Shown: piece by piece, positions 1-64,000 of the stretch
How the letters are laid out: each line of letters begins with the position of its first letter
How positions within the stretch are numbered: position 1 is the first letter of the stretch
NCBI RefSeq assembly: GCF_016595275.2
Contig: NZ_JAENIQ020000003.1
Coordinates: forward strand, 310,001-374,000
Length of the DNA: 64,000 bases
Direction: 5' to 3'
DNA from: Corynebacterium pygosceleis
GTDB lineage: Bacteria > Actinomycetota > Actinomycetes > Mycobacteriales > Mycobacteriaceae
Notes under the pieces: model-generated
Seen by the model: only the letters and a program-made list of their open reading frames with translations
Database searches by the model: none
What the model was told of the DNA's origin: nothing
Program-made: the position numbers and the translations under genes

Positions 1-165
1 GTGGCCTTCGGGGCGGTTGCGTTCACCGTGTTCCCGGTGCGGGACGCGGTCATCGGTTTCCTCTTCGCGCTGACCCTGGCGTTCATCGCGACGGTGGCAC
101 CCGTCCTGGACAAACGTCAGCGGGACCGGGATGTCACGACTGAACCGCCGTCCCGGGTGGCGTAG
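1..165 (+). CDS. C-terminal end of WecA/Rfe-like undecaprenyl-phosphate GlcNAc-1-phosphate transferase (partial)
   Basis: The frame is open from the window edge and stops with TAG at 163-165, giving 54 residues. They hold one hydrophobic segment (about residues 16-36) and a short basic, hydrophilic tail, as at the cytoplasmic end of a polytopic membrane enzyme. The family call rests mainly on position. In corynebacteria and mycobacteria the gene before the atpI-like gene and atpB encodes a WecA/MraY-type phospho-sugar transferase that starts lipid-linked glycan (arabinogalactan linker) synthesis. No catalytic motif lies inside the window, so this is an inference from synteny. Confidence 0.55.
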   Translation: MAFGAVAFTVFPVRDAVIGFLFALTLAFIATVAPVLDKRQRDRDVTTEPPSRVA

Positions 166-175
166 GATTCGGTCC

Positions 176-607
176 GTGAGTGAAAAGAAGGTGTCCCCCG
201 AATCGCAGTACGACGACCAGCGCGCCCCGCTCGTCCGGGCCGCGAGACTGGGGGCGGCGGCTCTGACCGGGACCACGTTTCTGTTCGCGGCACTGTGGGG
301 CGTGGTCGACGGAACCCCCGGTGTGTGGGGTGTTCTGCTCGGTGCCGTTGTCGGGGGTGGGTTCCTGCTGATGACCGTCGTCAGCGTCCTGGTCACGAGC
401 GGCACCTCGCCGTCGACGACGGTCGCCGTGGTGCTCGGGAGTTGGCTGCTGAAGCTCGTGGTCCTCCTCGTGGTGCTGTTTGTCCTGCGGGACCTGGACT
501 TCTATTCCCGGCGTGCACTGTTCGCGATGATCGTCGTGGCGATCATCGCGGTGATCGGCTCGGAGACCTGGGGAATAGTGCGGAGCCGGACGACGTACGT
601 CTCCTGA
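176..607 (+). CDS. AtpI-like small membrane protein upstream of the ATP synthase operon
   Basis: A 143-residue protein with four predicted membrane segments, roughly residues 22-41, 50-72, 81-105 and 115-135. It sits between the WecA-like gene and atpB, the place of the AtpI/Rv1303-type protein in actinobacteria. AtpI proteins are thought to help assemble the c-ring or supply Mg2+; that role is family knowledge and is not visible here. I chose the GTG at 176, which lies after the previous stop. An in-frame ATG at 131 would overlap the upstream gene by 35 bases. Sequence conservation in this family is weak, so the name rests on topology and context. Confidence 0.7.
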   Translation: MSEKKVSPESQYDDQRAPLVRAARLGAAALTGTTFLFAALWGVVDGTPGVWGVLLGAVVGGGFLLMTVVSVLVTSGTSPSTTVAVVLGSWLLKLVVLLVVLFVLRDLDFYSRRALFAMIVVAIIAVIGSETWGIVRSRTTYVS

Positions 608-1111
608 CCGGCCCGGTACACCCCACGGCTGCCCGGACGGTGTTCCGCTCCGGTCCGTTCCACCCGTGGAGGGGTTCGCGATCGGGGGAAGCGGGTCCGT
701 CCGAACGGGTACCGTACGTCACATCGTGGCGCGGCGTCAGGTACCCCCGTCAGCCTTCCGCAGCGGTCATGTGACAGAGCTTACAGGTGAGTATTTTCCC
801 CGTTGAACGGGTGTCTGCTGCCGCTGTTTCGCGGGTGTGGTGGGCACCCCCGGGGCATTCTTCGGTAAACGTACCCGGCACCTGATAGTCTGATCCCCGG
901 GTCCACGGAGCCACTGTGCCGACATGCTTTCGTCCGCACGGTCGCGCCGCTCTCCGGGCGGCGTGTCCACTGACGCGGGCCCCAGTGATCACCGCGATGA
1001 TGTGCGACGGAGTCCGCGGTCGATCCAGGTACTTTTCAGACGTCCATCGCACCGCACCCAGAGGCAGAAACGTCGGGTGCGGCCCGAACACGGGAGAGAA
1101 CGCTGAGCGTT
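608..1111 (+). promoter_or_regulatory. 504-base leader/promoter region of the atp operon
   Basis: No convincing gene lies here. A palindrome-like TGTGA-N6-TTACA at 770-785 is one base off the GlxR/CRP consensus TGTGA-N6-TCACA. A possible -10 element TAGTCT occurs at 886-891, with no good -35 at the usual distance. The atpB ribosome-binding site is probably GGGAGAG at 1092-1098. The length of the gap and the GlxR-like site suggest that the operon promoter is here, with a leader of about 200 bases. Confidence 0.5.
770..785. promoter_or_regulatory. Candidate GlxR (CRP-family) binding site upstream of atpB
   Basis: TGTGA-CAGAGC-TTACA matches the corynebacterial GlxR consensus TGTGA-N6-TCACA at 9 of 10 defined positions. 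GlxR is a cAMP-responsive global regulator of carbon and energy metabolism in Corynebacterium, so a site before the ATP synthase operon is plausible. It is a single motif match without experimental support. Confidence 0.4.
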
Positions 1112-1936
1112 ATGACACTGTCCATGAAGGGTGAGTTCCACAAACCCGACCTGGACCAAGAATTTTTCCCGGGGTACGTGAATGAGCACGGGGACGTCGT
1201 GAACCTCTGGTTCCACGACTTCCTCAACGGCGCATTCGCACTCGACCGTCTGATGTTCGTCCGCCTGCTCATGGCGGTCCTGCTCGTCGTCTTCTTCGCG
1301 GTTGCCATGCGGAATCCCAAGCTGATTCCGTCCCGGCTGCAGAGCGTGGGGGAGATGGGCCTTGATTTCGTCCGGATCCACATCGCCGAGGAGATCCTCG
1401 GTAAGCGGGAGGGCCGTCGCTTTCTGCCGTTGCTGACGGCCATCTTCTTCACCGTCTTCGCGATGAACCTCCCGTCGGTGGTCCCGGGTCTGAACATCTC
1501 TCCGAATGCTCGAATCGGTATGCCGCTGACGCTGGCGATCGTCGGCTACATCGCGTTCATCTACGCCGGTGTGAAGCGTTACGGCTTCTTCAAGTACGTG
1601 AAGTGCTCGACGGTGGTTCCTAATCTTCCGCCGTTACTCCACGCACTGACGATCCCGATCGAGTTCTTCTCGACGTTCGTCATGCGGCCGGCCACGCTGA
1701 CACTGCGTCTCATGGCCAACATGCTCGCTGGTCACCTCATTCTGGTTCTGCTGTTCTCCGCCACGAACTTCTTCTTCTGGCAGCTGAACGGCTGGACCGT
1801 CCTGAGTGGTGTGACCCTCCTTGCCGGAGTCGCTTTCACGTTGTTCGAGCTGCTGGTCATCTTCCTGCAGGCGTACATCTTCGCGCTCCTCTGTGCCGTC
1901 TACATCGAACTGTCGTTGCACGCGGACGAACACTGA
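1112..1936 (+). CDS. atpB: F1Fo ATP synthase subunit a
   Basis: Membrane subunit a of the ATP synthase, forming the proton half-channels against the c-ring. The 274-residue protein is polytopic. It carries the hallmark RLMANMLAGH at residues 199-208; Arg199 is the essential arginine facing the c-subunit carboxylate. An acidic helix near the C-terminus (FTLFELLVIFLQAYIF) provides the exit half-channel residues. It is first of eight genes in the order B-E-F-H-A-G-D-C. The start at ATG 1112 has GGGAGAG about 11 bases upstream. An in-frame ATG at 1127 is possible but has no ribosome-binding site. Confidence 0.97.
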   Translation: MTLSMKGEFHKPDLDQEFFPGYVNEHGDVVNLWFHDFLNGAFALDRLMFVRLLMAVLLVVFFAVAMRNPKLIPSRLQSVGEMGLDFVRIHIAEEILGKREGRRFLPLLTAIFFTVFAMNLPSVVPGLNISPNARIGMPLTLAIVGYIAFIYAGVKRYGFFKYVKCSTVVPNLPPLLHALTIPIEFFSTFVMRPATLTLRLMANMLAGHLILVLLFSATNFFFWQLNGWTVLSGVTLLAGVAFTLFELLVIFLQAYIFALLCAVYIELSLHADEH

Positions 1937-2350
<414 letters not shown>

Positions 2351-2399
2351 TCCACTGAACAGCGAAGAACCACGCCGACAACGAAAGCTGTGAGGACCT

Positions 2400-2978
2400 A
2401 TGACTAACCACCTTTACCACCTTGCCGAAGGTGGCGCGGAGCACGGTAATCTGCCGCTGAGCGGCCAGATTTCGCCGCTGCTCCCGTTCACCTACGACAT
2501 GGTCTGGTCGGCGCTGTGCTTCATTGTCATCCTGATCGGCTTCTGGAAGTTCGTTCTTCCGAAGGCCCGCGAAGTGCTCGTCGAGCGCGAGGACCGCATC
2601 AAGGGCGGCATCCAGCGCGCCGAGGCCGCGCAGGCGGAAGCCAAGGCCGCCCTCGAGAAGTACAACGCCCAGCTCGCTGAGGCACGTGCTGAAGCGGCGC
2701 AGATCCGTGAGGATGCGCGCACCAAGGGCAAGCAGATCATCGAAGACATGAAGACCCAGGCCACCGAAGAAAGCAACCGAATCATCGAGTCCGGTGAGAA
2801 GCAGCTGATGGCTCAGCGTGAGCAGGTCATCACCGAGCTGCGCCGCGAGATGGGACAGAACTCGATCAACCTGGCCGAGCGTCTGCTCGGTGAGCAGCTC
2901 GGCGACAACGTCAAGCGCTCCGGGACGATCGACGCGTTCCTCTCCGATCTCGACACCGTGGCCCCGGCAGGAAAGTGA
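2400..2978 (+). CDS. atpF: F1Fo ATP synthase subunit b
   Basis: A 192-residue peripheral-stalk subunit with one membrane helix (about residues 33-53) and then a long charged helix rich in Ala, Glu, Lys and Arg (about 55-165) that dimerises as the stator. The short N-terminal extension before the helix is typical of actinobacteria. Its stop codon overlaps a GTG that could open atpH, but the likely atpH start is a few bases further on. Mycobacteria have a second b fused to delta; here b and delta are separate genes. Confidence 0.96.
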
Positions 2979-2983
2979 GCGAC

Positions 2984-3802
2984 ATGCACGCAGCGAGCCG
3001 CGAGGCATTGGCGAAGGCGACGCGCAATCTGGACACGATCCTGTCCGGCCAGGGTAACGCCGTGGCCACCGCCGCACAGACCGGAACCGAGCTTTTCGAC
3101 GTCGTGGAGATCCTCGACGGAGACCGCGCCCTGCGTGTCGCTGCCGCGGAGGTCTCGAACCCCGCTGAGCAGCGCGTGGGCCTGGTTCGGGAGGTGTTCG
3201 GCGGCAAGGTCTCCGACACCACCCTCAAGGTCCTCGGAGATGCGGTTGAACTGAACTGGTCCACCCCCCGTGAGATGCGGGAGGGCCTTGTCGAACTGGG
3301 CCGTCGCGCACTGCTGGAGGCCGCCCGGAGCCAGGGGCAGTTGGAGCAGGTGGAGGACGAGCTTTTCCGGCTGTCCCGCATCCTGACCGATCAGCCCCGG
3401 CTCACCCAGCTCCTCGACGACCGTACGGCGACAGCCGACGCGAAGCGGGGACTGCTGGCGGGTGTTCTGTACGGCAAGGTCACCCCGGTGACCGAGGCAC
3501 TCGCGCTGCAGGCGATCACCCGACGTGACCACGGTCCCGTCCAGGACATCGCGGCACTGAGCGCGCTGGCCGCCGACATGCAGAACCGGACGGTCGCCCA
3601 CGTGGTCGCCGCGACCCGGCTCACTGCGGAGCAGGAGCAGGGTCTGAAGGACAAGTTGGGCACGATCTACGGTCGTGAGATGTCCATCCACTCTGAGGTT
3701 GACCCCAGCCTCCTCGGTGGTGTGGTCGTCCGCGTCGGTTCGGAAGTCATCGACGGTTCCACTTCAGGCAAGCTTCAGCGCCTGCGGTCGAAACTGCCGT
3801 GA
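2984..3802 (+). CDS. atpH: F1Fo ATP synthase subunit delta
   Basis: Delta caps the F1 head and ties it to the b stator. From ATG 2984 the protein has 272 residues and begins MHAASREALAK, the same opening I recall for the C. glutamicum subunit. It ends with a conserved delta C-terminal motif (IHSEVDPSLLGGVVVRVG and DGS, near residues 230-257). A GTG at 2975 is in frame but only two bases from the AGGA at 2969-2972. ATG 2984 has an 11-base spacing, so I prefer it. At about 270 residues it is longer than the roughly 180 of E. coli delta, as is usual for corynebacteria. Confidence 0.94.
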   Translation: MHAASREALAKATRNLDTILSGQGNAVATAAQTGTELFDVVEILDGDRALRVAAAEVSNPAEQRVGLVREVFGGKVSDTTLKVLGDAVELNWSTPREMREGLVELGRRALLEAARSQGQLEQVEDELFRLSRILTDQPRLTQLLDDRTATADAKRGLLAGVLYGKVTPVTEALALQAITRRDHGPVQDIAALSALAADMQNRTVAHVVAATRLTAEQEQGLKDKLGTIYGREMSIHSEVDPSLLGGVVVRVGSEVIDGSTSGKLQRLRSKLP

Positions 3803-3871
3803 CCGGCGCCGACTACGACCAGGAGAACTAGACAAATAATGCTGGAAGAAACAACCGAGAGCAGGAAGAAC

Positions 3872-5515
3872 ATGGCGGAGCTGACGATCTCCTCCGACGA
3901 GATCCGTAGCGCGATTGAGAATTACACCTCGAGCTACTCCCCGGAGGCCTCCCGTGAGGAGGTCGGCGTGGTCATTTCGGCGGCTGACGGTATCGCCCAG
4001 GTTTCGGGCCTCCCGTCAGTGATGACGAATGAGCTGCTCGAGTTCCCGGGCGGCGTCATCGGCGTCGCACAGAACCTCGACACCGACCGCGTCGGCGTGG
4101 TTGTCCTGGGTAACTACGAAAGTCTCAAAGAGGGCGACGAAGTTAAGCGGACCGGAGAGGTCCTGTCCATCCCGGTCGGCGACAAGTTCCTCGGCCGCGT
4201 TATCAACCCCCTGGGTGAGCCCATCGACGGCATGGGTGCCATCGAAGCAGAAGAGGACCGTGTCCTCGAGCTTCAGGCCCCCTCCGTGCTGCAGCGTCAG
4301 CCCGTCGAGGAGCCCCTCCAGACCGGCATCAAGGCCATTGATGCGATGACCCCGATCGGCCGTGGTCAGCGTCAGCTGATCATCGGTGACCGTAAGACCG
4401 GCAAGACCGCGGTCTGCCTGGACACGATCCTGAACCAGAAGGCCAACTGGGGGTCCGGCGACGAGAAGAAGCAGGTCCGCTGCATCTACGTCGCCATCGG
4501 ACAGAAGGGTTCCACCATCGCCGGAATCCGGAAGACCCTGGAGGAGCACGGTGCCCTGGAGTACACGACGATCGTCGCGGCTCCCGCATCCGACTCCGCC
4601 GGTTTCAAGTGGCTCGCACCCTTCGCCGGTGCCGCCCTGGGACAGCACTGGATGTACAAGAACAAGCACGTCCTGGTCATCTACGATGACCTGACCAAGC
4701 AGGCTGAGGCATACCGTGCCATCTCCCTGCTGCTGCGCCGCCCGCCGGGCCGCGAGGCCTACCCGGGTGACGTCTTCTACCTGCACTCCCGTCTGCTGGA
4801 GCGTGCCGCGAAGCTGTCCGATGACATGGGTGCCGGTTCGATGACCGCTCTGCCGATCATCGAGACCAAGGCCAACGACGTCTCGGCCTTCATCCCGACC
4901 AACGTCATCTCCATCACCGACGGCCAGGTCTTCCTGGAGTCCGATCTGTTCAACCAGGGCGTTCGCCCCGCCATCAACGTCGGTGTCTCCGTCTCCCGTG
5001 TCGGTGGTGCCGCACAGACCAAGGGCATGAAGAAGGTGTCCGGTTCACTGCGTCTGGACCTCGCCTCCTACCGTGACCTGGAGGCCTTCGCGGCCTTCGC
5101 GTCCGATCTGGATCCGGCGTCCAAGCGTCAGCTGGAACGCGGTCAGCGTCTCGTCGAGCTGCTCAAGCAGTCCGAGAACAACCCGATGGCGGTCGAAGAT
5201 CAGATGGTGTCCATCTGGCTCGCGGGCGAAGGCCACCTCGACAACGTTCCCGTCGAGGATGTCCGTCGCTTCGAGACCGAACTCCACGAGTACCTGCACG
5301 GCAACGCCAGCGAGGTCTACGACCAGATCGCCGGTGGTGCAGCGTTCTCCGACGAGTCGAAGGAGATCCTGGTGTCCGCGACGGAGGACTTCAAGCGCAC
5401 CTTCCAGACCACGGACGGCACCCCGGTGATCAACGAACCCGAGGTCGAGGCAATGGCGGAGGGCGATCTGAAGAAGAACAAGATCACGGTCTCCCGCAAG
5501 TCAGCCAAGAAGTAG
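3872..5515 (+). CDS. atpA: F1Fo ATP synthase subunit alpha
   Basis: Non-catalytic nucleotide-binding subunit of F1. With the start at ATG 3872 it has 547 residues and begins [12 protein letters not shown], matching corynebacterial AtpA. An in-frame ATG at 3839 would add 11 residues but has no ribosome-binding site, while AGGAA at 3863-3867 serves 3872. Visible motifs are the Walker A GDRKTGKT at 172-179, Walker B-like VLVIYDDL at 267-274, and the arginine finger Arg376 in VSVSRVGGA, which reaches into the beta catalytic site. The C-terminal tail is Lys-rich. Confidence 0.97.
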
Positions 5516-5567
5516 GGTCGTGACACGCACCATGACCGTCCTAGGAAAAGAAGGGAGGCGATAGATC

Positions 5568-6548
5568 ATGGCCAATCTTCGAGAACTACGTTCCCGCATC
5601 AAGTCGGTGAACTCGACCAAGAAGATCACCAAGGCCCAGGAGCTCATCGCCACCTCGCGAATCACGAAGGCCCAGCAGCGGGTCGAGGCTTCGATGCCGT
5701 ACGCCGAGGAGATCCACCGTGTGATCGAACGCCTCGCGTCCGCCACCGAACTCGACCACGCGATGCTCCGTGAACGTGAGAACGGACGTCGGGCCGCGAT
5801 TCTCGTGGTGACCAGTGACCGTGGCATGTGCGGCGGCTACAACTACAACGTCTTCAAGAAAACCGCCGAACTGCGCGGCATGCTCGAGGACAAGGGCTAC
5901 GAAGTGGTCCTGTACGTCTCCGGCAACAAGGGACTGAGCTACTACCGTTTCCGCGGCGAGGACATCGCCGGCGCGTGGACCGGGTTCTCCCAGGACCCGG
6001 GATACAAGGAGACCCACGGTATGCGCAGGCACCTGATCGACGGTTTCGTCGCAGGATCCACCGGTACCGCGAAGTGGCGTGAGGGACTGGCGACGCCGGA
6101 GGGTGAACCCATCCGGGGCTTCGACCAGTTGCACGTCGTGTACACCGAGTTCGAGTCCATGCTGACCCAGAACGCCCGGGCGCACCAGCTCCTTCCGATC
6201 GAGCCGATCATCGAGCTCGACCAGATCGAGACCGGGGAAGACATGCTCGCCTCGTCGTCCAACGATATCGAGGCGGACTACGACTTCGAGCCCAGTGCGG
6301 AGGAACTGCTCGACGCCCTGCTTCCGCAGTACGTGTCGCGTGGCCTCTACGCCATGCTCCTCGAAGCCGCGGCCAGTGAGTCCGCGTCCCGACGTACCGC
6401 GATGAAGTCTGCGACCGACAACGCCAACGAGCTGGTCAAGGACCTCTCGCGCGTGGCCAACCAGGCCCGTCAGGCACAGATCACCCAGGAAATCACAGAG
6501 ATCGTCGGTGGCGCGGGAGCGCTCGCCGAAAGCGGAGAAAGTGACTAG
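5568..6548 (+). CDS. atpG: F1Fo ATP synthase subunit gamma
   Basis: Central rotor shaft of F1. The 326-residue protein starts with the conserved helix MANLRELRSRIKSVNSTKKITKAQELI and ends with a second long helix (about residues 250-325) that forms the coiled coil inside the alpha3beta3 ring. It is about 35-40 residues longer than E. coli gamma. Acidic sequence around residues 205-245 accounts for part of this, consistent with the gamma loop insertions known in actinobacteria. GGGAGGCG lies 7-8 bases before ATG 5568. The gene stops three bases before atpD. Confidence 0.96.
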   Translation: MANLRELRSRIKSVNSTKKITKAQELIATSRITKAQQRVEASMPYAEEIHRVIERLASATELDHAMLRERENGRRAAILVVTSDRGMCGGYNYNVFKKTAELRGMLEDKGYEVVLYVSGNKGLSYYRFRGEDIAGAWTGFSQDPGYKETHGMRRHLIDGFVAGSTGTAKWREGLATPEGEPIRGFDQLHVVYTEFESMLTQNARAHQLLPIEPIIELDQIETGEDMLASSSNDIEADYDFEPSAEELLDALLPQYVSRGLYAMLLEAAASESASRRTAMKSATDNANELVKDLSRVANQARQAQITQEITEIVGGAGALAESGESD

Positions 6549-7997
<1,449 letters not shown>

Positions 7998-8010
7998 AAG
8001 GGCGGGTCTC

Positions 8011-8382
8011 ATGGCTGAAATCGCCGCTGAACTGGTCGCCGTGGAACGTAAGTTGTGGTCCGGCAACGCCACGATCGTCACGGCCCAGACCACCGAGGGT
8101 GAGATCGGCGTACTCGCCGGTCACGAGCCGATGCTCGGTCAGCTGATCGAGAACGGTGTCGTGACCATCCGCCCGGCCGAGGGGGACCGTCTGGTCGCCG
8201 CCGTCCAGGGTGGATTCATCTCCGTGTCCAAGGACAAGGTCACCATCCTCGCGGACCACGCCGAATGGGCGTCCGAGGTCGACACCGCCGCCGCGGAGGC
8301 CGCCCTCAACGAGGGCGACCGGGACTCCAGGGCACGCGCTGAAGCCGGACTGCGCGCCGTCCGACGGAGTCAGGAAGGCTGA
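8011..8382 (+). CDS. atpC: F1Fo ATP synthase subunit epsilon
   Basis: A 123-residue epsilon subunit linking gamma to the c-ring and able to inhibit ATP hydrolysis. The N-terminal beta sandwich is clear: [13 protein letters not shown], then [16 protein letters not shown] at about residues 30-45 and [14 protein letters not shown] at about 70-83. The C-terminal helices are short (Ala/Glu/Arg-rich, 84-123). AAGGGCGGG precedes ATG 8011. It closes the operon and is followed by a strong hairpin. Confidence 0.95.
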
Positions 8383-8417
8383 GCCCGGGAGGCTCCGAGC
8401 CACCGGCTCATCTCCCC

Positions 8418-8473
8418 ACGACGACGTGCCCCGGGAGGAACCACCACGGTTTCCTCTCGGGGCACGTCGTCGT
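8418..8473 (+). terminator. Terminator of the atp operon
   Basis: Bases 8418-8440 and 8451-8473 form a 23-bp stem with one G-U pair around a ten-base loop. There is no T-tract, which is common for actinobacterial hairpin terminators. It lies 35 bases after the atpC stop. Confidence 0.85.
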
Positions 8474-8713
8474 CACGGGCATCGGCGATCCATTTTGCTG
8501 TCGTATCACCCAGACCACGGTGGCTGAGCCGGACGAAGCACCAATTCAGCCCCGCTCACCAGCAGTTTCGCGGAGTTGGGGACCCCCGTTGCAATAAGTT
8601 CGTTGATCAGACGTGCCAGGAGTAGGATCACAGAAAAGCGGTGCGCCGGGTGTCAGCGTCGCTGGCCTGAACCGACGACGCGCCGCCGTACCTTGATGAT
8701 GAGGGAGTGATCG
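8474..8713 (+). other. Intergenic stretch before the DUF2550 gene
   Basis: About 240 bases without a gene. Nothing distinctive is seen apart from GAGGGAG at 8701-8707, the ribosome-binding site of the next gene. A promoter for that gene should be here, but no clear -35/-10 pair stands out. Confidence 0.4.
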
Positions 8714-9148
8714 GTGGAGTTTCTCTGGTACGGACTGTCCACGTCATTGTGTGTGTTCGTCGTGCTCGCGGGCTGGCGCTTTCTGCGCGTACGGGCCACC
8801 GGATCCGGGATTCTCCTCAGACGCCTGCCCGCCGACGGTGCGCACGGCTGGCGGCACGGGGCGCTGCGCTACTCGGGGGACGGCATCGAGTTCTACAAGC
8901 TCAGGTCCGTCGCTCCGGCCCCGGATCTCCGTTTCCCGCGTACCGGTGCGGAGGTCACGGGTCGCAGGGAACCCGGTGCCGCGGAAACGGCCTTCATGCC
9001 GGCGGGCGTCCGGATCGTGGAACTGGCCGTCAGGGACCGGCGCTACGAACTCGCGCTCGACGCCCAGAGCGAGACCGCGCTGACCGCCTGGATCGAATCC
9101 GCGCCCAGCGCCCGGCAGGAACGGCGTTTCCGGCCGCTCGACCGCTAG
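8714..9148 (+). CDS. DUF2550 membrane-anchored protein
   Basis: A 144-residue protein with a single N-terminal membrane segment (about residues 4-24), then [18 protein letters not shown] and a soluble domain of about 115 residues rich in Arg. It matches the DUF2550 family (mycobacterial Rv1312 type), which sits after atpC in many actinobacteria. Function is unknown. The start is GTG 8714, seven bases after GAGGGAG. The C-terminal domain probably stays on the cytoplasmic side, given the strongly basic residues after the helix; that topology is inference. Confidence 0.8.
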
Positions 9149-9182
9149 ACGGGTACCGTCCGGTCACCGGGGACGGACACGC

Positions 9183-9188
9183 TAGACT
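9183..9188 (+). promoter_or_regulatory. -10 element of nucS (leaderless)
   Basis: TAGACT lies seven bases before the nucS start codon and there is no ribosome-binding site between them. Transcription would begin at or next to the ATG, giving a leaderless mRNA. Confidence 0.6.
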
Positions 9189-9195
9189 TCGTGGA

Positions 9196-9927
9196 ATGCG
9201 ACTTGTCATTGCCCGTTGTTCCGTTGATTACGTCGGACGGCTGGAGGCGCACCTCCCGTCCGCCGACAGGCTGCTGCTCGTCAAGGCCGACGGTTCCGTG
9301 TCGGTGCACGCCGACGACCGCGCCTACAAGCCCCTGAACTGGATGACGCCACCCTGCACCCTCCGCGAGGAGAACGTGGAGGTGGAGATCGAGGGCGGCA
9401 CCGGTGGCGGTGGGGAGGTGGACCCCGAGGCTGACGCACCCCGCAACACCCTCTGGATCGTGGAGAACTCCAAGGGGGAGCAACTCCGGATCACCATCGA
9501 GAAGATCCATTCCGACGTCACCCATGAGTTCGGTCAGGATCCGGGGTTGATCAAGGACGGTGTCGAGGCGCATCTCCAGGAACTTCTCGCCGAACAGATC
9601 ACCACTCTCGGTGACGGCTACACACTCGTCCGCAGGGAGTACCCCACCGCGATCGGACCGGTCGACATCCTGTGCCGTGACGCCGACGGGGCCGCCGTCG
9701 CCGTGGAGATCAAACGACGGGGGGAGATCGACGGCGTCGAGCAGCTGACACGATACCTCGACCTGTTGAACCGGGATGAGCTTCTCGCCCCGGTTCAGGG
9801 GGTCTTCGCCGCACAGCAGATCAAACCCCAGGCACGTACCCTGGCCGAGGACCGGGGGATCAGGTGTGTCGTCCTCGACTATCAGGCGCTCCGGGGCACG
9901 GAGTCAGCTGAACTCCGTCTGTTCTGA
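9196..9927 (+). CDS. nucS: Mismatch-specific endonuclease NucS (EndoMS)
   Basis: NucS cuts both strands at G-T, G-G and T-T mismatches. It is the core of the non-canonical mismatch repair of actinobacteria lacking MutS/MutL, and it works with the DnaN sliding clamp. The 243-residue protein starts [16 protein letters not shown]. The N-terminal DNA-binding/dimerisation domain covers about 1-110. The RecB-like nuclease domain carries Asp157 (GPVDILC) and Glu171-Ile-Lys173. The C-terminal RLF tail is where the clamp-binding motif lies in corynebacterial NucS. An upstream in-frame extension exists, but ATG 9196 gives the family length and has its own TAGACT box seven bases away. Confidence 0.95.
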
Positions 9928-10241
9928 TGCCGCGCCGCAACCGTTCCAGAGGCGGTCGCCGTTCCGGTGGGCGGCGGAGTGAACCGACGGTGGCCCCTCT
10001 GCCCCGCGACGGCGCGGTCTACTACGGCACCCAGGAGATGCCCGGACCGTCGTACACCGGTGGTGCCCCGCACCTCGTGCGGAGGATCGGGGCGGGACGC
10101 GCCACGAAGTTCTACGTGTGCCCCGGGTGCAACCAGAACATTCCTCCGGGCGTCGCCCACATCGTCGCATGGCCGAAAGACTTCGGACGGGGTGCCGATG
10201 ACCGGAGGCACTGGCACCGTCACTGCTGGGACAGGCGCTAG
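9927..10241 (+). CDS. Small zinc-binding-type protein translationally coupled to nucS
   Basis: A 104-residue protein whose ATG overlaps the nucS stop (TGATG), so the two are translationally coupled. The N-terminus is a very basic tail ([18 protein letters not shown]). The C-terminal half has C65-x2-C68, H78, and then H95, H97, H99 and C100 in RRHWHRHCW, a plausible Zn site or a degenerate HNH-like fold. Similar small proteins, sometimes auto-annotated as ATP/GTP-binding, occur beside nucS in other actinobacteria as far as I recall. The basic tail and its partner gene suggest nucleic-acid binding, but no function is known. Its stop shares CTAG with the convergent mce gene. Confidence 0.75.
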   Translation: MPRRNRSRGGRRSGGRRSEPTVAPLPRDGAVYYGTQEMPGPSYTGGAPHLVRRIGAGRATKFYVCPGCNQNIPPGVAHIVAWPKDFGRGADDRRHWHRHCWDRR

Positions 10242-10702
10242 TCCGCCGCGACGGGCTCCGTCAGTTCGAGCAGGACACCACCGGCGTCCCTGGGGTGCAC
10301 GAAATTGATCCTGGCTCCACCGGTGCCGCGTTTCGGCTCCGGGTAGAGGAGACGGACCCCGAGACCCCGGAGATGTTCACACAGCGCGTCCATGTTGTCG
10401 GTGCGCAGACACATCTGCTGGAGCCCCGGCCCCTTCTTCTCCAGGAACGTCGCGATGGTCGAGTCTTCGTTCAGGGGCGCGAGCAGCTGGATCACCCCGG
10501 CCGTCGGGGCGGTGGCGTCGGTGTCGGCGGGGCCGACCATCGCCTCGACGACGCCCTGCTCCTCGTTCGTCTCCTGGTGGAGGTTCACCCAGCCGAAGGC
10601 ACTCCGGTAGAACTCGACGGCCGCATCGAGATCGGGGACCGCGATGCCGACGTGGTCGAGGCAGGTGACGTATTCGTGGGGAATGTCGATGGAGTGGTTC
10701 AT
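10238..10702 (-). CDS. mce: Methylmalonyl-CoA epimerase (VOC family)
   Basis: Interconverts the (2R) and (2S) forms of methylmalonyl-CoA in propionate metabolism, feeding B12-dependent methylmalonyl-CoA mutase. The 154-residue protein has two VOC beta-alpha-beta-beta-beta modules. Expected metal-ligand regions are His17 in LDHVGIAV, Gln in GVIQLLAP and Glu near the C-terminus (VLLELTEP). The third classical ligand region reads GPGLQQMCLRT, with Gln where the Propionibacterium enzyme has His; I recall GIQQ in mycobacterial homologues too. The start is ATG 10702. A longer frame to 10795 would cross the divergent promoter. A TAAAAT box lies eight bases upstream, so it may be leaderless. Confidence 0.87.
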   Translation of the reverse strand: MNHSIDIPHEYVTCLDHVGIAVPDLDAAVEFYRSAFGWVNLHQETNEEQGVVEAMVGPADTDATAPTAGVIQLLAPLNEDSTIATFLEKKGPGLQQMCLRTDNMDALCEHLRGLGVRLLYPEPKRGTGGARINFVHPRDAGGVLLELTEPVAAD

Positions 10703-10782
10703 GCTCACTGATTTTACCCCGCCAACCGCGGGCGGGAGCGGGTTGAACGGAACGCCGAACGTCTTTCGGTAGTCTGTGTTGC
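10703..10782. promoter_or_regulatory. Divergent promoter region of mce and the UPF0045 gene
   Basis: On the minus strand TAAAAT (10716 to 10711) lies eight bases before the mce ATG. On the plus strand TAGTCT (10770-10775) lies seven bases before the ATG at 10783. Both genes therefore look leaderless. A TTGAAC occurs at 10743-10748, but its 21-base spacing to TAGTCT is long. Confidence 0.55.
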
Positions 10783-11109
10783 ATGATCGTCGCATTCTCA
10801 GTCGCCCCCACCGAGACCCCCGGTGCCAACGCCGAGATGGCCGACGCCGTCGCCGAGGCCGTCCGCGTCGTCCGCGCCTCCGGCCTGCCCAACGAGACCA
10901 ACGCCATGTTCACCCTCATCGAGGGTGAGTGGGACGAAGTCATGGACGTGGTCAAGCGCGCCACCGAGGCCGTCGTCGCCGTCTCTCCGCGGGTCGGGCT
11001 GGTTCTCAAGGCCGACATCCGGCCCGGCTACACTGGGCAGCTGACCGCCAAGGTCGACGCCGTCAACCGGCGCCTGGCCGCAGCCGAGGAAAAGGAGAAC
11101 GGACTATGA
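10783..11109 (+). CDS. UPF0045 / thiamine-binding-like protein (MTH1187 family)
   Basis: A 108-residue protein starting MIVAFSVAPTETPGA, with the ferredoxin-like fold pattern of the UPF0045/DUF77 family (beta strand, conserved AEAVRVVRASGLPNETNAMFT, acidic stretch, then SPRVGLVLKADIRPG). Structures of this family bind thiamine-like or other small molecules at the tetramer interface; the biological role is not settled. It ends in ATGA overlapping the start of the next gene, so the two form one translational unit. Start ATG 10783 has TAGTCT seven bases upstream and no ribosome-binding site. Confidence 0.8.
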   Translation: MIVAFSVAPTETPGANAEMADAVAEAVRVVRASGLPNETNAMFTLIEGEWDEVMDVVKRATEAVVAVSPRVGLVLKADIRPGYTGQLTAKVDAVNRRLAAAEEKENGL

Positions 11110-12032
11110 CCACTCCCGAACGTTTCACCGCCGGAGCCGTGGATCTGGGCGAGATCAAGGCCCGGGCGGAAGCCCGGGCGCAGGCGCAGTCCCGGGGAGG
11201 GAACGCCGGGGGAGGGGTACCCACCTCCTTCACCGTCACCCGGTCGAACATCGAGTCCGAGGTCATTGAACGGTCCATGCAGGTCCCGGTCGTCCTGCTC
11301 ATCGGCTCGGACGAGGTTGAGTCATCCCGTCAGCTCCGAAGCGATCTGACGGACCTCGCGGCCGCCGCCGGCCACGACTGGTTGTTCGGGTACGTCGACG
11401 CACAGTCAGCCCCCGAACTGGCGCAGATCTTCGGTGTGACGGCGCTGCCGACCGTGGTCGCTCTCGCCGGTGGACGACCACTCGCGGACTTCCAGGGCGG
11501 GCAGCCACAGTCCGCTTTGCAGGAGTGGACCGCGGCCGTGGTGGGGGCCTGCGCGGGGAAGCTCCAGGGACTGCCGCAGCAGGCCGATTCCGGGGAACCC
11601 GGGGATGAGGTTCCCGGGGATCCCCGCTTCGCCCCCGCCGAGGATGCCATGGCGGAGGGTGACTTCGATGCGGCCATCGCCGTCTACGACGGCATCCTCG
11701 CGAGGGAACCCGCCAACACCGACGCGAAGCTCGCCCGCGACAACGCCCGCCTCCTCAAGCGGCTGTCGGAGGCGGATCCCGCAGTGGACGCGGTCGCCGA
11801 GGCCGACGCAGATCCCACGGACGTCGACAAGGCTTTCGCCGCTGCGGACGCGGCGGTTGCGGCAGGGGACCCGGAGCCGGCCTTCAACCGGCTCATCACA
11901 CTGCTCGCGTCGAGCCAGGGCGACCGGAGGGCCGCGGTGAAGGAGAGACTGCTGGAGCTCTTCGCCCTGTTCGCCACCGACGATCCCCGGGTGATCGCCG
12001 CGCGGGGCCGAATGGCCAGCGCCCTGTTCTGA
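11106..12032 (+). CDS. Thioredoxin-fold/TPR co-chaperone (CnoX/YbbN-like)
   Basis: A 308-residue protein. Residues about 45-150 have a thioredoxin fold (VPVVLLIGSDEVESSRQL, then VDAQSAPELAQIFGVTALPTVVALAGGRPL with the cis-Pro motif). The active site lacks CxxC (SDEVES instead), so it should not act as a classical disulfide oxidoreductase. Residues about 175-300 are TPR-like helices (FAPAEDAMAEGDFDAAIAVYDGILAREPANTDAKL). This is the architecture of YbbN/CnoX, which protects substrates and hands them to chaperones; mycobacterial Rv1324 is similar. AAGGAGAAC at 11092-11100 serves ATG 11106. Confidence 0.85.
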   Translation: MTTPERFTAGAVDLGEIKARAEARAQAQSRGGNAGGGVPTSFTVTRSNIESEVIERSMQVPVVLLIGSDEVESSRQLRSDLTDLAAAAGHDWLFGYVDAQSAPELAQIFGVTALPTVVALAGGRPLADFQGGQPQSALQEWTAAVVGACAGKLQGLPQQADSGEPGDEVPGDPRFAPAEDAMAEGDFDAAIAVYDGILAREPANTDAKLARDNARLLKRLSEADPAVDAVAEADADPTDVDKAFAAADAAVAAGDPEPAFNRLITLLASSQGDRRAAVKERLLELFALFATDDPRVIAARGRMASALF

Positions 12033-12049
12033 CCGGCCGGTCAACGAAA

Positions 12050-12096
12050 CGGTGCCCCGTGCGACCCCTGTCATCAGGGGACCGCACGGGGCACCG
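12050..12096. terminator. Bidirectional terminator between the co-chaperone gene and glgB
   Basis: Outer stem 12050-12063 with 12083-12096 and inner stem CCCCTG/CAGGGG at 12065-12080. It sits between two convergent genes and can serve both. Confidence 0.8.
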
Positions 12097-12119
12097 CGTC
12101 ATGTGGTGGAGCCGGTTGA

Positions 12120-14321
12120 TCAGTCGCGGTGGCGGTACCACTGGGTCGACATCGCCGGGACGTGCAGGCGTACGGAGTGCGGCTGACCGTCCCACCCGTA
12201 GTCGTCGGCGTGCACGACACGCTGAAGATCATTGCCGGCACCGGCGTAGTCACCGGAATCGGTGTTGAGGACGAGTTCCCAGGCACCGCCGAGGGGCAGA
12301 CCGAAGGTGTAGGACGGCTGACTGCCGCCCCCGAGATTGCTGACGCAGAGCAGTTTCTCCCCGCCCGCACCGTGACGGAGGAACGCGAGAATGTTGTTCT
12401 CCGCGTCGTCGGCCTTGACCCAGTCGAACCCGTCGCCGGTGAAGTCCCGGGTGTAGAGGGCCGGCTCGTCGACGTAGCGGTGATTCATGTCCCGCACGAG
12501 GTCACGGACACCGGTGTGGTACTCGCCCTCCCACCCGAAGAGATCGCCCCAGTCGAGGGAGCGGCTCTCGGACCACTCGGAGGTCTGTGCCCATTCGAGT
12601 CCCTGGAACAGCAGCTGCTTACCCGGGTGCGCCCACATGTAGGCGAGCAGCGTCCGGGCGCCGGCGGCCTTGTTCCAGGAATCACCGGGCATCCGCTCCC
12701 ACAGGGAGCCCTTGCCGTGGACGACCTCGTCGTGGCTGATCGGCAGGATGAACTTCTCGGAGAAGGCGTACACCAGGGAGAACGTGATCTCGTTGTGGTG
12801 CCAGCTGCGGTTGATCGGGTCCTCCCCGAAGTAGCGCAGGGTGTCGTTCATCCAGCCCATGTTCCATTTCATGGAGAACCCGAGCCCGCCCTCGGTGGTG
12901 GGGGCGGTCACCCCCGGCCAGGAGGTCGACTCCTCGGCGATGGTCAGTGCACCCGGGTGGTGGCGGTGCACCGTCGCGTTCATCTCCTGGAGGAACTGCA
13001 CGGCCTCGAGGTGTTCGCGTCCGCCGTGGACGTTCGGCAGCCACTCGCCCTCCTTACGGGAGTAGTCGAGGTAGAGCATCGAGGCGACGGCGTCGACCCG
13101 CAGGCCGTCGATGTGGAATTCCTCGAGCCAGTAGAGGGCGTTGGCCACCAGGAAGTTGCGGACCTCGGGGCGGCCGAAGTCGAAGACACAGGTGCCCCAG
13201 TCGAGTTGTTCACCGCGACGCCAGTCGGGGTGTTCGTAGAGCGGCTGGCCGTCGAATCGGGCGAGGGCCCATTCGTCCTTGGGGAAGTGGGCGGGGACCC
13301 AGTCGACGAGGACCCCGATGCCGCGGGCGTGGAAGGCGTCGACGAGTGCGCGGAACTCGTCCGCCGTACCCCAGCGTGAGGAGGGGGCGTAGTAGCCGGT
13401 GACCTGGTAGCCCCAGGAACCACCGAAGGGGTGCTCGGCGACGGGCATGAACTCGACGTGGGTGTAGCCCATGTCGGCGACGTAGTCGACGAGCTCATCG
13501 GCGAGTTCGGCGTAGGTCAGTCCGTACTTCCAGGACCCCAGATGAACCTCGTAGATGCTCATCGGGGAGGCGTTCCAGTCGGTGCGGTCACGGTGGGCCA
13601 GCCAGTCGGTGTCCCGCCACCGGTAGTCGGATTCGGCGACGATGGAACCGGTGGCGGGTGGCGCCTCGGTGAGGCGTGCCATCGGGTCGGCCTTGTCGAG
13701 GCGCGTGCCGTCGTGGGTGTGGATCGCGAACTTGTACACTTCGCCGGCGCACACCCCCGGGACGAAGACCTCCCACACCCCGGAGGACCCGAGGGCGCGC
13801 ATCGGGGTCTGGGAGGGATTCCAGCCGTTGAAGTCGCCGATGACGGCGACGCCGGCCGCGTTCGGGGCCCACACCGCGAAGGACGTGCCGGTGACGGTGC
13901 CGAGGACGGTGTCGTAGCGGCGGACCCGCGCACCGAGGACCTCCCAGAGGCGTTCGTGGCGCCCTTCGTTGATCAGGTGTATGTCGGTCTCGCCGAGGGT
14001 GGGGAGGAAGCAGTAGCCGTCGGCCCTGGTCACCGTGGTTCCCCCGGGCCAGGTGATGATCAGTTCGTAGGCGACGGAGCTGGTGTCGGGGAGTGCGGCC
14101 ACGTAGACGTCGTCGCCGACGGGTTGCATGTCGACGGGCTGGCGTCCCTCCACGTGCAGCTGGACCCGGTCGGCACCGATCTGGCGGGTCCGGACCACCG
14201 ACCCCGACTCGGTGTGGTGCCAGCCGTAGATCCCGTGCGGGTCGTGGTGGCGGCAGGCGGCGAGGAGCCGCCAGTCGCCGTCGGCGATGAGGAGTCGTTC
14301 GGGGACGTTCGGGGAGTTCAT
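12120..14321 (-). CDS. glgB: 1,4-alpha-glucan branching enzyme
   Basis: Introduces alpha-1,6 branches into glycogen or the linear glucan made by GlgE. With the start at 14321 it has 733 residues, the usual actinobacterial length. AAGGA lies eight bases before this ATG; an in-frame start at 14381 lacks one. Order: an N1 domain (about 1-120), a CBM48 domain (about 130-225, with GDFNGWNPS), then the GH13 barrel with nucleophile Asp410 ([10 protein letters not shown]), acid/base Glu463 (IAEEST) and Asp531 ([12 protein letters not shown]). The spacing of these three matches E. coli GlgB. It is downstream of glgE in the same operon, 105 bases away. Confidence 0.95.
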
Positions 14322-14426
14322 GGTGGTGTCCTTCGTGGGGTTGACTGTGGCGCGGGTCTGCGTGTCGTCGCCCCGGGGCACGGCCGCCGTCGTCGTCGGT
14401 GCGGGGCGCGTGTCCCGGGGTTGGGG

Positions 14427-16460
14427 TTAAGCCCGGTAGCGGTCGATCCGGCGCCAGGCGAGTTGTTCCCGGCGCCCGGGGGTCACCGTCGGCAGGATGA
14501 GGATGTGCGCGACGTTGTTCCACGGTTCGAGACGGACGTAGTTGTGTTCGCCCCAGAGGTAGTCGGCGCCGCTGATCTCGTCGTGGACGTCGAACATCGC
14601 GCCCGGGTCCATGCCGAGCCGTTCGAGGTCCAGGTGGACCGTCGTCTCGACGGCGTTGTACGGGTCGAGGTTGACGACGACCAGCACCGTGTCACCGGTC
14701 GTCGGGTCCACCTTGGAGTAGGCGATCACCTGGTCCGAGTCGGTGGTGTGGAAATCGAGGACCCGCAGCTGCTGCAGGGCCGGGTGTTCGCGGCGGACCC
14801 GGTTGAGGGTCCCGAGGAACACGGAGAGGGAGTCGCCGCTGGCGTCGGCCGCGGCGTAGTCCCGGGGACGGAGCTCGAACTTCTCGCTGTCGAGGTACTC
14901 CTCGCTGCCGGGCTTGAGCGCCCGGTGCTCGTAGAGTTCGTATCCCGAGTACACGCCCCACAGCGGGGACATGGTCGATGCGAGTACGGCGCGCAGCGCG
15001 AACATTCCGCGTCCGCCGTACTGCAGGGACGCGTGCAGGATGTCCGGCGTGTTGACGAAGAGATTGGGGCGGCAGACGTCCGCCATCCGGGAGATTTCCC
15101 GACCGAACTCGGTGAGCTCGTGTTTGGTGGTCTGCCAGGTGAAGTAGGTGTACGACTGGCTGAATCCGGCTTTGGCGAGACCGTACAGGCGGGGGCGACG
15201 GGTGAAGGCCTCCGCGAGGAAGATGACGTCCGGGTGTTTCTCGTGGACGGTGCCGATGAGCCACTCCCAGAAGTTCGCGGGCTTGGTGTGCGGGTTGTCC
15301 ACACGGAACGTGGTGATGCCGTGGTCCACCCAGAACAACACGACACGGAGAATCTCGTTGTAGAGTCCCTCGGGGTCATTGTCGAAGTTGAGGGGGTAGA
15401 TGTCCTGGTACTTCTTCGGCGGGTTCTCGGCGTAGGCGATCGTGCCGTCGGGCAGCACGGTGAACCACTCGGGGTGTTCGGCGGCCCAGGGGTGGTCGGG
15501 TGCGCACTGGAGGGCGAGATCGAGTGCGATCTCGAGCCCGAGTTCACCCGCGCGGGACACGAGCGCGTCGAAGTCATCGATGGTTCCCAGTGCGGGGTGC
15601 ACCGCGTCGTGGCCTCCGGCGGTGGACCCGATCGCCCACGGTGAACCGACGTCCTCCGGCCCGGGGGTCAGGGTGTTGTTGCGTCCCTTGCGGTTGATCT
15701 CACCGATCGGATGGATGGGCGGGAAATAGACGGTGTCGAAGCCCATGGCGGCGACGCGGTCCAGTTCGGCGGTCGCGGTGGCGAAGGTGCCGTGCACCGG
15801 GCGGCCGTCCGTGTCGACGCCACCGGTCGAACGGGGGAAGAACTCGTACCAGGAACTGAACAGCGCTCTGGGCCGCTCCACCCTGATCTTGCGGGGAATG
15901 CCCCGGGTGAGCAGTTCCCGTACCGGGTGCTCGTCGAGCAGTGCGACGATGTCGGCGGTGAACGCCGGGGCGACCGCCTCCGCGGGGCCGAGATCCTCCC
16001 GGCGGAGACTCTCCGCCACGGACGCCACCTCGGGGCGGTGTTTCTTCGGCACCCCCTCGGCCGCACGCAGGAAGAGCCGGGCACCGGTCTCGAGATCGTT
16101 GGCGAGTTCCGCCCGGGTCTGCCCGGCGTCGATCTTGGAGGTCACGGCATGACGCCACGTGGCGACCGGGTCCGACCAGACATCGATGCGGAACGTCCAC
16201 AGGCCCGGGGCATCCGGGATGACGACCCCGTTGACCTGGTCCTCGTCATGCGGGCTGCGGCGCATGGGAATCTTGACGGTGCGCCGGAACGCGGGGGAGT
16301 CCTCCGGCCCACGGACATTGAGGGTGGCGGAGAGTGCGTCGTGTCCCTCGCGCCACGCCAGGCCCGAGATCGGCACCACCTCACCCACCACAGCCTTCGT
16401 GGGGTGGCGTCCCCCGGAGATCACGGGGCGGACATCATCTAGGCCAAGGCGATTCGTCAC
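14427..16460 (-). CDS. glgE: Alpha-1,4-glucan:maltose-1-phosphate maltosyltransferase GlgE
   Basis: Transfers maltose from maltose-1-phosphate to an alpha-glucan chain. The 677-residue protein has an N-terminal beta domain, a helical insert (about 105-190) and a GH13 barrel. Catalytic residues are the nucleophile Asp388 in [10 protein letters not shown] and acid Glu417 in FLAEAFTR, with the same 29-residue spacing as the Streptomyces enzyme. The start is GTG at 16460 with GAGGAAA just upstream. It forms a two-gene operon with glgB, the classic GlgE pathway pair. treS/pep2 are not in this window. Confidence 0.95.
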
Positions 16461-16721
16461 TGTTTCCTCATTCGTGTTTCCGGTCGGTCCTGTCCGGTGC
16501 TGGACGGTGGCGTCCCCTGATCCGGGAACGGCACCCGTACAGCCCCCACTCTAACGGAGGAAACCCCGGCACACCGGGCTCCCGGCCACCGAATCCCGGT
16601 CGTTCACCGGGAAAGGGGGCCACGGTCGCCCCGACACCGGGAAGGGCACGGGGCGGATCGGCCGCCACCGCCGTGGCAGTCACCACCGCGGCGGTCGATG
16701 GGTCATGATGGAGGGGTGACT
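16461..16721. promoter_or_regulatory. Divergent intergenic region between glgE and the ABC ATPase gene
   Basis: About 260 bases without a gene. It must hold the glgE promoter (minus) and that of the ABC gene (plus). I see no strong -35/-10 pair. GGAGGGG at 16710-16716 is the ribosome-binding site used to place the plus-strand start at 16722. Confidence 0.4.
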
Positions 16722-17555
16722 GTGAATGAGACCGAAACCGACCCGGACCTCCTCATCGACTTCCGCGACGTGTCCTTCGTCCGTGACGGGGCGACGCTCG
16801 TCGGCGGCGTCAACTGGCAGGTCGAACTGGATGAACGGTGGGTCATCATCGGCCCCAACGGCGCCGGTAAGACCACCCTCATCCGCATGGCCGCCGCAGA
16901 GGAGTACCCCTCCGGTGGTACGGCGTTCATCATGGGTGAACGGATCGGGCGCACCGACATGCGCGATCTGCGGGCCATGATCGGGGTGTCCTCCGCGGCT
17001 CTCGGCAGCCGTATCCCCGCGAACGAGGAGGTCGGGGACCTCGTGGTCTCCGCCGGCTACGCCATCCTCGGTCGGTGGCGGGAGGAATACGACGAAACCG
17101 ACCTCGATCAGGCGCGGGACATCCTCGAACAGGTCGGTGCCTACCACCTCCAGGGGCGGACCTGGGGAACCCTCTCCGAAGGGGAGCGCAAGCGTGTCCT
17201 CATCGCCCGCGCGCTCATGACGAACCCCGAACTCCTGCTCCTGGACGAGCCCGGGGCCGGGTTGGACCTCGGTGGTCGGGAGGATCTCGTCGGCCACCTG
17301 GGCCGGCTGGCCCTCGACCCCGACGCACCCGCCATCGTCATGATCACCCACCACGTCGAGGAGATCCCCGACGGCTTCACCCACGCCATGCTCCTCGACG
17401 AAGGGTCCGTCGTGGCCCAGGGCCTCATCGACGACGTGCTGACGAGCGAGAATCTCACCCGCGCCTTCCACCAGCCCATCCGGATCGACCGGATCGACGG
17501 CCGCTACTTCGCCCGGCGGGCACCCCGCGCCGGGCGGGGGAGCCACCGCAGGTAG
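16722..17555 (+). CDS. ABC transporter ATP-binding protein (stand-alone)
   Basis: A 277-residue ABC ATPase with Walker A GPNGAGKTT at 44-52, a signature motif altered to LSEGE (151-155) followed by RKRVLIARAL, and Walker B LLLLDEP at 171-177. The switch His is in ITHHVEEIP. No permease gene is adjacent, so it may pair with a distant permease or act in translation/DNA-related roles like other soluble ABC proteins. I chose GTG 16722, five bases after GGAGGGG. An ATG at 16698 is in frame but too far from that site. The gene ends where the methyltransferase gene begins, which suggests an operon. Confidence 0.88.
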   Translation: MNETETDPDLLIDFRDVSFVRDGATLVGGVNWQVELDERWVIIGPNGAGKTTLIRMAAAEEYPSGGTAFIMGERIGRTDMRDLRAMIGVSSAALGSRIPANEEVGDLVVSAGYAILGRWREEYDETDLDQARDILEQVGAYHLQGRTWGTLSEGERKRVLIARALMTNPELLLLDEPGAGLDLGGREDLVGHLGRLALDPDAPAIVMITHHVEEIPDGFTHAMLLDEGSVVAQGLIDDVLTSENLTRAFHQPIRIDRIDGRYFARRAPRAGRGSHRR

Positions 17556-18746
17556 ATGGCGTACACACGAGGGGAGGTCGATTTCCTCCGGGACCACCGC
17601 GCGGAGATCGCCGGGGCGACCGCGGGACTCGCACTGACCCGGACCAGTCTCATCGCCGACACACAGGCACTGCGGAAACAGTTCGGTGACCACGCACGGG
17701 CCGTCTCCGAACTCGCCGCCGCACGCCGGGCGAGCGTCGGCAAGCTCCCGTCGGACTGGCTCATGTGCGGGGATTCGGCACAACAGGCGACCGCACCCGC
17801 CGTCGCCGAGGTCCGTGCGCACCGCATCGCCTCACACCTCGGCACCGGCGCACACGTCCACGACGTGACCTGCTCCATCGGTACCGAACTCCCGGTACTC
17901 GCCGACGCCGGGCTCACCGTCACCGGCTCCGACCTCGACCCCGTCCGGGCGCGGATGGCGCGCATCAACACCGGAGCGGCGGTGGCGGTCGCCGACGCTC
18001 TCACGCCACCCCTGAGACCCGGCGCCGTCGATGTCGTCGTCGCGGATCCCGCGCGTCGTGCCGGAGGGCGCCGCATCACCCGTCCCGACCGGCTGCTCCC
18101 GCCGCTACCGGATCTCATCGGTGCGCACGAAGGTACGCCCGTCGCCGTGAAATGTGCTCCGGGCCTGGACTTCAGCGACTGGGAGGGGCCGGTCAGTCTC
18201 GTCAGCGTCGACGGCGGTGTCAAGGAGGCCTGTCTCTACTCGCCGGAACTCGGTGCCGGCGAACGACGAGAAGCGGTGATGATCTCCACCACCGGTCGCG
18301 GTGGCCCCCGGATCGACCGGATCACGGACCGGGACGGCGGCGGCGCGGGGGAGGAGAGCATCGCCGGGCCACCCGGCCGCTACATCATCGATCCCGACGG
18401 GGCCGTGGTCCGGGCGGGACTGGTCCGGCACTACGCGCTCCGCGAGGGGCTCTGGATGCTCGATGACCGGATCGCGCACCTCACCGGGGACCGTGTCCCG
18501 GTCGGGACAACAGGATTTCGATTCATCGAAAAGGTGCCGCTGAAGAAGCTGAAGGCAGCTCTCCGGAAACACGGGTGCGGGTCTCTGGAGATACTCGTAC
18601 GGGGTGTCGACATCGACCCGGACAGACTCCGCCGTGACCTCAAACAGGCCGGTGAACGGCCGATGACCGTGGTCGTCACCCGGATCGGTTCCGCCGGCGT
18701 CGCCCTGGTCTGCGGACCCCGCACCGATGGTGTTGACCGCAGCTGA
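17556..18746 (+). CDS. Class I SAM-dependent methyltransferase with THUMP-like C-terminal domain
   Basis: A 396-residue protein. A helical N-terminal part (1-100) precedes a Rossmann methyltransferase core: VHDVTCSIGTELPVLA (motif I, about 100-115), SDLDPVRARMAR (motif II) and VADPARRAGGRR (about 160-172, the catalytic-loop DPAR type). The last 75 residues (FRFIEKVPLKKLKAALRKHG and EILVRGVDIDP) match the THUMP-like domain often annotated in this actinobacterial family, suggesting an RNA substrate. The exact target is unknown. ATG 17556 follows the upstream stop immediately, so the two genes are coupled. Confidence 0.82.
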   Translation: MAYTRGEVDFLRDHRAEIAGATAGLALTRTSLIADTQALRKQFGDHARAVSELAAARRASVGKLPSDWLMCGDSAQQATAPAVAEVRAHRIASHLGTGAHVHDVTCSIGTELPVLADAGLTVTGSDLDPVRARMARINTGAAVAVADALTPPLRPGAVDVVVADPARRAGGRRITRPDRLLPPLPDLIGAHEGTPVAVKCAPGLDFSDWEGPVSLVSVDGGVKEACLYSPELGAGERREAVMISTTGRGGPRIDRITDRDGGGAGEESIAGPPGRYIIDPDGAVVRAGLVRHYALREGLWMLDDRIAHLTGDRVPVGTTGFRFIEKVPLKKLKAALRKHGCGSLEILVRGVDIDPDRLRRDLKQAGERPMTVVVTRIGSAGVALVCGPRTDGVDRS

Positions 18747-18786
18747 CACAGTGTTCGCCCGGTGGCGACGGAGGTGCCGCGGAAGG

Positions 18787-18792
18787 CTAGAC
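18787..18792 (+). promoter_or_regulatory. -10 element upstream of etfB
   Basis: TAGACT, about 104 bases before the etfB start. Unlike many genes here, etfB would have a leader of about 95 bases with a normal ribosome-binding site (AAGGAAGG at 18880-18887). Confidence 0.5.
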
Positions 18793-18896
18793 TGGCGGCC
18801 AGCCTGGAGTCCGTGATGCCCCCGCCACCACCGGAGGGGTGACCCACGGGCGACCATGAGTCCGTCACAGCCGCCAACAAGGAAGGCCCACACCGC

Positions 18897-19712
18897 ATGC
18901 CCACGATCGTGGTACTGGTCAAGCACGTCCCCGACACCTGGTCACAGAAGAAACTGTCCGGGGACTTCACCCTCGACCGCGACAACGTCGACGAGGTCAT
19001 CGACGAGATCAACGAGTACGCCGTCGAACAGGCCCTGAAGATCCGTGAAACCGACGCCGAGGCCGGCTGGCGGGTCGTCGCCCTCACCGCGGGTACCGGT
19101 CGGGCGGAGGAGGCGCTGCGCAAGGCTCTCGCCATGGGGGTGGATGACGCGGTGCTGCTGTCCGACGAGGGGATCGCGGGCTCGGACCTGCCCGGGACCG
19201 CCTGGTCGCTCACCTGCGGAATCGACGCCGCGATGTCCGCCCTCGGACTGGACGAACTCAAGCTGATCGTCACCGGCAACCGTTCCTCCGACGGACTGAT
19301 GGGGGGCATGGCGGGCATCCTCTCCGAGTACCGCACCATCCCGGCGCTCACCCACCTGCGCAGCGCCACGGTCAACGCCGCCGAGGGGACCGTCACCGGT
19401 GTCCGGGAGACCCCGAAGGGCGAGTTCGAGCTCGCCGCCGCGCTGCCGGCGGTCATCTCCGTCACCGATCAGGCGGACCGACCGAGGTTCCCCAACTTCA
19501 AGGGCATCATGGCCGCGAAGAAGGCTCAGATCACCCGCCTGTCCCTGGCGGACACCGCAGCCTCCCCGGAACAGGTGGGGGGCTCCCACGCGGCGACCGC
19601 CGTCACCGCCGCCACCGAACGTCCCGAGCGCGGGCAGGGCGAGATCATCCGCGACAACGGCCGGGCCGCCGTCGCCATCGCCGACTTCCTCGAGTCCCGC
19701 AACCTCATCTAG
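18897..19712 (+). CDS. etfB: Electron transfer flavoprotein beta subunit
   Basis: Small subunit of the ETF heterodimer, which passes electrons from acyl-CoA and related dehydrogenases to the quinone pool. The 271-residue protein begins TIVVLVKHVPDTW, has the AMP/ADP-binding ETF fold (VVALTAGTGRAEEALRKALAMGVDDAVLL and LIVTGNRSSDGLMGGMAG) and the family signature near FELAAALPAVISVTDQADRPRFPNFKGIMAAKK (about 180-212). The extended tail to residue 271 is usual for actinobacteria. etfA follows 47 bases later in the same operon. Confidence 0.95.
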   Translation: MPTIVVLVKHVPDTWSQKKLSGDFTLDRDNVDEVIDEINEYAVEQALKIRETDAEAGWRVVALTAGTGRAEEALRKALAMGVDDAVLLSDEGIAGSDLPGTAWSLTCGIDAAMSALGLDELKLIVTGNRSSDGLMGGMAGILSEYRTIPALTHLRSATVNAAEGTVTGVRETPKGEFELAAALPAVISVTDQADRPRFPNFKGIMAAKKAQITRLSLADTAASPEQVGGSHAATAVTAATERPERGQGEIIRDNGRAAVAIADFLESRNLI

Positions 19713-19759
19713 TCGCACGCCGCCACGCAGATCCACGCAACCCAGGAGTAGAACCCGCA

Positions 19760-20719
19760 ATGTCCCACGCATACGTACTGGTCGAGCACACCGACGGCGT
19801 GCTCGATGAAGTCACCGCAGAACTCATCACCGCAGCCCGGGCGTTCGGCGCCGTGAGTGCCGTCGTCGTCGGTGCCCCGGGAACCTCGGCGCCACTCGCC
19901 GAGGCGCTGGCCGCCGCCGGAGCCGATCAGATCGTCGCCGCCGAGGGGGCGGATGTCGGTGAGCGTCTCGTCCTGCCCGCGGTCGACGCTCTGTCCATCC
20001 TCGCCTCCTCGAACCCCGCCCCCGTCCTCGTCCCCTCGTCACCCGCCGGTGACGAGATCGCCGCCCGCCTCGCCGTACGCCTGGGTTCCGGGGTCCTGTG
20101 CGACGTCGTCGGGGTGAACGCCGACCGCACCGCACAGCAGTCCATCTTCGGTGACACGATCTCCGTCACCGCCGCAGTCGGCGGCGAATGCCCCGTCTAC
20201 GCCGTGCGTGCCGGAGCCGTCGACGCGGAACCGCGTCCCGGTGCTGGTGAACTCGTGAGCCTCGAACTCCCCGGGGCGGGGGAGAAGGACGTCCGTGTCA
20301 CCGGATTCACCCCCGCCGAACGTGGCGAGCGGCCCGCCCTCGCCCAGGCGAAGATCGTCGTCGCAGGTGGTCGTGGCGTCGGATCCGCCGAGGGCTTCAC
20401 CGACATCGTCGAACCCCTCGCCGACGCGTTCGGCGGAGCCGTCGGTGCCACGCGTGACGCCATCGACCACGACTGGTACGGCGGCCAGTACCAGATCGGC
20501 CAGACGGGTGTGTCCGTCTCCCCGGACCTCTACATCGGCCTCGGTATCTCCGGTGCGATCCAGCACAAGGCCGGCATGCAGACATCGAAGACCATCGTCG
20601 TCGTCAACAACGACGAGGACGCACCCCTGTTCGAGATCGCCGATCTCGGCGTCGTCGGCGACCTGTTCACGATCGCCCCGGCACTCACCGAGGAGATCGC
20701 GCGCCGCAGGAGGGGCTGA
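19760..20719 (+). CDS. etfA: Electron transfer flavoprotein alpha subunit
   Basis: FAD-binding large subunit of ETF, 319 residues. The N-terminal half is the ETF alpha/beta domain. The C-terminal half holds the FAD site: VVAGGRGVGSAEGF (about 196-209), YQIGQTGVSVSPDLYIGLGISGAIQHKAGM (about 240-272) and VVVNNDEDAPLFEIADLGVVGDLF (about 279-302). AGGAG lies upstream of ATG 19760. It is followed after three bases by a cysteine desulfurase gene. Confidence 0.96.
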   Translation: MSHAYVLVEHTDGVLDEVTAELITAARAFGAVSAVVVGAPGTSAPLAEALAAAGADQIVAAEGADVGERLVLPAVDALSILASSNPAPVLVPSSPAGDEIAARLAVRLGSGVLCDVVGVNADRTAQQSIFGDTISVTAAVGGECPVYAVRAGAVDAEPRPGAGELVSLELPGAGEKDVRVTGFTPAERGERPALAQAKIVVAGGRGVGSAEGFTDIVEPLADAFGGAVGATRDAIDHDWYGGQYQIGQTGVSVSPDLYIGLGISGAIQHKAGMQTSKTIVVVNNDEDAPLFEIADLGVVGDLFTIAPALTEEIARRRRG

Positions 20720-20722
20720 TCC

Positions 20723-21859
20723 GTGCCGGAATCCCCGCACTACCTCGACCACGCGGCGACCGCACCGATCCGCCGGTGCGCCGTCGACGCCTGGGCGGAC
20801 ACCGCCCGGCTGCTCAACCCCGGTGGACAGTACGCCTCCGGGCGTCTCGCGCGGGCGGCCCTCGAGGAAGCGAGGGAACAGATCGCCGCAGCGCTCGGCT
20901 GTGAACCGGTGGAGGTCATCTTCACCGGTTCCGGCACGGAGAGCTGCAACATCGCCGTGCAGGGACTCTGGCGCGCCGGTGGTCGGGGGCGGATCATCTC
21001 CACCCCGATCGAGCACCCCGCCGTCGCCGAGACCGTCACCGCCCTGGCCGCCGCCGGTGCGGAAATCGACCTGCTCCCCGTCGGCGCCGACGGCGTGACC
21101 GTCCCGGGCCCCGTCCTCGACGCCAGGGCCTCCCTGGTCACCTGCATGTGGGCGAACAACGAAACCGGCGCGATCCAGCCCGTGGCCGGGATCTGCGCCC
21201 GTGCAGCGACCGCCGGGACCCCGGTGCACGTGGACGCGACCCAGGTCGTCGGCCATCTGCCCGTGGACTTCGTCGCGCTCGGAGCGACCACCCTCGCCGC
21301 CGGTGCCCACAAGTTCGGTGGCCCCCGGGGCGTGGGGCTGCTCATCGCGAAACGTTCACCCGCCCCCACTCCCGTCCTGTTCGGCGGGGGCCAGGAACGC
21401 GGCATCCGGCCGGGAACCGCGAACGTCGCCGGGGCGGTCGCGACGGCCGCAGCCCTCACCGAGGCGGTCGCCGAGATACCGGGGTCCACCCCCCGGATCA
21501 CCGACCTGCGTGACCGACTGCAGGCCGGGATCCTCGACCGTGTCGATGACGTCCTGGTGCACGGTGCGGACGCACACCGCCTGCCCGGACACCTCCATCT
21601 CTCGTTCCCCGGTGCGGAGGGCGACAGTCTCATCATGCTGCTCGACAACGCCGGAATAGCGTGTTCCACCGGTTCCGCCTGTTCCGCCGGGGTCAACCGG
21701 GCGAGCGACGTGCTGCTGGCGATGGGCGTCAGTGAGCATGACGCCCGTGGTGCCGTCCGTTTCACGCTCGGCCCGACGACCACGGACGCCGACGTCGACC
21801 GGGTGCTGGAGGTCATCACCGACGTCGTCTCCCGGGCGCGGATCGCCGGAATGGCGTGA
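20723..21859 (+). CDS. Cysteine desulfurase (NifS/IscS family)
   Basis: A PLP enzyme that takes sulfur from cysteine as a persulfide. The 378-residue protein has Lys197 in AGAHKFGGPRG (Schiff base), ESCN and HVDATQ active-site segments, and the mobile loop with catalytic Cys320 in CSTGSACSAG (a second Cys314 lies in the same loop). The start is GTG 20723, three bases after the etfA stop. Its likely main role is to supply sulfur to MnmA, encoded two genes downstream, for tRNA 2-thiouridine; that link is from context. C. glutamicum has a second desulfurase in this position. Confidence 0.9.
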   Translation: MPESPHYLDHAATAPIRRCAVDAWADTARLLNPGGQYASGRLARAALEEAREQIAAALGCEPVEVIFTGSGTESCNIAVQGLWRAGGRGRIISTPIEHPAVAETVTALAAAGAEIDLLPVGADGVTVPGPVLDARASLVTCMWANNETGAIQPVAGICARAATAGTPVHVDATQVVGHLPVDFVALGATTLAAGAHKFGGPRGVGLLIAKRSPAPTPVLFGGGQERGIRPGTANVAGAVATAAALTEAVAEIPGSTPRITDLRDRLQAGILDRVDDVLVHGADAHRLPGHLHLSFPGAEGDSLIMLLDNAGIACSTGSACSAGVNRASDVLLAMGVSEHDARGAVRFTLGPTTTDADVDRVLEVITDVVSRARIAGMA

Positions 21860-21920
21860 GTGGCGCCGGCCGTGGTTGTAGCATGGTCCCGTTCAACACC
21901 CCGACGAACGGAGACCACCA

Positions 21921-23114
21921 GTGTCAGTCCCGAGCAGCAGACGAAACCTCCTCCGACTCCTCACGACAGCCACCCTGCCACTGGCATTCGTGGCTGCGTG
22001 CTCCACGGGAGACGTCGACACCGGTGCATCCCGGACGGACACCACGACGGTGGACACCTCCGCAGCTGCACCCGGTGACGGATCCGGGGAACCGGGTGCG
22101 GATGATTCCCGGCTGATCCTGGTCACCGGGACGGGGAACTCGACCGAGACCGGGGTCGTCGGCCCCGACGGAACCGTCACCACCCTGGCCTCCGCCCCGG
22201 GGTCCGTCCGGCCCGCGGTCGTCAGGCTGGCCGACGGTTCGGTCGCGGTCGGAGACTCCTCCGGGGTCACGGTCTTCGGTCCCGACCTCCGCGACACGGC
22301 ACACGCCGAGGGGGACGCCACGGGTTTCATCACACACGCGGTCAGCTCCCCGGACGGCCGCGGCGCCACCTTCGCCTACGCGGTCGGTGACGGTGAACAC
22401 CCGGACCGGCACCTCATCGTCGATGTCACCGTCGACGGGGAGACCTCCAGCACGTTCTCGAACTCGGTTCCGGTCGGGCTGACGAGGTGCGACGACGGAC
22501 ACGTCTCCTGGTTGGAGGCCAAATCACCCGCCGCCAGTTTCGACGGTGGCGAACTGGGGGTCGACGTCGCGGTGTCGAGGATCAACGCCTCGGCGTCGAC
22601 GGGTCCGGAAGCGGACGTCCTGCCCGCCGGCCCGGCACCGGTGTGGGGGCACGCCGGGTGCGGAGACACGGTCAGCTGGGTCGCCGGTGACGGCACCGCC
22701 GTGACCGTCGAAGGCGGTGAGGCGAGCCGGACGACCATCGACACCCCCAGGCCCGCGGCAGAGGGCCCGGACGTCAACGTCGGGGAGGGCACCACCTCCG
22801 ACGGGGCGGTCTACGGCATCAGCGGGGACGGGCTCGTCGAGAGCTACACCTTCACCCCGGAGCCCGGGTTCCACACCGCGACCGCCGGCTTCACCGGTAT
22901 CGCCGGTGCGACGGTCACCGGTGGTGGTGTGACCCGACCCGTCGGCGTGGCGTGGTCGGACGGGGTGTCCGCCGGTGCCCCCGTGACGGCGACGATGTTC
23001 GATCCGACGGACCCGGAATGCGCCGTGGAACTCGGTACGGTCGTGCTCCCCGGGGACACCACCGTGCTCGCCGCGACGGTCCAGGGGACGGTGGAACCGT
23101 CCTGCGGTCGGTGA
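21921..23114 (+). CDS. Secreted lipoprotein of unknown function
   Basis: A 397-residue protein starting at GTG 21921 (GGAG at 21910-21913). The first 27 residues are a lipoprotein signal with basic start (SSRRNLLR), hydrophobic core and lipobox FVAAC at Cys27. A Thr/Ser/Gly/Asp-rich linker (28-62) follows. The rest consists of repeating beta-strand-like segments with Asp-Gly turns (GPDGTVTTLASAPGSVRP and similar), as in beta-propeller or WD-like folds; this is an impression, not a domain match. It lies between the desulfurase gene and mnmA with its own TAGCAT box at 21875-21880, and seems unrelated to tRNA thiolation. Confidence 0.8.
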   Translation: MSVPSSRRNLLRLLTTATLPLAFVAACSTGDVDTGASRTDTTTVDTSAAAPGDGSGEPGADDSRLILVTGTGNSTETGVVGPDGTVTTLASAPGSVRPAVVRLADGSVAVGDSSGVTVFGPDLRDTAHAEGDATGFITHAVSSPDGRGATFAYAVGDGEHPDRHLIVDVTVDGETSSTFSNSVPVGLTRCDDGHVSWLEAKSPAASFDGGELGVDVAVSRINASASTGPEADVLPAGPAPVWGHAGCGDTVSWVAGDGTAVTVEGGEASRTTIDTPRPAAEGPDVNVGEGTTSDGAVYGISGDGLVESYTFTPEPGFHTATAGFTGIAGATVTGGGVTRPVGVAWSDGVSAGAPVTATMFDPTDPECAVELGTVVLPGDTTVLAATVQGTVEPSCGR

Positions 23115-23232
23115 GTCTCACCCGGTTGGGATGATCCCCCCACCGCCCGCTACCCTGGGGCACGGTTCGCCACGCGGGGAGCGTGGCCGAGGGCCGTGAA
23201 CGGAAACCGGGAAGCACTGGAGGACTGTGACG

Positions 23233-24336
23233 ATGCGAGTACTTGCGGCGATGAGCGGCGGCGTCGATTCCGCCGTCGCCGCGGCGCGGGCGAAGGCCGC
23301 CGGGCACGACGTCACCGGAGTTCACCTCGCCCTGTCCCGGGATCCGCAGACCGTCCGAGAGTCCGCCCGCGGCTGCTGCTCGCTGGAGGACTCCGCCGAC
23401 GCCCGGCGCGTCTGTGACGCACTCGGCATCCCCTTCTACGTCTGGGACTTCTCCGAGCGGTTCCGCGCCGAGGTCATCGACGACTTCATCGACTCCTACG
23501 CACACGGTGAGACCCCGAACCCCTGCCTCCGGTGCAACGAGAAGATCAAGTTCACCGCCCTGCTGGAACGTGGTGTCGCGCTCGGTTTCGATGCGGTGGC
23601 GACGGGGCACTACGCCAGACTGACCCAACCGTGCGACGGCGGGGACGGTTATCTGCGGCGGGCGGTCGACCCGAACAAGGACCAGTCCTACGTCCTCGGT
23701 GTCCTCGGGGCCGGGGAGATCAGCCGCTGCATGTTCCCGGTGGGGGACACCGTCAAACCGGAGATCCGGGCCGAGGCCGCCGAGATGGGGTTCGCGGTGG
23801 CGAAGAAGCCTGACTCCTACGACATCTGCTTCATCCCCGACGGTGACACACAGGCCTTCCTCGGACGCCACATCGGACTGCGGCCGGGCATGGTCGTGGA
23901 CGAGACCGGGCGGGAACTCCGTGACCATGAGGGGGTCCACGGGTTCACGATCGGTCAGCGTAAGGGACTCAAGCTCGGTGAACCCGCGGCGGACGGCCGC
24001 CCGAGATACGTCACCGACATCGATGCCGCGACCGGGACCGTGACGGTCGGCCCCCGGGAGAAGCTCGCGGTCTCGGTGATCCACGCCGACCGGCTGAAGG
24101 TCCTGCACCCCGGCATGACCGGGGAATTCGACTGCGAGGTGCAGGTGCGGGCACACGGTGGGGTCGTGCCCTGTCGTGCCCGCGTCGATGTCGCGGGCGA
24201 CGGCATGGAACTCACGCTGCGTACCCCGCTGTCCGGTGTGGCGCGCGGGCAGGCGGCCGTGCTCTACCTCCCGGACCCCGGTGGGGACATCGTCATCGGC
24301 TCGGGCACGATCTGCCGGACGGAGTCGGCCGGATGA
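23233..24336 (+). CDS. mnmA: tRNA 2-thiouridylase MnmA
   Basis: Puts sulfur on U34 of Lys, Glu and Gln tRNAs. The 367-residue protein has the PP-loop SGGVDS (8-13), catalytic Cys101 in [12 protein letters not shown] and Cys199 in [11 protein letters not shown], and the central GHYARL segment. Like E. coli MnmA it uses a Cys pair about 97 residues apart. ATG 23233 has GGAGGA eight bases upstream; a GTG at 23227 is too close to that site. The stop overlaps the start of the next gene by four bases (ATGA). Confidence 0.95.
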
Positions 24337-25361
24337 CCGGCGGTCGGGGGTTCGGACTCGGTCCCATGCCCGGTACGGACATCGCCGCGGCGGCCGAGAT
24401 CGTGATGGGGGAGACCGGGGATTTCCCGGCGTTCCCCGAGCTGCCGTGCCGTGGGGTCGGCGCCGACGCGATCGGTCGGACCGGGGCACTCCTCGAGGGG
24501 CTGAACATCGAGCCGGGGCCGCGCGGCTGGCGACTGTGCGCCCGACCCCAGCTGCTCACACGACGTGCCGTGGACGGTATCGAGTCCGATCTGGACGTGT
24601 GCGGTGAGATGTGGTCCGGGCGGGGGACGGGGGAACTGAAGATCCAGGTCGCGGGTCCGTGGACACTGGCTGCGGCCATCGAGCTGCCCGACGGACACCG
24701 GGCGATCACGGACCGGGGTGCGCTGCGGGACATCTCCGGGGCGCTGCTCCACGGTGTTCTCGGTCATGTCGCGGACATCCGTGGGCGGTTCGGTTCGGAG
24801 GTCGCGGTGCAGGTGGATGAACCACTGATCGGTGCGGTGTGCGGGGGCGACCTCCCGGGAACCTCGGACTACGAGATCATCCGTCCCGTCCCGGCCCCCG
24901 AGGCCGGGGAACGTCTGCGTGAATTGGCCGATTCACTGCGGGACTCCGGTGTGCGGGAGGTACTGCTCAATCTCACCGCCTCGCCGCCACCGTGGGACGT
25001 GGCGGGGGTCTGCGGTGCGGACACCGTCCTCGTCGACACCGGCCACATCGTCGGGCGCGCGCAGCTGGACGGTCTCGGGGCCGCCGTGTCGGAGGGCACC
25101 AGGGTGGGGCTCGGTGCGGTCCCGGTCGACCCGGCCGCGCTCCCTGCTTCCGCGGACCTGAACGAGCGCTCGCGGGACACCGCCGTCGATCTGGCCCGGC
25201 TCTGGGATGAACTGGGGCTTCCGCGAAATCTGTTGACCACCGTGGTTGACGTCCATCCCCGGGCGGGCCTGTCCCGGGTGCCGGGTGCCGTGGCGGCGCG
25301 GGCACTGGCGATGTCGAGGACCGTGTCCTCGATGCTGAACCGGGACGCCGGGGACCTCTAG
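24333..25361 (+). CDS. MetE-like (cobalamin-independent methionine synthase C-terminal domain) protein
   Basis: A 342-residue protein starting inside the mnmA stop (ATGA). It resembles the Rv3015c type: a TIM barrel like the MetE catalytic domain (GLGPMPGTD near the start, [64 protein letters not shown]). It is less than half the length of MetE. I do not see the full His-Cys-Glu-Cys zinc set, so methionine synthesis is unlikely to be its job. The true function is unknown. It is translationally coupled to mnmA and shares CTAG stop bases with the convergent LuxR-type gene. Confidence 0.78.
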
Positions 25362-25621
25362 GCGGTGACGTCCAGGAACCCGTCCTCGGACATCCGGGCC
25401 CTCATCGCCGGTTTCGTCCGTGCATCCCTGCCCAACGCGTGATACTTGTTCCGCACGTTGGTGATGTGGCTGCGGACGGTGTCCTCGCGGATGGTGAGGA
25501 TGTCAGCCGCGACCGCCTTCGACCGCGACGTGAACCAGACCCGGGCGACCTCGATCTCCCTCCCAGTCAGCCGGGGTACCGGGGAAGCGGTCTCGCGGGT
25601 GTCGCCTAGCATCTGGGTCAT
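25358..25621 (-). CDS. Solo LuxR-type HTH protein
   Basis: An 87-residue protein that is almost only a GerE/LuxR DNA-binding domain: LTGREIEVARVWFTSRSKAVAADILTIREDTVRSHITNVRNKY (about 19-61), with the usual LTxRE opening and the recognition helix TVRSHITNVRNKY. No receiver or ligand-binding domain is attached, so it could act as a small constitutive regulator or with a partner. The 17-residue N-terminus is short and hydrophilic. It may regulate the neighbouring secreted protein across the 412-base gap, but nothing shows this. Its stop shares CTAG with the convergent MetE-like gene. Confidence 0.78.
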   Translation of the reverse strand: MTQMLGDTRETASPVPRLTGREIEVARVWFTSRSKAVAADILTIREDTVRSHITNVRNKYHALGRDARTKPAMRARMSEDGFLDVTA

Positions 25622-26033
25622 GGTCTCTTCCCCGTCGTGCGGGACGTCGAACGGTGGCGGTCAGGTGTCCCCTGACTGCTCTTTTCCGACGTCGGTGGAT
25701 GGATGGGTCTGGTCGGTGCACCGGGGATCCGGAGGTTTCCGTCGATCCCCCCTTGATCGTGGCACCCGGGGAAGCCGGAGCCAACCCATAATTTTGTGGG
25801 GGATGGGGGTGGCCGCGTGTCCCGGAACGGTGGGAGCGGAACGGGATCACCGGTGGCGGTGTCGACGCCGACCGTCACTCTCCGCCGGTGTCCGTGCGGG
25901 ACGCCCCGGCCTCATCCCCGCCACACGCCGGCGCCGGGGCGGTACGGAGAGATGCCGGGGGCACCCCCTAGACTGGAGGCATCCGTCACCCCGGCCGTCC
26001 GGGGTGAACCGACGCACCACACGAAGGACGAAC
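25622..26033. other. 412-base intergenic region between the LuxR-type gene and the small secreted protein
   Basis: No gene is supported. A TAGACT box at 25969-25974 fits a promoter for the plus-strand gene (leader about 55 bases, AAGGA at 26024-26028). An AT-rich island CCCATAATTTTGTGGGG (25785-25801) stands out in the GC-rich background and has CCCA/TGGG arms. It could be an operator or part of the LuxR-gene promoter. Confidence 0.5.
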
Positions 26034-29301
<3,268 letters not shown>

Positions 29302-29321
29302 GCCCTTGGGGGCGCGTCCCC

Positions 29322-29981
29322 CTATTTCAGGATCGAACCGATGATGTCCCCCAGGTGCCCCAGGTGCTCGACCTCGCTGGCGAGGAAATCGGGGCCGCCG
29401 GGACGCCCGACGACCAGCGCCAGGTTCGTACCCCGGATCGGGGTCGCGGCCAGAGCCGAATCCAGCAGGGTCCAGGACTCGGGGATCCAGGTGTCCCGGT
29501 CGGGGTCGAGGATCCGGGCGGCACCGATGTCGGCCACGGGATTCGATCCGTCGTCCTCCGGTGCCGCCTGGGACGCGGCGATCCGGTCCAGTCGCGGTTC
29601 CGTCTCCACCACGACACCCCAGCCTGACGTCATCGTCCGGGGAAGGACGGTGACCAGTTCCGTCATCGCGCGGTTGACGTTCCTGCGGTGCCGGGCCACC
29701 AGAGCGAGCATCTCGATCTGGCCGCGTCGGTCGACCGTCCCGGAGAACGGTCGGATCGAGTCGACCTGGACCCCCTCGACCTGCTCGGCGGCACTGATCA
29801 ACGAGTCCGGGAGCAGCGTCGGGGGGAGGGAGACGACGATGTCGTCCATCGCGGTTCCGTCCGGGAACGTGGACACCACATCGACGGACTGGATGTTCCC
29901 CTCCACCAGGCCGAGTGCCTCCGCCAGTTGGCCGAGACTTCCCGGGATGTCGGGCAGGATCACGCGGAGGAGGTAGGACAT
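29322..29981 (-). CDS. ACT-domain amino-acid-binding protein
   Basis: A 219-residue protein beginning with an ACT domain (SYLLRVILPDIPGSLGQLAEALGLVEGNIQSVDVV, about 2-37; DDIVVSLP follows). The rest has an Arg/Pro-rich mid-section and a C-terminal domain (TNLALVVGRPGGPDFLASEVEHLGHLGDII) of unknown type. ACT domains sense amino acids. The homologue in C. glutamicum and Rv3013-type proteins are uncharacterised, and no enzyme domain is fused. It converges with ligA across 20 bases holding a small GGGGG/CCCCC hairpin (29308-29322). Confidence 0.82.
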   Translation of the reverse strand: MSYLLRVILPDIPGSLGQLAEALGLVEGNIQSVDVVSTFPDGTAMDDIVVSLPPTLLPDSLISAAEQVEGVQVDSIRPFSGTVDRRGQIEMLALVARHRRNVNRAMTELVTVLPRTMTSGWGVVVETEPRLDRIAASQAAPEDDGSNPVADIGAARILDPDRDTWIPESWTLLDSALAATPIRGTNLALVVGRPGGPDFLASEVEHLGHLGDIIGSILK

Positions 29982-30142
29982 CGTCGGCAGGTGACCTTTC
30001 GCGGGTTGTCGTCGTTCTCCCCGGTGGGGGAGGGTGCCGCCGGGAGGAATCGGGGGACACCGGCACGGTGCCGGTGGTCCGGTGCGGCGGGCACCGGTTC
30101 ACCCGGACAACGCCCGAGGGGCCCCCGAAGTTCCCGTGCGTG

Positions 30143-31096
30143 TCAGCGGACGAGTGACGCCAGCTCATCAGGGTCGGCGTTTCCCCCGGTCACCGGCACC
30201 GCACAGCGTCGGGAAACGAGTTTTCCGGCCCGTTGGTCGGCGAGCAGTCCGGCGAGGGCCGCAGCTCCCGCCCCCTCCGCCAGCGTGTGGGCCGTCGTGG
30301 CCAGCAGTGCCCGGGCCTCGTCGATCCCGCTGTCGTCGACGAGGATGAAGTCATCCAGACCGCGCATGATCTCCTGCGTGTCCCGGAAACTGGACCCGGT
30401 GGCCAGTCCCGCCGCCCGCGTCGCCGGGGTGACGGTCGCCGGTTCACCGGTGGACCACGCCCGGTGTGCGGCCGGAGCCTGGGCCGACTGCACACCGACG
30501 ATCCGGCACCCCGGTGCGAGGGCGTCGCGGACGGTGAGCGCCCCGCAGGCACCGGTGCCACTGCCGACCGGAACGTAGATCACCTCCAGATCCGGGTGCC
30601 GCCGCAGCAGCTCCAGGTAGATGCCGCCGTGTCCCGCGATGATGTCGGGGTGGTCCGGGCTGATGAACGTCCTGTCGGGGTGGTCGTCACGGGCGTGGGC
30701 GAGGGAATCCGACATCGTCGCACCGTGTCGGATGACCCGTGCACCCCAGGCGCCGATCGCCGCGACCTTCGTCTCCGGGGTGGACTCGGGGACGACGATG
30801 AGCGCGTCGACACCGTGTCGGGCGGCGCTCCACGCGATCGACTGCGCGTGGTTTCCCGTCGACGCGGTGACGACCCCCCGGGGAGACAGGGTCCCCTTCT
30901 CCGCCTGTGCGGCGAAGTAGGAGATCCCCCCGCGTATCTTGAAGGCGCCGGTCGGCTGCGTGTTCTCGTGTTTGACCACGACCGTCACCGCCCCTCCGCA
31001 GGCTGCGTCGAGGGTGGGGTAGCTGAACGCCGGGGTCTCGGGGAGGAGGTCCGTGTAGTGCCGGTGTGCCGTGAGGATGTCGTCGAAGTGGAGCAT
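30143..31096 (-). CDS. PLP-dependent threonine/serine dehydratase-type enzyme
   Basis: A fold-type II PLP enzyme of 317 residues with Lys53 in QPTGAFKIRGG (Schiff base), STGNHAQSIAWSA (substrate Ser-Thr-Gly-Asn loop, about 79-91), the phosphate-binding loop VGSGTGACG (about 176-184) and a C-terminal TGGN motif. Length fits catabolic threonine dehydratases or EutB/hydroxyectoine-type dehydratases. There is no regulatory ACT domain, so biosynthetic IlvA is excluded. The divergent LysR-type gene 81 bases away probably controls it. The exact substrate cannot be told from sequence. Confidence 0.85.
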   Translation of the reverse strand: MLHFDDILTAHRHYTDLLPETPAFSYPTLDAACGGAVTVVVKHENTQPTGAFKIRGGISYFAAQAEKGTLSPRGVVTASTGNHAQSIAWSAARHGVDALIVVPESTPETKVAAIGAWGARVIRHGATMSDSLAHARDDHPDRTFISPDHPDIIAGHGGIYLELLRRHPDLEVIYVPVGSGTGACGALTVRDALAPGCRIVGVQSAQAPAAHRAWSTGEPATVTPATRAAGLATGSSFRDTQEIMRGLDDFILVDDSGIDEARALLATTAHTLAEGAGAAALAGLLADQRAGKLVSRRCAVPVTGGNADPDELASLVR

Positions 31097-31177
31097 GGTT
31101 CCAGTGTCGGCGGAAGTGAATCATGTGTCCAAACGATTGTTTACCTGATAAGCATCGACAAGATCTATATTGGGGTG
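31097..31177. promoter_or_regulatory. Divergent regulatory region between the dehydratase and LysR genes
   Basis: An AT-rich 81-base gap. It contains AAAC-GATT-GTTT (31131-31142), a short inverted repeat suitable for a LysR dimer. TATATT (31166-31171) lies six bases before the LysR ATG, fitting a leaderless promoter on the plus strand. Divergent layout and operator position are typical of an autoregulated LysR pair. Confidence 0.55.
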
Positions 31178-32098
31178 ATGATCGATGTCGGGAGACTCCG
31201 GGTGCTCGTCGCCTTCGCCGAACACGGGACACTGACCCGCGCGGCGAAGGCCCTCTGGATGAGCCAACCCACGGCCACCCACCATCTGCACCGTCTGGCG
31301 GCGGAGACGGGCTCCACCCTGGTGACCCGCCGGGGACGTACCCTCGTGCTCACCGCCGAAGGGGAGGAGCTGGCGCGCCGGGGGCGGGGTGTACTGGCGG
31401 AACTCGACCGTCTGGACCGGGACCTCGCGGCGATGAACCGGATGGAGAGCGGCACCGTCCGTCTGGCGTCCTTCCCCTCCGCGACGGCGACCCTGATCCC
31501 CGGTGTGCTCACCCGGTTGGCGGAGCGGTTCCCGGGTCTTCTCCTCGGGGTCACCGCGGCCGAACCCCCGGCCGCCGCGACGGCACTCGCCGAGGGCACC
31601 GCCGATCTCGCGCTCACCTTCACCTACTGTGCCGGCCCCGCCGAACCCGGTACCGTCCTGTTCCGGGAGAACCTCAACCTCGTCCTGCCCGCCGGTGACC
31701 CGCTGCCTGCGGCGCTACCCGCCGGGACGACGTCGATCCTTCCCGCGGACCTCGCGGAGTTCGCCGACCGGCGGTGGCACACCGGGTGCCCGAGCTGCCG
31801 GGTCCACCTGATGGGGCTCTGCGAGGAGATCGGGTTCACCCCGGAAACCGGGTACTCCAGTGACGACTACGTCGCGGTCCAGGCCCTCGTCGCGGCCGGA
31901 CACGGAGTCGCGCTGCTCCCGGACCTGGCTCTCGCCGCACACCGGGACCCGGGTGTCTCGGTGCTCCGCCTCAGGGGGCGGGAGCGGGACGTCCGGCTCG
32001 TCAGCAGGGGACGGGAGCCGCTCGCTCCGGCCGTCGATGTCGTCGTCCGGACAATCCGTGAACTCGCCTCGTCGTGGGACACCGCCCCCGGAAGATGA
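31178..32098 (+). CDS. LysR-family transcriptional regulator
   Basis: A 306-residue regulator. The winged HTH is at about 3-62 (DVGRLRVLVAFAEHGTLTRAAKALWMSQPTATHHLHRLAAETG), followed by a linker helix and an effector domain. That domain contains SGTVRLASFPSATATLIPGVL and the segment WHTGCPSCRVHLMGLCEEIGF, with three cysteines, seen in a subgroup of actinobacterial LysR proteins. The start at ATG 31178 is set by the HTH; the frame is open far upstream, opposite to the dehydratase gene. The likely target is that divergent gene, and the inducer is unknown. Confidence 0.88.
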   Translation: MIDVGRLRVLVAFAEHGTLTRAAKALWMSQPTATHHLHRLAAETGSTLVTRRGRTLVLTAEGEELARRGRGVLAELDRLDRDLAAMNRMESGTVRLASFPSATATLIPGVLTRLAERFPGLLLGVTAAEPPAAATALAEGTADLALTFTYCAGPAEPGTVLFRENLNLVLPAGDPLPAALPAGTTSILPADLAEFADRRWHTGCPSCRVHLMGLCEEIGFTPETGYSSDDYVAVQALVAAGHGVALLPDLALAAHRDPGVSVLRLRGRERDVRLVSRGREPLAPAVDVVVRTIRELASSWDTAPGR

Positions 32099-32204
32099 CG
32101 TCCGGGGACGGCGGCACCGGTACCGGCCGGGGTCGACCGTGGCCGACGGTGGTGCGTTCCCCGCCCCCGGGTGCCTGACCGGCGGGCGTCACCGTGCGGT
32201 GCGT

Positions 32205-32210
32205 TAAAGT
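32205..32210 (+). promoter_or_regulatory. Candidate -10 element for gatCA
   Basis: TAAAGT, with about 118 bases of leader before the gatC GTG. AGAGGAAG at 32320-32327 is the ribosome-binding site. Confidence 0.4.
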
Positions 32211-32334
32211 GGTGGAAACACAGACAACGTGACGCACCGACCCCGTCACCCCGTCCGGTCACCGACCGGCGGTGGGGCTGATCCGGGAAGGTGCGTTCCG
32301 ACGTGACAATGACGCGAAAAGAGGAAGCACAGAC

Positions 32335-32634
32335 GTGTCCCAGATTTCCCGTGAAGAGGTGGCACACCTCGGCAAACTGTCCCGGTTGGCCCTCACAGAC
32401 GAAGAGCTCGACGCCTTCGTCGAACAGATCGACGACATCATCGCCAACGTCAGTGCGGTCCGGAGCGTCGACGCCTCGGACGTCGAGCCGATGAGCCACC
32501 CGCACGCCATCCAGACCCCGATGCGCGAGGACGCCGTTCTGCCGACCCTCTCCGCCGAGCAGGCGCTCGATCAGGCGCCCGCCGTCGAAGAGCAGCGTTT
32601 CCGGGTTCCGCACATCCTCGGGGAGGAAGACTAG
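32335..32634 (+). CDS. gatC: Asp-tRNA(Asn)/Glu-tRNA(Gln) amidotransferase subunit C
   Basis: A 99-residue clamp subunit that holds GatA and GatB together. It begins SQISREEVAHLGKLSRLALTDEEL, has the helical middle (FVEQIDDIIANVSAVRSVD) and the conserved tail with MSHPHAIQTPMREDAV and QRFRVPHIL. The start is GTG 32335 with AGAGGAAG eight bases before it; the frame extends upstream to 32272, without support. gatA follows with no gap. Confidence 0.94.
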   Translation: MSQISREEVAHLGKLSRLALTDEELDAFVEQIDDIIANVSAVRSVDASDVEPMSHPHAIQTPMREDAVLPTLSAEQALDQAPAVEEQRFRVPHILGEED

Positions 32635-34128
32635 ATGACAACCGATCTGCGCTACACCGCCTCCGGCGATGAACTGACCACACTGTCCGCCGCTGAGCTC
32701 GCGGGGAAGATCCACTCCCGTGAGGTCACCTCCGTTGAGGTGACCAGGGCCCATCTCGACCGCATCAGTGCCGTCGACGGTGAGATCCACGCCTTCCTCC
32801 ACGTCGGTGAGGAGGCGGCCCTGGCCGCCGCCGCCGAGGTGGACCGCGCCCTCGACGCGGGCGAGGAACCGGCGTCCGCACTGGCCGGTGTCCCGCTCGC
32901 ACTCAAGGACGTCTTCACGACGACCGACGCGCCGACCACCTGCGGTTCTAAGATGCTCGAGGGCTACATGAGCCCCTACGACGCCACGGTCACGGGACGG
33001 ATCCGTGCCGCGGGCATCCCGATCCTCGGCAAGACCAACATGGACGAGTTCGCCATGGGTTCCTCCACCGAGAACTCCGCCTACGGCCCGACCCGCAACC
33101 CCTGGGACCCGGAGCGTACCGCCGGCGGTTCCGGTGGCGGCAGCGCCGCAGCCCTCGCCTCCGGTGAGGCACCGCTCGCCATCGGCACCGACACCGGCGG
33201 TTCGATCCGCCAGCCGGCGGCGCTCACCGACACCGTCGGTGTGAAGCCGACCTACGGCACCGTGTCCCGCTACGGGCTCGTGGCCTGTGCGTCCTCCCTG
33301 GACCAGGGCGGCCCGACGGCCCGCACCGTCCTCGACACCGCGCTGCTGCACGAGGTCATCGCCGGACACGACCCCTTCGACGCGACCAGTGTCAACCGAC
33401 CCGTCGCCGATGTCGTCGGTGCCGCCCGCGCCGGTGCCTCCGGGGATCTGAGCGGCGTGCGGATCGGCCTGGTCAAGCAGTTCGACCGCGAGGGCTTCCA
33501 GCCCGGTGTCCTCGACTCCTTCCATGCTGCCGTCGAACAGCTGAAGAGCCAGGGGGCGGAGATCGTCGAGGTCGACTGCCCGCACTTCGATGAGGCACTC
33601 GGAGCCTACTACCTGATTCTCCCGTGCGAGGTGTCCTCCAACCTCGCCCGTTTCGACGGTATGCGTTACGGCCTCCGTGAGGGCGATGACGGTCAGCGCT
33701 CCGCCGAGGAGGTCATGTCGCTGTCCCGCGCCGCAGGATTCGGCCCCGAGGTCAAGCGCAGGATCCTGCTCGGAACCTACGCCCTGTCCGTCGGCTACTA
33801 CGACGCCTATTATCTGCAGGCGCAGCGGGTGCGCTCGCTCATCGCCCGGGACTTCACCCGCGCCTATGAGCGCTGCGACGTGCTGATCTCCCCGACGACG
33901 CCGACCACGGCGTTCAAGCTGGGGGAGAAGGTCTCCGACCCGATGGCGATGTACAACTTCGACCTGTGCACGCTGCCGCTGAATCTCGCCGGTGTGTGCG
34001 GCATGTCGCTGCCCTCCGCCACCGCCGCGGACACCGGATTGCCGGTCGGCCTCCAGATCATGGCCCCGGCGTTCGCCGATGACCGGCTCTACCGCGTCGG
34101 CGCCGCGTTCGAGGCCGGACGCGGGTAA
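32635..34128 (+). CDS. gatA: Asp-tRNA(Asn)/Glu-tRNA(Gln) amidotransferase subunit A
   Basis: Glutaminase subunit that provides ammonia for converting Glu-tRNA(Gln) to Gln-tRNA(Gln). The 497-residue amidase has the Ser-cisSer-Lys triad: Lys91 (LALKDVF), Ser166 in the [14 protein letters not shown] signature and Ser190 in [11 protein letters not shown]. The spacing between them (75 and 24) equals that of S. aureus GatA. ATG 32635 directly follows the gatC stop. The partner gatB is 9.6 kb downstream, not adjacent. Confidence 0.96.
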
Positions 34129-34141
34129 CCTACACCGGCAG

Positions 34142-34189
34142 ACGAAAAGTGGGCCCGCCCGGAGTGTCCGGGGCGGGCCCACTTTTCGT
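34142..34189. terminator. Bidirectional terminator after gatA
   Basis: A 19-bp perfect stem (34142-34160 with 34171-34189) around a ten-base loop. The arms begin with ACGAAAAGT and end with ACTTTTCGT, giving a T-rich 3' side in both directions. It serves gatA and the convergent membrane-protein gene. Confidence 0.88.
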
Positions 34190-34215
34190 GTCCGCGGGAA
34201 ATCGGCCGACGGCCC

Positions 34216-34536
34216 CTAGTCCCGGTCGCTCACGGCGTACGCGGTGGCCGCTGCGGCACCGGTCACCGTGAGAACCGCAGGCCAGGAGCCGATCTTCTTG
34301 GCCAGCGGATGTGAGGCGCCGAACGCGCCGACGTAGAGTGCGGTGAGCGCCGCAGCCGTGAGCGGGCCCTTCTTCGCGGTCCAGCTGCGTGCCGCCCAGA
34401 TACCGGCGGCACCGAGCAGTACCCCTCCGAGTGGGCGGATCCCGGTTTCGCGGGCGGTGAGCCACCCACCGATGAGTCCGGTGGTGACCACCGCCGCTGT
34501 GTTGACGTCTTCGGCCTTCTTCAGTGTCATGTCCAT
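34216..34536 (-). CDS. Small conserved membrane protein
   Basis: A 106-residue protein with three to four hydrophobic stretches (about 14-30, 36-54, 60-75, 82-99) and short basic loops (ARSWTAKKGP, HPLAKKIGS). No catalytic motif or known family is evident; similar small proteins next to gatA occur in corynebacteria. The start at ATG 34536 has AAGG eight bases upstream; a GTG at 34545 and an ATG at 34530 are alternatives. Codon positions and hydrophobic pattern favour this frame over a competing one on the same strand. Confidence 0.65.
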   Translation of the reverse strand: MDMTLKKAEDVNTAAVVTTGLIGGWLTARETGIRPLGGVLLGAAGIWAARSWTAKKGPLTAAALTALYVGAFGASHPLAKKIGSWPAVLTVTGAAAATAYAVSDRD

Positions 34537-34612
34537 GCCCCACACCTTAGAACGTGCGCGCTCGAGCGGGGGCGACGCAAGTGAATCTGCTGCGGTCAGG
34601 GGCCACCCCTGT

Positions 34613-34618
34613 TAGGAT
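34613..34618 (+). promoter_or_regulatory. -10 element for the cobalamin riboswitch transcript
   Basis: TAGGAT, placed just before the riboswitch core, so transcription would start near 34625. Confidence 0.5.
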
Positions 34619-34621
34619 TTC

Positions 34622-34835
34622 GGGGATTCTTCCAGTGAGCCGGTCGGGCGGTGACGCCCGCGATCGAAGAGGGAATCCGGTGTGAATCCGGAACTGGCGC
34701 GCAGCGGTGAGAGGGTAGTTCCACGGAACATGACCGACGGTCCCGAAGGGGCGTCGGGGTCACTGGCGGTCCGGACCGCCGGGAAGGCCGGTTCCGTGGG
34801 GCCGTGATCCCCGAGTCCGAATACCTGCCGGCTCA
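34622..34835 (+). ncRNA. Cobalamin (B12) riboswitch
   Basis: The leader before the importer genes contains the consensus blocks of a cobalamin riboswitch: GAGGGAATCCGGTGTGAATCCGG (34669-34691, the conserved GGGAA-CCGGTG element and its paired CCGG), a multi-branched middle (34692-34795), GGGAAGGCCGG (34780-34790), and GAGTCCGAATACCTGCCGG near 34813-34831, the B12-box end. In this class adenosylcobalamin binding lowers expression. Downstream, 34847-34873 can form a GGTCC/GGACC plus GCCG/CGGC hairpin that may be part of the expression platform. It precedes a complete BtuCDF-like operon, which fits B12 uptake repression. Confidence 0.9.
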
Positions 34836-34959
34836 GCGAGTCCAGAGGTCCGTGCCGCGCGATCCGGCGGACCCCGATCGCCCGGGTGCTCCGGGTGAGG
34901 AGCGTCGTCGTGGGTCTTTCACGCCACACCAGCCGCAGGCGCCCCGGTGAGGGGGCCGT

Positions 34960-35997
34960 GTGTCCGTACATCTGAAGACGCCGGTTCTTCTCGTCCTCCT
35001 GCTCACCGCCGGAGCCGTCAGCTTCGTCATCTCCCTGACCTTCGGGTCCGTCGAGTACAGCCGTGACGAGGTGTGGACCGTGGTCCGCGCGCATCTCGGT
35101 GGAGGCGTCGGACCCGATCCGGCCGTCGACGCCGTCGTCTGGCAGCTCCGTGCACCCCGGGGGATCCTCGCCCTGATCGTCGGCGCCGGGCTCGCGGTCT
35201 CGGGGGTCGCCATGCAGACCCTCGTGCGCAACCCCCTCGCCGACCCCTACCTGCTGGGTGTGTCCGCGGGTGCGAGCGTCGGGGCCACCGCGGTGATCAC
35301 CCTCGGGATGTTCAGTTCCTTCGGCGTGTGGGCGCTGTCCGGTGGTGCCCTCGTCGGTGCGCTCGGGGCGACCGCCACGGTGTACGCCGTCACCGTGATC
35401 CAGGGCGGCATCACGCCCCTGCGGCTGATCCTCTCCGGCGTGGTGCTGTCGTCGGCGTTCTCCGCGATCGCGAGCTTCCTGGTGTTCCGTTCCCCGGAAT
35501 CCCGGGCGGCGCAGTCGGTGATGTTCTGGATGCTCGGTTCCGTCGCAGGCGCCCAGTGGAACCGCGTGGTCCTGCCCCTCGGTGTCGTCGTCGTGGGTGT
35601 CGTGGTCCTCATGTCGCTGTCCTCCCGGCTCGACGCCCTCGCCGCCGGACCGGACACCGCCGCCGCGCTCGGGGTACGGGTGGGGCTGCTCCGTCAGGCA
35701 CTGTTCTTCATCCAGGCGCTCCTGGTCGGGGCGATGGTCGCGGTCTCCGGGGGGATCGGTTTCGTCGGCCTCGTGATCCCGCATCTGGCCCGACTCATGG
35801 TCGGTTCCCTGCACATCCGGTTGCTGCCCATCGCCGCCGCGACCGGGGCGGTGTTCCTCCTGTGGGTGGACGTGTTGTCCCGGGTCGCGGCCGCACCGCA
35901 GGAGATACCGCTCGGCGTCGTCACCGGGATTCTCGGCGCACCACTGTTCCTGCTGCTCATGGGGCGCAACAGGTACCGCTACGAGGGGCACAGCTGA
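34960..35997 (+). CDS. btuC: FecCD/BtuC-type ABC permease (cobalamin importer)
   Basis: A 345-residue permease with about ten membrane segments and the FecCD family hallmarks: LRAPRGILALIVGAGLAVSGVAMQTLVRNPLADPYLLGVSAGASVGA (about 62-108) and the coupling region GGIGFVGLVIPHLARLMVG (about 263-281). Such permeases import B12, haem or siderophores. The upstream cobalamin riboswitch points to B12. The start is GTG 34960 with GAGGGGG upstream. Its stop overlaps the ATPase start (TGATG). Confidence 0.9.
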   Translation: MSVHLKTPVLLVLLLTAGAVSFVISLTFGSVEYSRDEVWTVVRAHLGGGVGPDPAVDAVVWQLRAPRGILALIVGAGLAVSGVAMQTLVRNPLADPYLLGVSAGASVGATAVITLGMFSSFGVWALSGGALVGALGATATVYAVTVIQGGITPLRLILSGVVLSSAFSAIASFLVFRSPESRAAQSVMFWMLGSVAGAQWNRVVLPLGVVVVGVVVLMSLSSRLDALAAGPDTAAALGVRVGLLRQALFFIQALLVGAMVAVSGGIGFVGLVIPHLARLMVGSLHIRLLPIAAATGAVFLLWVDVLSRVAAAPQEIPLGVVTGILGAPLFLLLMGRNRYRYEGHS

Positions 35998-36764
35998 TGG
36001 CGGGCATGAAGATTCAGGCGCTGGACTGCGGTATCGGGCGGACGACGATCCTGCGGGACGTCACCTGGGCCGCCGAGCCGGGCACCATGACGGCCATCGT
36101 CGGAGTCAACGGTGTCGGGAAGTCGACCCTGCTGCGGTGCCTGGCCGGGATCACCCGCCCCCACTCCGGCGAGGTCCACGTCGACGGTAGGGACGTGCAC
36201 CGCCTGCCGCCCCGGAAACGGGCGAAGCTGGTGACGTTCGTCGGGCAGGAGGAGACCCCGCCCGGGGATCTCACGGTCGGTGAAACGGTCGCCCTCGGCA
36301 GGTTGCCGCACCGGCGACCCTGGGAGTTCGGCGGCCGCCGGGAGAACGAGATCGTCCGGAGCGGTCTCGCTCTCGTCGGAATGGAATCCGAGATCGACCG
36401 CCCGTGCGACCGACTGTCGGGCGGACAGCGCCGACGGGTCCTGCTCGCCCGGGGACTGGCGCAGGAGACCCCGGTGATCCTGCTCGACGAGCCGACCAAC
36501 CACCTCGACGTCCACCATCAGCTGCACCTGCTCGAGGTACTCCGTTCGACGGGCCGCACCGTCATCGCCACCGTCCACGACCTCGATCTCGCGATGGTCC
36601 ACTTCGACAGTGTCATTCTGCTCCACGACGGCGGCGTCCTCGCCGCCGGGCCGTCCGGGCGGGTGCTCACCCCGGACCGGATGCGGACCGCCTTCGACGT
36701 CGGGGCCCTCATCGCGGAACCGGATCAGGCGCGCAACCCGCACCTGATCGTCGACACCCTCTGA
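35997..36764 (+). CDS. btuD: ABC ATPase of the cobalamin importer (BtuD-like)
   Basis: A 255-residue ATPase. Walker A is GVNGVGKST (36-44, a mild variant of GPNGAGKST), signature LSGGQRRRVLLARGL (140-154), Walker B VILLDEPTNHLD (160-171), switch His in ATVHDLDLAM. Spacing and helices match the FepC/BtuD group. ATG 35997 overlaps the permease stop, so it is co-translated with btuC. Substrate is inferred from the riboswitch. Confidence 0.9.
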   Translation: MAGMKIQALDCGIGRTTILRDVTWAAEPGTMTAIVGVNGVGKSTLLRCLAGITRPHSGEVHVDGRDVHRLPPRKRAKLVTFVGQEETPPGDLTVGETVALGRLPHRRPWEFGGRRENEIVRSGLALVGMESEIDRPCDRLSGGQRRRVLLARGLAQETPVILLDEPTNHLDVHHQLHLLEVLRSTGRTVIATVHDLDLAMVHFDSVILLHDGGVLAAGPSGRVLTPDRMRTAFDVGALIAEPDQARNPHLIVDTL

Positions 36765-36804
36765 CCGTCCGGACACCACCCACCACCCAACCAAGGAGAA
36801 CACC

Positions 36805-37923
36805 ATGAAGAACACGACCCGGGCGCTCATCGCCCTGCTGGCCACCTCGACACTGCTCGCCGGATGCTCAGGCGGCGACTCCGGCACGACCGACCCAACC
36901 GGCACGACAGCCGGAGACGCGACAACCACTGACACGGCCGGCACCGGGTCCGCGCAGGGGCCGGTGACCGTCGAGAACTGCGGCACCGAGGTCACCTTCG
37001 ACGCCACCGACAAGCTCTTCGTCAACGACGGCAACATCATCGCCACCGTCCTGTCCGCCGGCGGCCGGGACAGCATCGCCGAGGTCAGTTCCCTCCAGCG
37101 CGACCGTGACATCCTCGCCGCCAAGTACGGTGCCGACGTCGTCGACGGGTTGAGGGACGTCTCCGAGAAGTACCCCTCGCTCGAGCAGATCGTCGCCGAA
37201 CAGCCGGACATCTACGTCGCGGGCTGGAGCTACGGACTGTCCGACGAGAAGAACATCACCCCCGATTCCCTCGCCGACAGGGGAATCGGCACCTACATCC
37301 TCACCGAGGCCTGCCGCCAGACCGGCACCACCGCCCGGGGAATCGTCGACCCGTGGACCTCGGTGGAGACCGACCTGGCCAACGTGGGTGAGATCGTGGG
37401 CGCGCCCGACACCGCCCGGGCCGTGATCCGGGACCAGAACGAACGCCTGAAGGCACTGGAGGAGGCCCCGCAGCCCGGGAACCGCCCCGTCGTGTTCCTC
37501 TTCGACTCCGGCACGGACGCCGTGTTCACCTCCGGGAGTTTCGGCGCACCGGACGCGATCCTCACCGCCGCCGGCGCGGAGAACGCCACCCACGATGTCG
37601 AGGACACCTGGGTGCAGGTCGGCTGGGAGAAGCTCGCCGATTCCGCACCCGACGCCTTCGTGTTCGTCGAGTACCCGGGGCAGGAACTGGACGAGAAGAT
37701 CGAACTCCTGCGCACCAACCCGGTGACCCGTGACCTGCCCGCAGTGAAGGAGAACCGGTTCATCAACCTGCCCTACGCGATGTGGACCGCCGGACCGTTG
37801 AACATCGACGCCGCCGAGCACGTCCGAAAGGGCCTGGAGCACCTCGAACTCGTCCCCGCGTCCGACATCGTCCCCGAGCTGAAGCTGCCGGCCTCCGTCC
37901 CGGGACAGGAGTACTTCAGCTGA
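36805..37923 (+). CDS. btuF: Substrate-binding lipoprotein of the cobalamin importer (BtuF-like)
   Basis: A 372-residue type III solute-binding protein. Signal peptide 1-20 ends in the lipobox LLAGC at Cys21; a low-complexity Thr/Gly/Asp-rich linker (22-53) follows. The folded part has two lobes joined by a long helix, as in BtuF/FhuD (LEQIVAEQPDIYVAGWSYG, RDQNERLKALEE, PVVFLFDSGTDAVFTSGSFGAPDAIL, FVEYPGQELDEKIELL). AAGGAGAA precedes ATG 36805. It is the third gene of the btuCDF set, 40 bases after btuD. Confidence 0.88.
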   Translation: MKNTTRALIALLATSTLLAGCSGGDSGTTDPTGTTAGDATTTDTAGTGSAQGPVTVENCGTEVTFDATDKLFVNDGNIIATVLSAGGRDSIAEVSSLQRDRDILAAKYGADVVDGLRDVSEKYPSLEQIVAEQPDIYVAGWSYGLSDEKNITPDSLADRGIGTYILTEACRQTGTTARGIVDPWTSVETDLANVGEIVGAPDTARAVIRDQNERLKALEEAPQPGNRPVVFLFDSGTDAVFTSGSFGAPDAILTAAGAENATHDVEDTWVQVGWEKLADSAPDAFVFVEYPGQELDEKIELLRTNPVTRDLPAVKENRFINLPYAMWTAGPLNIDAAEHVRKGLEHLELVPASDIVPELKLPASVPGQEYFS

Positions 37924-37942
37924 CATCGGTGACTCGGCGTCG

Positions 37943-37973
37943 TTGCGGGTGCCGCAGGGGCAACGCCTAACCT
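37943..37973 (+). promoter_or_regulatory. MerR-type promoter/operator of the first merR gene
   Basis: TTGCGG (37943-37948) and TAACCT (37968-37973) are separated by 19 bases, the long spacer typical of MerR-controlled promoters. A GTTGC...GCAAC inverted repeat spans the spacer. The ATG is seven bases after the -10, so the mRNA is probably leaderless and autoregulated. Confidence 0.65.
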
Positions 37974-37980
37974 CGGCGTC

Positions 37981-38739
37981 ATGCCCATGACGCTCACCAT
38001 CCGTGACCTCGCCGCGTTCGCGGAGGTCACCACCCGCACGATCCGGCACTACCACGACATCGGCCTCATGCCGCCCGCCGGTCGGGACGGATCCGGACAG
38101 CGCATCTACGTACCGGCGGACGCGGTGCGACTGGTCCGGATCCGGAACCTCCTCGAGGCCGGGTTCAGCCTGAATGACATCCTCGATGTCCTTCCCCCCG
38201 GGGCCGGGGAGATCGACCGGGACGTCTACGGGGCGACACGGCGGCGGGTCGGCAGACGTCTCGACGCCGAGGAGAAGGCACTGCGGGCACGGCGGAGAAG
38301 ACTGGGGGAACTCGCCGACCCCGACCGCATCGGGCTGCCCACCGAAGCCACGGGACTACTCGGGGAATGGCGCAGGATCGGTGTCCGCGATGAACTGATC
38401 GCGGCGACCCGGGCGACGTGGACGGTGTGCGCGGTGGTCTTCCCCGACCGGTTCCATGAACGACTCCGCTACGGCGCCGCCGACCTGGCGGACCCGGAGT
38501 ACCGGCAACTGCTCACAGCGGTCTCCGGCCTGTGGGACGCGGACCCGGACGACCCCGCGGTCGAGCACACCGCCCGCAGACTGGCCGCCTATCTCCGTGC
38601 CACGTACGGCCCGGACAGGACGCAGTTCGTGACCCCGGACTCCGCCGTCGTCGACTCCGTGATCGAGTTCTATCCGCCCGCACTCGTGCGGTTCAACCAA
38701 CTCGTTTACCGGTTGTACGTCGATGATGCGGGACAGTGA
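37981..38739 (+). CDS. MerR-family transcriptional regulator (full length)
   Basis: A 252-residue regulator. Residues 3-70 are a MerR winged HTH (LTIRDLAAFAEVTTRTIRHYHDIGLMPPAGRDGSGQRIYVPADAVRLVRIRNLLEAGFSLNDI). A basic dimerisation helix (about 85-110) follows, then a helical C-terminal domain of about 140 residues that is the likely ligand-binding part. No conserved Cys set for metal sensing is present, so a drug-type effector is more likely. It precedes a second, shorter MerR gene and an MFS exporter; the three form one locus. Confidence 0.88.
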   Translation: MPMTLTIRDLAAFAEVTTRTIRHYHDIGLMPPAGRDGSGQRIYVPADAVRLVRIRNLLEAGFSLNDILDVLPPGAGEIDRDVYGATRRRVGRRLDAEEKALRARRRRLGELADPDRIGLPTEATGLLGEWRRIGVRDELIAATRATWTVCAVVFPDRFHERLRYGAADLADPEYRQLLTAVSGLWDADPDDPAVEHTARRLAAYLRATYGPDRTQFVTPDSAVVDSVIEFYPPALVRFNQLVYRLYVDDAGQ

Positions 38740-38782
38740 ACAGGTCGGGCGATCGACTGACGGAACCGTTCCCCCGGATCTC

Positions 38783-38813
38783 TTGCGGTTGCCCCAACGG
38801 AAGCAACTAGCGT
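38783..38813 (+). promoter_or_regulatory. MerR-type promoter/operator of the second merR gene
   Basis: TTGCGG (38783-38788) and TAGCGT (38808-38813) are again 19 bases apart, with GTTGC-N10-GCAAC (38788-38807) in the spacer. The ATG follows after seven bases. Layout and -35 sequence equal those of the first merR promoter 840 bases upstream. Confidence 0.65.
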
Positions 38814-38820
38814 CCCAACC

Positions 38821-39276
38821 ATGACGATGCTCACCATCAGCGAAATGGCCGCCTTCGCGGGGGTCTCGGCACGGACGATCCGGTACCACCACGACATCGG
38901 GCTCATGCCGCCCCCAGGTCGGGACAGCGCGGGGCGACGGATCTGCGACCCGGCCGACGCCGTACGGCTCGCCCGGGTCAGGTCCCTCGCCGAGGCCGGA
39001 TTCACCTTGACGGACATCCTCGAGATGCTCCCCGTCGGCGTCACAGAGGTGGACGCCGGGGTCTTCACCCGGGGCCGGACACGGGTCGCCGAGCATCTCG
39101 CGGAGGAGGCGACGGTGATCTCCGGCCAGCGCAGGCGGCTCGACGAGGAGGAACTCCCGAGCGGGGAATTCCCCGCATCGGTGGTGCTCGACTCCGCGAC
39201 CGGGGACATCCCTCCGGCCGTCGTCCGGTTCAACGAACCGGTCGGACAGCTCACGGGCACGGAGGTCGCACGATGA
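38821..39276 (+). CDS. Short MerR-family regulator, apparent internally deleted paralogue
   Basis: A 151-residue protein. Its first 110 residues align closely with the upstream MerR (SARTIRYHHDIGLMPPPGRD against TTRTIRHYHDIGLMPPAGRD; DPADAVRLARVRSLAEAGFTLTDILEMLP). Its last 30 residues also match the end of that protein (VVLDSATGDIPPAVVRFNEPVGQL against VVDSVIEFYPPALVRFNQLVYRL). About 100 residues of the middle ligand domain are missing. It may still bind the same operator but without effector response. It overlaps the MFS gene by four bases (ATGA), so it is co-translated with the exporter. Confidence 0.85.
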   Translation: MTMLTISEMAAFAGVSARTIRYHHDIGLMPPPGRDSAGRRICDPADAVRLARVRSLAEAGFTLTDILEMLPVGVTEVDAGVFTRGRTRVAEHLAEEATVISGQRRRLDEEELPSGEFPASVVLDSATGDIPPAVVRFNEPVGQLTGTEVAR

Positions 39277-40571
39277 CGACCGGCACCCCGGTGCGTCACC
39301 GCGCCTCCGCGTGGCTCTACCTCTCCTCCGCCGGGCTCTCGCAGTTCGGCAACTCCATCGCGCTGATCGCCTGGCCGTGGCTGATCCTCGAACGCACCGG
39401 GGACCCCGCCGCGGCGGGCACCGTCGTCGCGGTCACCGCGCTCGCCGCACTGGTCGTGTCGTTCATCGGGGGTCAGCTGATCGACACACTGGGGCGCAAA
39501 CCCATGAGCGTGATCTCCGACGTGATCAGCGGGCTCTCCGTCGTCGCCCTCATCGCCGTCGACGCCTCCCTGGAACTGACACTCGCCTGGTTCATCGGGC
39601 TCGCCGTGTTCGGCGCGGTCGGTGACGTGCCGGGAATGGCCGCCAGACAGTCACTGCTCGGCGATGTCTCGGCCACCTCCGGGGTGTCCCGGGACAGACT
39701 CGCCGGGATCATGCAGACACTCGTGGGTGTCGCCGCACTGATCGGCCCCGCACTCGGAGGCGCGCTGATGGCGGCGCAGCCGGTGATCACGGTGCTGTGG
39801 ATCACCGCGGGCTGTTCATTCGCAGCAGCGGCGTCGACCACCGTCGTGCGGGTCACGCACACCGGCGGCTGTGCACGTGACACCGACGCCGGGGTGCCCG
39901 ACATGGGCATCGTGCGTCAGTGGCGGGAGATCCTCACCCATCCCATCGTGCGCCTGCTGCTCATCATGGAACTGGTGTCCACGATGCTCGTCGTCCCGTA
40001 TCTGGTGATCCTCCTGCCCGCCCACTACCAGGCCGTCGATGCCCCGGCCGTGATGGGGGCCGTGCTCGCCGCCTACGCCGTCGGCTTTGTCATCGGCGGT
40101 GGCCTGGCCACACTGCTCGGCACCCGTCGCAGACGGACACTCTGGGCGGGCACCGTGATTCTGTTCATCCTGGCGTTCCTCTTCCTGGGCGGACTCGGCC
40201 GTGATCCGCTGGTGTTCACCGGCATGGTGCTCGCCGGGATCGGAGCCGGTCTCTTCGGGCCACTGCATCTCGTCCTGGTCACCGAGACCGTGCCCGACCG
40301 GGTGCGCGGGCGGACACTGTCCCTGTTCACCGCGGCCGGGGGCCTCAGTCAACCGATCGGACTCACCGTGACCGCACCGCTGATCGCCGCCTTCGGCGTC
40401 TACCGCACGGCCCTCGGTATCGGGCTCAGTTTCCTCCCCTTCGGCGTCTGGTCCGGGGTCCGGGGTGTCCGTACCGTGCCACCGGCGCGGTCGGAACCCG
40501 ACCCGGAGCCGACGACCGGGGACGGCCGGGATGCAGCGACAGCGGAGGACGCGGAACAGCCGCCGTCGTAG
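39273..40571 (+). CDS. MFS exporter (12-TM) coupled to MerR regulators
   Basis: A 432-residue major facilitator with about 12 membrane segments, motif A between TM2 and TM3 (GGQLIDTLGRKPMSVISD, about 66-84) and a central cytoplasmic loop near 195-215. The hydrophilic acidic tail (400-432) is Pro/Asp/Glu-rich. Similar to DHA1/DHA3-type multidrug exporters. Its ATG overlaps the short MerR gene, which suggests that the MerR pair controls it. Substrate unknown. Confidence 0.87.
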   Translation: MTTGTPVRHRASAWLYLSSAGLSQFGNSIALIAWPWLILERTGDPAAAGTVVAVTALAALVVSFIGGQLIDTLGRKPMSVISDVISGLSVVALIAVDASLELTLAWFIGLAVFGAVGDVPGMAARQSLLGDVSATSGVSRDRLAGIMQTLVGVAALIGPALGGALMAAQPVITVLWITAGCSFAAAASTTVVRVTHTGGCARDTDAGVPDMGIVRQWREILTHPIVRLLLIMELVSTMLVVPYLVILLPAHYQAVDAPAVMGAVLAAYAVGFVIGGGLATLLGTRRRRTLWAGTVILFILAFLFLGGLGRDPLVFTGMVLAGIGAGLFGPLHLVLVTETVPDRVRGRTLSLFTAAGGLSQPIGLTVTAPLIAAFGVYRTALGIGLSFLPFGVWSGVRGVRTVPPARSEPDPEPTTGDGRDAATAEDAEQPPS

Positions 40572-40574
40572 GAT
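40569..40574 (+). promoter_or_regulatory. -10 element of the second MFS gene overlapping a stop codon
   Basis: TAGGAT, whose TAG is the stop codon of the upstream MFS gene. Six bases later comes the GTG of the next gene, so that gene is probably transcribed leaderless from inside the previous stop. Confidence 0.5.
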
Positions 40575-40580
40575 GGGCCG

Positions 40581-41999
40581 GTGACCGACACCCGACCCGC
40601 ATCCCCCGTCCTGCCCGAGAAACAGGCCTGGCGTGCACTCGCCGCGCTGTGCATCGGATTCTTCATGATCCTCCTCGACCAGACGGTCGTGGCCGTGGCG
40701 ACACCCCAGTTCCAGACCGAACTCGGTGCCTCACTCAACGCCGTCGTCTGGGTCACCTCCATCTACCTCATCACCTTCGCTGTCCCGCTGCTCGTCACCG
40801 GACGTCTCGGCGACCGGTACGGGCAGCGCAACGTCTACCTCGTCGGCATGGTCATCTTCACCCTCTCCTCGCTGGCCTGCGGGCTCGCGCCGGGGGTCGA
40901 GTGGCTGATCGTCGCCCGTGCACTCCAGGGACTCGGGGCGTCGATACTCACCCCGCAGACGATGAGTGTCATCAACCGGATCTTCGCCCGGGAACGACGT
41001 GGTGCGGCCATGGGGATCTGGGGTGCCGTCGCCGGTTTCGCCTCACTCGCCGGGCCGTTGCTCGGTGGCCTGATCACCGGGACCCTCGGCTGGCAGTGGA
41101 TCTTCTTCATCAACATCCCCTTCGGTGTCCTGAGCCTGGTCATGGTGGTGAAATGGGTACCGTCGATGCCCACGGTCACGCGCCGGGTGGACGGACTCAG
41201 CGTCCTGCTGTCCCTCCTGGCGGTCTTCGGTGTGGTCTACGCGATGCAGCAGGGGCCGAAGCTGCACTGGCCGACGTGGATCTGGTTCGTGTTCCTCGGC
41301 GGGGTGGTGGCCCTGCTGCTGTTCCTCCGTCGGCAGCACACCACAGGGGAGAGAGGTGCGGACCCCCTCGTCCCGCTGGGCATCTTCCACGACCGGAACT
41401 TCTCCATCGGGGCGTTCTCCATCGCGACCATGGGCTTCGCCGTCGCCTCGATCGCGCTGCCGATGATGATCTACCTCCAGGACGGTCTCGGGATGAGCGC
41501 GGAGAAGGCGGGTCTCATGCTCGTTCCCACCGCCGTGATCTCGGGTGTCCTCTCACCGTTCGTCGGCAGACTCGCCGACCGTGTGCACCCCCGGGTCCTG
41601 TCGATGATCGGATTCGGGGCGATGACGGTGGCCGTCGGACTGCTCGCGGCGGTCATGCGCGACGGGGTGTCCGTCTGGTGGATCCTGGTGCCGGTCGTGC
41701 TCATGGGTGTCGGGCACGGGTTCATCTGGTCGCCCAATTCGGCGACCACGATGCGGGATCTTCCACCGCAACGACTCGGCGCCGCCTCAGGTGTGTACAA
41801 CACCACACGGCAGGTCGGATCCGTCATCGGTGCGGCCGCCGTGGGCGCCGCGATGCAGATCGGAGCTGCGAGAACCTCCCTCGGGAACGCCATGGGCAAC
41901 GCCGTCATCATCACCGCCTGCGTACTGTTCCTTGGTTTTGTGTCCGTTTCCTTCTTCAGATCCTCTTCCGAACGGGCATCCGGCAGCGTGGCGGACTAG
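40581..41999 (+). CDS. DHA2-family MFS transporter (14-TM, EmrB/QacA type)
   Basis: A 472-residue transporter. Motif D1 is [13 protein letters not shown] (31-43), motif [15 protein letters not shown] (about 73-87) and motif [17 protein letters not shown] (about 148-163). About 14 hydrophobic segments are visible, as in DHA2 exporters for drugs, dyes or organic ions. A highly polar loop ([14 protein letters not shown]) lies near residue 250. The GTG at 40581 has no ribosome-binding site but a TAGGAT box six bases upstream. Confidence 0.9.
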
Positions 42000-42002
42000 G
42001 AT
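41997..42002 (+). promoter_or_regulatory. -10 element of pfkA overlapping a stop codon
   Basis: TAGGAT includes the TAG stop of the upstream MFS gene and ends seven bases before the pfkA ATG. The six G after it can also act as a poor ribosome-binding site. Confidence 0.5.
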
Positions 42003-42009
42003 GGGGGGC

Positions 42010-43041
42010 ATGCGAATTGCGACACTGACCTCCGGCGGCGACTGCCCCGGCCTCAACGCTGTCATCCGCGGAATCGTCCGCACCGCCAGTTCGGATTACG
42101 GATCGACCGTCGTCGGTTACCAGGACGGTTGGGTCGGTCTCATGGAGGACCGCCGTGTCCAGCTCTACGACGACGAATCCATCGACCGGATTCTCCTCCG
42201 CGGCGGAACGATTCTCGGGACCGGTCGTCTGCACCCGGACCGTTTCAAGAACGGACTGGACCAGATCAAGGCGAATCTCGCCGACGCCGGCATCGACGCG
42301 CTCATCCCGATCGGCGGCGAGGGCACGCTCAAGGGTGCGAAGTGGCTCTCCGACAACGGCATTCCGGTCGTCGGCGTCCCGAAGACAATCGACAACGACG
42401 TCAACGGCACGGACTACACCTTCGGTTTCGACACCGCCGTCTCCGTGGCGACCGACGCCATCGACCGGCTGCACACCACCGCCGAGTCCCACAACCGTGT
42501 CATGATCGTCGAGGTCATGGGCCGTCACGTCGGCTGGATCGCACTGCACGCCGGCATGGCCGGTGGCGCGCACTACATCGTGATCCCCGAGCAGCCCTTC
42601 GACATCGCTGAGATCTGCAAGGCCATGGAGCGTCGTTTCCAGATGGGCGAGAAGTACGGCATCGTCGTCGTCGCAGAGGGGGCCATGCCCAAGGAGGGCA
42701 CCATGGAACTCAAGTCCGGGGGAGTGGACCAGTTCGGTCACGAGATCTTCACCGGAATGGGACAGCAGATCGCCGACGAGATCCAGGCACGCGCCGGGCA
42801 CGACGTCCGTACCACGGTCCTCGGCCACATCCAGCGCGGCGGCACCCCGACCGCCTACGACCGGGTCCTGGCGACCCGTTACGGTGTGCACGCCGCACGG
42901 GCCTGCCACACCGGGGACTTCGGGAAGGTCGTCGCCCTCAAGGGGGAGCACATCAACCTCATCGGTCTCGAGGAGGCCGTCGGACAGCTCAAGAGCGTGC
43001 CCGAGGGCCGCTACCGGACCGCACAGGCGTTGTTCGGCTGA
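42010..43041 (+). CDS. pfkA: 6-phosphofructokinase
   Basis: Phosphorylates fructose-6-phosphate, the committed step of glycolysis. The 343-residue protein has the nucleotide loop [13 protein letters not shown] (8-20), [10 protein letters not shown] (about 97-106), the catalytic base in [12 protein letters not shown] and the substrate loop [10 protein letters not shown]. Gly in GGEGT, equivalent to E. coli Gly104, indicates ATP rather than PPi use. Lys in PKTIDND, equivalent to E. coli Gly124, is typical of the actinobacterial group. ATG 42010 sets the family length; upstream frame belongs to no gene. Confidence 0.95.
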
Positions 43042-43067
43042 CCCCCACCGCGCCACACGAGCCGGTC

Positions 43068-43104
43068 ACCACCCCGGAAGAACCGACGGTTCTTCCGGGG
43101 TGGT
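43068..43104 (+). terminator. Terminator of pfkA
   Basis: A 17-bp perfect stem (43068-43084 with 43088-43104), a three-base loop, followed by CCTCTTTG. It lies 26 bases after the pfkA stop. Confidence 0.88.
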
Positions 43105-43157
43105 CCTCTTTGACGTCCACAGGGAGCACCCAGGTACGGCGTCTACACTGTGAGCGC

Positions 43158-43700
43158 ATGCGTACCGTGACACCTCCAGAGAGTTCGCCGGTCGAACGTC
43201 GTCACATCGTTGTCGCGCTGGTGCTCAACATCGCCGTCATCACGGCACTGACCCTGTTCAAGTTCATCTTCGTCATCGCCGGTCTCTGGTCGACCGCGGC
43301 ACATCGGACCAGGGACATCCGTCTGATCCCCTTCGGTGAGTTGTCCACGGCCCACGTCTGGTACGGCCCGCCCCTCAACATCATGGGCAACATCGCCCTG
43401 TTCCTCCCCTTCGGGGCCCTGGTCTGTCTCCTGTACCGGAACCACGGAGACCGGATACGCCGGACGGCGCTGACGGGGCTCGGTGTCAGTCTGCTCATCG
43501 AGACCCTCCAGTTCGTCTTCGCGGTCGGCTACTCGGACATCGACGATCTCATGCTCAACACCGCCGGTGCCGCCGTCGGCGCGTGGTTCGCGGACCGCAA
43601 CAGTCCCCACAGGGAGGGCCTCATCATCGGTGTCTCCGTGGTGTTCGTGCTCGTCATCTTCCTTCTGCTGGCCCTCGGTCCGAGACACGCACGTGTCTGA
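43158..43700 (+). CDS. VanZ-family membrane protein
   Basis: A 180-residue protein with four to five membrane segments and the VanZ domain pattern: [11 protein letters not shown] (about 50-60), [19 protein letters not shown] (about 72-90), then [36 protein letters not shown] (about 108-143). VanZ itself confers low-level teicoplanin resistance, but most family members are of unknown function. ATG 43158 has TACACT eight bases upstream and no ribosome-binding site. It sits alone between pfkA and gatB. Confidence 0.85.
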
Positions 43701-43770
43701 CCGTCACCCGGATCCCACCGTCGTCCGGGCGAGTCGGGGAGTGGACGCGCGGTACCGGACCGGGAGCCGT

Positions 43771-43776
43771 TAGACT
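43771..43776 (+). promoter_or_regulatory. -10 element of gatB (leaderless)
   Basis: TAGACT followed by seven bases and the gatB ATG. This means gatB has its own promoter apart from gatCA. Confidence 0.6.
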
Positions 43777-43783
43777 GTCGGAC

Positions 43784-45289
43784 ATGACTGCTCCGGTAAA
43801 TGATCTGATGGATTTCGATGAGGTACTCACGCGCTTCGACCCGGTGATGGGGCTCGAGGTGCACGTCGAGCTGGCGACCGAGACGAAGATGTTCTCGGCG
43901 TCCTCCGCGAACTTCGGTTCCGCACCGAACTCGAACGTCGACCCCGTCAGCCTCGGGCTCCCGGGGGCGCTGCCCGTCGTCAACGCGAAGGGCGTCGAGT
44001 GGGCGATCAAGATCGGTCTCGCACTGAACTGCTCCATCGCGGAATCCTCGCGCTTCGCCCGGAAGAACTACTTCTACCCGGACCAGCCGAAGAACTACCA
44101 GATCTCCCAGTACGACGAACCCATCGCGTACGACGGGTACCTCGACGTCGTCCTCGACGACGGGACCACGTGGCGCGTCGAGATCGAGCGCGCCCACATG
44201 GAGGAGGACACCGGCAAGCTCACCCACCTCGGTGGCTCGGAGGGACGCATCCAGGGCGCCACGTCGTCCCTGGTGGACTGCAACCGGGCCGGTGTTCCGC
44301 TCATCGAGATCGTGACCAAGCCGATCGAGGGGGCCGGTGAACGCGCTCCGGAGGTCGCCCGCGCCTACGTCAGTGCACTCCGGGACCTGGTCAAGGCTCT
44401 CGGTGTGTCGGACGCCCGCATGGATCAGGGCTCGATGCGCGTCGACTCGAATCTCTCCCTCCGGCCCGTCGGTCAGACCGAGTTCGGCACCCGCACCGAG
44501 ACCAAGAACATCAACTCCCTGAAATCCGTCGAACAGGCCGTGCGCTACGAGATGCAGCGTCAGGCACGCGTCATCACCGACGGTGGCTCCATCCGCCAGG
44601 AGACCCGGCACTACCACGAGACGGACGGCTCCACGACGGCCGGACGCATCAAGGAGACCGCCGAGGAGTACCGCTACTTCAATGACCCGGACCTTCCGCC
44701 GGTCATCGCCCCCCGCGAGTGGGTCGAGGAGATCCGGGCGACCCTTCCGGAGCTGCCCTGGGTGCGCAAGGCCCGGATCCGGGAGGAGTGGAATCTCTCC
44801 GACGCCGAGATGCGTGATCTCGTCAACGCCGGGGCCCTGGATCTCATCATCTCCACCGTGGAGGAGGGGGCGACCCCCGCCGAGGCACGGTCCTGGTGGG
44901 TCTCCTACCTCACGCAGAAGGCCAACGAGTCCGGGGTCGAACTGGAACAGCTCACCATCACCCCGGCGCAGGTCGCCCACGTCGCAGCACTGGTCAAGGA
45001 AGGGAAGTTGACCAATAAGCTCGCCCGGCAGGCGGTCGACGGTGTTCTCGCGGGTGAGGGGGACGTCGACGAGGTCGTCGCCGCCCGTGGCCTGGAGGTC
45101 GTCCGCGACGACGGAGCCATCGAGAAGGCCGTCGACGAGGCGCTCGCCGCCAACCCGGACATCGTGGAGAAGATCCGGGGCGGCAACGCCAAGGCCGGCG
45201 GTGCCATCGTCGGTGCCGTCATGAAGGCCACCCGGGGCAAAGCCGATCCCGCCCTGGTGAACAAGCTCATCGCGGAGAAGTGCCGCTGA
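43784..45289 (+). CDS. gatB: Asp-tRNA(Asn)/Glu-tRNA(Gln) amidotransferase subunit B
   Basis: Kinase/tRNA-binding subunit that activates the misacylated Glu or Asp before amidation. The 501-residue protein has the cradle domain ([62 protein letters not shown]), zinc-independent core ([25 protein letters not shown]) and the C-terminal YqeY/tail domain (about 385-500). ATG 43784 has TAGACT seven bases upstream; the longer open frame to 43583 lies in non-coding DNA. Confidence 0.96.
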
Positions 45290-45311
45290 CACCCGCGCGG
45301 TGACCGGATCG

Positions 45312-45356
45312 CGGGGACGGGGGGACGGAAAAACCGTCCCCCCGTCCCCGTCTTTT
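45312..45356 (+). terminator. Intrinsic terminator of gatB
   Basis: A 17-bp stem (45312-45328 with 45334-45350), A5 loop, then TCTTTT. It is the most classical rho-independent terminator in the window. Confidence 0.92.
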
Positions 45357-45704
45357 GCCGGTGTCTCCCGGATCCTCCGCGTGAACCGTTTCGATCCACC
45401 CCGGACATTCCCCGGACGGAGGCGAACCCCTCCGTTCCCCTGATACGGGTGAGCGGTCCCGGGACGCCACGGGAGCGTGCCGCCCAGGTCCTCCAGGGAC
45501 GGATTCAGGTGGTTCTTGCAGTGGGAATGCGGCCCGGCCGGGTCCGCCGGACAGGAGCGCCACGCGAATGAATCCGTGAGACAGATCAGATCAATGCAGG
45601 CAATCGGCCCGGACATCGTTAGAATCTCCTCTGGCGATCCCCGGAGCGGGGACCCGCCACCCGAATACAGTGTTCGACGATTCTCCGGAGAGGGAGACAC
45701 CCAC
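45357..45704 (+). promoter_or_regulatory. 348-base promoter/leader region of the YkvI-family gene
   Basis: No gene is supported. TAGAAT at 45620-45625 is a good -10 candidate, giving a leader of about 70 bases with a GATCCCCGGAGCGGGGA hairpin-like stretch (45634-45650). AGGGAG at 45691-45696 is the ribosome-binding site. No known riboswitch pattern was recognised in the 260 bases before the promoter. Confidence 0.45.
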
Positions 45705-46997
45705 ATGTTGAAACGAGTAATGGCAATCGCGATGGCCTTCGTCGGCCTGAGCGTCGGCGCCGGATTCGCATCCGGTCAGGAGGTGCTCCAGTTCTTCGTC
45801 GTCTTCGGCCACGCCGGTCTCTGGGGTGCCGTCACCGTCGCGCTCATGATGTGCGTCGTCGGCCTCGTCATCCTGCAACTCGGCAGCTACTACCAGGCCA
45901 CCGAACACACCGCCGTGTTCGACCAGGTGGCGCACCCGGTCGCCGCGAAGTTCCTCGACGGCTCCGTGATGCTGACCATCTTCTCACTGGGCATGGTCAT
46001 GTTCGCCGGTGCGGGTGCGAACCTCAACCAGCAGTTCGGCCTCCCCGTGTGGGTCGGGGCCGTCATCCTTCTCGTACTCGTCCTGGTGCTCGGTCGACTC
46101 GACGTTGACAAGGTGAGCAACATCATCGGGGCGATCACCCCGGGCATCATTCTCTTCATCATCATCGCCGCGCTCTACGCCTTCGCGACAGCCCCCGATG
46201 ACTGGTCACACCTCGAGGCCTCCGCCTCGACGATCTACACCACCCTGCCGAACGTCTGGGTCGCCTCCCTGAACTACCTCGGCTTCTCCCTGATCGTCGT
46301 CGTCTCCATGTCGATCGTCATCGGCGGTTACTACCTCAACGCCCGTATCGCGGGTGTCGGCGGGCTCCTCGGTGGCGGAATCTTCGGGCTGATGCTGTGC
46401 CTCGTCGCCTCCTCGCTGTTCCTCAAGGTGGACATGCTCAAGGACGACGCGATGCCGATGCTGACCCTCGTGGGCCTCATGCACCCGGTCATGGGCACAC
46501 TGATGTCGGTGGCGATCTACGGCATGATCTTCAACTCCGCGCTGGGCATGTTCTACGCCCTGACCCGTCGCCTGACGGTGAACAAGCCGCAGAACTTCAA
46601 CTCCACGTTCGTCGTCGCGGTGCTCGTCGGTTTCGCCCTCAGCTTCTTCGGGTTCCAGACCCTGGTCACCTACCTGTACCCGTTGCTCGGTTATGTCGGT
46701 GTCGCCCTGATGTTCGTCCTGGTGTACGCCTGGGTGCGCGATCGCGGCATGATCGTCAACGAGGTCAAGCGGCGTCAGCGTATCCGTGAGCTCGTCACCC
46801 GTAAGCTCGACCCCAAGCGGAAGTTCACGGCGGGCCACCAGCGTGAACTGACCCGCCGTCTGAAGGCCTCGAACATCGACGAGGAGGAGATGGCCGCGAC
46901 CGTCCGGGAGAAGGTCGCACGTCAGCTCGACGAGGATGAATCGGTCGACTTCTCCATCGACGAAAACTCCGGGGACGGTTCACCCCGCGTGAGGTGA
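45705..46997 (+). CDS. YkvI-family membrane protein (APC-superfamily-like)
   Basis: A 430-residue protein with about ten membrane segments over residues 1-345 and a cytoplasmic charged tail (about 350-430). The N-terminus, AIAMAFVGLSVGAGFASGQEVLQFF (about 6-30), is the hallmark of the YkvI family, related to amino-acid/cation transporters (GASGQE resembles an unwound TM1). The tail is rich in Lys, Arg, Glu and Asp, which suggests a regulatory cytoplasmic domain. Substrate is unknown. ATG 45705 has AGGGAG upstream; longer upstream frame has no support. Confidence 0.85.
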   Translation: MLKRVMAIAMAFVGLSVGAGFASGQEVLQFFVVFGHAGLWGAVTVALMMCVVGLVILQLGSYYQATEHTAVFDQVAHPVAAKFLDGSVMLTIFSLGMVMFAGAGANLNQQFGLPVWVGAVILLVLVLVLGRLDVDKVSNIIGAITPGIILFIIIAALYAFATAPDDWSHLEASASTIYTTLPNVWVASLNYLGFSLIVVVSMSIVIGGYYLNARIAGVGGLLGGGIFGLMLCLVASSLFLKVDMLKDDAMPMLTLVGLMHPVMGTLMSVAIYGMIFNSALGMFYALTRRLTVNKPQNFNSTFVVAVLVGFALSFFGFQTLVTYLYPLLGYVGVALMFVLVYAWVRDRGMIVNEVKRRQRIRELVTRKLDPKRKFTAGHQRELTRRLKASNIDEEEMAATVREKVARQLDEDESVDFSIDENSGDGSPRVR

Positions 46998-47010
46998 CGC
47001 ATGTCCGGGC

Positions 47011-47051
47011 CGAGGCCCCGCTCCCCGTGACAGACGGGAAGCGGGGCCTCG
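47011..47051. terminator. Bidirectional terminator between the YkvI gene and the PL8 gene
   Basis: CGAGGCCCCGCT and AGCGGGGCCTCG arms with CCCGT/ACGGG inside, one C-A mismatch and a short loop. It lies between convergent genes. Confidence 0.82.
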
Positions 47052-47077
47052 GTGGTGTCGGGCCGTCCGGCGTGTCA

Positions 47078-49540
47078 CTAGGACGAGAAGAAGGAGCTGC
47101 CGCCGGTGACGCTCCCGAAACTCAGGCCCCCGGTGGACGACTCGCCGCTAGGTGGCGGCGTCGTCCCCCTCCTACGGAGGACGACCGTACGGGAGGCACC
47201 TTCGCGGCCGGCGGTGTCGACGACGAGGGTGGTGGCGGTGGGGGTCGCCGTCACACTGACGCCTTCGCCGGTGGAAACCGGCCATTCACCGGGCACCGTG
47301 ATCGTCACGTTCGCCGCTTCCTGGGTGGGGTCCGCCGCTGTGACGGTCACCGTGTCTGTGCCGTACTCGGCGAGAACGATCGAAGGCTGCCCGAACTCCC
47401 AGTTCGCGTAGGTCCCCGGTTCCCAGACCGCGAAGCCGGTGGTCGAACCGACCTGGACGACCTGTGCGCTCCGGTCGTTCCGCTCGATTTTCGCGGCGGC
47501 GGCGGGGCCGCTCAGCGCCTCCGCGATCCGGCGGGTCTCCCCGGCGCTGGCACGGGGGAGCAGGATCCATCCGCCCGCGTTCTCGGACTCACCGACATGG
47601 TCGAACTGGATGGTCGCCCAGGTACGGGTGACGGGTTCGTCGGCCCCCGGGTACCCGGTGCGGAACGGGTTGACGTTCAACCACGTGTTGGTGCGTTCGG
47701 TGACGCTCGCCCGGACCGTTCCCGGGGTGAGGAAGACGTAGCCGGCGACACCGTCCAGGTGCGCCCAGGTCGGATTCGTGACGGTTGATTCCCCGGTGAC
47801 CCGGTTACCGTCGACGGTGAGCACCGGATCGCCGTTCTCGCCCATGTTGCGGTGCTCGACGACCGTCATCGCCGGGCTGTCGGGTGCGGTGACACCACCG
47901 ACCAGCTCCACGACGGAATCGGGTGTTCCGAACCAGAGTCGTCGGGCTTCGAGGCCATTGAGATCGGGCCCGATCAGGTGCATACCGGCGAGACTGAGCG
48001 GACCACTGGTCAATCCACCCGTCCATTCGTTCTGCGGGGTGTCGACACCCCAGGAGTCGCCGACGCCCCGTTCGAGTTCCCGGTGGTCGACCGTCGTCCC
48101 GGTCGGTGCCGAATAGTCGACGGTGCACCAGAAACCGTCCTCGTACTGGCCCATGTTCTCCGGGAGCATGAGATAGCGCATGCCGCTGCCGGTACGGGAA
48201 CCGAGTTCGTTCTCCCGATTGCCGTACTCGTACCAGGAGATCCGCTTCGAACACATCGACACCGCGACGGTCCAGTCCGCACTGCGGTGGACGAGTCTGT
48301 CCATCGACGTGAACATCTTCGGTTCGGAGAGTGCTGGTGCCGCGGGGAAACTCATCGCACGGTTCACGAGTGCGAGCTGCGACATGCTGCCCGTGTCCGT
48401 GAAATCGTTGTAGGTGTTTCGGTGCAGCCACCCGGAGCAGAGTCCGCGCCAGCGCTCCGCGTACTCGGCGGGTGCGCGCTCCGCGAGACGGATGATCGAG
48501 GTCAGAATGGATATGCCGTGGGATGACCCGGGCTCGATCTTGCGGGAGATGGATCGACCACGGACCCCGTCGATGGCCTGTCCCTCCACGATGATCGGGA
48601 TGTAGGCCTGGTCCACGAGGTAGTAGACACGTTGCTTCCCTTCCTCGCTGATGTCGAATGTGGTGCCGGCGACCAGATCGAACATGAGGGAGAGCCCCGA
48701 GATGAGCACGTTGCCGTATGCACCGGTGTACGGGATGTGGGTGTGCTGGACGAAGGAACCGTCCCGGTAGAAACCGTCTCCGGTCTCGACGTACCGCCAG
48801 GTGTCGGACAGGCCGTTGAGGGCATCGCGGAGTCGCGTCTCGTCCTCCGCCGCGATCGCGGCGCATGCCACCGCACGGCAGAGATCCAGTCGGTTGGCAC
48901 CGGTGGACGTCTTGCGTGACGCCCCCTTGTTGATCTCCTGTTCGGTCGGGTCCGGAATGAAGTGGGCGATTCCCGCGGCGGCCTTCGCCATGGTGTCGGC
49001 GGGGATTTCGTCCCCCAGCAGACACATGACGTCGCCGACGGCACGGGCCGCACCGGACTCCCAGTCCCACCAGTTCCCGTACTCGAACTGGCCCGGGTTG
49101 TAACGCAGGTCCAGGAACCTGTCCAGTGCGGTGACCGCCGCCTCGAGTACCTCCGGGCTCTTGTGGTGCCGGGAACCCGGGATCGACCAGCCGTTGGCGA
49201 GTGTGAGGATGCTGCGCGCCGTGGAGGTGATGTCGGGGGCTTTCTCGTCCGCGAGGTTTTTGCTCCTGAACACTGTTGTCTCGGCCTCCGGTCCGGTGGC
49301 CAGATCATCGAGTGCCCGGTCAACGGACCGGTCCAGTGACGCGAGGAGGGGAGTGAACGCGGCGTCGGAGGGATCGAAGAGATGTCGCGAGGTGATGATG
49401 TCGATCCAGCGTTCGCGTAACTCGCGGAAGAGGGGTGCGGGGATCTCCGCTGCGGCAGCCTCCCGGAACACGCTCCCCAGAGCGGCGATCACGCCGGCTG
49501 TGGCGGACGCCTTCAGGAATGTTCGGCGGTTCAGATTCAT
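47078..49540 (-). CDS. Tat-exported polysaccharide lyase family 8 (hyaluronate/chondroitin/xanthan lyase type)
   Basis: An 820-residue secreted enzyme. The start at 49540 has AAGGAG nearby and gives a Tat signal: NRRTFLK at 4-10 and a hydrophobic stretch ending at AAAA near 31. Next come the alpha/alpha toroid and the beta-sandwich domains of PL8. Catalytic candidates by alignment with streptococcal hyaluronate lyase are Asn216 (TGANRLDL), His266 and Tyr275 (QHTHIPYTGAYG). NWWDWE (156-161) is the aromatic patch. It should cleave uronic-acid polysaccharides by beta-elimination; the exact substrate is unknown. The Gly/Ser-rich C-terminus ends SSFFSS without a sorting motif. Confidence 0.9.
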   Translation of the reverse strand: MNLNRRTFLKASATAGVIAALGSVFREAAAAEIPAPLFRELRERWIDIITSRHLFDPSDAAFTPLLASLDRSVDRALDDLATGPEAETTVFRSKNLADEKAPDITSTARSILTLANGWSIPGSRHHKSPEVLEAAVTALDRFLDLRYNPGQFEYGNWWDWESGAARAVGDVMCLLGDEIPADTMAKAAAGIAHFIPDPTEQEINKGASRKTSTGANRLDLCRAVACAAIAAEDETRLRDALNGLSDTWRYVETGDGFYRDGSFVQHTHIPYTGAYGNVLISGLSLMFDLVAGTTFDISEEGKQRVYYLVDQAYIPIIVEGQAIDGVRGRSISRKIEPGSSHGISILTSIIRLAERAPAEYAERWRGLCSGWLHRNTYNDFTDTGSMSQLALVNRAMSFPAAPALSEPKMFTSMDRLVHRSADWTVAVSMCSKRISWYEYGNRENELGSRTGSGMRYLMLPENMGQYEDGFWCTVDYSAPTGTTVDHRELERGVGDSWGVDTPQNEWTGGLTSGPLSLAGMHLIGPDLNGLEARRLWFGTPDSVVELVGGVTAPDSPAMTVVEHRNMGENGDPVLTVDGNRVTGESTVTNPTWAHLDGVAGYVFLTPGTVRASVTERTNTWLNVNPFRTGYPGADEPVTRTWATIQFDHVGESENAGGWILLPRASAGETRRIAEALSGPAAAAKIERNDRSAQVVQVGSTTGFAVWEPGTYANWEFGQPSIVLAEYGTDTVTVTAADPTQEAANVTITVPGEWPVSTGEGVSVTATPTATTLVVDTAGREGASRTVVLRRRGTTPPPSGESSTGGLSFGSVTGGSSFFSS

Positions 49541-49952
49541 AGATGCTCCTTGGTGATCCATGTGCCGTGCCACGACGGTGCTGTTGTTTCCGTCATGACG
49601 ACACGTCACGGGCCGGGATCCGGAATCGTCCGGTCCGGTTTTCTCATGCCCGGGGACGGGCCCCTGGTAACACCACCATAAGTTGTGACGAGGTCTGTCT
49701 AACGGTGTTACATGCAATGTCGGTCACATGCGGTCGGTGTTGTCGGGGTCCCGGTTCCGCTGTCCGTGTGTTTCACCGGTTCCGTCACCCCCGTTCAGTC
49801 GTGAAGTCGGTGGTCGGTGTCCGCGGGAGGTTATCGCCCGGTCGATCCCGGTGATCCGTGTGTGGCGGAATCGACACCCAACGGACACCGGGGAGGGGAC
49901 GCGTCGGGATCGGACGTCGACAAGTGAATCTCCCCGGGGCAGACTGGTGGGC
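49541..49952. promoter_or_regulatory. 412-base divergent region between the lyase and the aldo/keto reductase
   Basis: No gene is supported. It holds the minus-strand promoter described separately (49675-49702). An AT-richer block with TGTTACATGCAATG follows it at about 49707-49720 and could be an operator. On the plus strand CAGACT (49940-49945) lies seven bases before the reductase ATG, a weak -10. Confidence 0.45.
49675..49702 (-). promoter_or_regulatory. Promoter of the polysaccharide lyase gene
   Basis: On the minus strand TTAGAC (49702 to 49697) and TATGGT (49680 to 49675) are 16 bases apart. The predicted start is near 49668, with a leader of about 130 bases. Confidence 0.5.
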
Positions 49953-51056
49953 ATGCCCTTCAATCCGGACCCCCAGCCCACCTATCAGCCCGACCCGCAG
50001 CGATACCATGACGGCGTGCCCTACCGGACCGTCGGACACTCCGGTCTGAAGCTGCCCGTGGTCTCCCTCGGGATGTGGCACAACTTCGGTGACGACAAGC
50101 CGATGGAGACCCAGCGGTCCATCATCCGGCGCGCGTTCGACCGTGGCGTCACCCACTTCGATCTGGCCAACAACTACGGCCCACCCAACGGTTCCGCCGA
50201 GATTAACTTCGGTCGAATCCTCGACGAGGACTTCCGGGGACTGCGCGACGAGATGATCATCTCGTCGAAGGCGGGCTGGGACATGTGGCCCGGGCCCTAC
50301 GGTTTCGGTGGGTCACGCAAGTACCTGACGGCCTCCCTGGACCAGTCGCTCCGGCGCATGGGGCTCGATTACGTCGACATCTTCTACCATCACCGACCCG
50401 ATCCGGAGACCCCGCTGGAGGAGACGATGTACGCGCTGCGGGACATCGTCTCCAGCGGAAAGGCGCTCTACGTCGGTGTCTCCAGCTACGGGCCCGAGCT
50501 GCTCACGGAAGCCGCCGAGATGATGGCGGAGGAGGGGTGTCCGCTGCTGATCAACCAGCCCAGCTACTCCATCGTCAACCGTTGGGTGGAGGAGCCCGGT
50601 GACGACGGTGACACGCTGCTCGAGGCCGCCGCCGACAACGGTGTCGGCACCATCGCCTTCTCCCCGCTGGCCCAGGGGCTGCTGACCGACCGTTACCTGG
50701 ACGGCGTTCCGGAGGACTCCCGGGCGGCGGCCCGCAAGTCCCTGTCGGGTGACATGCTCAGTGAGGAGAACATCGAAATGATGCGGAGCCTGAACGACAT
50801 CGCCCGTGAACGCGGCCAGACCCTTGCCCAGATGGCGGTGTCCTGGGTTCTGCGGGACCAGGGCCGGTACGGGGAACAGACGGTGACCTCCGCGCTCGTC
50901 GGCGCCTCCTCGGTCGAACAACTCGACCAGAACATCGATGCGGCGCAGAATCTGTCGTTCACGGACGCGGAGCTGTCGGCGATCGACGAGATCGCCTCCG
51001 ACGCCGGGATCAACATCTGGGCCCAGGCGACGAAGTCGAAGACCCGGGAGAAGTAG
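49953..51056 (+). CDS. Aldo/keto reductase of the YghZ (L-glyceraldehyde-3-phosphate reductase) type
   Basis: A 367-residue NADPH-dependent reductase. Visible features are VPYRTVGHSGLKLPVVSLGMWHNFGDD, catalytic Asp and Tyr in HFDLANNYGPPNGSAE, Lys in ISSKAGWDMWPGPYGFGGSRKYL, His in YVDIFYHHRPDPETP and the cofactor region AFSPLAQGLLTDRYL. The WHNFGDD and PGPYG signatures match the AKR14/YghZ group. ATG 49953 is chosen by family length. A CAGACT box seven bases upstream suggests leaderless transcription. It may detoxify reactive aldehydes. Confidence 0.9.
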   Translation: MPFNPDPQPTYQPDPQRYHDGVPYRTVGHSGLKLPVVSLGMWHNFGDDKPMETQRSIIRRAFDRGVTHFDLANNYGPPNGSAEINFGRILDEDFRGLRDEMIISSKAGWDMWPGPYGFGGSRKYLTASLDQSLRRMGLDYVDIFYHHRPDPETPLEETMYALRDIVSSGKALYVGVSSYGPELLTEAAEMMAEEGCPLLINQPSYSIVNRWVEEPGDDGDTLLEAAADNGVGTIAFSPLAQGLLTDRYLDGVPEDSRAAARKSLSGDMLSEENIEMMRSLNDIARERGQTLAQMAVSWVLRDQGRYGEQTVTSALVGASSVEQLDQNIDAAQNLSFTDAELSAIDEIASDAGINIWAQATKSKTREK

Positions 51057-51077
51057 CCGACCGGGTACCGGAACACG

Positions 51078-51115
51078 GAAAACCCCGTCCCGTCGCTGCA
51101 CGGGCCGGGGTTTTC
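51078..51115. terminator. Terminator between the reductase gene and lysE
   Basis: GAAAACCCCG (51078-51087) pairs with CGGGGTTTTC (51106-51115), with an inner CCCGT/ACGGG stem. The arms contain AAAA and TTTT, so it can work in both directions. Confidence 0.85.
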
Positions 51116-51150
51116 GTTCACCGTCGCCACGGTGTCGGACGGTTCCGCCG

Positions 51151-51870
51151 TCAGTGGAGGAGGAGGCGGAAGGCGATAGCGACCATGACGATACCGATGG
51201 CGATGTTGACGATGCGTGCGACATCGGGGCGGGAGAGCGGGCCCGCGAGTTTCTTCGCTCCGTAGCCGATGGTGGGCATCCACACGGTCGATGCCGCCAG
51301 TGCGCCGGCCGCGAAGTACCAGCGGCCGATCTCCCCGTACTGGTTCGCGATGCCGCCGAGCATCACCACGATGTCAACGTAGGCGGCGGGGTTCAGCCAG
51401 GTCATCGCGAGCGCCGCGAGGACGGGCTTCACCCATGCGCGCTGAGGGGCGGTCCGGCTGGCCCGGGTCGTCCGCTCGGCGACGGCCACCGCTCCGGTGC
51501 CGCCCGTCGGTGCGGCACCGGAAGGTGACGTCGGAGCCGGTTCATCGGGCGTGCCGGGGGCGGCACCGTCGGACCCGAAGGTGTCGACCGTGGGGCGGAA
51601 GGCGTCCCGGAAGGAGGTGAAGGCGAACCATATGAGGTAGGCGAAACCGAGGTACTTCATCACGTCGAGGATCACCGGCGCCCGGTCGATGAGGACCGCC
51701 ACCCCGGCGGTCGAACCGAGGATGAGGATGTACTCGGAGATCAGGCACACGGCGACGACGGCACCCACGGCGGTCCGGCGGATCCCCTGGCGGAGCAGGA
51801 GGGTGTTCTGCGGTCCGATGGCGATGATGAGGGACAGTCCCATGAGGAATCCGTGGAGTGCGATGTTCAT
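51151..51870 (-). CDS. lysE: L-lysine/L-arginine exporter LysE
   Basis: Exports lysine and arginine when they build up. The 239-residue protein has six hydrophobic segments and the family signature GLSLIIAIGPQNTLLLRQGI (about 11-30), and later LAALAMTWLNPAAYVDIVVMLG (about 150-171). A Pro/Thr/Ala-rich cytoplasmic loop (about 95-145) is longer than usual. It is divergent from lysG with a 70-base AT-rich gap, the classic Corynebacterium lysE/lysG pair, in which LysG with lysine, arginine or histidine activates lysE. Confidence 0.94.
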   Translation of the reverse strand: MNIALHGFLMGLSLIIAIGPQNTLLLRQGIRRTAVGAVVAVCLISEYILILGSTAGVAVLIDRAPVILDVMKYLGFAYLIWFAFTSFRDAFRPTVDTFGSDGAAPGTPDEPAPTSPSGAAPTGGTGAVAVAERTTRASRTAPQRAWVKPVLAALAMTWLNPAAYVDIVVMLGGIANQYGEIGRWYFAAGALAASTVWMPTIGYGAKKLAGPLSRPDVARIVNIAIGIVMVAIAFRLLLH

Positions 51871-51940
51871 GACGTCGATGATGACACCCCGGCGTAATTA
51901 AGAAAAGTTAAAGTTTTTCAATGTACGTTAGAATCACTTC
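51871..51940. promoter_or_regulatory. lysE-lysG control region
   Basis: An AT-rich island in GC-rich DNA: GTAATTAAGAAAAGTTAAAG at 51893-51912, followed by TTTTTCAATGTACG. It should hold the LysG operator and the lysE promoter on the minus strand. On the plus strand TAGAAT (51929-51934) is six bases before the lysG ATG, so lysG looks leaderless. Confidence 0.65.
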
Positions 51941-52819
51941 ATGAACCCGATTCACCTGGCCACCCTCCTCGCCGTACTCGACGAAGGTTCCTTCGAGGGC
52001 GCGGCCGATTCGCTCTCCCTCACCCCGTCTGCGGTCAGTCAGCGGATCAAGGCACTCGAGTCCCAGGCGGGACGGGTCCTGGTCCGACGGACCAACCCGA
52101 CGACCGCGACCGCGGCAGGGGAGGTTCTCGCCCAGGCGGCCCGCCGGATGGCGCTGCTCCAGGCGGAAACCGACGCACAGTTGCGTGGCCGGATCGCCCG
52201 GGTCCCGCTCAGCGTCGCGATCAACGCCGACTCACTGGCGACCTGGTTCACCCCGGTGTTCGGTGACGTCGCCTCCTGGGACTCGGCCACCCTTCAGCTC
52301 CGCGTCGAGGACGAGGCGCACTCCCTGAAACTCCTGCGTCGGGGAGACTGCCTCGGGGCGGTGACCCGGGAACACGCCCCGGTTTCCGGCTGTACTGTCA
52401 GTCCCCTCGGTGTCATGCGTTACCGGGCCGTCGCCAGTCCCGCACTCCGGGACGCCTACACCGTCAACGGTCGGCTCGACTGGGCGGCGATGCCGGCGCT
52501 CAGGTACGGCCCCAATGACAAGATCCAGGACTCGGACCTGGCCGGACGGGTCGCCCAACCGCCCCGGCACCGGAGAATCTCACAGATACCGTCCTCCGAG
52601 GGGTTCGTGGAGGCCGCGCGGGCCGGTCTCGGATGGGGGCTCGTTCCGGAGATCCAGACCGAGGATCTGCTCGACGCCGGGGAGCTGGTGCTGCTCGATG
52701 AACGGGTGTCCGTCGTGCCGCTCTACTGGCAGCACTGGCGTCTGGAGTCGCCACTCCTCCAGAAGCTCACCGATTCCGTGATCGCGGCGGCACGGAGAAG
52801 ACTCCAACCAGTGGCCTGA
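51941..52819 (+). CDS. lysG: LysR-type activator LysG (ArgP family)
   Basis: A 292-residue regulator with HTH LATLLAVLDEGSFEGAADSLSLTPSAVSQRIKALESQAGRVLVRR (about 6-50). The effector domain has the ArgP-family segments AINADSLATWFTPVF, AVTREHAPVSGCTVSPLGVMRYRAVASP, and GWGLVPEIQ. In C. glutamicum LysG senses Lys, Arg and His and turns on lysE; orientation and neighbour here agree. ATG 51941 has a TAGAAT box six bases upstream. Confidence 0.94.
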   Translation: MNPIHLATLLAVLDEGSFEGAADSLSLTPSAVSQRIKALESQAGRVLVRRTNPTTATAAGEVLAQAARRMALLQAETDAQLRGRIARVPLSVAINADSLATWFTPVFGDVASWDSATLQLRVEDEAHSLKLLRRGDCLGAVTREHAPVSGCTVSPLGVMRYRAVASPALRDAYTVNGRLDWAAMPALRYGPNDKIQDSDLAGRVAQPPRHRRISQIPSSEGFVEAARAGLGWGLVPEIQTEDLLDAGELVLLDERVSVVPLYWQHWRLESPLLQKLTDSVIAAARRRLQPVA

Positions 52820-52858
52820 CCTCCCGTTTACGGCGGGACAGTGCTACGGTAGCCGGTT

Positions 52859-53620
52859 GTGAACATCCCGAGACCCCGTCGACGTGGCTTCATTCCGGCT
52901 GCGGCCGTCGCCGTTTTCCTGGTCACGGGCGCCATCGTCCTGGTGTCCGCCCTGTGGGGTGCGGTCGAGGACGCCCGGGGTGGGGGATCGGGTGGTTCCG
53001 GCGCCGTCACCGCCGCCGGTGAACCGGATCCCGGAGAGTGGCCCGGTCCCCAGCTCTACCGTGACATGCTCGCGGAACTCGACGTCCGTGAGCGGGCACC
53101 GTTGACAGGCTACGCACGTGAGGCGTTCGGGCAGCGGTGGAGCGATGACGTCGAGGTCGAGTTCGGGCACAACGGCTGTGACACCCGGAACGACATACTC
53201 GCCAGGGATCTGATCCGGGTGGAGTTCCGGCCCGGAACCCGGGACTGCGTCGTCCAGTCGGGACTGCTCAACGACTACTACACCGGCACCCAGATCGACT
53301 TCGTCCGGGGCCCGAATACGAGTAACGCCGTCCAGATCGACCACATCGTGCCACTCGCCGACGCCTGGATGAAGGGCGCACAGGGCCTGGACCCGGAGTT
53401 GCGCCGTGCGTTCGCGAACGATCCCGACAACCTCATCACCGTCTCCGGGCCGATGAACCAGGAAAAGGGGGCTGCGGACGCCGCGACGTGGCTGCCCCCG
53501 AATCCGGACTTCCGGTGCGAGTACGTGAAGAGACAGATCACCGTGAAGCACCGCTACCACCTGTGGGTGACTCCTGCGGAGCGTGACGCACTCACCGCCC
53601 AACTGTCGGCGTGTGGCTGA
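52859..53620 (+). CDS. Membrane-anchored or secreted HNH endonuclease (DUF1524/GmrSD-like HNH)
   Basis: A 253-residue protein. A basic start (NIPRPRRRGF) and one hydrophobic segment (about 12-35) make an uncleaved anchor or signal. A Gly-rich linker and the nuclease domain (about 60-253) follow: NGCDTRNDILARDL, GTQIDFVRG, IDHIVPLADAWMKGAQ (the HNH His pair region), then NDPDNLITVSGPMNQEKGAADAATWLPP and a C-terminal CEY...SACG. This is the family of secreted HNH nucleases common in actinobacteria, probably for extracellular DNA. The start is GTG 52859 with TACGGT eight bases upstream. Confidence 0.88.
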   Translation: MNIPRPRRRGFIPAAAVAVFLVTGAIVLVSALWGAVEDARGGGSGGSGAVTAAGEPDPGEWPGPQLYRDMLAELDVRERAPLTGYAREAFGQRWSDDVEVEFGHNGCDTRNDILARDLIRVEFRPGTRDCVVQSGLLNDYYTGTQIDFVRGPNTSNAVQIDHIVPLADAWMKGAQGLDPELRRAFANDPDNLITVSGPMNQEKGAADAATWLPPNPDFRCEYVKRQITVKHRYHLWVTPAERDALTAQLSACG

Positions 53621-53712
53621 CACGGAGTTCTCCGTAACGATTTTGAGTCGAATTGCCGACGCGCCCGGGGTGTATCTCGGAAAAATGCTGCGGCTCACAT
53701 ACTGTGCTGTGT

Positions 53713-54654
53713 ATGACCGCCAACAATGATTCCCGTCCCGACCGGGCTGTGCCCGGAGACTTCGATGACACCGACATCCCCACCTACGCGCCGCAGGCGG
53801 ACGCGGACGGCGCCCCCGACACCGGGGTGCCCCGTGACTCGGTCTATGACCGCGCTGGCCGTGCCGCTCCCCGGTCCATCGGCGCCACCACCGATGACAC
53901 CGCAGCCACCGCCACGTTCCCGGCCCCCGGGCAGAACGCCGCGCAGCCCGTGGACACGTATGCCGCACCGCCCGAGGACACCTACGCCGACACCGATTTC
54001 GGTCCCGGACAGCCCACGACCACGATGCCCGTGATGACCGGCTCCGCGGTCCCGGCACAGCAGGCGTCCCAGGTTCAGGTCACCGATCACGGTTACGCCG
54101 GGGAACCGTCCGGGGAGAACGAGCTCGAGACCAGGCGCGGCACGATGGATTTCGGTCTCTTCCTGATCCGGCTCTTCTTCGGCGCCCTGCTCATCCTCCA
54201 CTCGGTGTCGGTGTTCTTCCGGCTAGGCAACGGTGGCGGCATTTCCGGTCTGGAGGAGCAGTTCGCAGGCTACGACTTCGCGGGTGTCCTCGCCGTCGCC
54301 GTCCCCGGCGTTGAACTCGCCGCCGGTGTCCTCCTGGTTCTCGGCCTGGTAACCCCGCTCGCGGCGGCGCTGGCCACCGTGGTGACGGCGTTCCTCGCGC
54401 TCCACCAGATCAACATCGCCGACACCCCGGTCAACCCCTTCCAGTGGGGTGACGGGGTCCGTTTCTCCGTCCTGATGACCGTCGTCGCGGTCGGGCTCCA
54501 GCTCACCGGCCCCGGTCGTGTCTCCCTGGACTTCGCGCGCAGCTGGGCACGTCGCCCACTGTGGAGTTCCATCGTCTTCACCCTCATCGGCATCGGCTGT
54601 GCGGTCGGCCTGTGGTGGCTGGTCACCGGCGGTGCCTACCCGTTCAGTAGTTGA
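53713..54654 (+). CDS. DoxX-family membrane protein with long disordered N-terminus
   Basis: A 313-residue protein. Residues 1-145 are acidic, Pro/Thr/Asp-rich and low in complexity, probably disordered. The DoxX domain follows (about 148-305): MDFGLFLIRLFFGALLILHSVSVFFRL, then FAGVLAVAVPGVELAAGVLLVLGLVTPLAAALATVVTAFLALHQI and two more segments, four helices in total. DoxX proteins work with oxidoreductases in thiol stress in mycobacteria, though many lack known function. ATG 53713 has TACTGT seven bases upstream. An ATG at 53653 is in frame but lies above that promoter. Confidence 0.85.
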   Translation: MTANNDSRPDRAVPGDFDDTDIPTYAPQADADGAPDTGVPRDSVYDRAGRAAPRSIGATTDDTAATATFPAPGQNAAQPVDTYAAPPEDTYADTDFGPGQPTTTMPVMTGSAVPAQQASQVQVTDHGYAGEPSGENELETRRGTMDFGLFLIRLFFGALLILHSVSVFFRLGNGGGISGLEEQFAGYDFAGVLAVAVPGVELAAGVLLVLGLVTPLAAALATVVTAFLALHQINIADTPVNPFQWGDGVRFSVLMTVVAVGLQLTGPGRVSLDFARSWARRPLWSSIVFTLIGIGCAVGLWWLVTGGAYPFSS

Positions 54655-54670
54655 CCGGGACAGCACCCAC

Positions 54671-54701
54671 AGAGGCGTCGTCCACCACCGTGGGCGCCTC
54701 T
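54671..54701 (+). terminator. Terminator of the DoxX gene
   Basis: AGAGGCG (54671-54677) pairs with CGCCTCT (54695-54701), with CCAC/GTGG inside. It starts 17 bases after the stop. Confidence 0.65.
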
Positions 54702-54766
54702 TCCCGTCGATACGGTGACCGGGTGGAGTAGTGGCCGGGTAGGCCGGCTGCACCGTTTCCCGTACG

Positions 54767-54820
54767 ACACGGAAGGGGGGGTGGGCACCCGTAGAGGGGT
54801 GCCCACCCCCCCTTCCGTGT
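54767..54820. terminator. Long bidirectional hairpin between the DoxX gene and ilvD
   Basis: A perfect 24-bp stem (54767-54790 with 54797-54820) around the loop GTAGAG, including seven consecutive G-C pairs. It lies 16 bases from the ilvD stop and acts as its terminator. Confidence 0.9.
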
Positions 54821-54835
54821 CCGGAGTCGGTCCGG

Positions 54836-56677
54836 TCAGTCGACCTGACGCACCGCGCCCTTGTCGGCGGATGTCGCCATCTTGGCGTAGGCCCGCAGTG
54901 CCTTACTCACCGTGCGCTGACGGTTGACCGGCTGCCACGGCTTCTCGGAGGCGTCCATCTCCCCGCGGCGACGTTCGATCTCCGCGTCATCGACCTCGAG
55001 CTGGAGAAGTCGGTTGTGGATGTCGATGGTGACGGTGTCCCCGTCCCGGATCAGACCGATCAGACCACCGTGCGCGGCCTCGGGGGAGACGTGACCGACC
55101 GAGATACCCGAGGATCCCCCGGAGAAGCGGCCGTCGGTGATCAGCGCGCACTTCCGTCCCAGGCCCGCACCCTTGAGGAACGCGGTCGGGTGCAGCATCT
55201 CCTGCATGCCGGGGCCACCTGAGGGACCCTCGTACCGGACGATCAGGACTTCACCGGGCTGGATCTCGCGTTTGAGGATGACGGAGACCGCCTCCTCCTG
55301 CGATTCCACCACCCGGGCGGGGCCGGAGAAGTGCCACAGTTCCTCGTCGATGCCGGCGGCCTTGATGATCGCGCCGTCCGGGGCGATGTTGCCACGGAGG
55401 ACGGCCAGGCCACCGTCGACCGTGTGTGCGTGCTCCACGTCGTGGATGCAGCCGTTGACCGCGTCGGTGTCGAGGGAATCCCAGCGGTTCTCCGTGGAGA
55501 AGGGCTCGGTCGTCCGTACCCCACCGGGGGCGGCGTGGAATAGCTCGACCGCCTCGTCGCTGGCCTTCCCGCTACGGATGTCCCAGGCGTCGAGCCAGGA
55601 CTGGAGATCGGGGGAGTGCACCGAGTGGACGTCGTCGTGGAGCAGCCCGCCACGGTGGAGCTCGCCCAGGATGGCGGGAATCCCGCCGGCCCGGTGCACG
55701 TCCTCCATGTGGTAGTTCGAGTTGGGGGACACCTTCGACAGACAGCCGACCCGGCGGGAGAGGCCGTCGATGTCGTCGAGGTCGAAGTCGACCTCGCCTT
55801 CTTGCGCCGCCGCGAGAATGTGCAGCACGGTGTTCGTCGAGCCACCCATGGCCATGTCGAGAGCCATCGCATTGTCGAAGGCGTGCTTCGTCGCGATGGA
55901 CCTCGGGAGGACGGAGGTGTCCTCCTCGCCGTAGTAACGGCGGCACAGTTCGACGACAGTCTCACCGGCTCGTGTGAACAGCTGCCGCCGGGCCTTGTGC
56001 GTGGCCAGCGTCGAGCCGTTGCCCGGCAGGGAGAGCCCGAGAGCCTCGGTGAGACAGTTCATCGAGTTGGCGGTGAACATACCTGAGCAGGAACCGCAGG
56101 TGGGGCAGGCGGAGGCCTCGATCCTGGACAGCCCGGGTGCGTCGACGCCCTCGTTCGCCGACGCGGAGATCGCGGTGACGAGATCCGTGGGGGCGTGGGC
56201 GATGCCGTCGACGACGACGGCTTTGCCGGCCTCCATCGGGCCGCCGGAGACGAAGACCGTCGGGATGTTCAGCCGCAGTGCGGTGTTGAGCATACCCGGG
56301 GTGATCTTGTCGCAGTTGGAGATGCACACCAGAGCGTCGGCGGTGTGCGCGTTGACCATGTACTCGACGGCGTCCGCGATGATCTCGCGGCTGGGCAGGG
56401 AGTAGAGCATGCCGCCGTGGCCCATGGCGATGCCGTCGTCGACGGCGATGGTGTTGAACTCCTTCGGGACACCGCCCGCCGCCGTCACGGCTTCGGCGAC
56501 GATGTCACCGACATTCTTCAGGTGCACGTGCCCGGGCACGAACTGGGTGTAGGAATTCGCGATGGCGACGATCGGCTTGCCGAAGTCGTTGTCCTTCATT
56601 CCGGTGGCGCGCCAGAGTGCGCGGGCACCGGAGGCGTTGCGACCGACTGTGGTGACTCTTGAACGTAAGGGGATCAT
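54836..56677 (-). CDS. ilvD: Dihydroxy-acid dehydratase
   Basis: Fe-S enzyme for the third step of valine and isoleucine synthesis. The 613-residue protein has Cys122 in [10 protein letters not shown] and the Cys-rich [22 protein letters not shown] segment (Cys191, Cys194, Cys197), plus [24 protein letters not shown] and [20 protein letters not shown] near the C-terminus. It is near but apart from ilvBNC, as in C. glutamicum. The ATG at 56677 is set by the conserved start ([21 protein letters not shown]). Confidence 0.96.
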
Positions 56678-56743
56678 GGGGGCTGTCTTCTACTTGTCAT
56701 GGGGGGTGAGTGGTGTCCGTGGAAACGGACGTCGGCCTATGTG

Positions 56744-57454
56744 TCAGGGTTCGTCGCGTCGGTTGTCGCCGTCACCGGGGCGGGACGCGCCCTGTTCCCG
56801 GATGACGGGGTTGCCCTCTGCGTCCGCCTGGTACCAGCCGCCGGGTTCCATGCCGCTGTGTCGTTTCGCGGCGGCACGTTCCCGCTTCGCCCGTTCGATC
56901 TCCTCCTGGGCCGCGAGGATCTCCCGGGTGGCCTCCTCCCGGGACTTCGCCACCTGGTGTCCGTCGCGGCGCATCACCACGACTCTGTCATCCGCAGCGG
57001 AACGACCGGCGGCGATGACATCGGGGATCCGTCCGGCCGACGCTGCGGCGAGGTCCGGGACGCTGTTGAAGGACACGCCGGGGAGCGGGAACTCCCGCCC
57101 GTCGTGGAAACGGGCGTGGGAACTGCCCGAACCGAAACGGATCCCGGCGAAGTCCCCCCAGCTGACGCTGCGTTCCCGTGAGAACGCGTAGGTGGCGGTG
57201 ATGCCGTTCTCGGTGATGGTGGTGTGCGACCTCAGCGCCCAGTAGGCGTAGATGAGGGGAAGGAACAGAATCCAGAACAACCACTGCGGTGCGGCTCCCA
57301 CGGTGAGCAGACTGGTCAGCAGCATCAGGCCGGCACCCAGGACGTGTGTCCGGTCCGGCCGGAACACGGTGGTGGTGACCGGTGATGTTCCGGTGGCGCC
57401 GTAGGCGTCGGTGCCGCCGGAATCGGGGTCAGCGTCAGGGCTCGTGGAGGACAT
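56744..57454 (-). CDS. PH-domain membrane protein (CFP-6/Rv3004-like)
   Basis: A 236-residue protein with a hydrophilic N-terminus (1-35), two membrane segments (about 38-57 and 59-75), then a bacterial PH-type beta domain (TTITENGITATYAFSRERSVSWGDFAGIRFG, about 78-108; REFPLPGVSFNSVPDLAAAS). A charged helix and a disordered tail end it (RSREEATREILAAQEEIERAKRERAAAKRH). It resembles mycobacterial low-molecular-weight antigen 6, which is also close to ilvBNC. Function is unknown. Confidence 0.8.
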   Translation of the reverse strand: MSSTSPDADPDSGGTDAYGATGTSPVTTTVFRPDRTHVLGAGLMLLTSLLTVGAAPQWLFWILFLPLIYAYWALRSHTTITENGITATYAFSRERSVSWGDFAGIRFGSGSSHARFHDGREFPLPGVSFNSVPDLAAASAGRIPDVIAAGRSAADDRVVVMRRDGHQVAKSREEATREILAAQEEIERAKRERAAAKRHSGMEPGGWYQADAEGNPVIREQGASRPGDGDNRRDEP

Positions 57455-57530
57455 ACCCGCTGATTCTATTGAATGGCCGGTAGCCGAGTCACCTCGGGGT
57501 CAGGGGTTGGTCGCGGAATCGGCTCCGCCG

Positions 57531-59111
57531 TCACCCGCGGGGGGCGTCCGGGACTGTTGTCCCGGGGGACGTGGAACCGGACTCCGGGGTGGTGCCGGTC
57601 GGTGACGGTGATCCGTTCCCCGTTCCGGGGTCGTCGTCCGTCGGTGAGGTCTCCTGGGGTGACGATGAGGGCGTTGTCGAGGATGTGGGGGAGGGCGTCG
57701 TTGTCGTCTTCTCGGGGGAGAGGACCTCCTGAGGGGTCGTGGTGAGGATGTCCTCGGCCTCCTCGATGTCACTCGGGTCGAGGGTGAACCCCTTGAAGAA
57801 GAGCAGTGCGACGAGTACGACGCAGAGCCCGGAGGTGGAGGGGCGGACACGGCCACCGAAGGAGACGGCCCTCCGCCAGCCCGTTGAGGCGATGCTGTCC
57901 CCGGAGACCGCCGAATAGACCTCTTCGCCGGGTTCGGACGGGCTCTCGGTGTCGGACGGGTCGGTGGTGGACACATCGGAACGGGACCGGTCACTGTCGG
58001 TCGCGGTACCGTCCGTGGCACGATCCCGGGGTCTCGGTGAGAGTCCACCGGAACCGGACGCCGCAGCAGCTGCGGCGGCGCCGGATCCCCGCACCGGGGT
58101 GTGCCCCTCGCCACTGTCCGAGACCTTCCCCGCCTCCCCCGCTCCGGTGCGGCGTGTGCCGTCGGGGGTGTCATAGTCGACGTCGATGAGCGGTGCACGG
58201 GTGAGCGCCCGTTCGAGCAGTGGAGCATCCGCGTCGAGGGTGTCCCTGACCGCACCCGAGATGGTGGTGGCCGAGCCGTACTCCTTCCAGAACTCCTCGA
58301 TGATCTTCGTCCGCACGGCACGCTCCACGGCCCACTGGCGTGCCGGGTTCACCTGCACGATGAAACGCATGTTCACCATCCAGGGCATCCCGACGGTGTT
58401 CGGTTCCTCGACCCCGACCGACGGGTGGACATCGAGTTCACCGGTGACGTCCCTGGCGATATCGGGTTGCTCCAGTGCCCGGAGGGTGGCGTCGGTGGAC
58501 CGTTTGACGGCGTCGTCGATTGAATCGGAGCCGAGCAGCGGGATGGGCATGACGACGACGGCCCGGGCCCAGTAGTTGGAGTGGTTGATGCACACCCGGG
58601 CCGTCGAGTTGGGGATGTTCACGGTTTCACCGGCGAGCGTACGGACCCGGGTGGCGCGCATCGTGATCTGGATGACGTCACCCTCGACATCTATCCCGGA
58701 ACCCTGGAACCGGACCCAGTCGCCCACACCGTACTGTTTCTCAGAGATGATGAAGAATCCGGCGAGGAAGTCGGCGATGATCGACTGCGCGCCCAGGCCG
58801 ACAGCGGCGGAGATGACCGTCGCGGGGATCGCGGCCCCGGCGAGCGGAACGCCGAGTTGCTTCAGTGTGGCGATGGAGAGGAGGAAGTAGGCGATCAACT
58901 GGATCAGGTAGACCGCTGTGCCGACGATGGCGAGGCGTTGCTTCGACTCCTGTTCATTCGGATCGAGGTGCCCGGTGATCAGTCTGATGACGAGGCGACC
59001 GATCCTCGGCACCAGGAAGGCGATGACGATGGAGATGGCGAGATCGATACCTGGATCGACGATCCACTGCCACCAGCTGGACAGGATGTAGGAGATGGGT
59101 AAGGACGGCAT
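57531..59111 (-). CDS. mscCG: MscCG-like mechanosensitive channel (MscS family, glutamate exporter)
   Basis: A 526-residue MscS-family channel. TM1 is about 19-39, TM2 66-84, pore TM3 90-122 (GAAIPATVISAAVGLGAQSIIADFLAGFFII), then the MscS beta domain (VGDWVRFQGSGIDVEGDVIQITMRATRVRT). As in C. glutamicum MscCG (YggB), the C-terminus is extended. It has a disordered linker (about 320-425), a fourth membrane segment (427-443) and an 80-residue Thr/Ser/Pro-rich outer tail. In C. glutamicum this channel exports glutamate on biotin limitation or penicillin, and gene context (ilvD side, ilvB other side) is the same. TACCCT lies seven bases before ATG 59111. Confidence 0.93.
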   Translation of the reverse strand: MPSLPISYILSSWWQWIVDPGIDLAISIVIAFLVPRIGRLVIRLITGHLDPNEQESKQRLAIVGTAVYLIQLIAYFLLSIATLKQLGVPLAGAAIPATVISAAVGLGAQSIIADFLAGFFIISEKQYGVGDWVRFQGSGIDVEGDVIQITMRATRVRTLAGETVNIPNSTARVCINHSNYWARAVVVMPIPLLGSDSIDDAVKRSTDATLRALEQPDIARDVTGELDVHPSVGVEEPNTVGMPWMVNMRFIVQVNPARQWAVERAVRTKIIEEFWKEYGSATTISGAVRDTLDADAPLLERALTRAPLIDVDYDTPDGTRRTGAGEAGKVSDSGEGHTPVRGSGAAAAAAASGSGGLSPRPRDRATDGTATDSDRSRSDVSTTDPSDTESPSEPGEEVYSAVSGDSIASTGWRRAVSFGGRVRPSTSGLCVVLVALLFFKGFTLDPSDIEEAEDILTTTPQEVLSPEKTTTTPSPTSSTTPSSSPQETSPTDDDPGTGNGSPSPTGTTPESGSTSPGTTVPDAPRG

Positions 59112-59340
59112 GGGGAACAGGGTAACGTGCCGGAGGGGGTCACTTCACGGGGTGGGGTCCGACCGGTTCCCACCCCCGGATTCCGCAGTGGGGGATGCCC
59201 GGACAGGTCCATCGATGTGCTCCATGTCACTTCAGGGGCGGTACGGATACCCGGCCCCCTGTCCCACAGGGTGGACGGGGGTATGGGACGGGTGGTGTGA
59301 ATTGTCGGGCGCGGGGTGCTCCTGTGTAACATCTCGTGGC
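59112..59340. promoter_or_regulatory. Divergent region between mscCG and the ilvBNC leader
   Basis: Minus strand: TACCCT (59124 to 59119) is seven bases before the mscCG ATG. Plus strand: TTGTCG (59302-59307) and TAACAT (59327-59332), 19 bases apart, eight bases before the leader-peptide ATG. No gene lies in this region. Confidence 0.6.
59302..59332 (+). promoter_or_regulatory. Promoter of the ilvBNC leader transcript
   Basis: TTGTCG and TAACAT with a 19-base spacer. The -10 ends eight bases before the leader-peptide ATG, so the transcript probably starts at or near that ATG. Confidence 0.5.
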
Positions 59341-59388
59341 ATGAACAACATTCGACTTGTACTCGTAAGCAGCCGGCGTTTGCCATAG
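59341..59388 (+). CDS. ilvL: ilvBNC leader peptide
   Basis: A 15-residue open frame reading MNNIRLVLVSSRRLP. Six of 15 residues are branched-chain (one Ile, two Val, three Leu). Several codons are rare in this GC-rich genome (CGA, CTT, GTA twice, TTG), which would slow ribosomes as expected for an attenuator. The C. glutamicum ilvB leader peptide has the same plan and the same RRLP ending as I recall it. It has no ribosome-binding site, fitting a leaderless start. Ribosome stalling here would control the hairpins that follow. Confidence 0.88.
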   Translation: MNNIRLVLVSSRRLP

Positions 59389-59465
59389 CGGCCGTACAAG
59401 TCGTGAAGTCAAACGCCCTCGGCACCACCACATGAAATGGTGAGTGAACGGGGGTTTTGTTCATT
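59353..59465 (+). promoter_or_regulatory. Transcription attenuator of ilvBNC
   Basis: CGACTTGTAC inside the leader peptide (59353-59362) pairs perfectly with GTACAAGTCG (59394-59403), forming the first hairpin. A second can form from AAAC.CCC (59411-59418) with GGG.GTTT (59450-59457), enclosing CACCA/TGGTG (59423-59427 with 59438-59442), and is followed by TTTTGTTCATTCT. That is the likely terminator. A third region, 59496-59545, offers two competing hairpins. The fold assignment beyond the first stem is by eye. Confidence 0.65.
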
Positions 59466-59606
59466 CTCGACCTGGTTCGGCCGGATTCCTCCGCACCATC
59501 CACCGCCGGTGTCCGGGTGGTGGAACGGGGAGGGGTCGCCCGTTCGTCCCAGTAATTCCCACTGATCGTTTTTCACCGAGACCATCCCAAAAAGGAGCCC
59601 GACGTC

Positions 59607-61492
59607 GTGAACGTGGCAGCTCGTCAACACCCCAGTCCCGCCATGCTGGCGAAGGATGCGCAACCGTCCGCCCCCGAGCGTATGACCGGAGCCCAGGCAA
59701 TCGTCCGCTCGCTCGAGGAACTCGGGGTGGACGTCGTATTCGGCATTCCGGGCGGTGCGATCCTCCCGCTCTACGACCCCCTCTACTCCTCGGAGAAGGT
59801 CCGGCACGTTCTCGTGCGGCACGAACAGGGGGCCGGGCACGCCGCCGAAGGTTACGCTCAGGCGTCCGGTGAGGTCGGAGTCTGCATCGCCACCTCCGGC
59901 CCCGGTGCGACGAACCTGGTCACGCCACTCGCTGACGCGCACCTGGACTCGGTCCCGGTTGTCGCGATCACCGGGCAGGTCGGGCACACGCTGCTGGGTA
60001 CCGACGCCTTCCAGGAGGCGGACATCCGGGGCATCACGATGCCGGTGACGAAGCACAACTACATGGTCACCGATCCGAACCGGATCCCCGCGGCCGTCGC
60101 CGCAGCCTTCCATCTCGCATCCACCGGGCGCCCCGGCCCCGTCCTCATCGACGTCCCGAAGGACGTCCAGAACGCCATGTGCGACTTCGTCTGGCCGCCG
60201 GACACCCCACTCGCCGGGTACAAACCGGTCACCACCCCGCACCACCGGCGTGTCGAGGAGGCCGTGCGGATGATAGCCGGGTCCGAGCGCCCCTGTCTCT
60301 ACATCGGCGGCGGTGTCATCAAGGCCGACGCCCACGCCGAACTGCTCGCGTTCGCCGAGTACACGGGAATTCCCGTCGTCACCACCCTGATGGGGTTGGG
60401 GTCCTTCCCCGACAGTCATCCGCAGCACATGGGTATGCCCGGCATGCACGGTACCGTCTCGGCCGTCGCCGCCATGCAGCGCTCCGATCTCCTCATCACC
60501 ATCGGTGCGCGGTTCGATGACCGGGTCACGGGTGACCTCGACAGTTTCGCCCCGGACGCCAAGGTCATCCACGCGGACATCGACCCCGCGGAGATCTCCA
60601 AGATCCGTCACGCTGACGTCCCGATCGTCGGTGACGCCCGGGAGGTCCTGGACGCGCTGCTGACCATGTACCGCAAGCTCGACCTGGACCGGCCGGACAT
60701 CGGCCGCTGGGTCTCCTATCTCAACGGGCTCCGGGAACGGTTCCCCCGTGGTTGGTCGGGCAACGACGACGGGATGATCTCGCCCCAGTACGTCATCAAC
60801 ACCCTCTCCGAGGAGGTCGGACCCGACGCCATCTACTGTGCGGGCGTCGGTCAGCACCAGATGTGGTCCGCCCAGTTCATCGACTACGAGAATCCCCGTA
60901 CCTGGCTCAACTCCGGCGGGCTCGGAACCATGGGTTACGCCGTTCCCGCAGCGATGGGGGCGAAAGCGGGCATGCCGGACAAGGAGGTCTGGGCGATCGA
61001 CGGGGACGGCTGTTTCCAGATGACCAACCAGGAACTGGTGACCTGCGCCGTCGAGGGTTTCCCCATCAAGGTCGCGCTGATCAACAACGGCAACCTCGGT
61101 ATGGTCCGCCAGTGGCAGACCCTCTTCTACGAGGGCCGCTACTCCAATACCCGACTGCGCAACCAGGGTGAATACGTGCCCGACTTCGTCAAGCTCGCCG
61201 AGGCTCTCGGCTGCGAGGCGATCCGTGTCACCCGTGAGGAGGACGTGGTCCCCGCCATCCGCCGTGCCCGGGAGATCAACGACCGCCCCGTCGTCATCGA
61301 CTTCATCGTCGGTGAGGACGCCCAGGTCTGGCCCATGGTGGCGGCCGGTCACTCGAACAGTGACATCCAGTACGCCAAGGGCCTGCGTCCCCTGTTCGAC
61401 GAGGACTCGGCGGCGACGGCACTGGCCGACGTCGACAAGGCCATCGAAGGCAACGCGCACGACGCCGCCAAGCACACCGAGGAGAAGAACTG

Positions 61493-61493
<1 letters not shown>
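59607..61493 (+). CDS. ilvB: Acetohydroxyacid synthase large (catalytic) subunit
   Basis: ThDP enzyme for the first common step of valine, leucine and isoleucine synthesis. The 628-residue protein has the catalytic Glu73 in [16 protein letters not shown], the FAD region in the middle ([29 protein letters not shown]) and the ThDP/Mg motif [14 protein letters not shown] followed by [16 protein letters not shown]. The start GTG 59607, 11 bases after AGGAG, gives MNVAARQ, as in C. glutamicum (MNVAAS). The stop overlaps ilvN by one base (TGATG), so the two subunits are co-translated. Confidence 0.97.
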
Positions 61494-63242
<1,749 letters not shown>

Positions 63243-63264
63243 TCCGACTTCCGCGGTACATCGC

Positions 63265-63314
63265 CGGACACCCGCCGGGTGGTCGTCCACGGACGACCAC
63301 CCGGCGGGTGTCCG
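63265..63314 (+). terminator. Terminator of ilvBNC
   Basis: A 24-bp near-continuous stem (63265-63288 with 63291-63314) closing on a tiny loop. It starts 22 bases after the ilvC stop. Confidence 0.9.
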
Positions 63315-63738
63315 TCTGTCCGGGAGCTGTCCCGCTGTGGTTGCGGGTCGGGGTGCCGGGGCGGCGTCGGGGGGTTTGCGGGGGTGATTGGGGGTTGGGA
63401 AATTTCTTCTCCGTCGATTTCTGGTGTAAATGGCGTGTGGGGGTGTTGAGGGGTGGTTGGGGTGACGTGTTCCGCATCGTTCCCCGGGTGAGGCGTTCAC
63501 GGGGTTTGCGGCGCGGAACCTGACAGGGGTCACTTCGACCTGTGGACCGCCGCAGTGTCTGTCCCAGCGACGACGACTGTCGGTGGGGCGGTGACGGTTC
63601 CCGGATGAGGTGTCGGGGCGGGGGAGGAAAAACGGGTGGGGTGGGGGAGTGAGGCGCTCCGGTGGGACCCCGTGCGCAGGGTGACGGCGGGGAGCGGTTC
63701 CGGTGTGGAACCGTGCTGAAACCGAGGTACGGAAGGTA
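63315..63738. other. G-rich non-coding stretch between ilvC and the MmgE/PrpD gene
   Basis: About 420 bases without a supported gene. The plus strand has many G-runs, notably 63341-63400 and 63612-63650, with an AT-rich patch (GGGAAATTTCTTCTCC, 63397-63412) between. The G-runs meet the simple G-quadruplex pattern of four G3 tracts with short loops. Confidence 0.5.
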
Positions 63739-63766
63739 TTGACACAAAACAGGACGCTCGTACTGT
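63739..63766 (+). promoter_or_regulatory. Promoter of the MmgE/PrpD-family gene
   Basis: TTGACA (63739-63744), 16 bases, then TACTGT (63761-63766): the closest match to the sigma70 consensus in the window. ACTGTTG-N14-CAACAGT (63762-63789) overlaps the -10, and CGGAAGGTA occurs at 63730-63738 and inverted at 63815-63823, so operators are likely. The leader is about 80 bases. Confidence 0.75.
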
Positions 63767-63853
63767 TGGGGCCAGCCTTCGTCAACAGTGTGGGGTGTGG
63801 GACGGCGGACGCCGTACCTTCCGAGGCTGCCCCACCGGAAAGGTATGTACCCC

Positions 63854-64000
63854 GTGACCACGACCCGCACCGAAGTGCAGCGGATGGCCGACTTCGCCGC
63901 GAACGCCAGGCTCGAACAGATGTCGCCGGAGGCACTCGAGCAGCTGAAGATCCGCGTCCTCGACACTCTCGGCGTCGCCATCGGCGCACTCGACTCCGAC
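63854..64000 (+). CDS. MmgE/PrpD-family protein (2-methylcitrate dehydratase type), N-terminal part
   Basis: The frame runs off the window; 49 residues are visible from GTG 63854: a charged start, then ADFAANARLEQMSPEALEQL and IRVLDTLGVAIGALDSD. The pattern of a helix followed by LKIRVLDTLGVAIGAL is the N-terminus of the MmgE/PrpD family, which includes 2-methylcitrate dehydratase of propionate catabolism. An in-frame ATG at 63845 is only two bases from GGAAAGG (63837-63843); GTG 63854 has a better spacing. Catalytic residues are outside the window. Confidence 0.72.
   Translation, partial: MTTTRTEVQRMADFAANARLEQMSPEALEQLKIRVLDTLGVAIGALDSD

Follow-up and report, generated by a model that had tools for sequence, protein, structure and literature searches.

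The small basic CCHC zinc-type protein encoded immediately downstream of nucS in Corynebacterium pygosceleis belongs to a family present in much of its phylum, and we hold it slightly more probable than an even chance that it is a zinc-type nucleic-acid-binding protein with a housekeeping role of its own, for which NucS is not required. The sequence-only reading had described it as basic, zinc-type and suggestive of nucleic-acid binding, which our alignments and models probably bear out, and as a candidate accessory factor of NucS-dependent mismatch repair; the distribution of both genes does not sustain a dedicated factor of this kind.

The gene occupies positions 9927–10241 (forward strand) of the window, i.e., the whole stretch of 64,000 nt that was analysed, and its product of 104 aa has a calculated pI of 11.3; it is present in a single copy in the genome. 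It follows nucS (9196–9927, +; EndoMS/NucS, 243 aa), identified by Pfam (PF01939, E 1.6e-42; PF21003, E 4.3e-30) and NCBIfam (NF002876, 405.6 bits versus a cut-off of 252). As had been noticed from the sequence, the ATG of the CCHC gene (9927–9929) overlaps the nucS stop codon (9925–9927), with one base in common within a TGATG junction (9925–9929, +). NucS itself is longer than the 224 positions of its NCBIfam model, and the extra residues seem to form a Gly/acidic insertion that separates the N-terminal from the catalytic domain. Upstream of nucS lie a gene for a DUF2550 protein (8714–9148, +; PF10739, E 5.3e-38) and, at 3839–8382 (+), ORFs that we take, from their sequences, to be the ATP synthase genes atpA, atpG, atpD and atpC, part of a conserved neighbourhood. 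On the other side, a methylmalonyl-CoA epimerase gene (10238–10702, −; TIGR03081, 137.3 bits, cut-off 114.95) is convergent with the CCHC gene, and their stop codons overlap within CTAG (10238–10241), leaving no space for a terminator between them. The nearest relatives, in eight Corynebacterium records (L031–L038), show the same order atpG-atpD-atpC-DUF2550-nucS-CCHC gene. The ORF is genuine and not a product of chance, because homologues with 16 invariant columns occur phylum-wide.

The motif of the protein is C-x2-C-x28-H-x2-C. In an alignment of 36 members, the 16 invariant columns include C65, P66, G67, C68, G75, H78, R93, R94, H95, W96, H97, C100 and W101, and K61 is nearly invariant. 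The putative zinc ligands 1 and 2 form the knuckle C65-P-G-C68 (10119–10130, +) and the putative ligands 3 and 4, H97 and C100, are part of an RRHWH-x2-CW block spanning R93 to W101 (10203–10229, +), both invariant in 36/36 members, as is H78 (10158–10160, +); the spacing between ligands 2 and 3 is 26–32 in all of them. From these invariant ligands we infer that the protein probably binds zinc. The pattern originally proposed, C-x2-C...H...HxHxHC, is present as C65-x2-C68...H78...H95-W-H97-x2-C100, although its third histidine of the HxHxHC (H99) is not conserved. Likewise, the Arg-rich stretch claimed for the protein exists, but as an N-terminal tail (residues 1–18, with 8 Arg; 9927–9980, +); an Arg-rich C-terminal tail is found in many other members and is nearly missing in C. 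pygosceleis, which ends in ...DRR. The calculated pI along the alignment, in which a few rows are incomplete, ranges from 8.6 to 11.6, with a median of 10.8.

A search with the single sequence covered 150 genomes from the order, of which 133 carry the family; in the class, where every sampled genome is at least 90% complete, 176 of 196 do, and in the phylum sample 94 of 236. A scan of named genomes retrieved at least 597 stretches, 576 of them encoding relatives, from which the best 80 were kept, a set that leans towards near relatives. Scans of the C. pygosceleis protein and the 36 aligned members gave no acceptable match in Pfam, NCBIfam or PHROGs; we judged as chance zinc-motif similarities those to Prok-RING_1 (best E 0.0078), to slr0373_blue (0.0009, in one member) and to phrog_3786 (best 0.0013, in eight members). 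In sequence comparisons with the PDB, the family profile (A1) had no match, and the best 60 of 119 phmmer rows, obtained with the single sequence, were antibody light chains or similar (best E 0.026), also attributed to chance. Phage records contained no match to the protein, and two PLSDB records matched one Streptomyces-type member, one of these records being chromosome-sized. In one locus (L119) the family was detected by its profile (E 1.1e-11) without a tblastn match. A protein carried by 176 of the 196 class genomes, even by those of 1.2 Mb, is therefore without a model in the family libraries searched.

The sequence-only reading proposed to look for co-occurrence of the two genes across actinobacteria. 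Within the class, 157 genomes contain both genes, 19 the CCHC gene only, 19 nucS only and one neither, and the association is not positive (OR 0.43; two-sided p 0.70, one-sided p 0.90; n 196). The genomes with only the CCHC gene come in bulk from family f94, in which 17 genomes of 1.2–2.2 Mb all have it and 16 lack nucS; the 17th, with a weak nucS match (2.8e-7), was counted as nucS present. The reverse situation is seen in 12 members of g246, a genus of family f21, in two of genus g5, from the same family as C. pygosceleis, and five others. Across the phylum (236 genomes), both genes were found in 52, the CCHC gene alone in 42, nucS alone in 15 and neither in 127 (OR 10.5), and the corresponding figures outside the class are 31, 42, 15 and 127 (OR 6.2, p 1.7e-7), although these two odds ratios take no account of phylogeny, and a given family is usually uniform. 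For instance, all 14 rows of family f29 that carry the CCHC gene lack nucS, and only one of eight nucS-bearing genomes of f43 has the CCHC gene. Family f102 combines a tight pair in one genome (G483) with a CCHC gene without nucS in another (G475). A search around nucS for a diverged copy did not find the CCHC motif in loci L140–L144 and L151, taken from lineages that lack the gene, with two loci carrying the gene (L145 and L132) as positive controls. These lineages with just one of the two genes are natural knock-outs, which provide a direct test of the idea of a NucS partner, and they argue against it.

Replacement of nucS by MutS in the nucS-less carriers was considered and rejected: MutS_V was found at E 1e-10 in none of 35 genomes tested, 31 of which were CCHC carriers without nucS, and therefore carriage of the CCHC gene follows neither of the known mismatch repair systems. 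The streamlined genomes of f94, with MutS_V missing in 17/17 and NucS in 16/17, seemingly constitute a group without known mismatch repair. Control genomes outside the phylum, which were scored for NucS alone, do carry NucS.

The two genes are nonetheless close in the class. Among the best 80 of 576 relatives, nucS was in the flanks of 76 and absent from four; in 36 loci it was codirectional and no more than 200 bp away, in six codirectional but at a greater distance, and in 34 divergent (two under 1 kb and 32 at 1.9–6.4 kb). In the class sample, distances were obtained from 120 genomes with positions for both genes among the matches listed: within these matches, 97 genomes have them within 8 kb, 13 have them 11 kb to 1.8 Mb apart on a single contig and 10 on different contigs. 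Of those 97, again among the matches listed, 31 are codirectional, with the CCHC gene downstream of nucS in every one, and 66 have the genes on opposite strands. The order search found nucS within 1.5 kb in 8/8 loci of the same family plus C. pygosceleis, versus none of 21 loci belonging to the order's other families, and the phylum sample contained both genes within 5.2 kb in 20 of 21 class genomes. Conversely, among 31 genomes with both genes outside the class, only five had them on one contig, always over 200 kb apart, and 26 had them on different contigs, many of these being draft assemblies.

Tight pairing is mostly a feature of the C. pygosceleis family: among the matches listed, the gap is under 200 bp in 14 of its 15 genomes, versus 3 of the 105 from elsewhere in the class (17/120 in total). 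These three belong to families f99, f100 and f102, and another tight codirectional pair is found in Tessaracoccus (L070), so the pairing is not unique to the lineage. Of 51 codirectional loci, nine have the one-base overlap, C. pygosceleis included. Judging from this arrangement, nucS and the CCHC gene, which in the family are usually codirectional and adjacent, are probably co-transcribed there and in the similar pairs elsewhere, probably with occasional translational coupling.

To see what surrounds the gene when nucS is elsewhere, we used as markers the genes from its own locus (atpG, atpD and atpC included) and Pfam-named genes from four other loci (L047, L061, L112 and L115), whose presence at the remaining loci was scored by tblastn; several of the ORF clusters are antisense or GC-rich artefacts. 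In five f94 loci without nucS (L132–L136), murA is near in 5/5, ATP synthase in four and ybbN in three; the genome of L136 has only a weak nucS match. Over L132–L139, eight loci without nucS, murA is near in six and ATP synthase in four. Outside the class, seven loci from genomes with nucS elsewhere (L112–L114, L116, L126, L127 and L130) have cyclophilin nearby in 7/7, mce in five, 3-hydroxyacyl-CoA dehydrogenase (3HCDH) in four, murA in four and ATP synthase in three. In another eight of the 20 loci L112–L131 (L115, L117, L121–L125 and L128) rplS is near the CCHC gene, accompanied by yraN in six, enoyl-CoA hydratase in six and yifB/dprA in six; L115 also has rimM and trmD. The remaining five (L118, L119, L120, L129 and L131) fit neither group. 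The yraN gene (UPF0102), seen in L115, L122–L125 and L128 and together with yifB and dprA in five of these six, has a Pfam model that weakly matches NucS (E 0.011). Because nucS-free loci often keep the atp/murA/ybbN or the mce/3HCDH surroundings, an inherited neighbourhood is the simplest account of why the gene lies close to nucS in the class; given the fixed downstream order of codirectional pairs, the two may still be functionally tied.

As for evolutionary rates, when mce and ybbN are controlled together, the partial distance correlation between nucS and the CCHC gene is 0.16, versus 0.16 for mce and 0.21 for ybbN (30 loci), with no excess of covariation. It is high, at 0.73, with a single control, whether mce (44 loci) or 3HCDH (35 loci), although distances for 3HCDH, which correlate with neither nucS nor the CCHC gene, make it a poor control.

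Probable mycobacterial counterparts of the gene appear in the literature. The accessible text of PMC12892979 lists Rv1322 among uncharacterised NucS-associated proteins, and that of PMC6299477 includes MSMEG_4922, numbered beside nucS (MSMEG_4923), among M. smegmatis deletions. From position and locus numbering, both are very likely orthologues of the CCHC gene, since in two mycobacterial loci, L081 and L088, the family is flanked by nucS and mce. The papers searched held nothing on the function of Rv1322 or MSMEG_4922, and the literature covered, which takes in few subscription papers and no bioRxiv preprints, contained no functional study of the family and no report of a mutator phenotype or of a contact with NucS. 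Likewise, the parts available of PMC12649562, PMC11109965 and PMC5290159 had nothing on the gene under operon or neighbour terms. As described in the portion seen of PMC5290159, a transposon screen of about 11,000 mutants gave one hypermutable insertion, in nucS; assuming a gene of 300 bp and a genome of 7 Mb, we computed a chance of about 0.38 of its being hit, and therefore the absence of the CCHC gene from that screen tells little. SCO5384 was considered as the Streptomyces orthologue and rejected, as PMC11272600 describes sco5384-5382 as a regulator-transporter set.

The protein is predicted to fold as a treble clef. Mean pLDDT was 75 for the AlphaFold2 model built on 10 aligned rows and 79 for the one built on 36, with block values of 90–96 for residues 51–80 and 48–61, i.e., low confidence, for residues 1–30. 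Foldseek searches against the PDB placed fingers of PARP1 and DNA ligase III in 16 (model 1) and 14 (model 2) of the top 20 rows, the remainder being C1, RING and PIM1 kinase rows, but no E-value was below 0.1, PARP-type rows had E 0.26 or more, and these rows are not independent since the PDB is rich in PARP1 entries. VIA-align Z scores were 5.0–5.2 for the top row, the MgcRacGAP C1 domain, 3.0–4.9 for PARP/Lig3 chains, 4.1–4.2 for RING and 2.4–3.2 for chains in ribosome entries, whose protein is not named in the rows. For such a common small fold, these structural scores of the models are middling. With hhalign, the 36-row alignment gave P 0.031 (probability 1.6%) against PARP1 Zn2 and P 0.077 (0.7%) against Zn1, with 28–29% identity over 39 and 34 columns, respectively; C65, C68, H97 and C100 were paired with the Zn2 ligands and H78 with Arg138. 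PF00645 had no match at the CCHC gene at E up to 10 in a search of the C. pygosceleis genome, whose sole row lies inside atpD about 2 kb away (11.9 bits versus a cut-off of 39.3), and the list of 16 families obtained with the 36 aligned members does not include it. Sequence evidence of common descent with PARP fingers is therefore lacking.

Four other explanations have to be weighed against an independent housekeeping role. A NucS accessory factor, co-expressed with the enzyme and helping in processing by binding either NucS or DNA that has been cut or nicked, would account for the adjacent, codirectional arrangement in the C. pygosceleis family, the tight pairs elsewhere, the invariable downstream position in codirectional cases and the one-base overlaps, and would fit the naming of Rv1322 among NucS associates (PMC12892979) and the possible NucS partner that the accessible text of PMC11551767 leaves open. 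We regard it as quite unlikely, given the lack of a positive association in the class, where absences of either gene alone are common, the carriers with neither NucS nor MutS, the nucS-less carrier in f102 despite a tight pair in the same family, the lack of excess rate covariation under joint control, and the NucS of control genomes outside the phylum; besides, PMC11551767 also states that its results show no interacting partner to be needed for mismatch recognition by NucS in vivo. A protein-protein adaptor with a C1- or RING-like treble clef and no direct role with nucleic acids would agree with the top VIA-align row and with the RING row, but it is improbable for a protein of such a high pI that conserves one set of ligands and not the two zinc sites of those folds.

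The other two, of PARP-type and of RNA or ribosome type, are sharper versions of our best explanation, and the odds of the PARP-type one overlap with it. A stand-alone bacterial PARP-type finger, acting at DNA nicks or ends in general DNA metabolism and not specifically in mismatch repair, is suggested by the prevalence of PARP1 and DNA ligase III among the Foldseek rows, by their VIA-align scores and by the pairing of all four putative ligands with those of Zn2. Still, C1 and RING domains score about equally, the Foldseek, Pfam and hhalign values are those given above, and H78 takes the place of Arg138, which in Zn2 cannot be replaced by Ile without loss of DNA binding (PMC3094755); we consider this possibility unlikely. 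An RNA- or ribosome-associated zinc protein is rather unlikely too: it would suit a small, very basic protein with a single putative zinc that is kept in streamlined genomes of 1.2–1.5 Mb, the proximity of rplS in eight of the 20 loci and of rimM and trmD in one, the weak matches to ribosome-entry chains and a weak NCBIfam L24e match (E 0.081) in one of the 36 members; but no sequence match is above cut-off, neighbourhoods vary by group, the rplS region also contains yraN, yifB and dprA, and the deletion of MSMEG_4922 recorded in the part seen of PMC6299477 makes the gene non-essential in M. smegmatis if it is the orthologue, as argued above.

Under the preferred explanation, a protein with its own housekeeping role, independent of NucS, most likely binds nucleic acid: the Arg-rich tails would make non-specific contacts with phosphates, and a conserved basic and aromatic face (H78, R93, R94, W96, W101 and K61) would read nucleic-acid structure. 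The gene would be part of an old chromosomal neighbourhood comprising, in varying order, ATP synthase, murA, 3HCDH, the CCHC gene, mce, ybbN and glgB, into or out of which nucS would have moved, resulting in their proximity; in the C. pygosceleis family, and sporadically elsewhere, the two genes may thus have ended up codirectional and adjacent. Against this independent role count the striking proximity in the class and the constant downstream order, which may reflect selection for keeping the two genes together, their positive association outside the class, the high partial correlation under a single control, and the fact that treble clefs also serve protein-protein contacts. We consider doubtful, but worth stating, a bolder version in which phylum-wide, free-standing bacterial PARP-type fingers sense DNA nicks or ends and have been wired to NucS in the C. 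pygosceleis family; the sensor, with no PARP or ligase attached, would there be co-produced with the enzyme that makes the breaks. If the protein does bind broken DNA, PARP-type fingers would be extended to a stand-alone bacterial form.

Compared with known systems, the closest parallel is to the PARP-like zinc fingers (PF00645: PARP1 Zn1 and Zn2, DNA ligase III and plant ZDP), which also have one CCHC set of ligands. The similarity extends to a basic protein, to a modelled treble-clef architecture and to the spacing between ligands 2 and 3, which falls inside the range given for PARP-like DNA-break-binding fingers in the available text of PMC3094755. In contrast, the CCHC protein has neither an HMM match nor a significant profile match to them, has His where PARP1 Zn2 has Arg138 and HWH around ligand 3 where PARP-like fingers have WYH, and lacks further domains, unlike the proteins that contain those fingers. 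C1 and RING folds bind two zinc ions; they share the zinc-core fold of our model, but with two sites versus one conserved set. Binuclear treble clefs are discussed in the part consulted of PMC4999995. As a neighbour of nucS, the gene resembles Rv1322 and MSMEG_4922, which adjoin nucS in mycobacteria as it does in C. pygosceleis. In Streptomyces, a 130 aa KH_NucS_shadow protein (PF20704; L047, 6284–6676, +; E 5.9e-66) is encoded divergently beside nucS, and related ORFs cluster in 7 of 40 loci compared, Actinomadura included; it is likewise a small unexplained neighbour of nucS, but from a different Pfam family.
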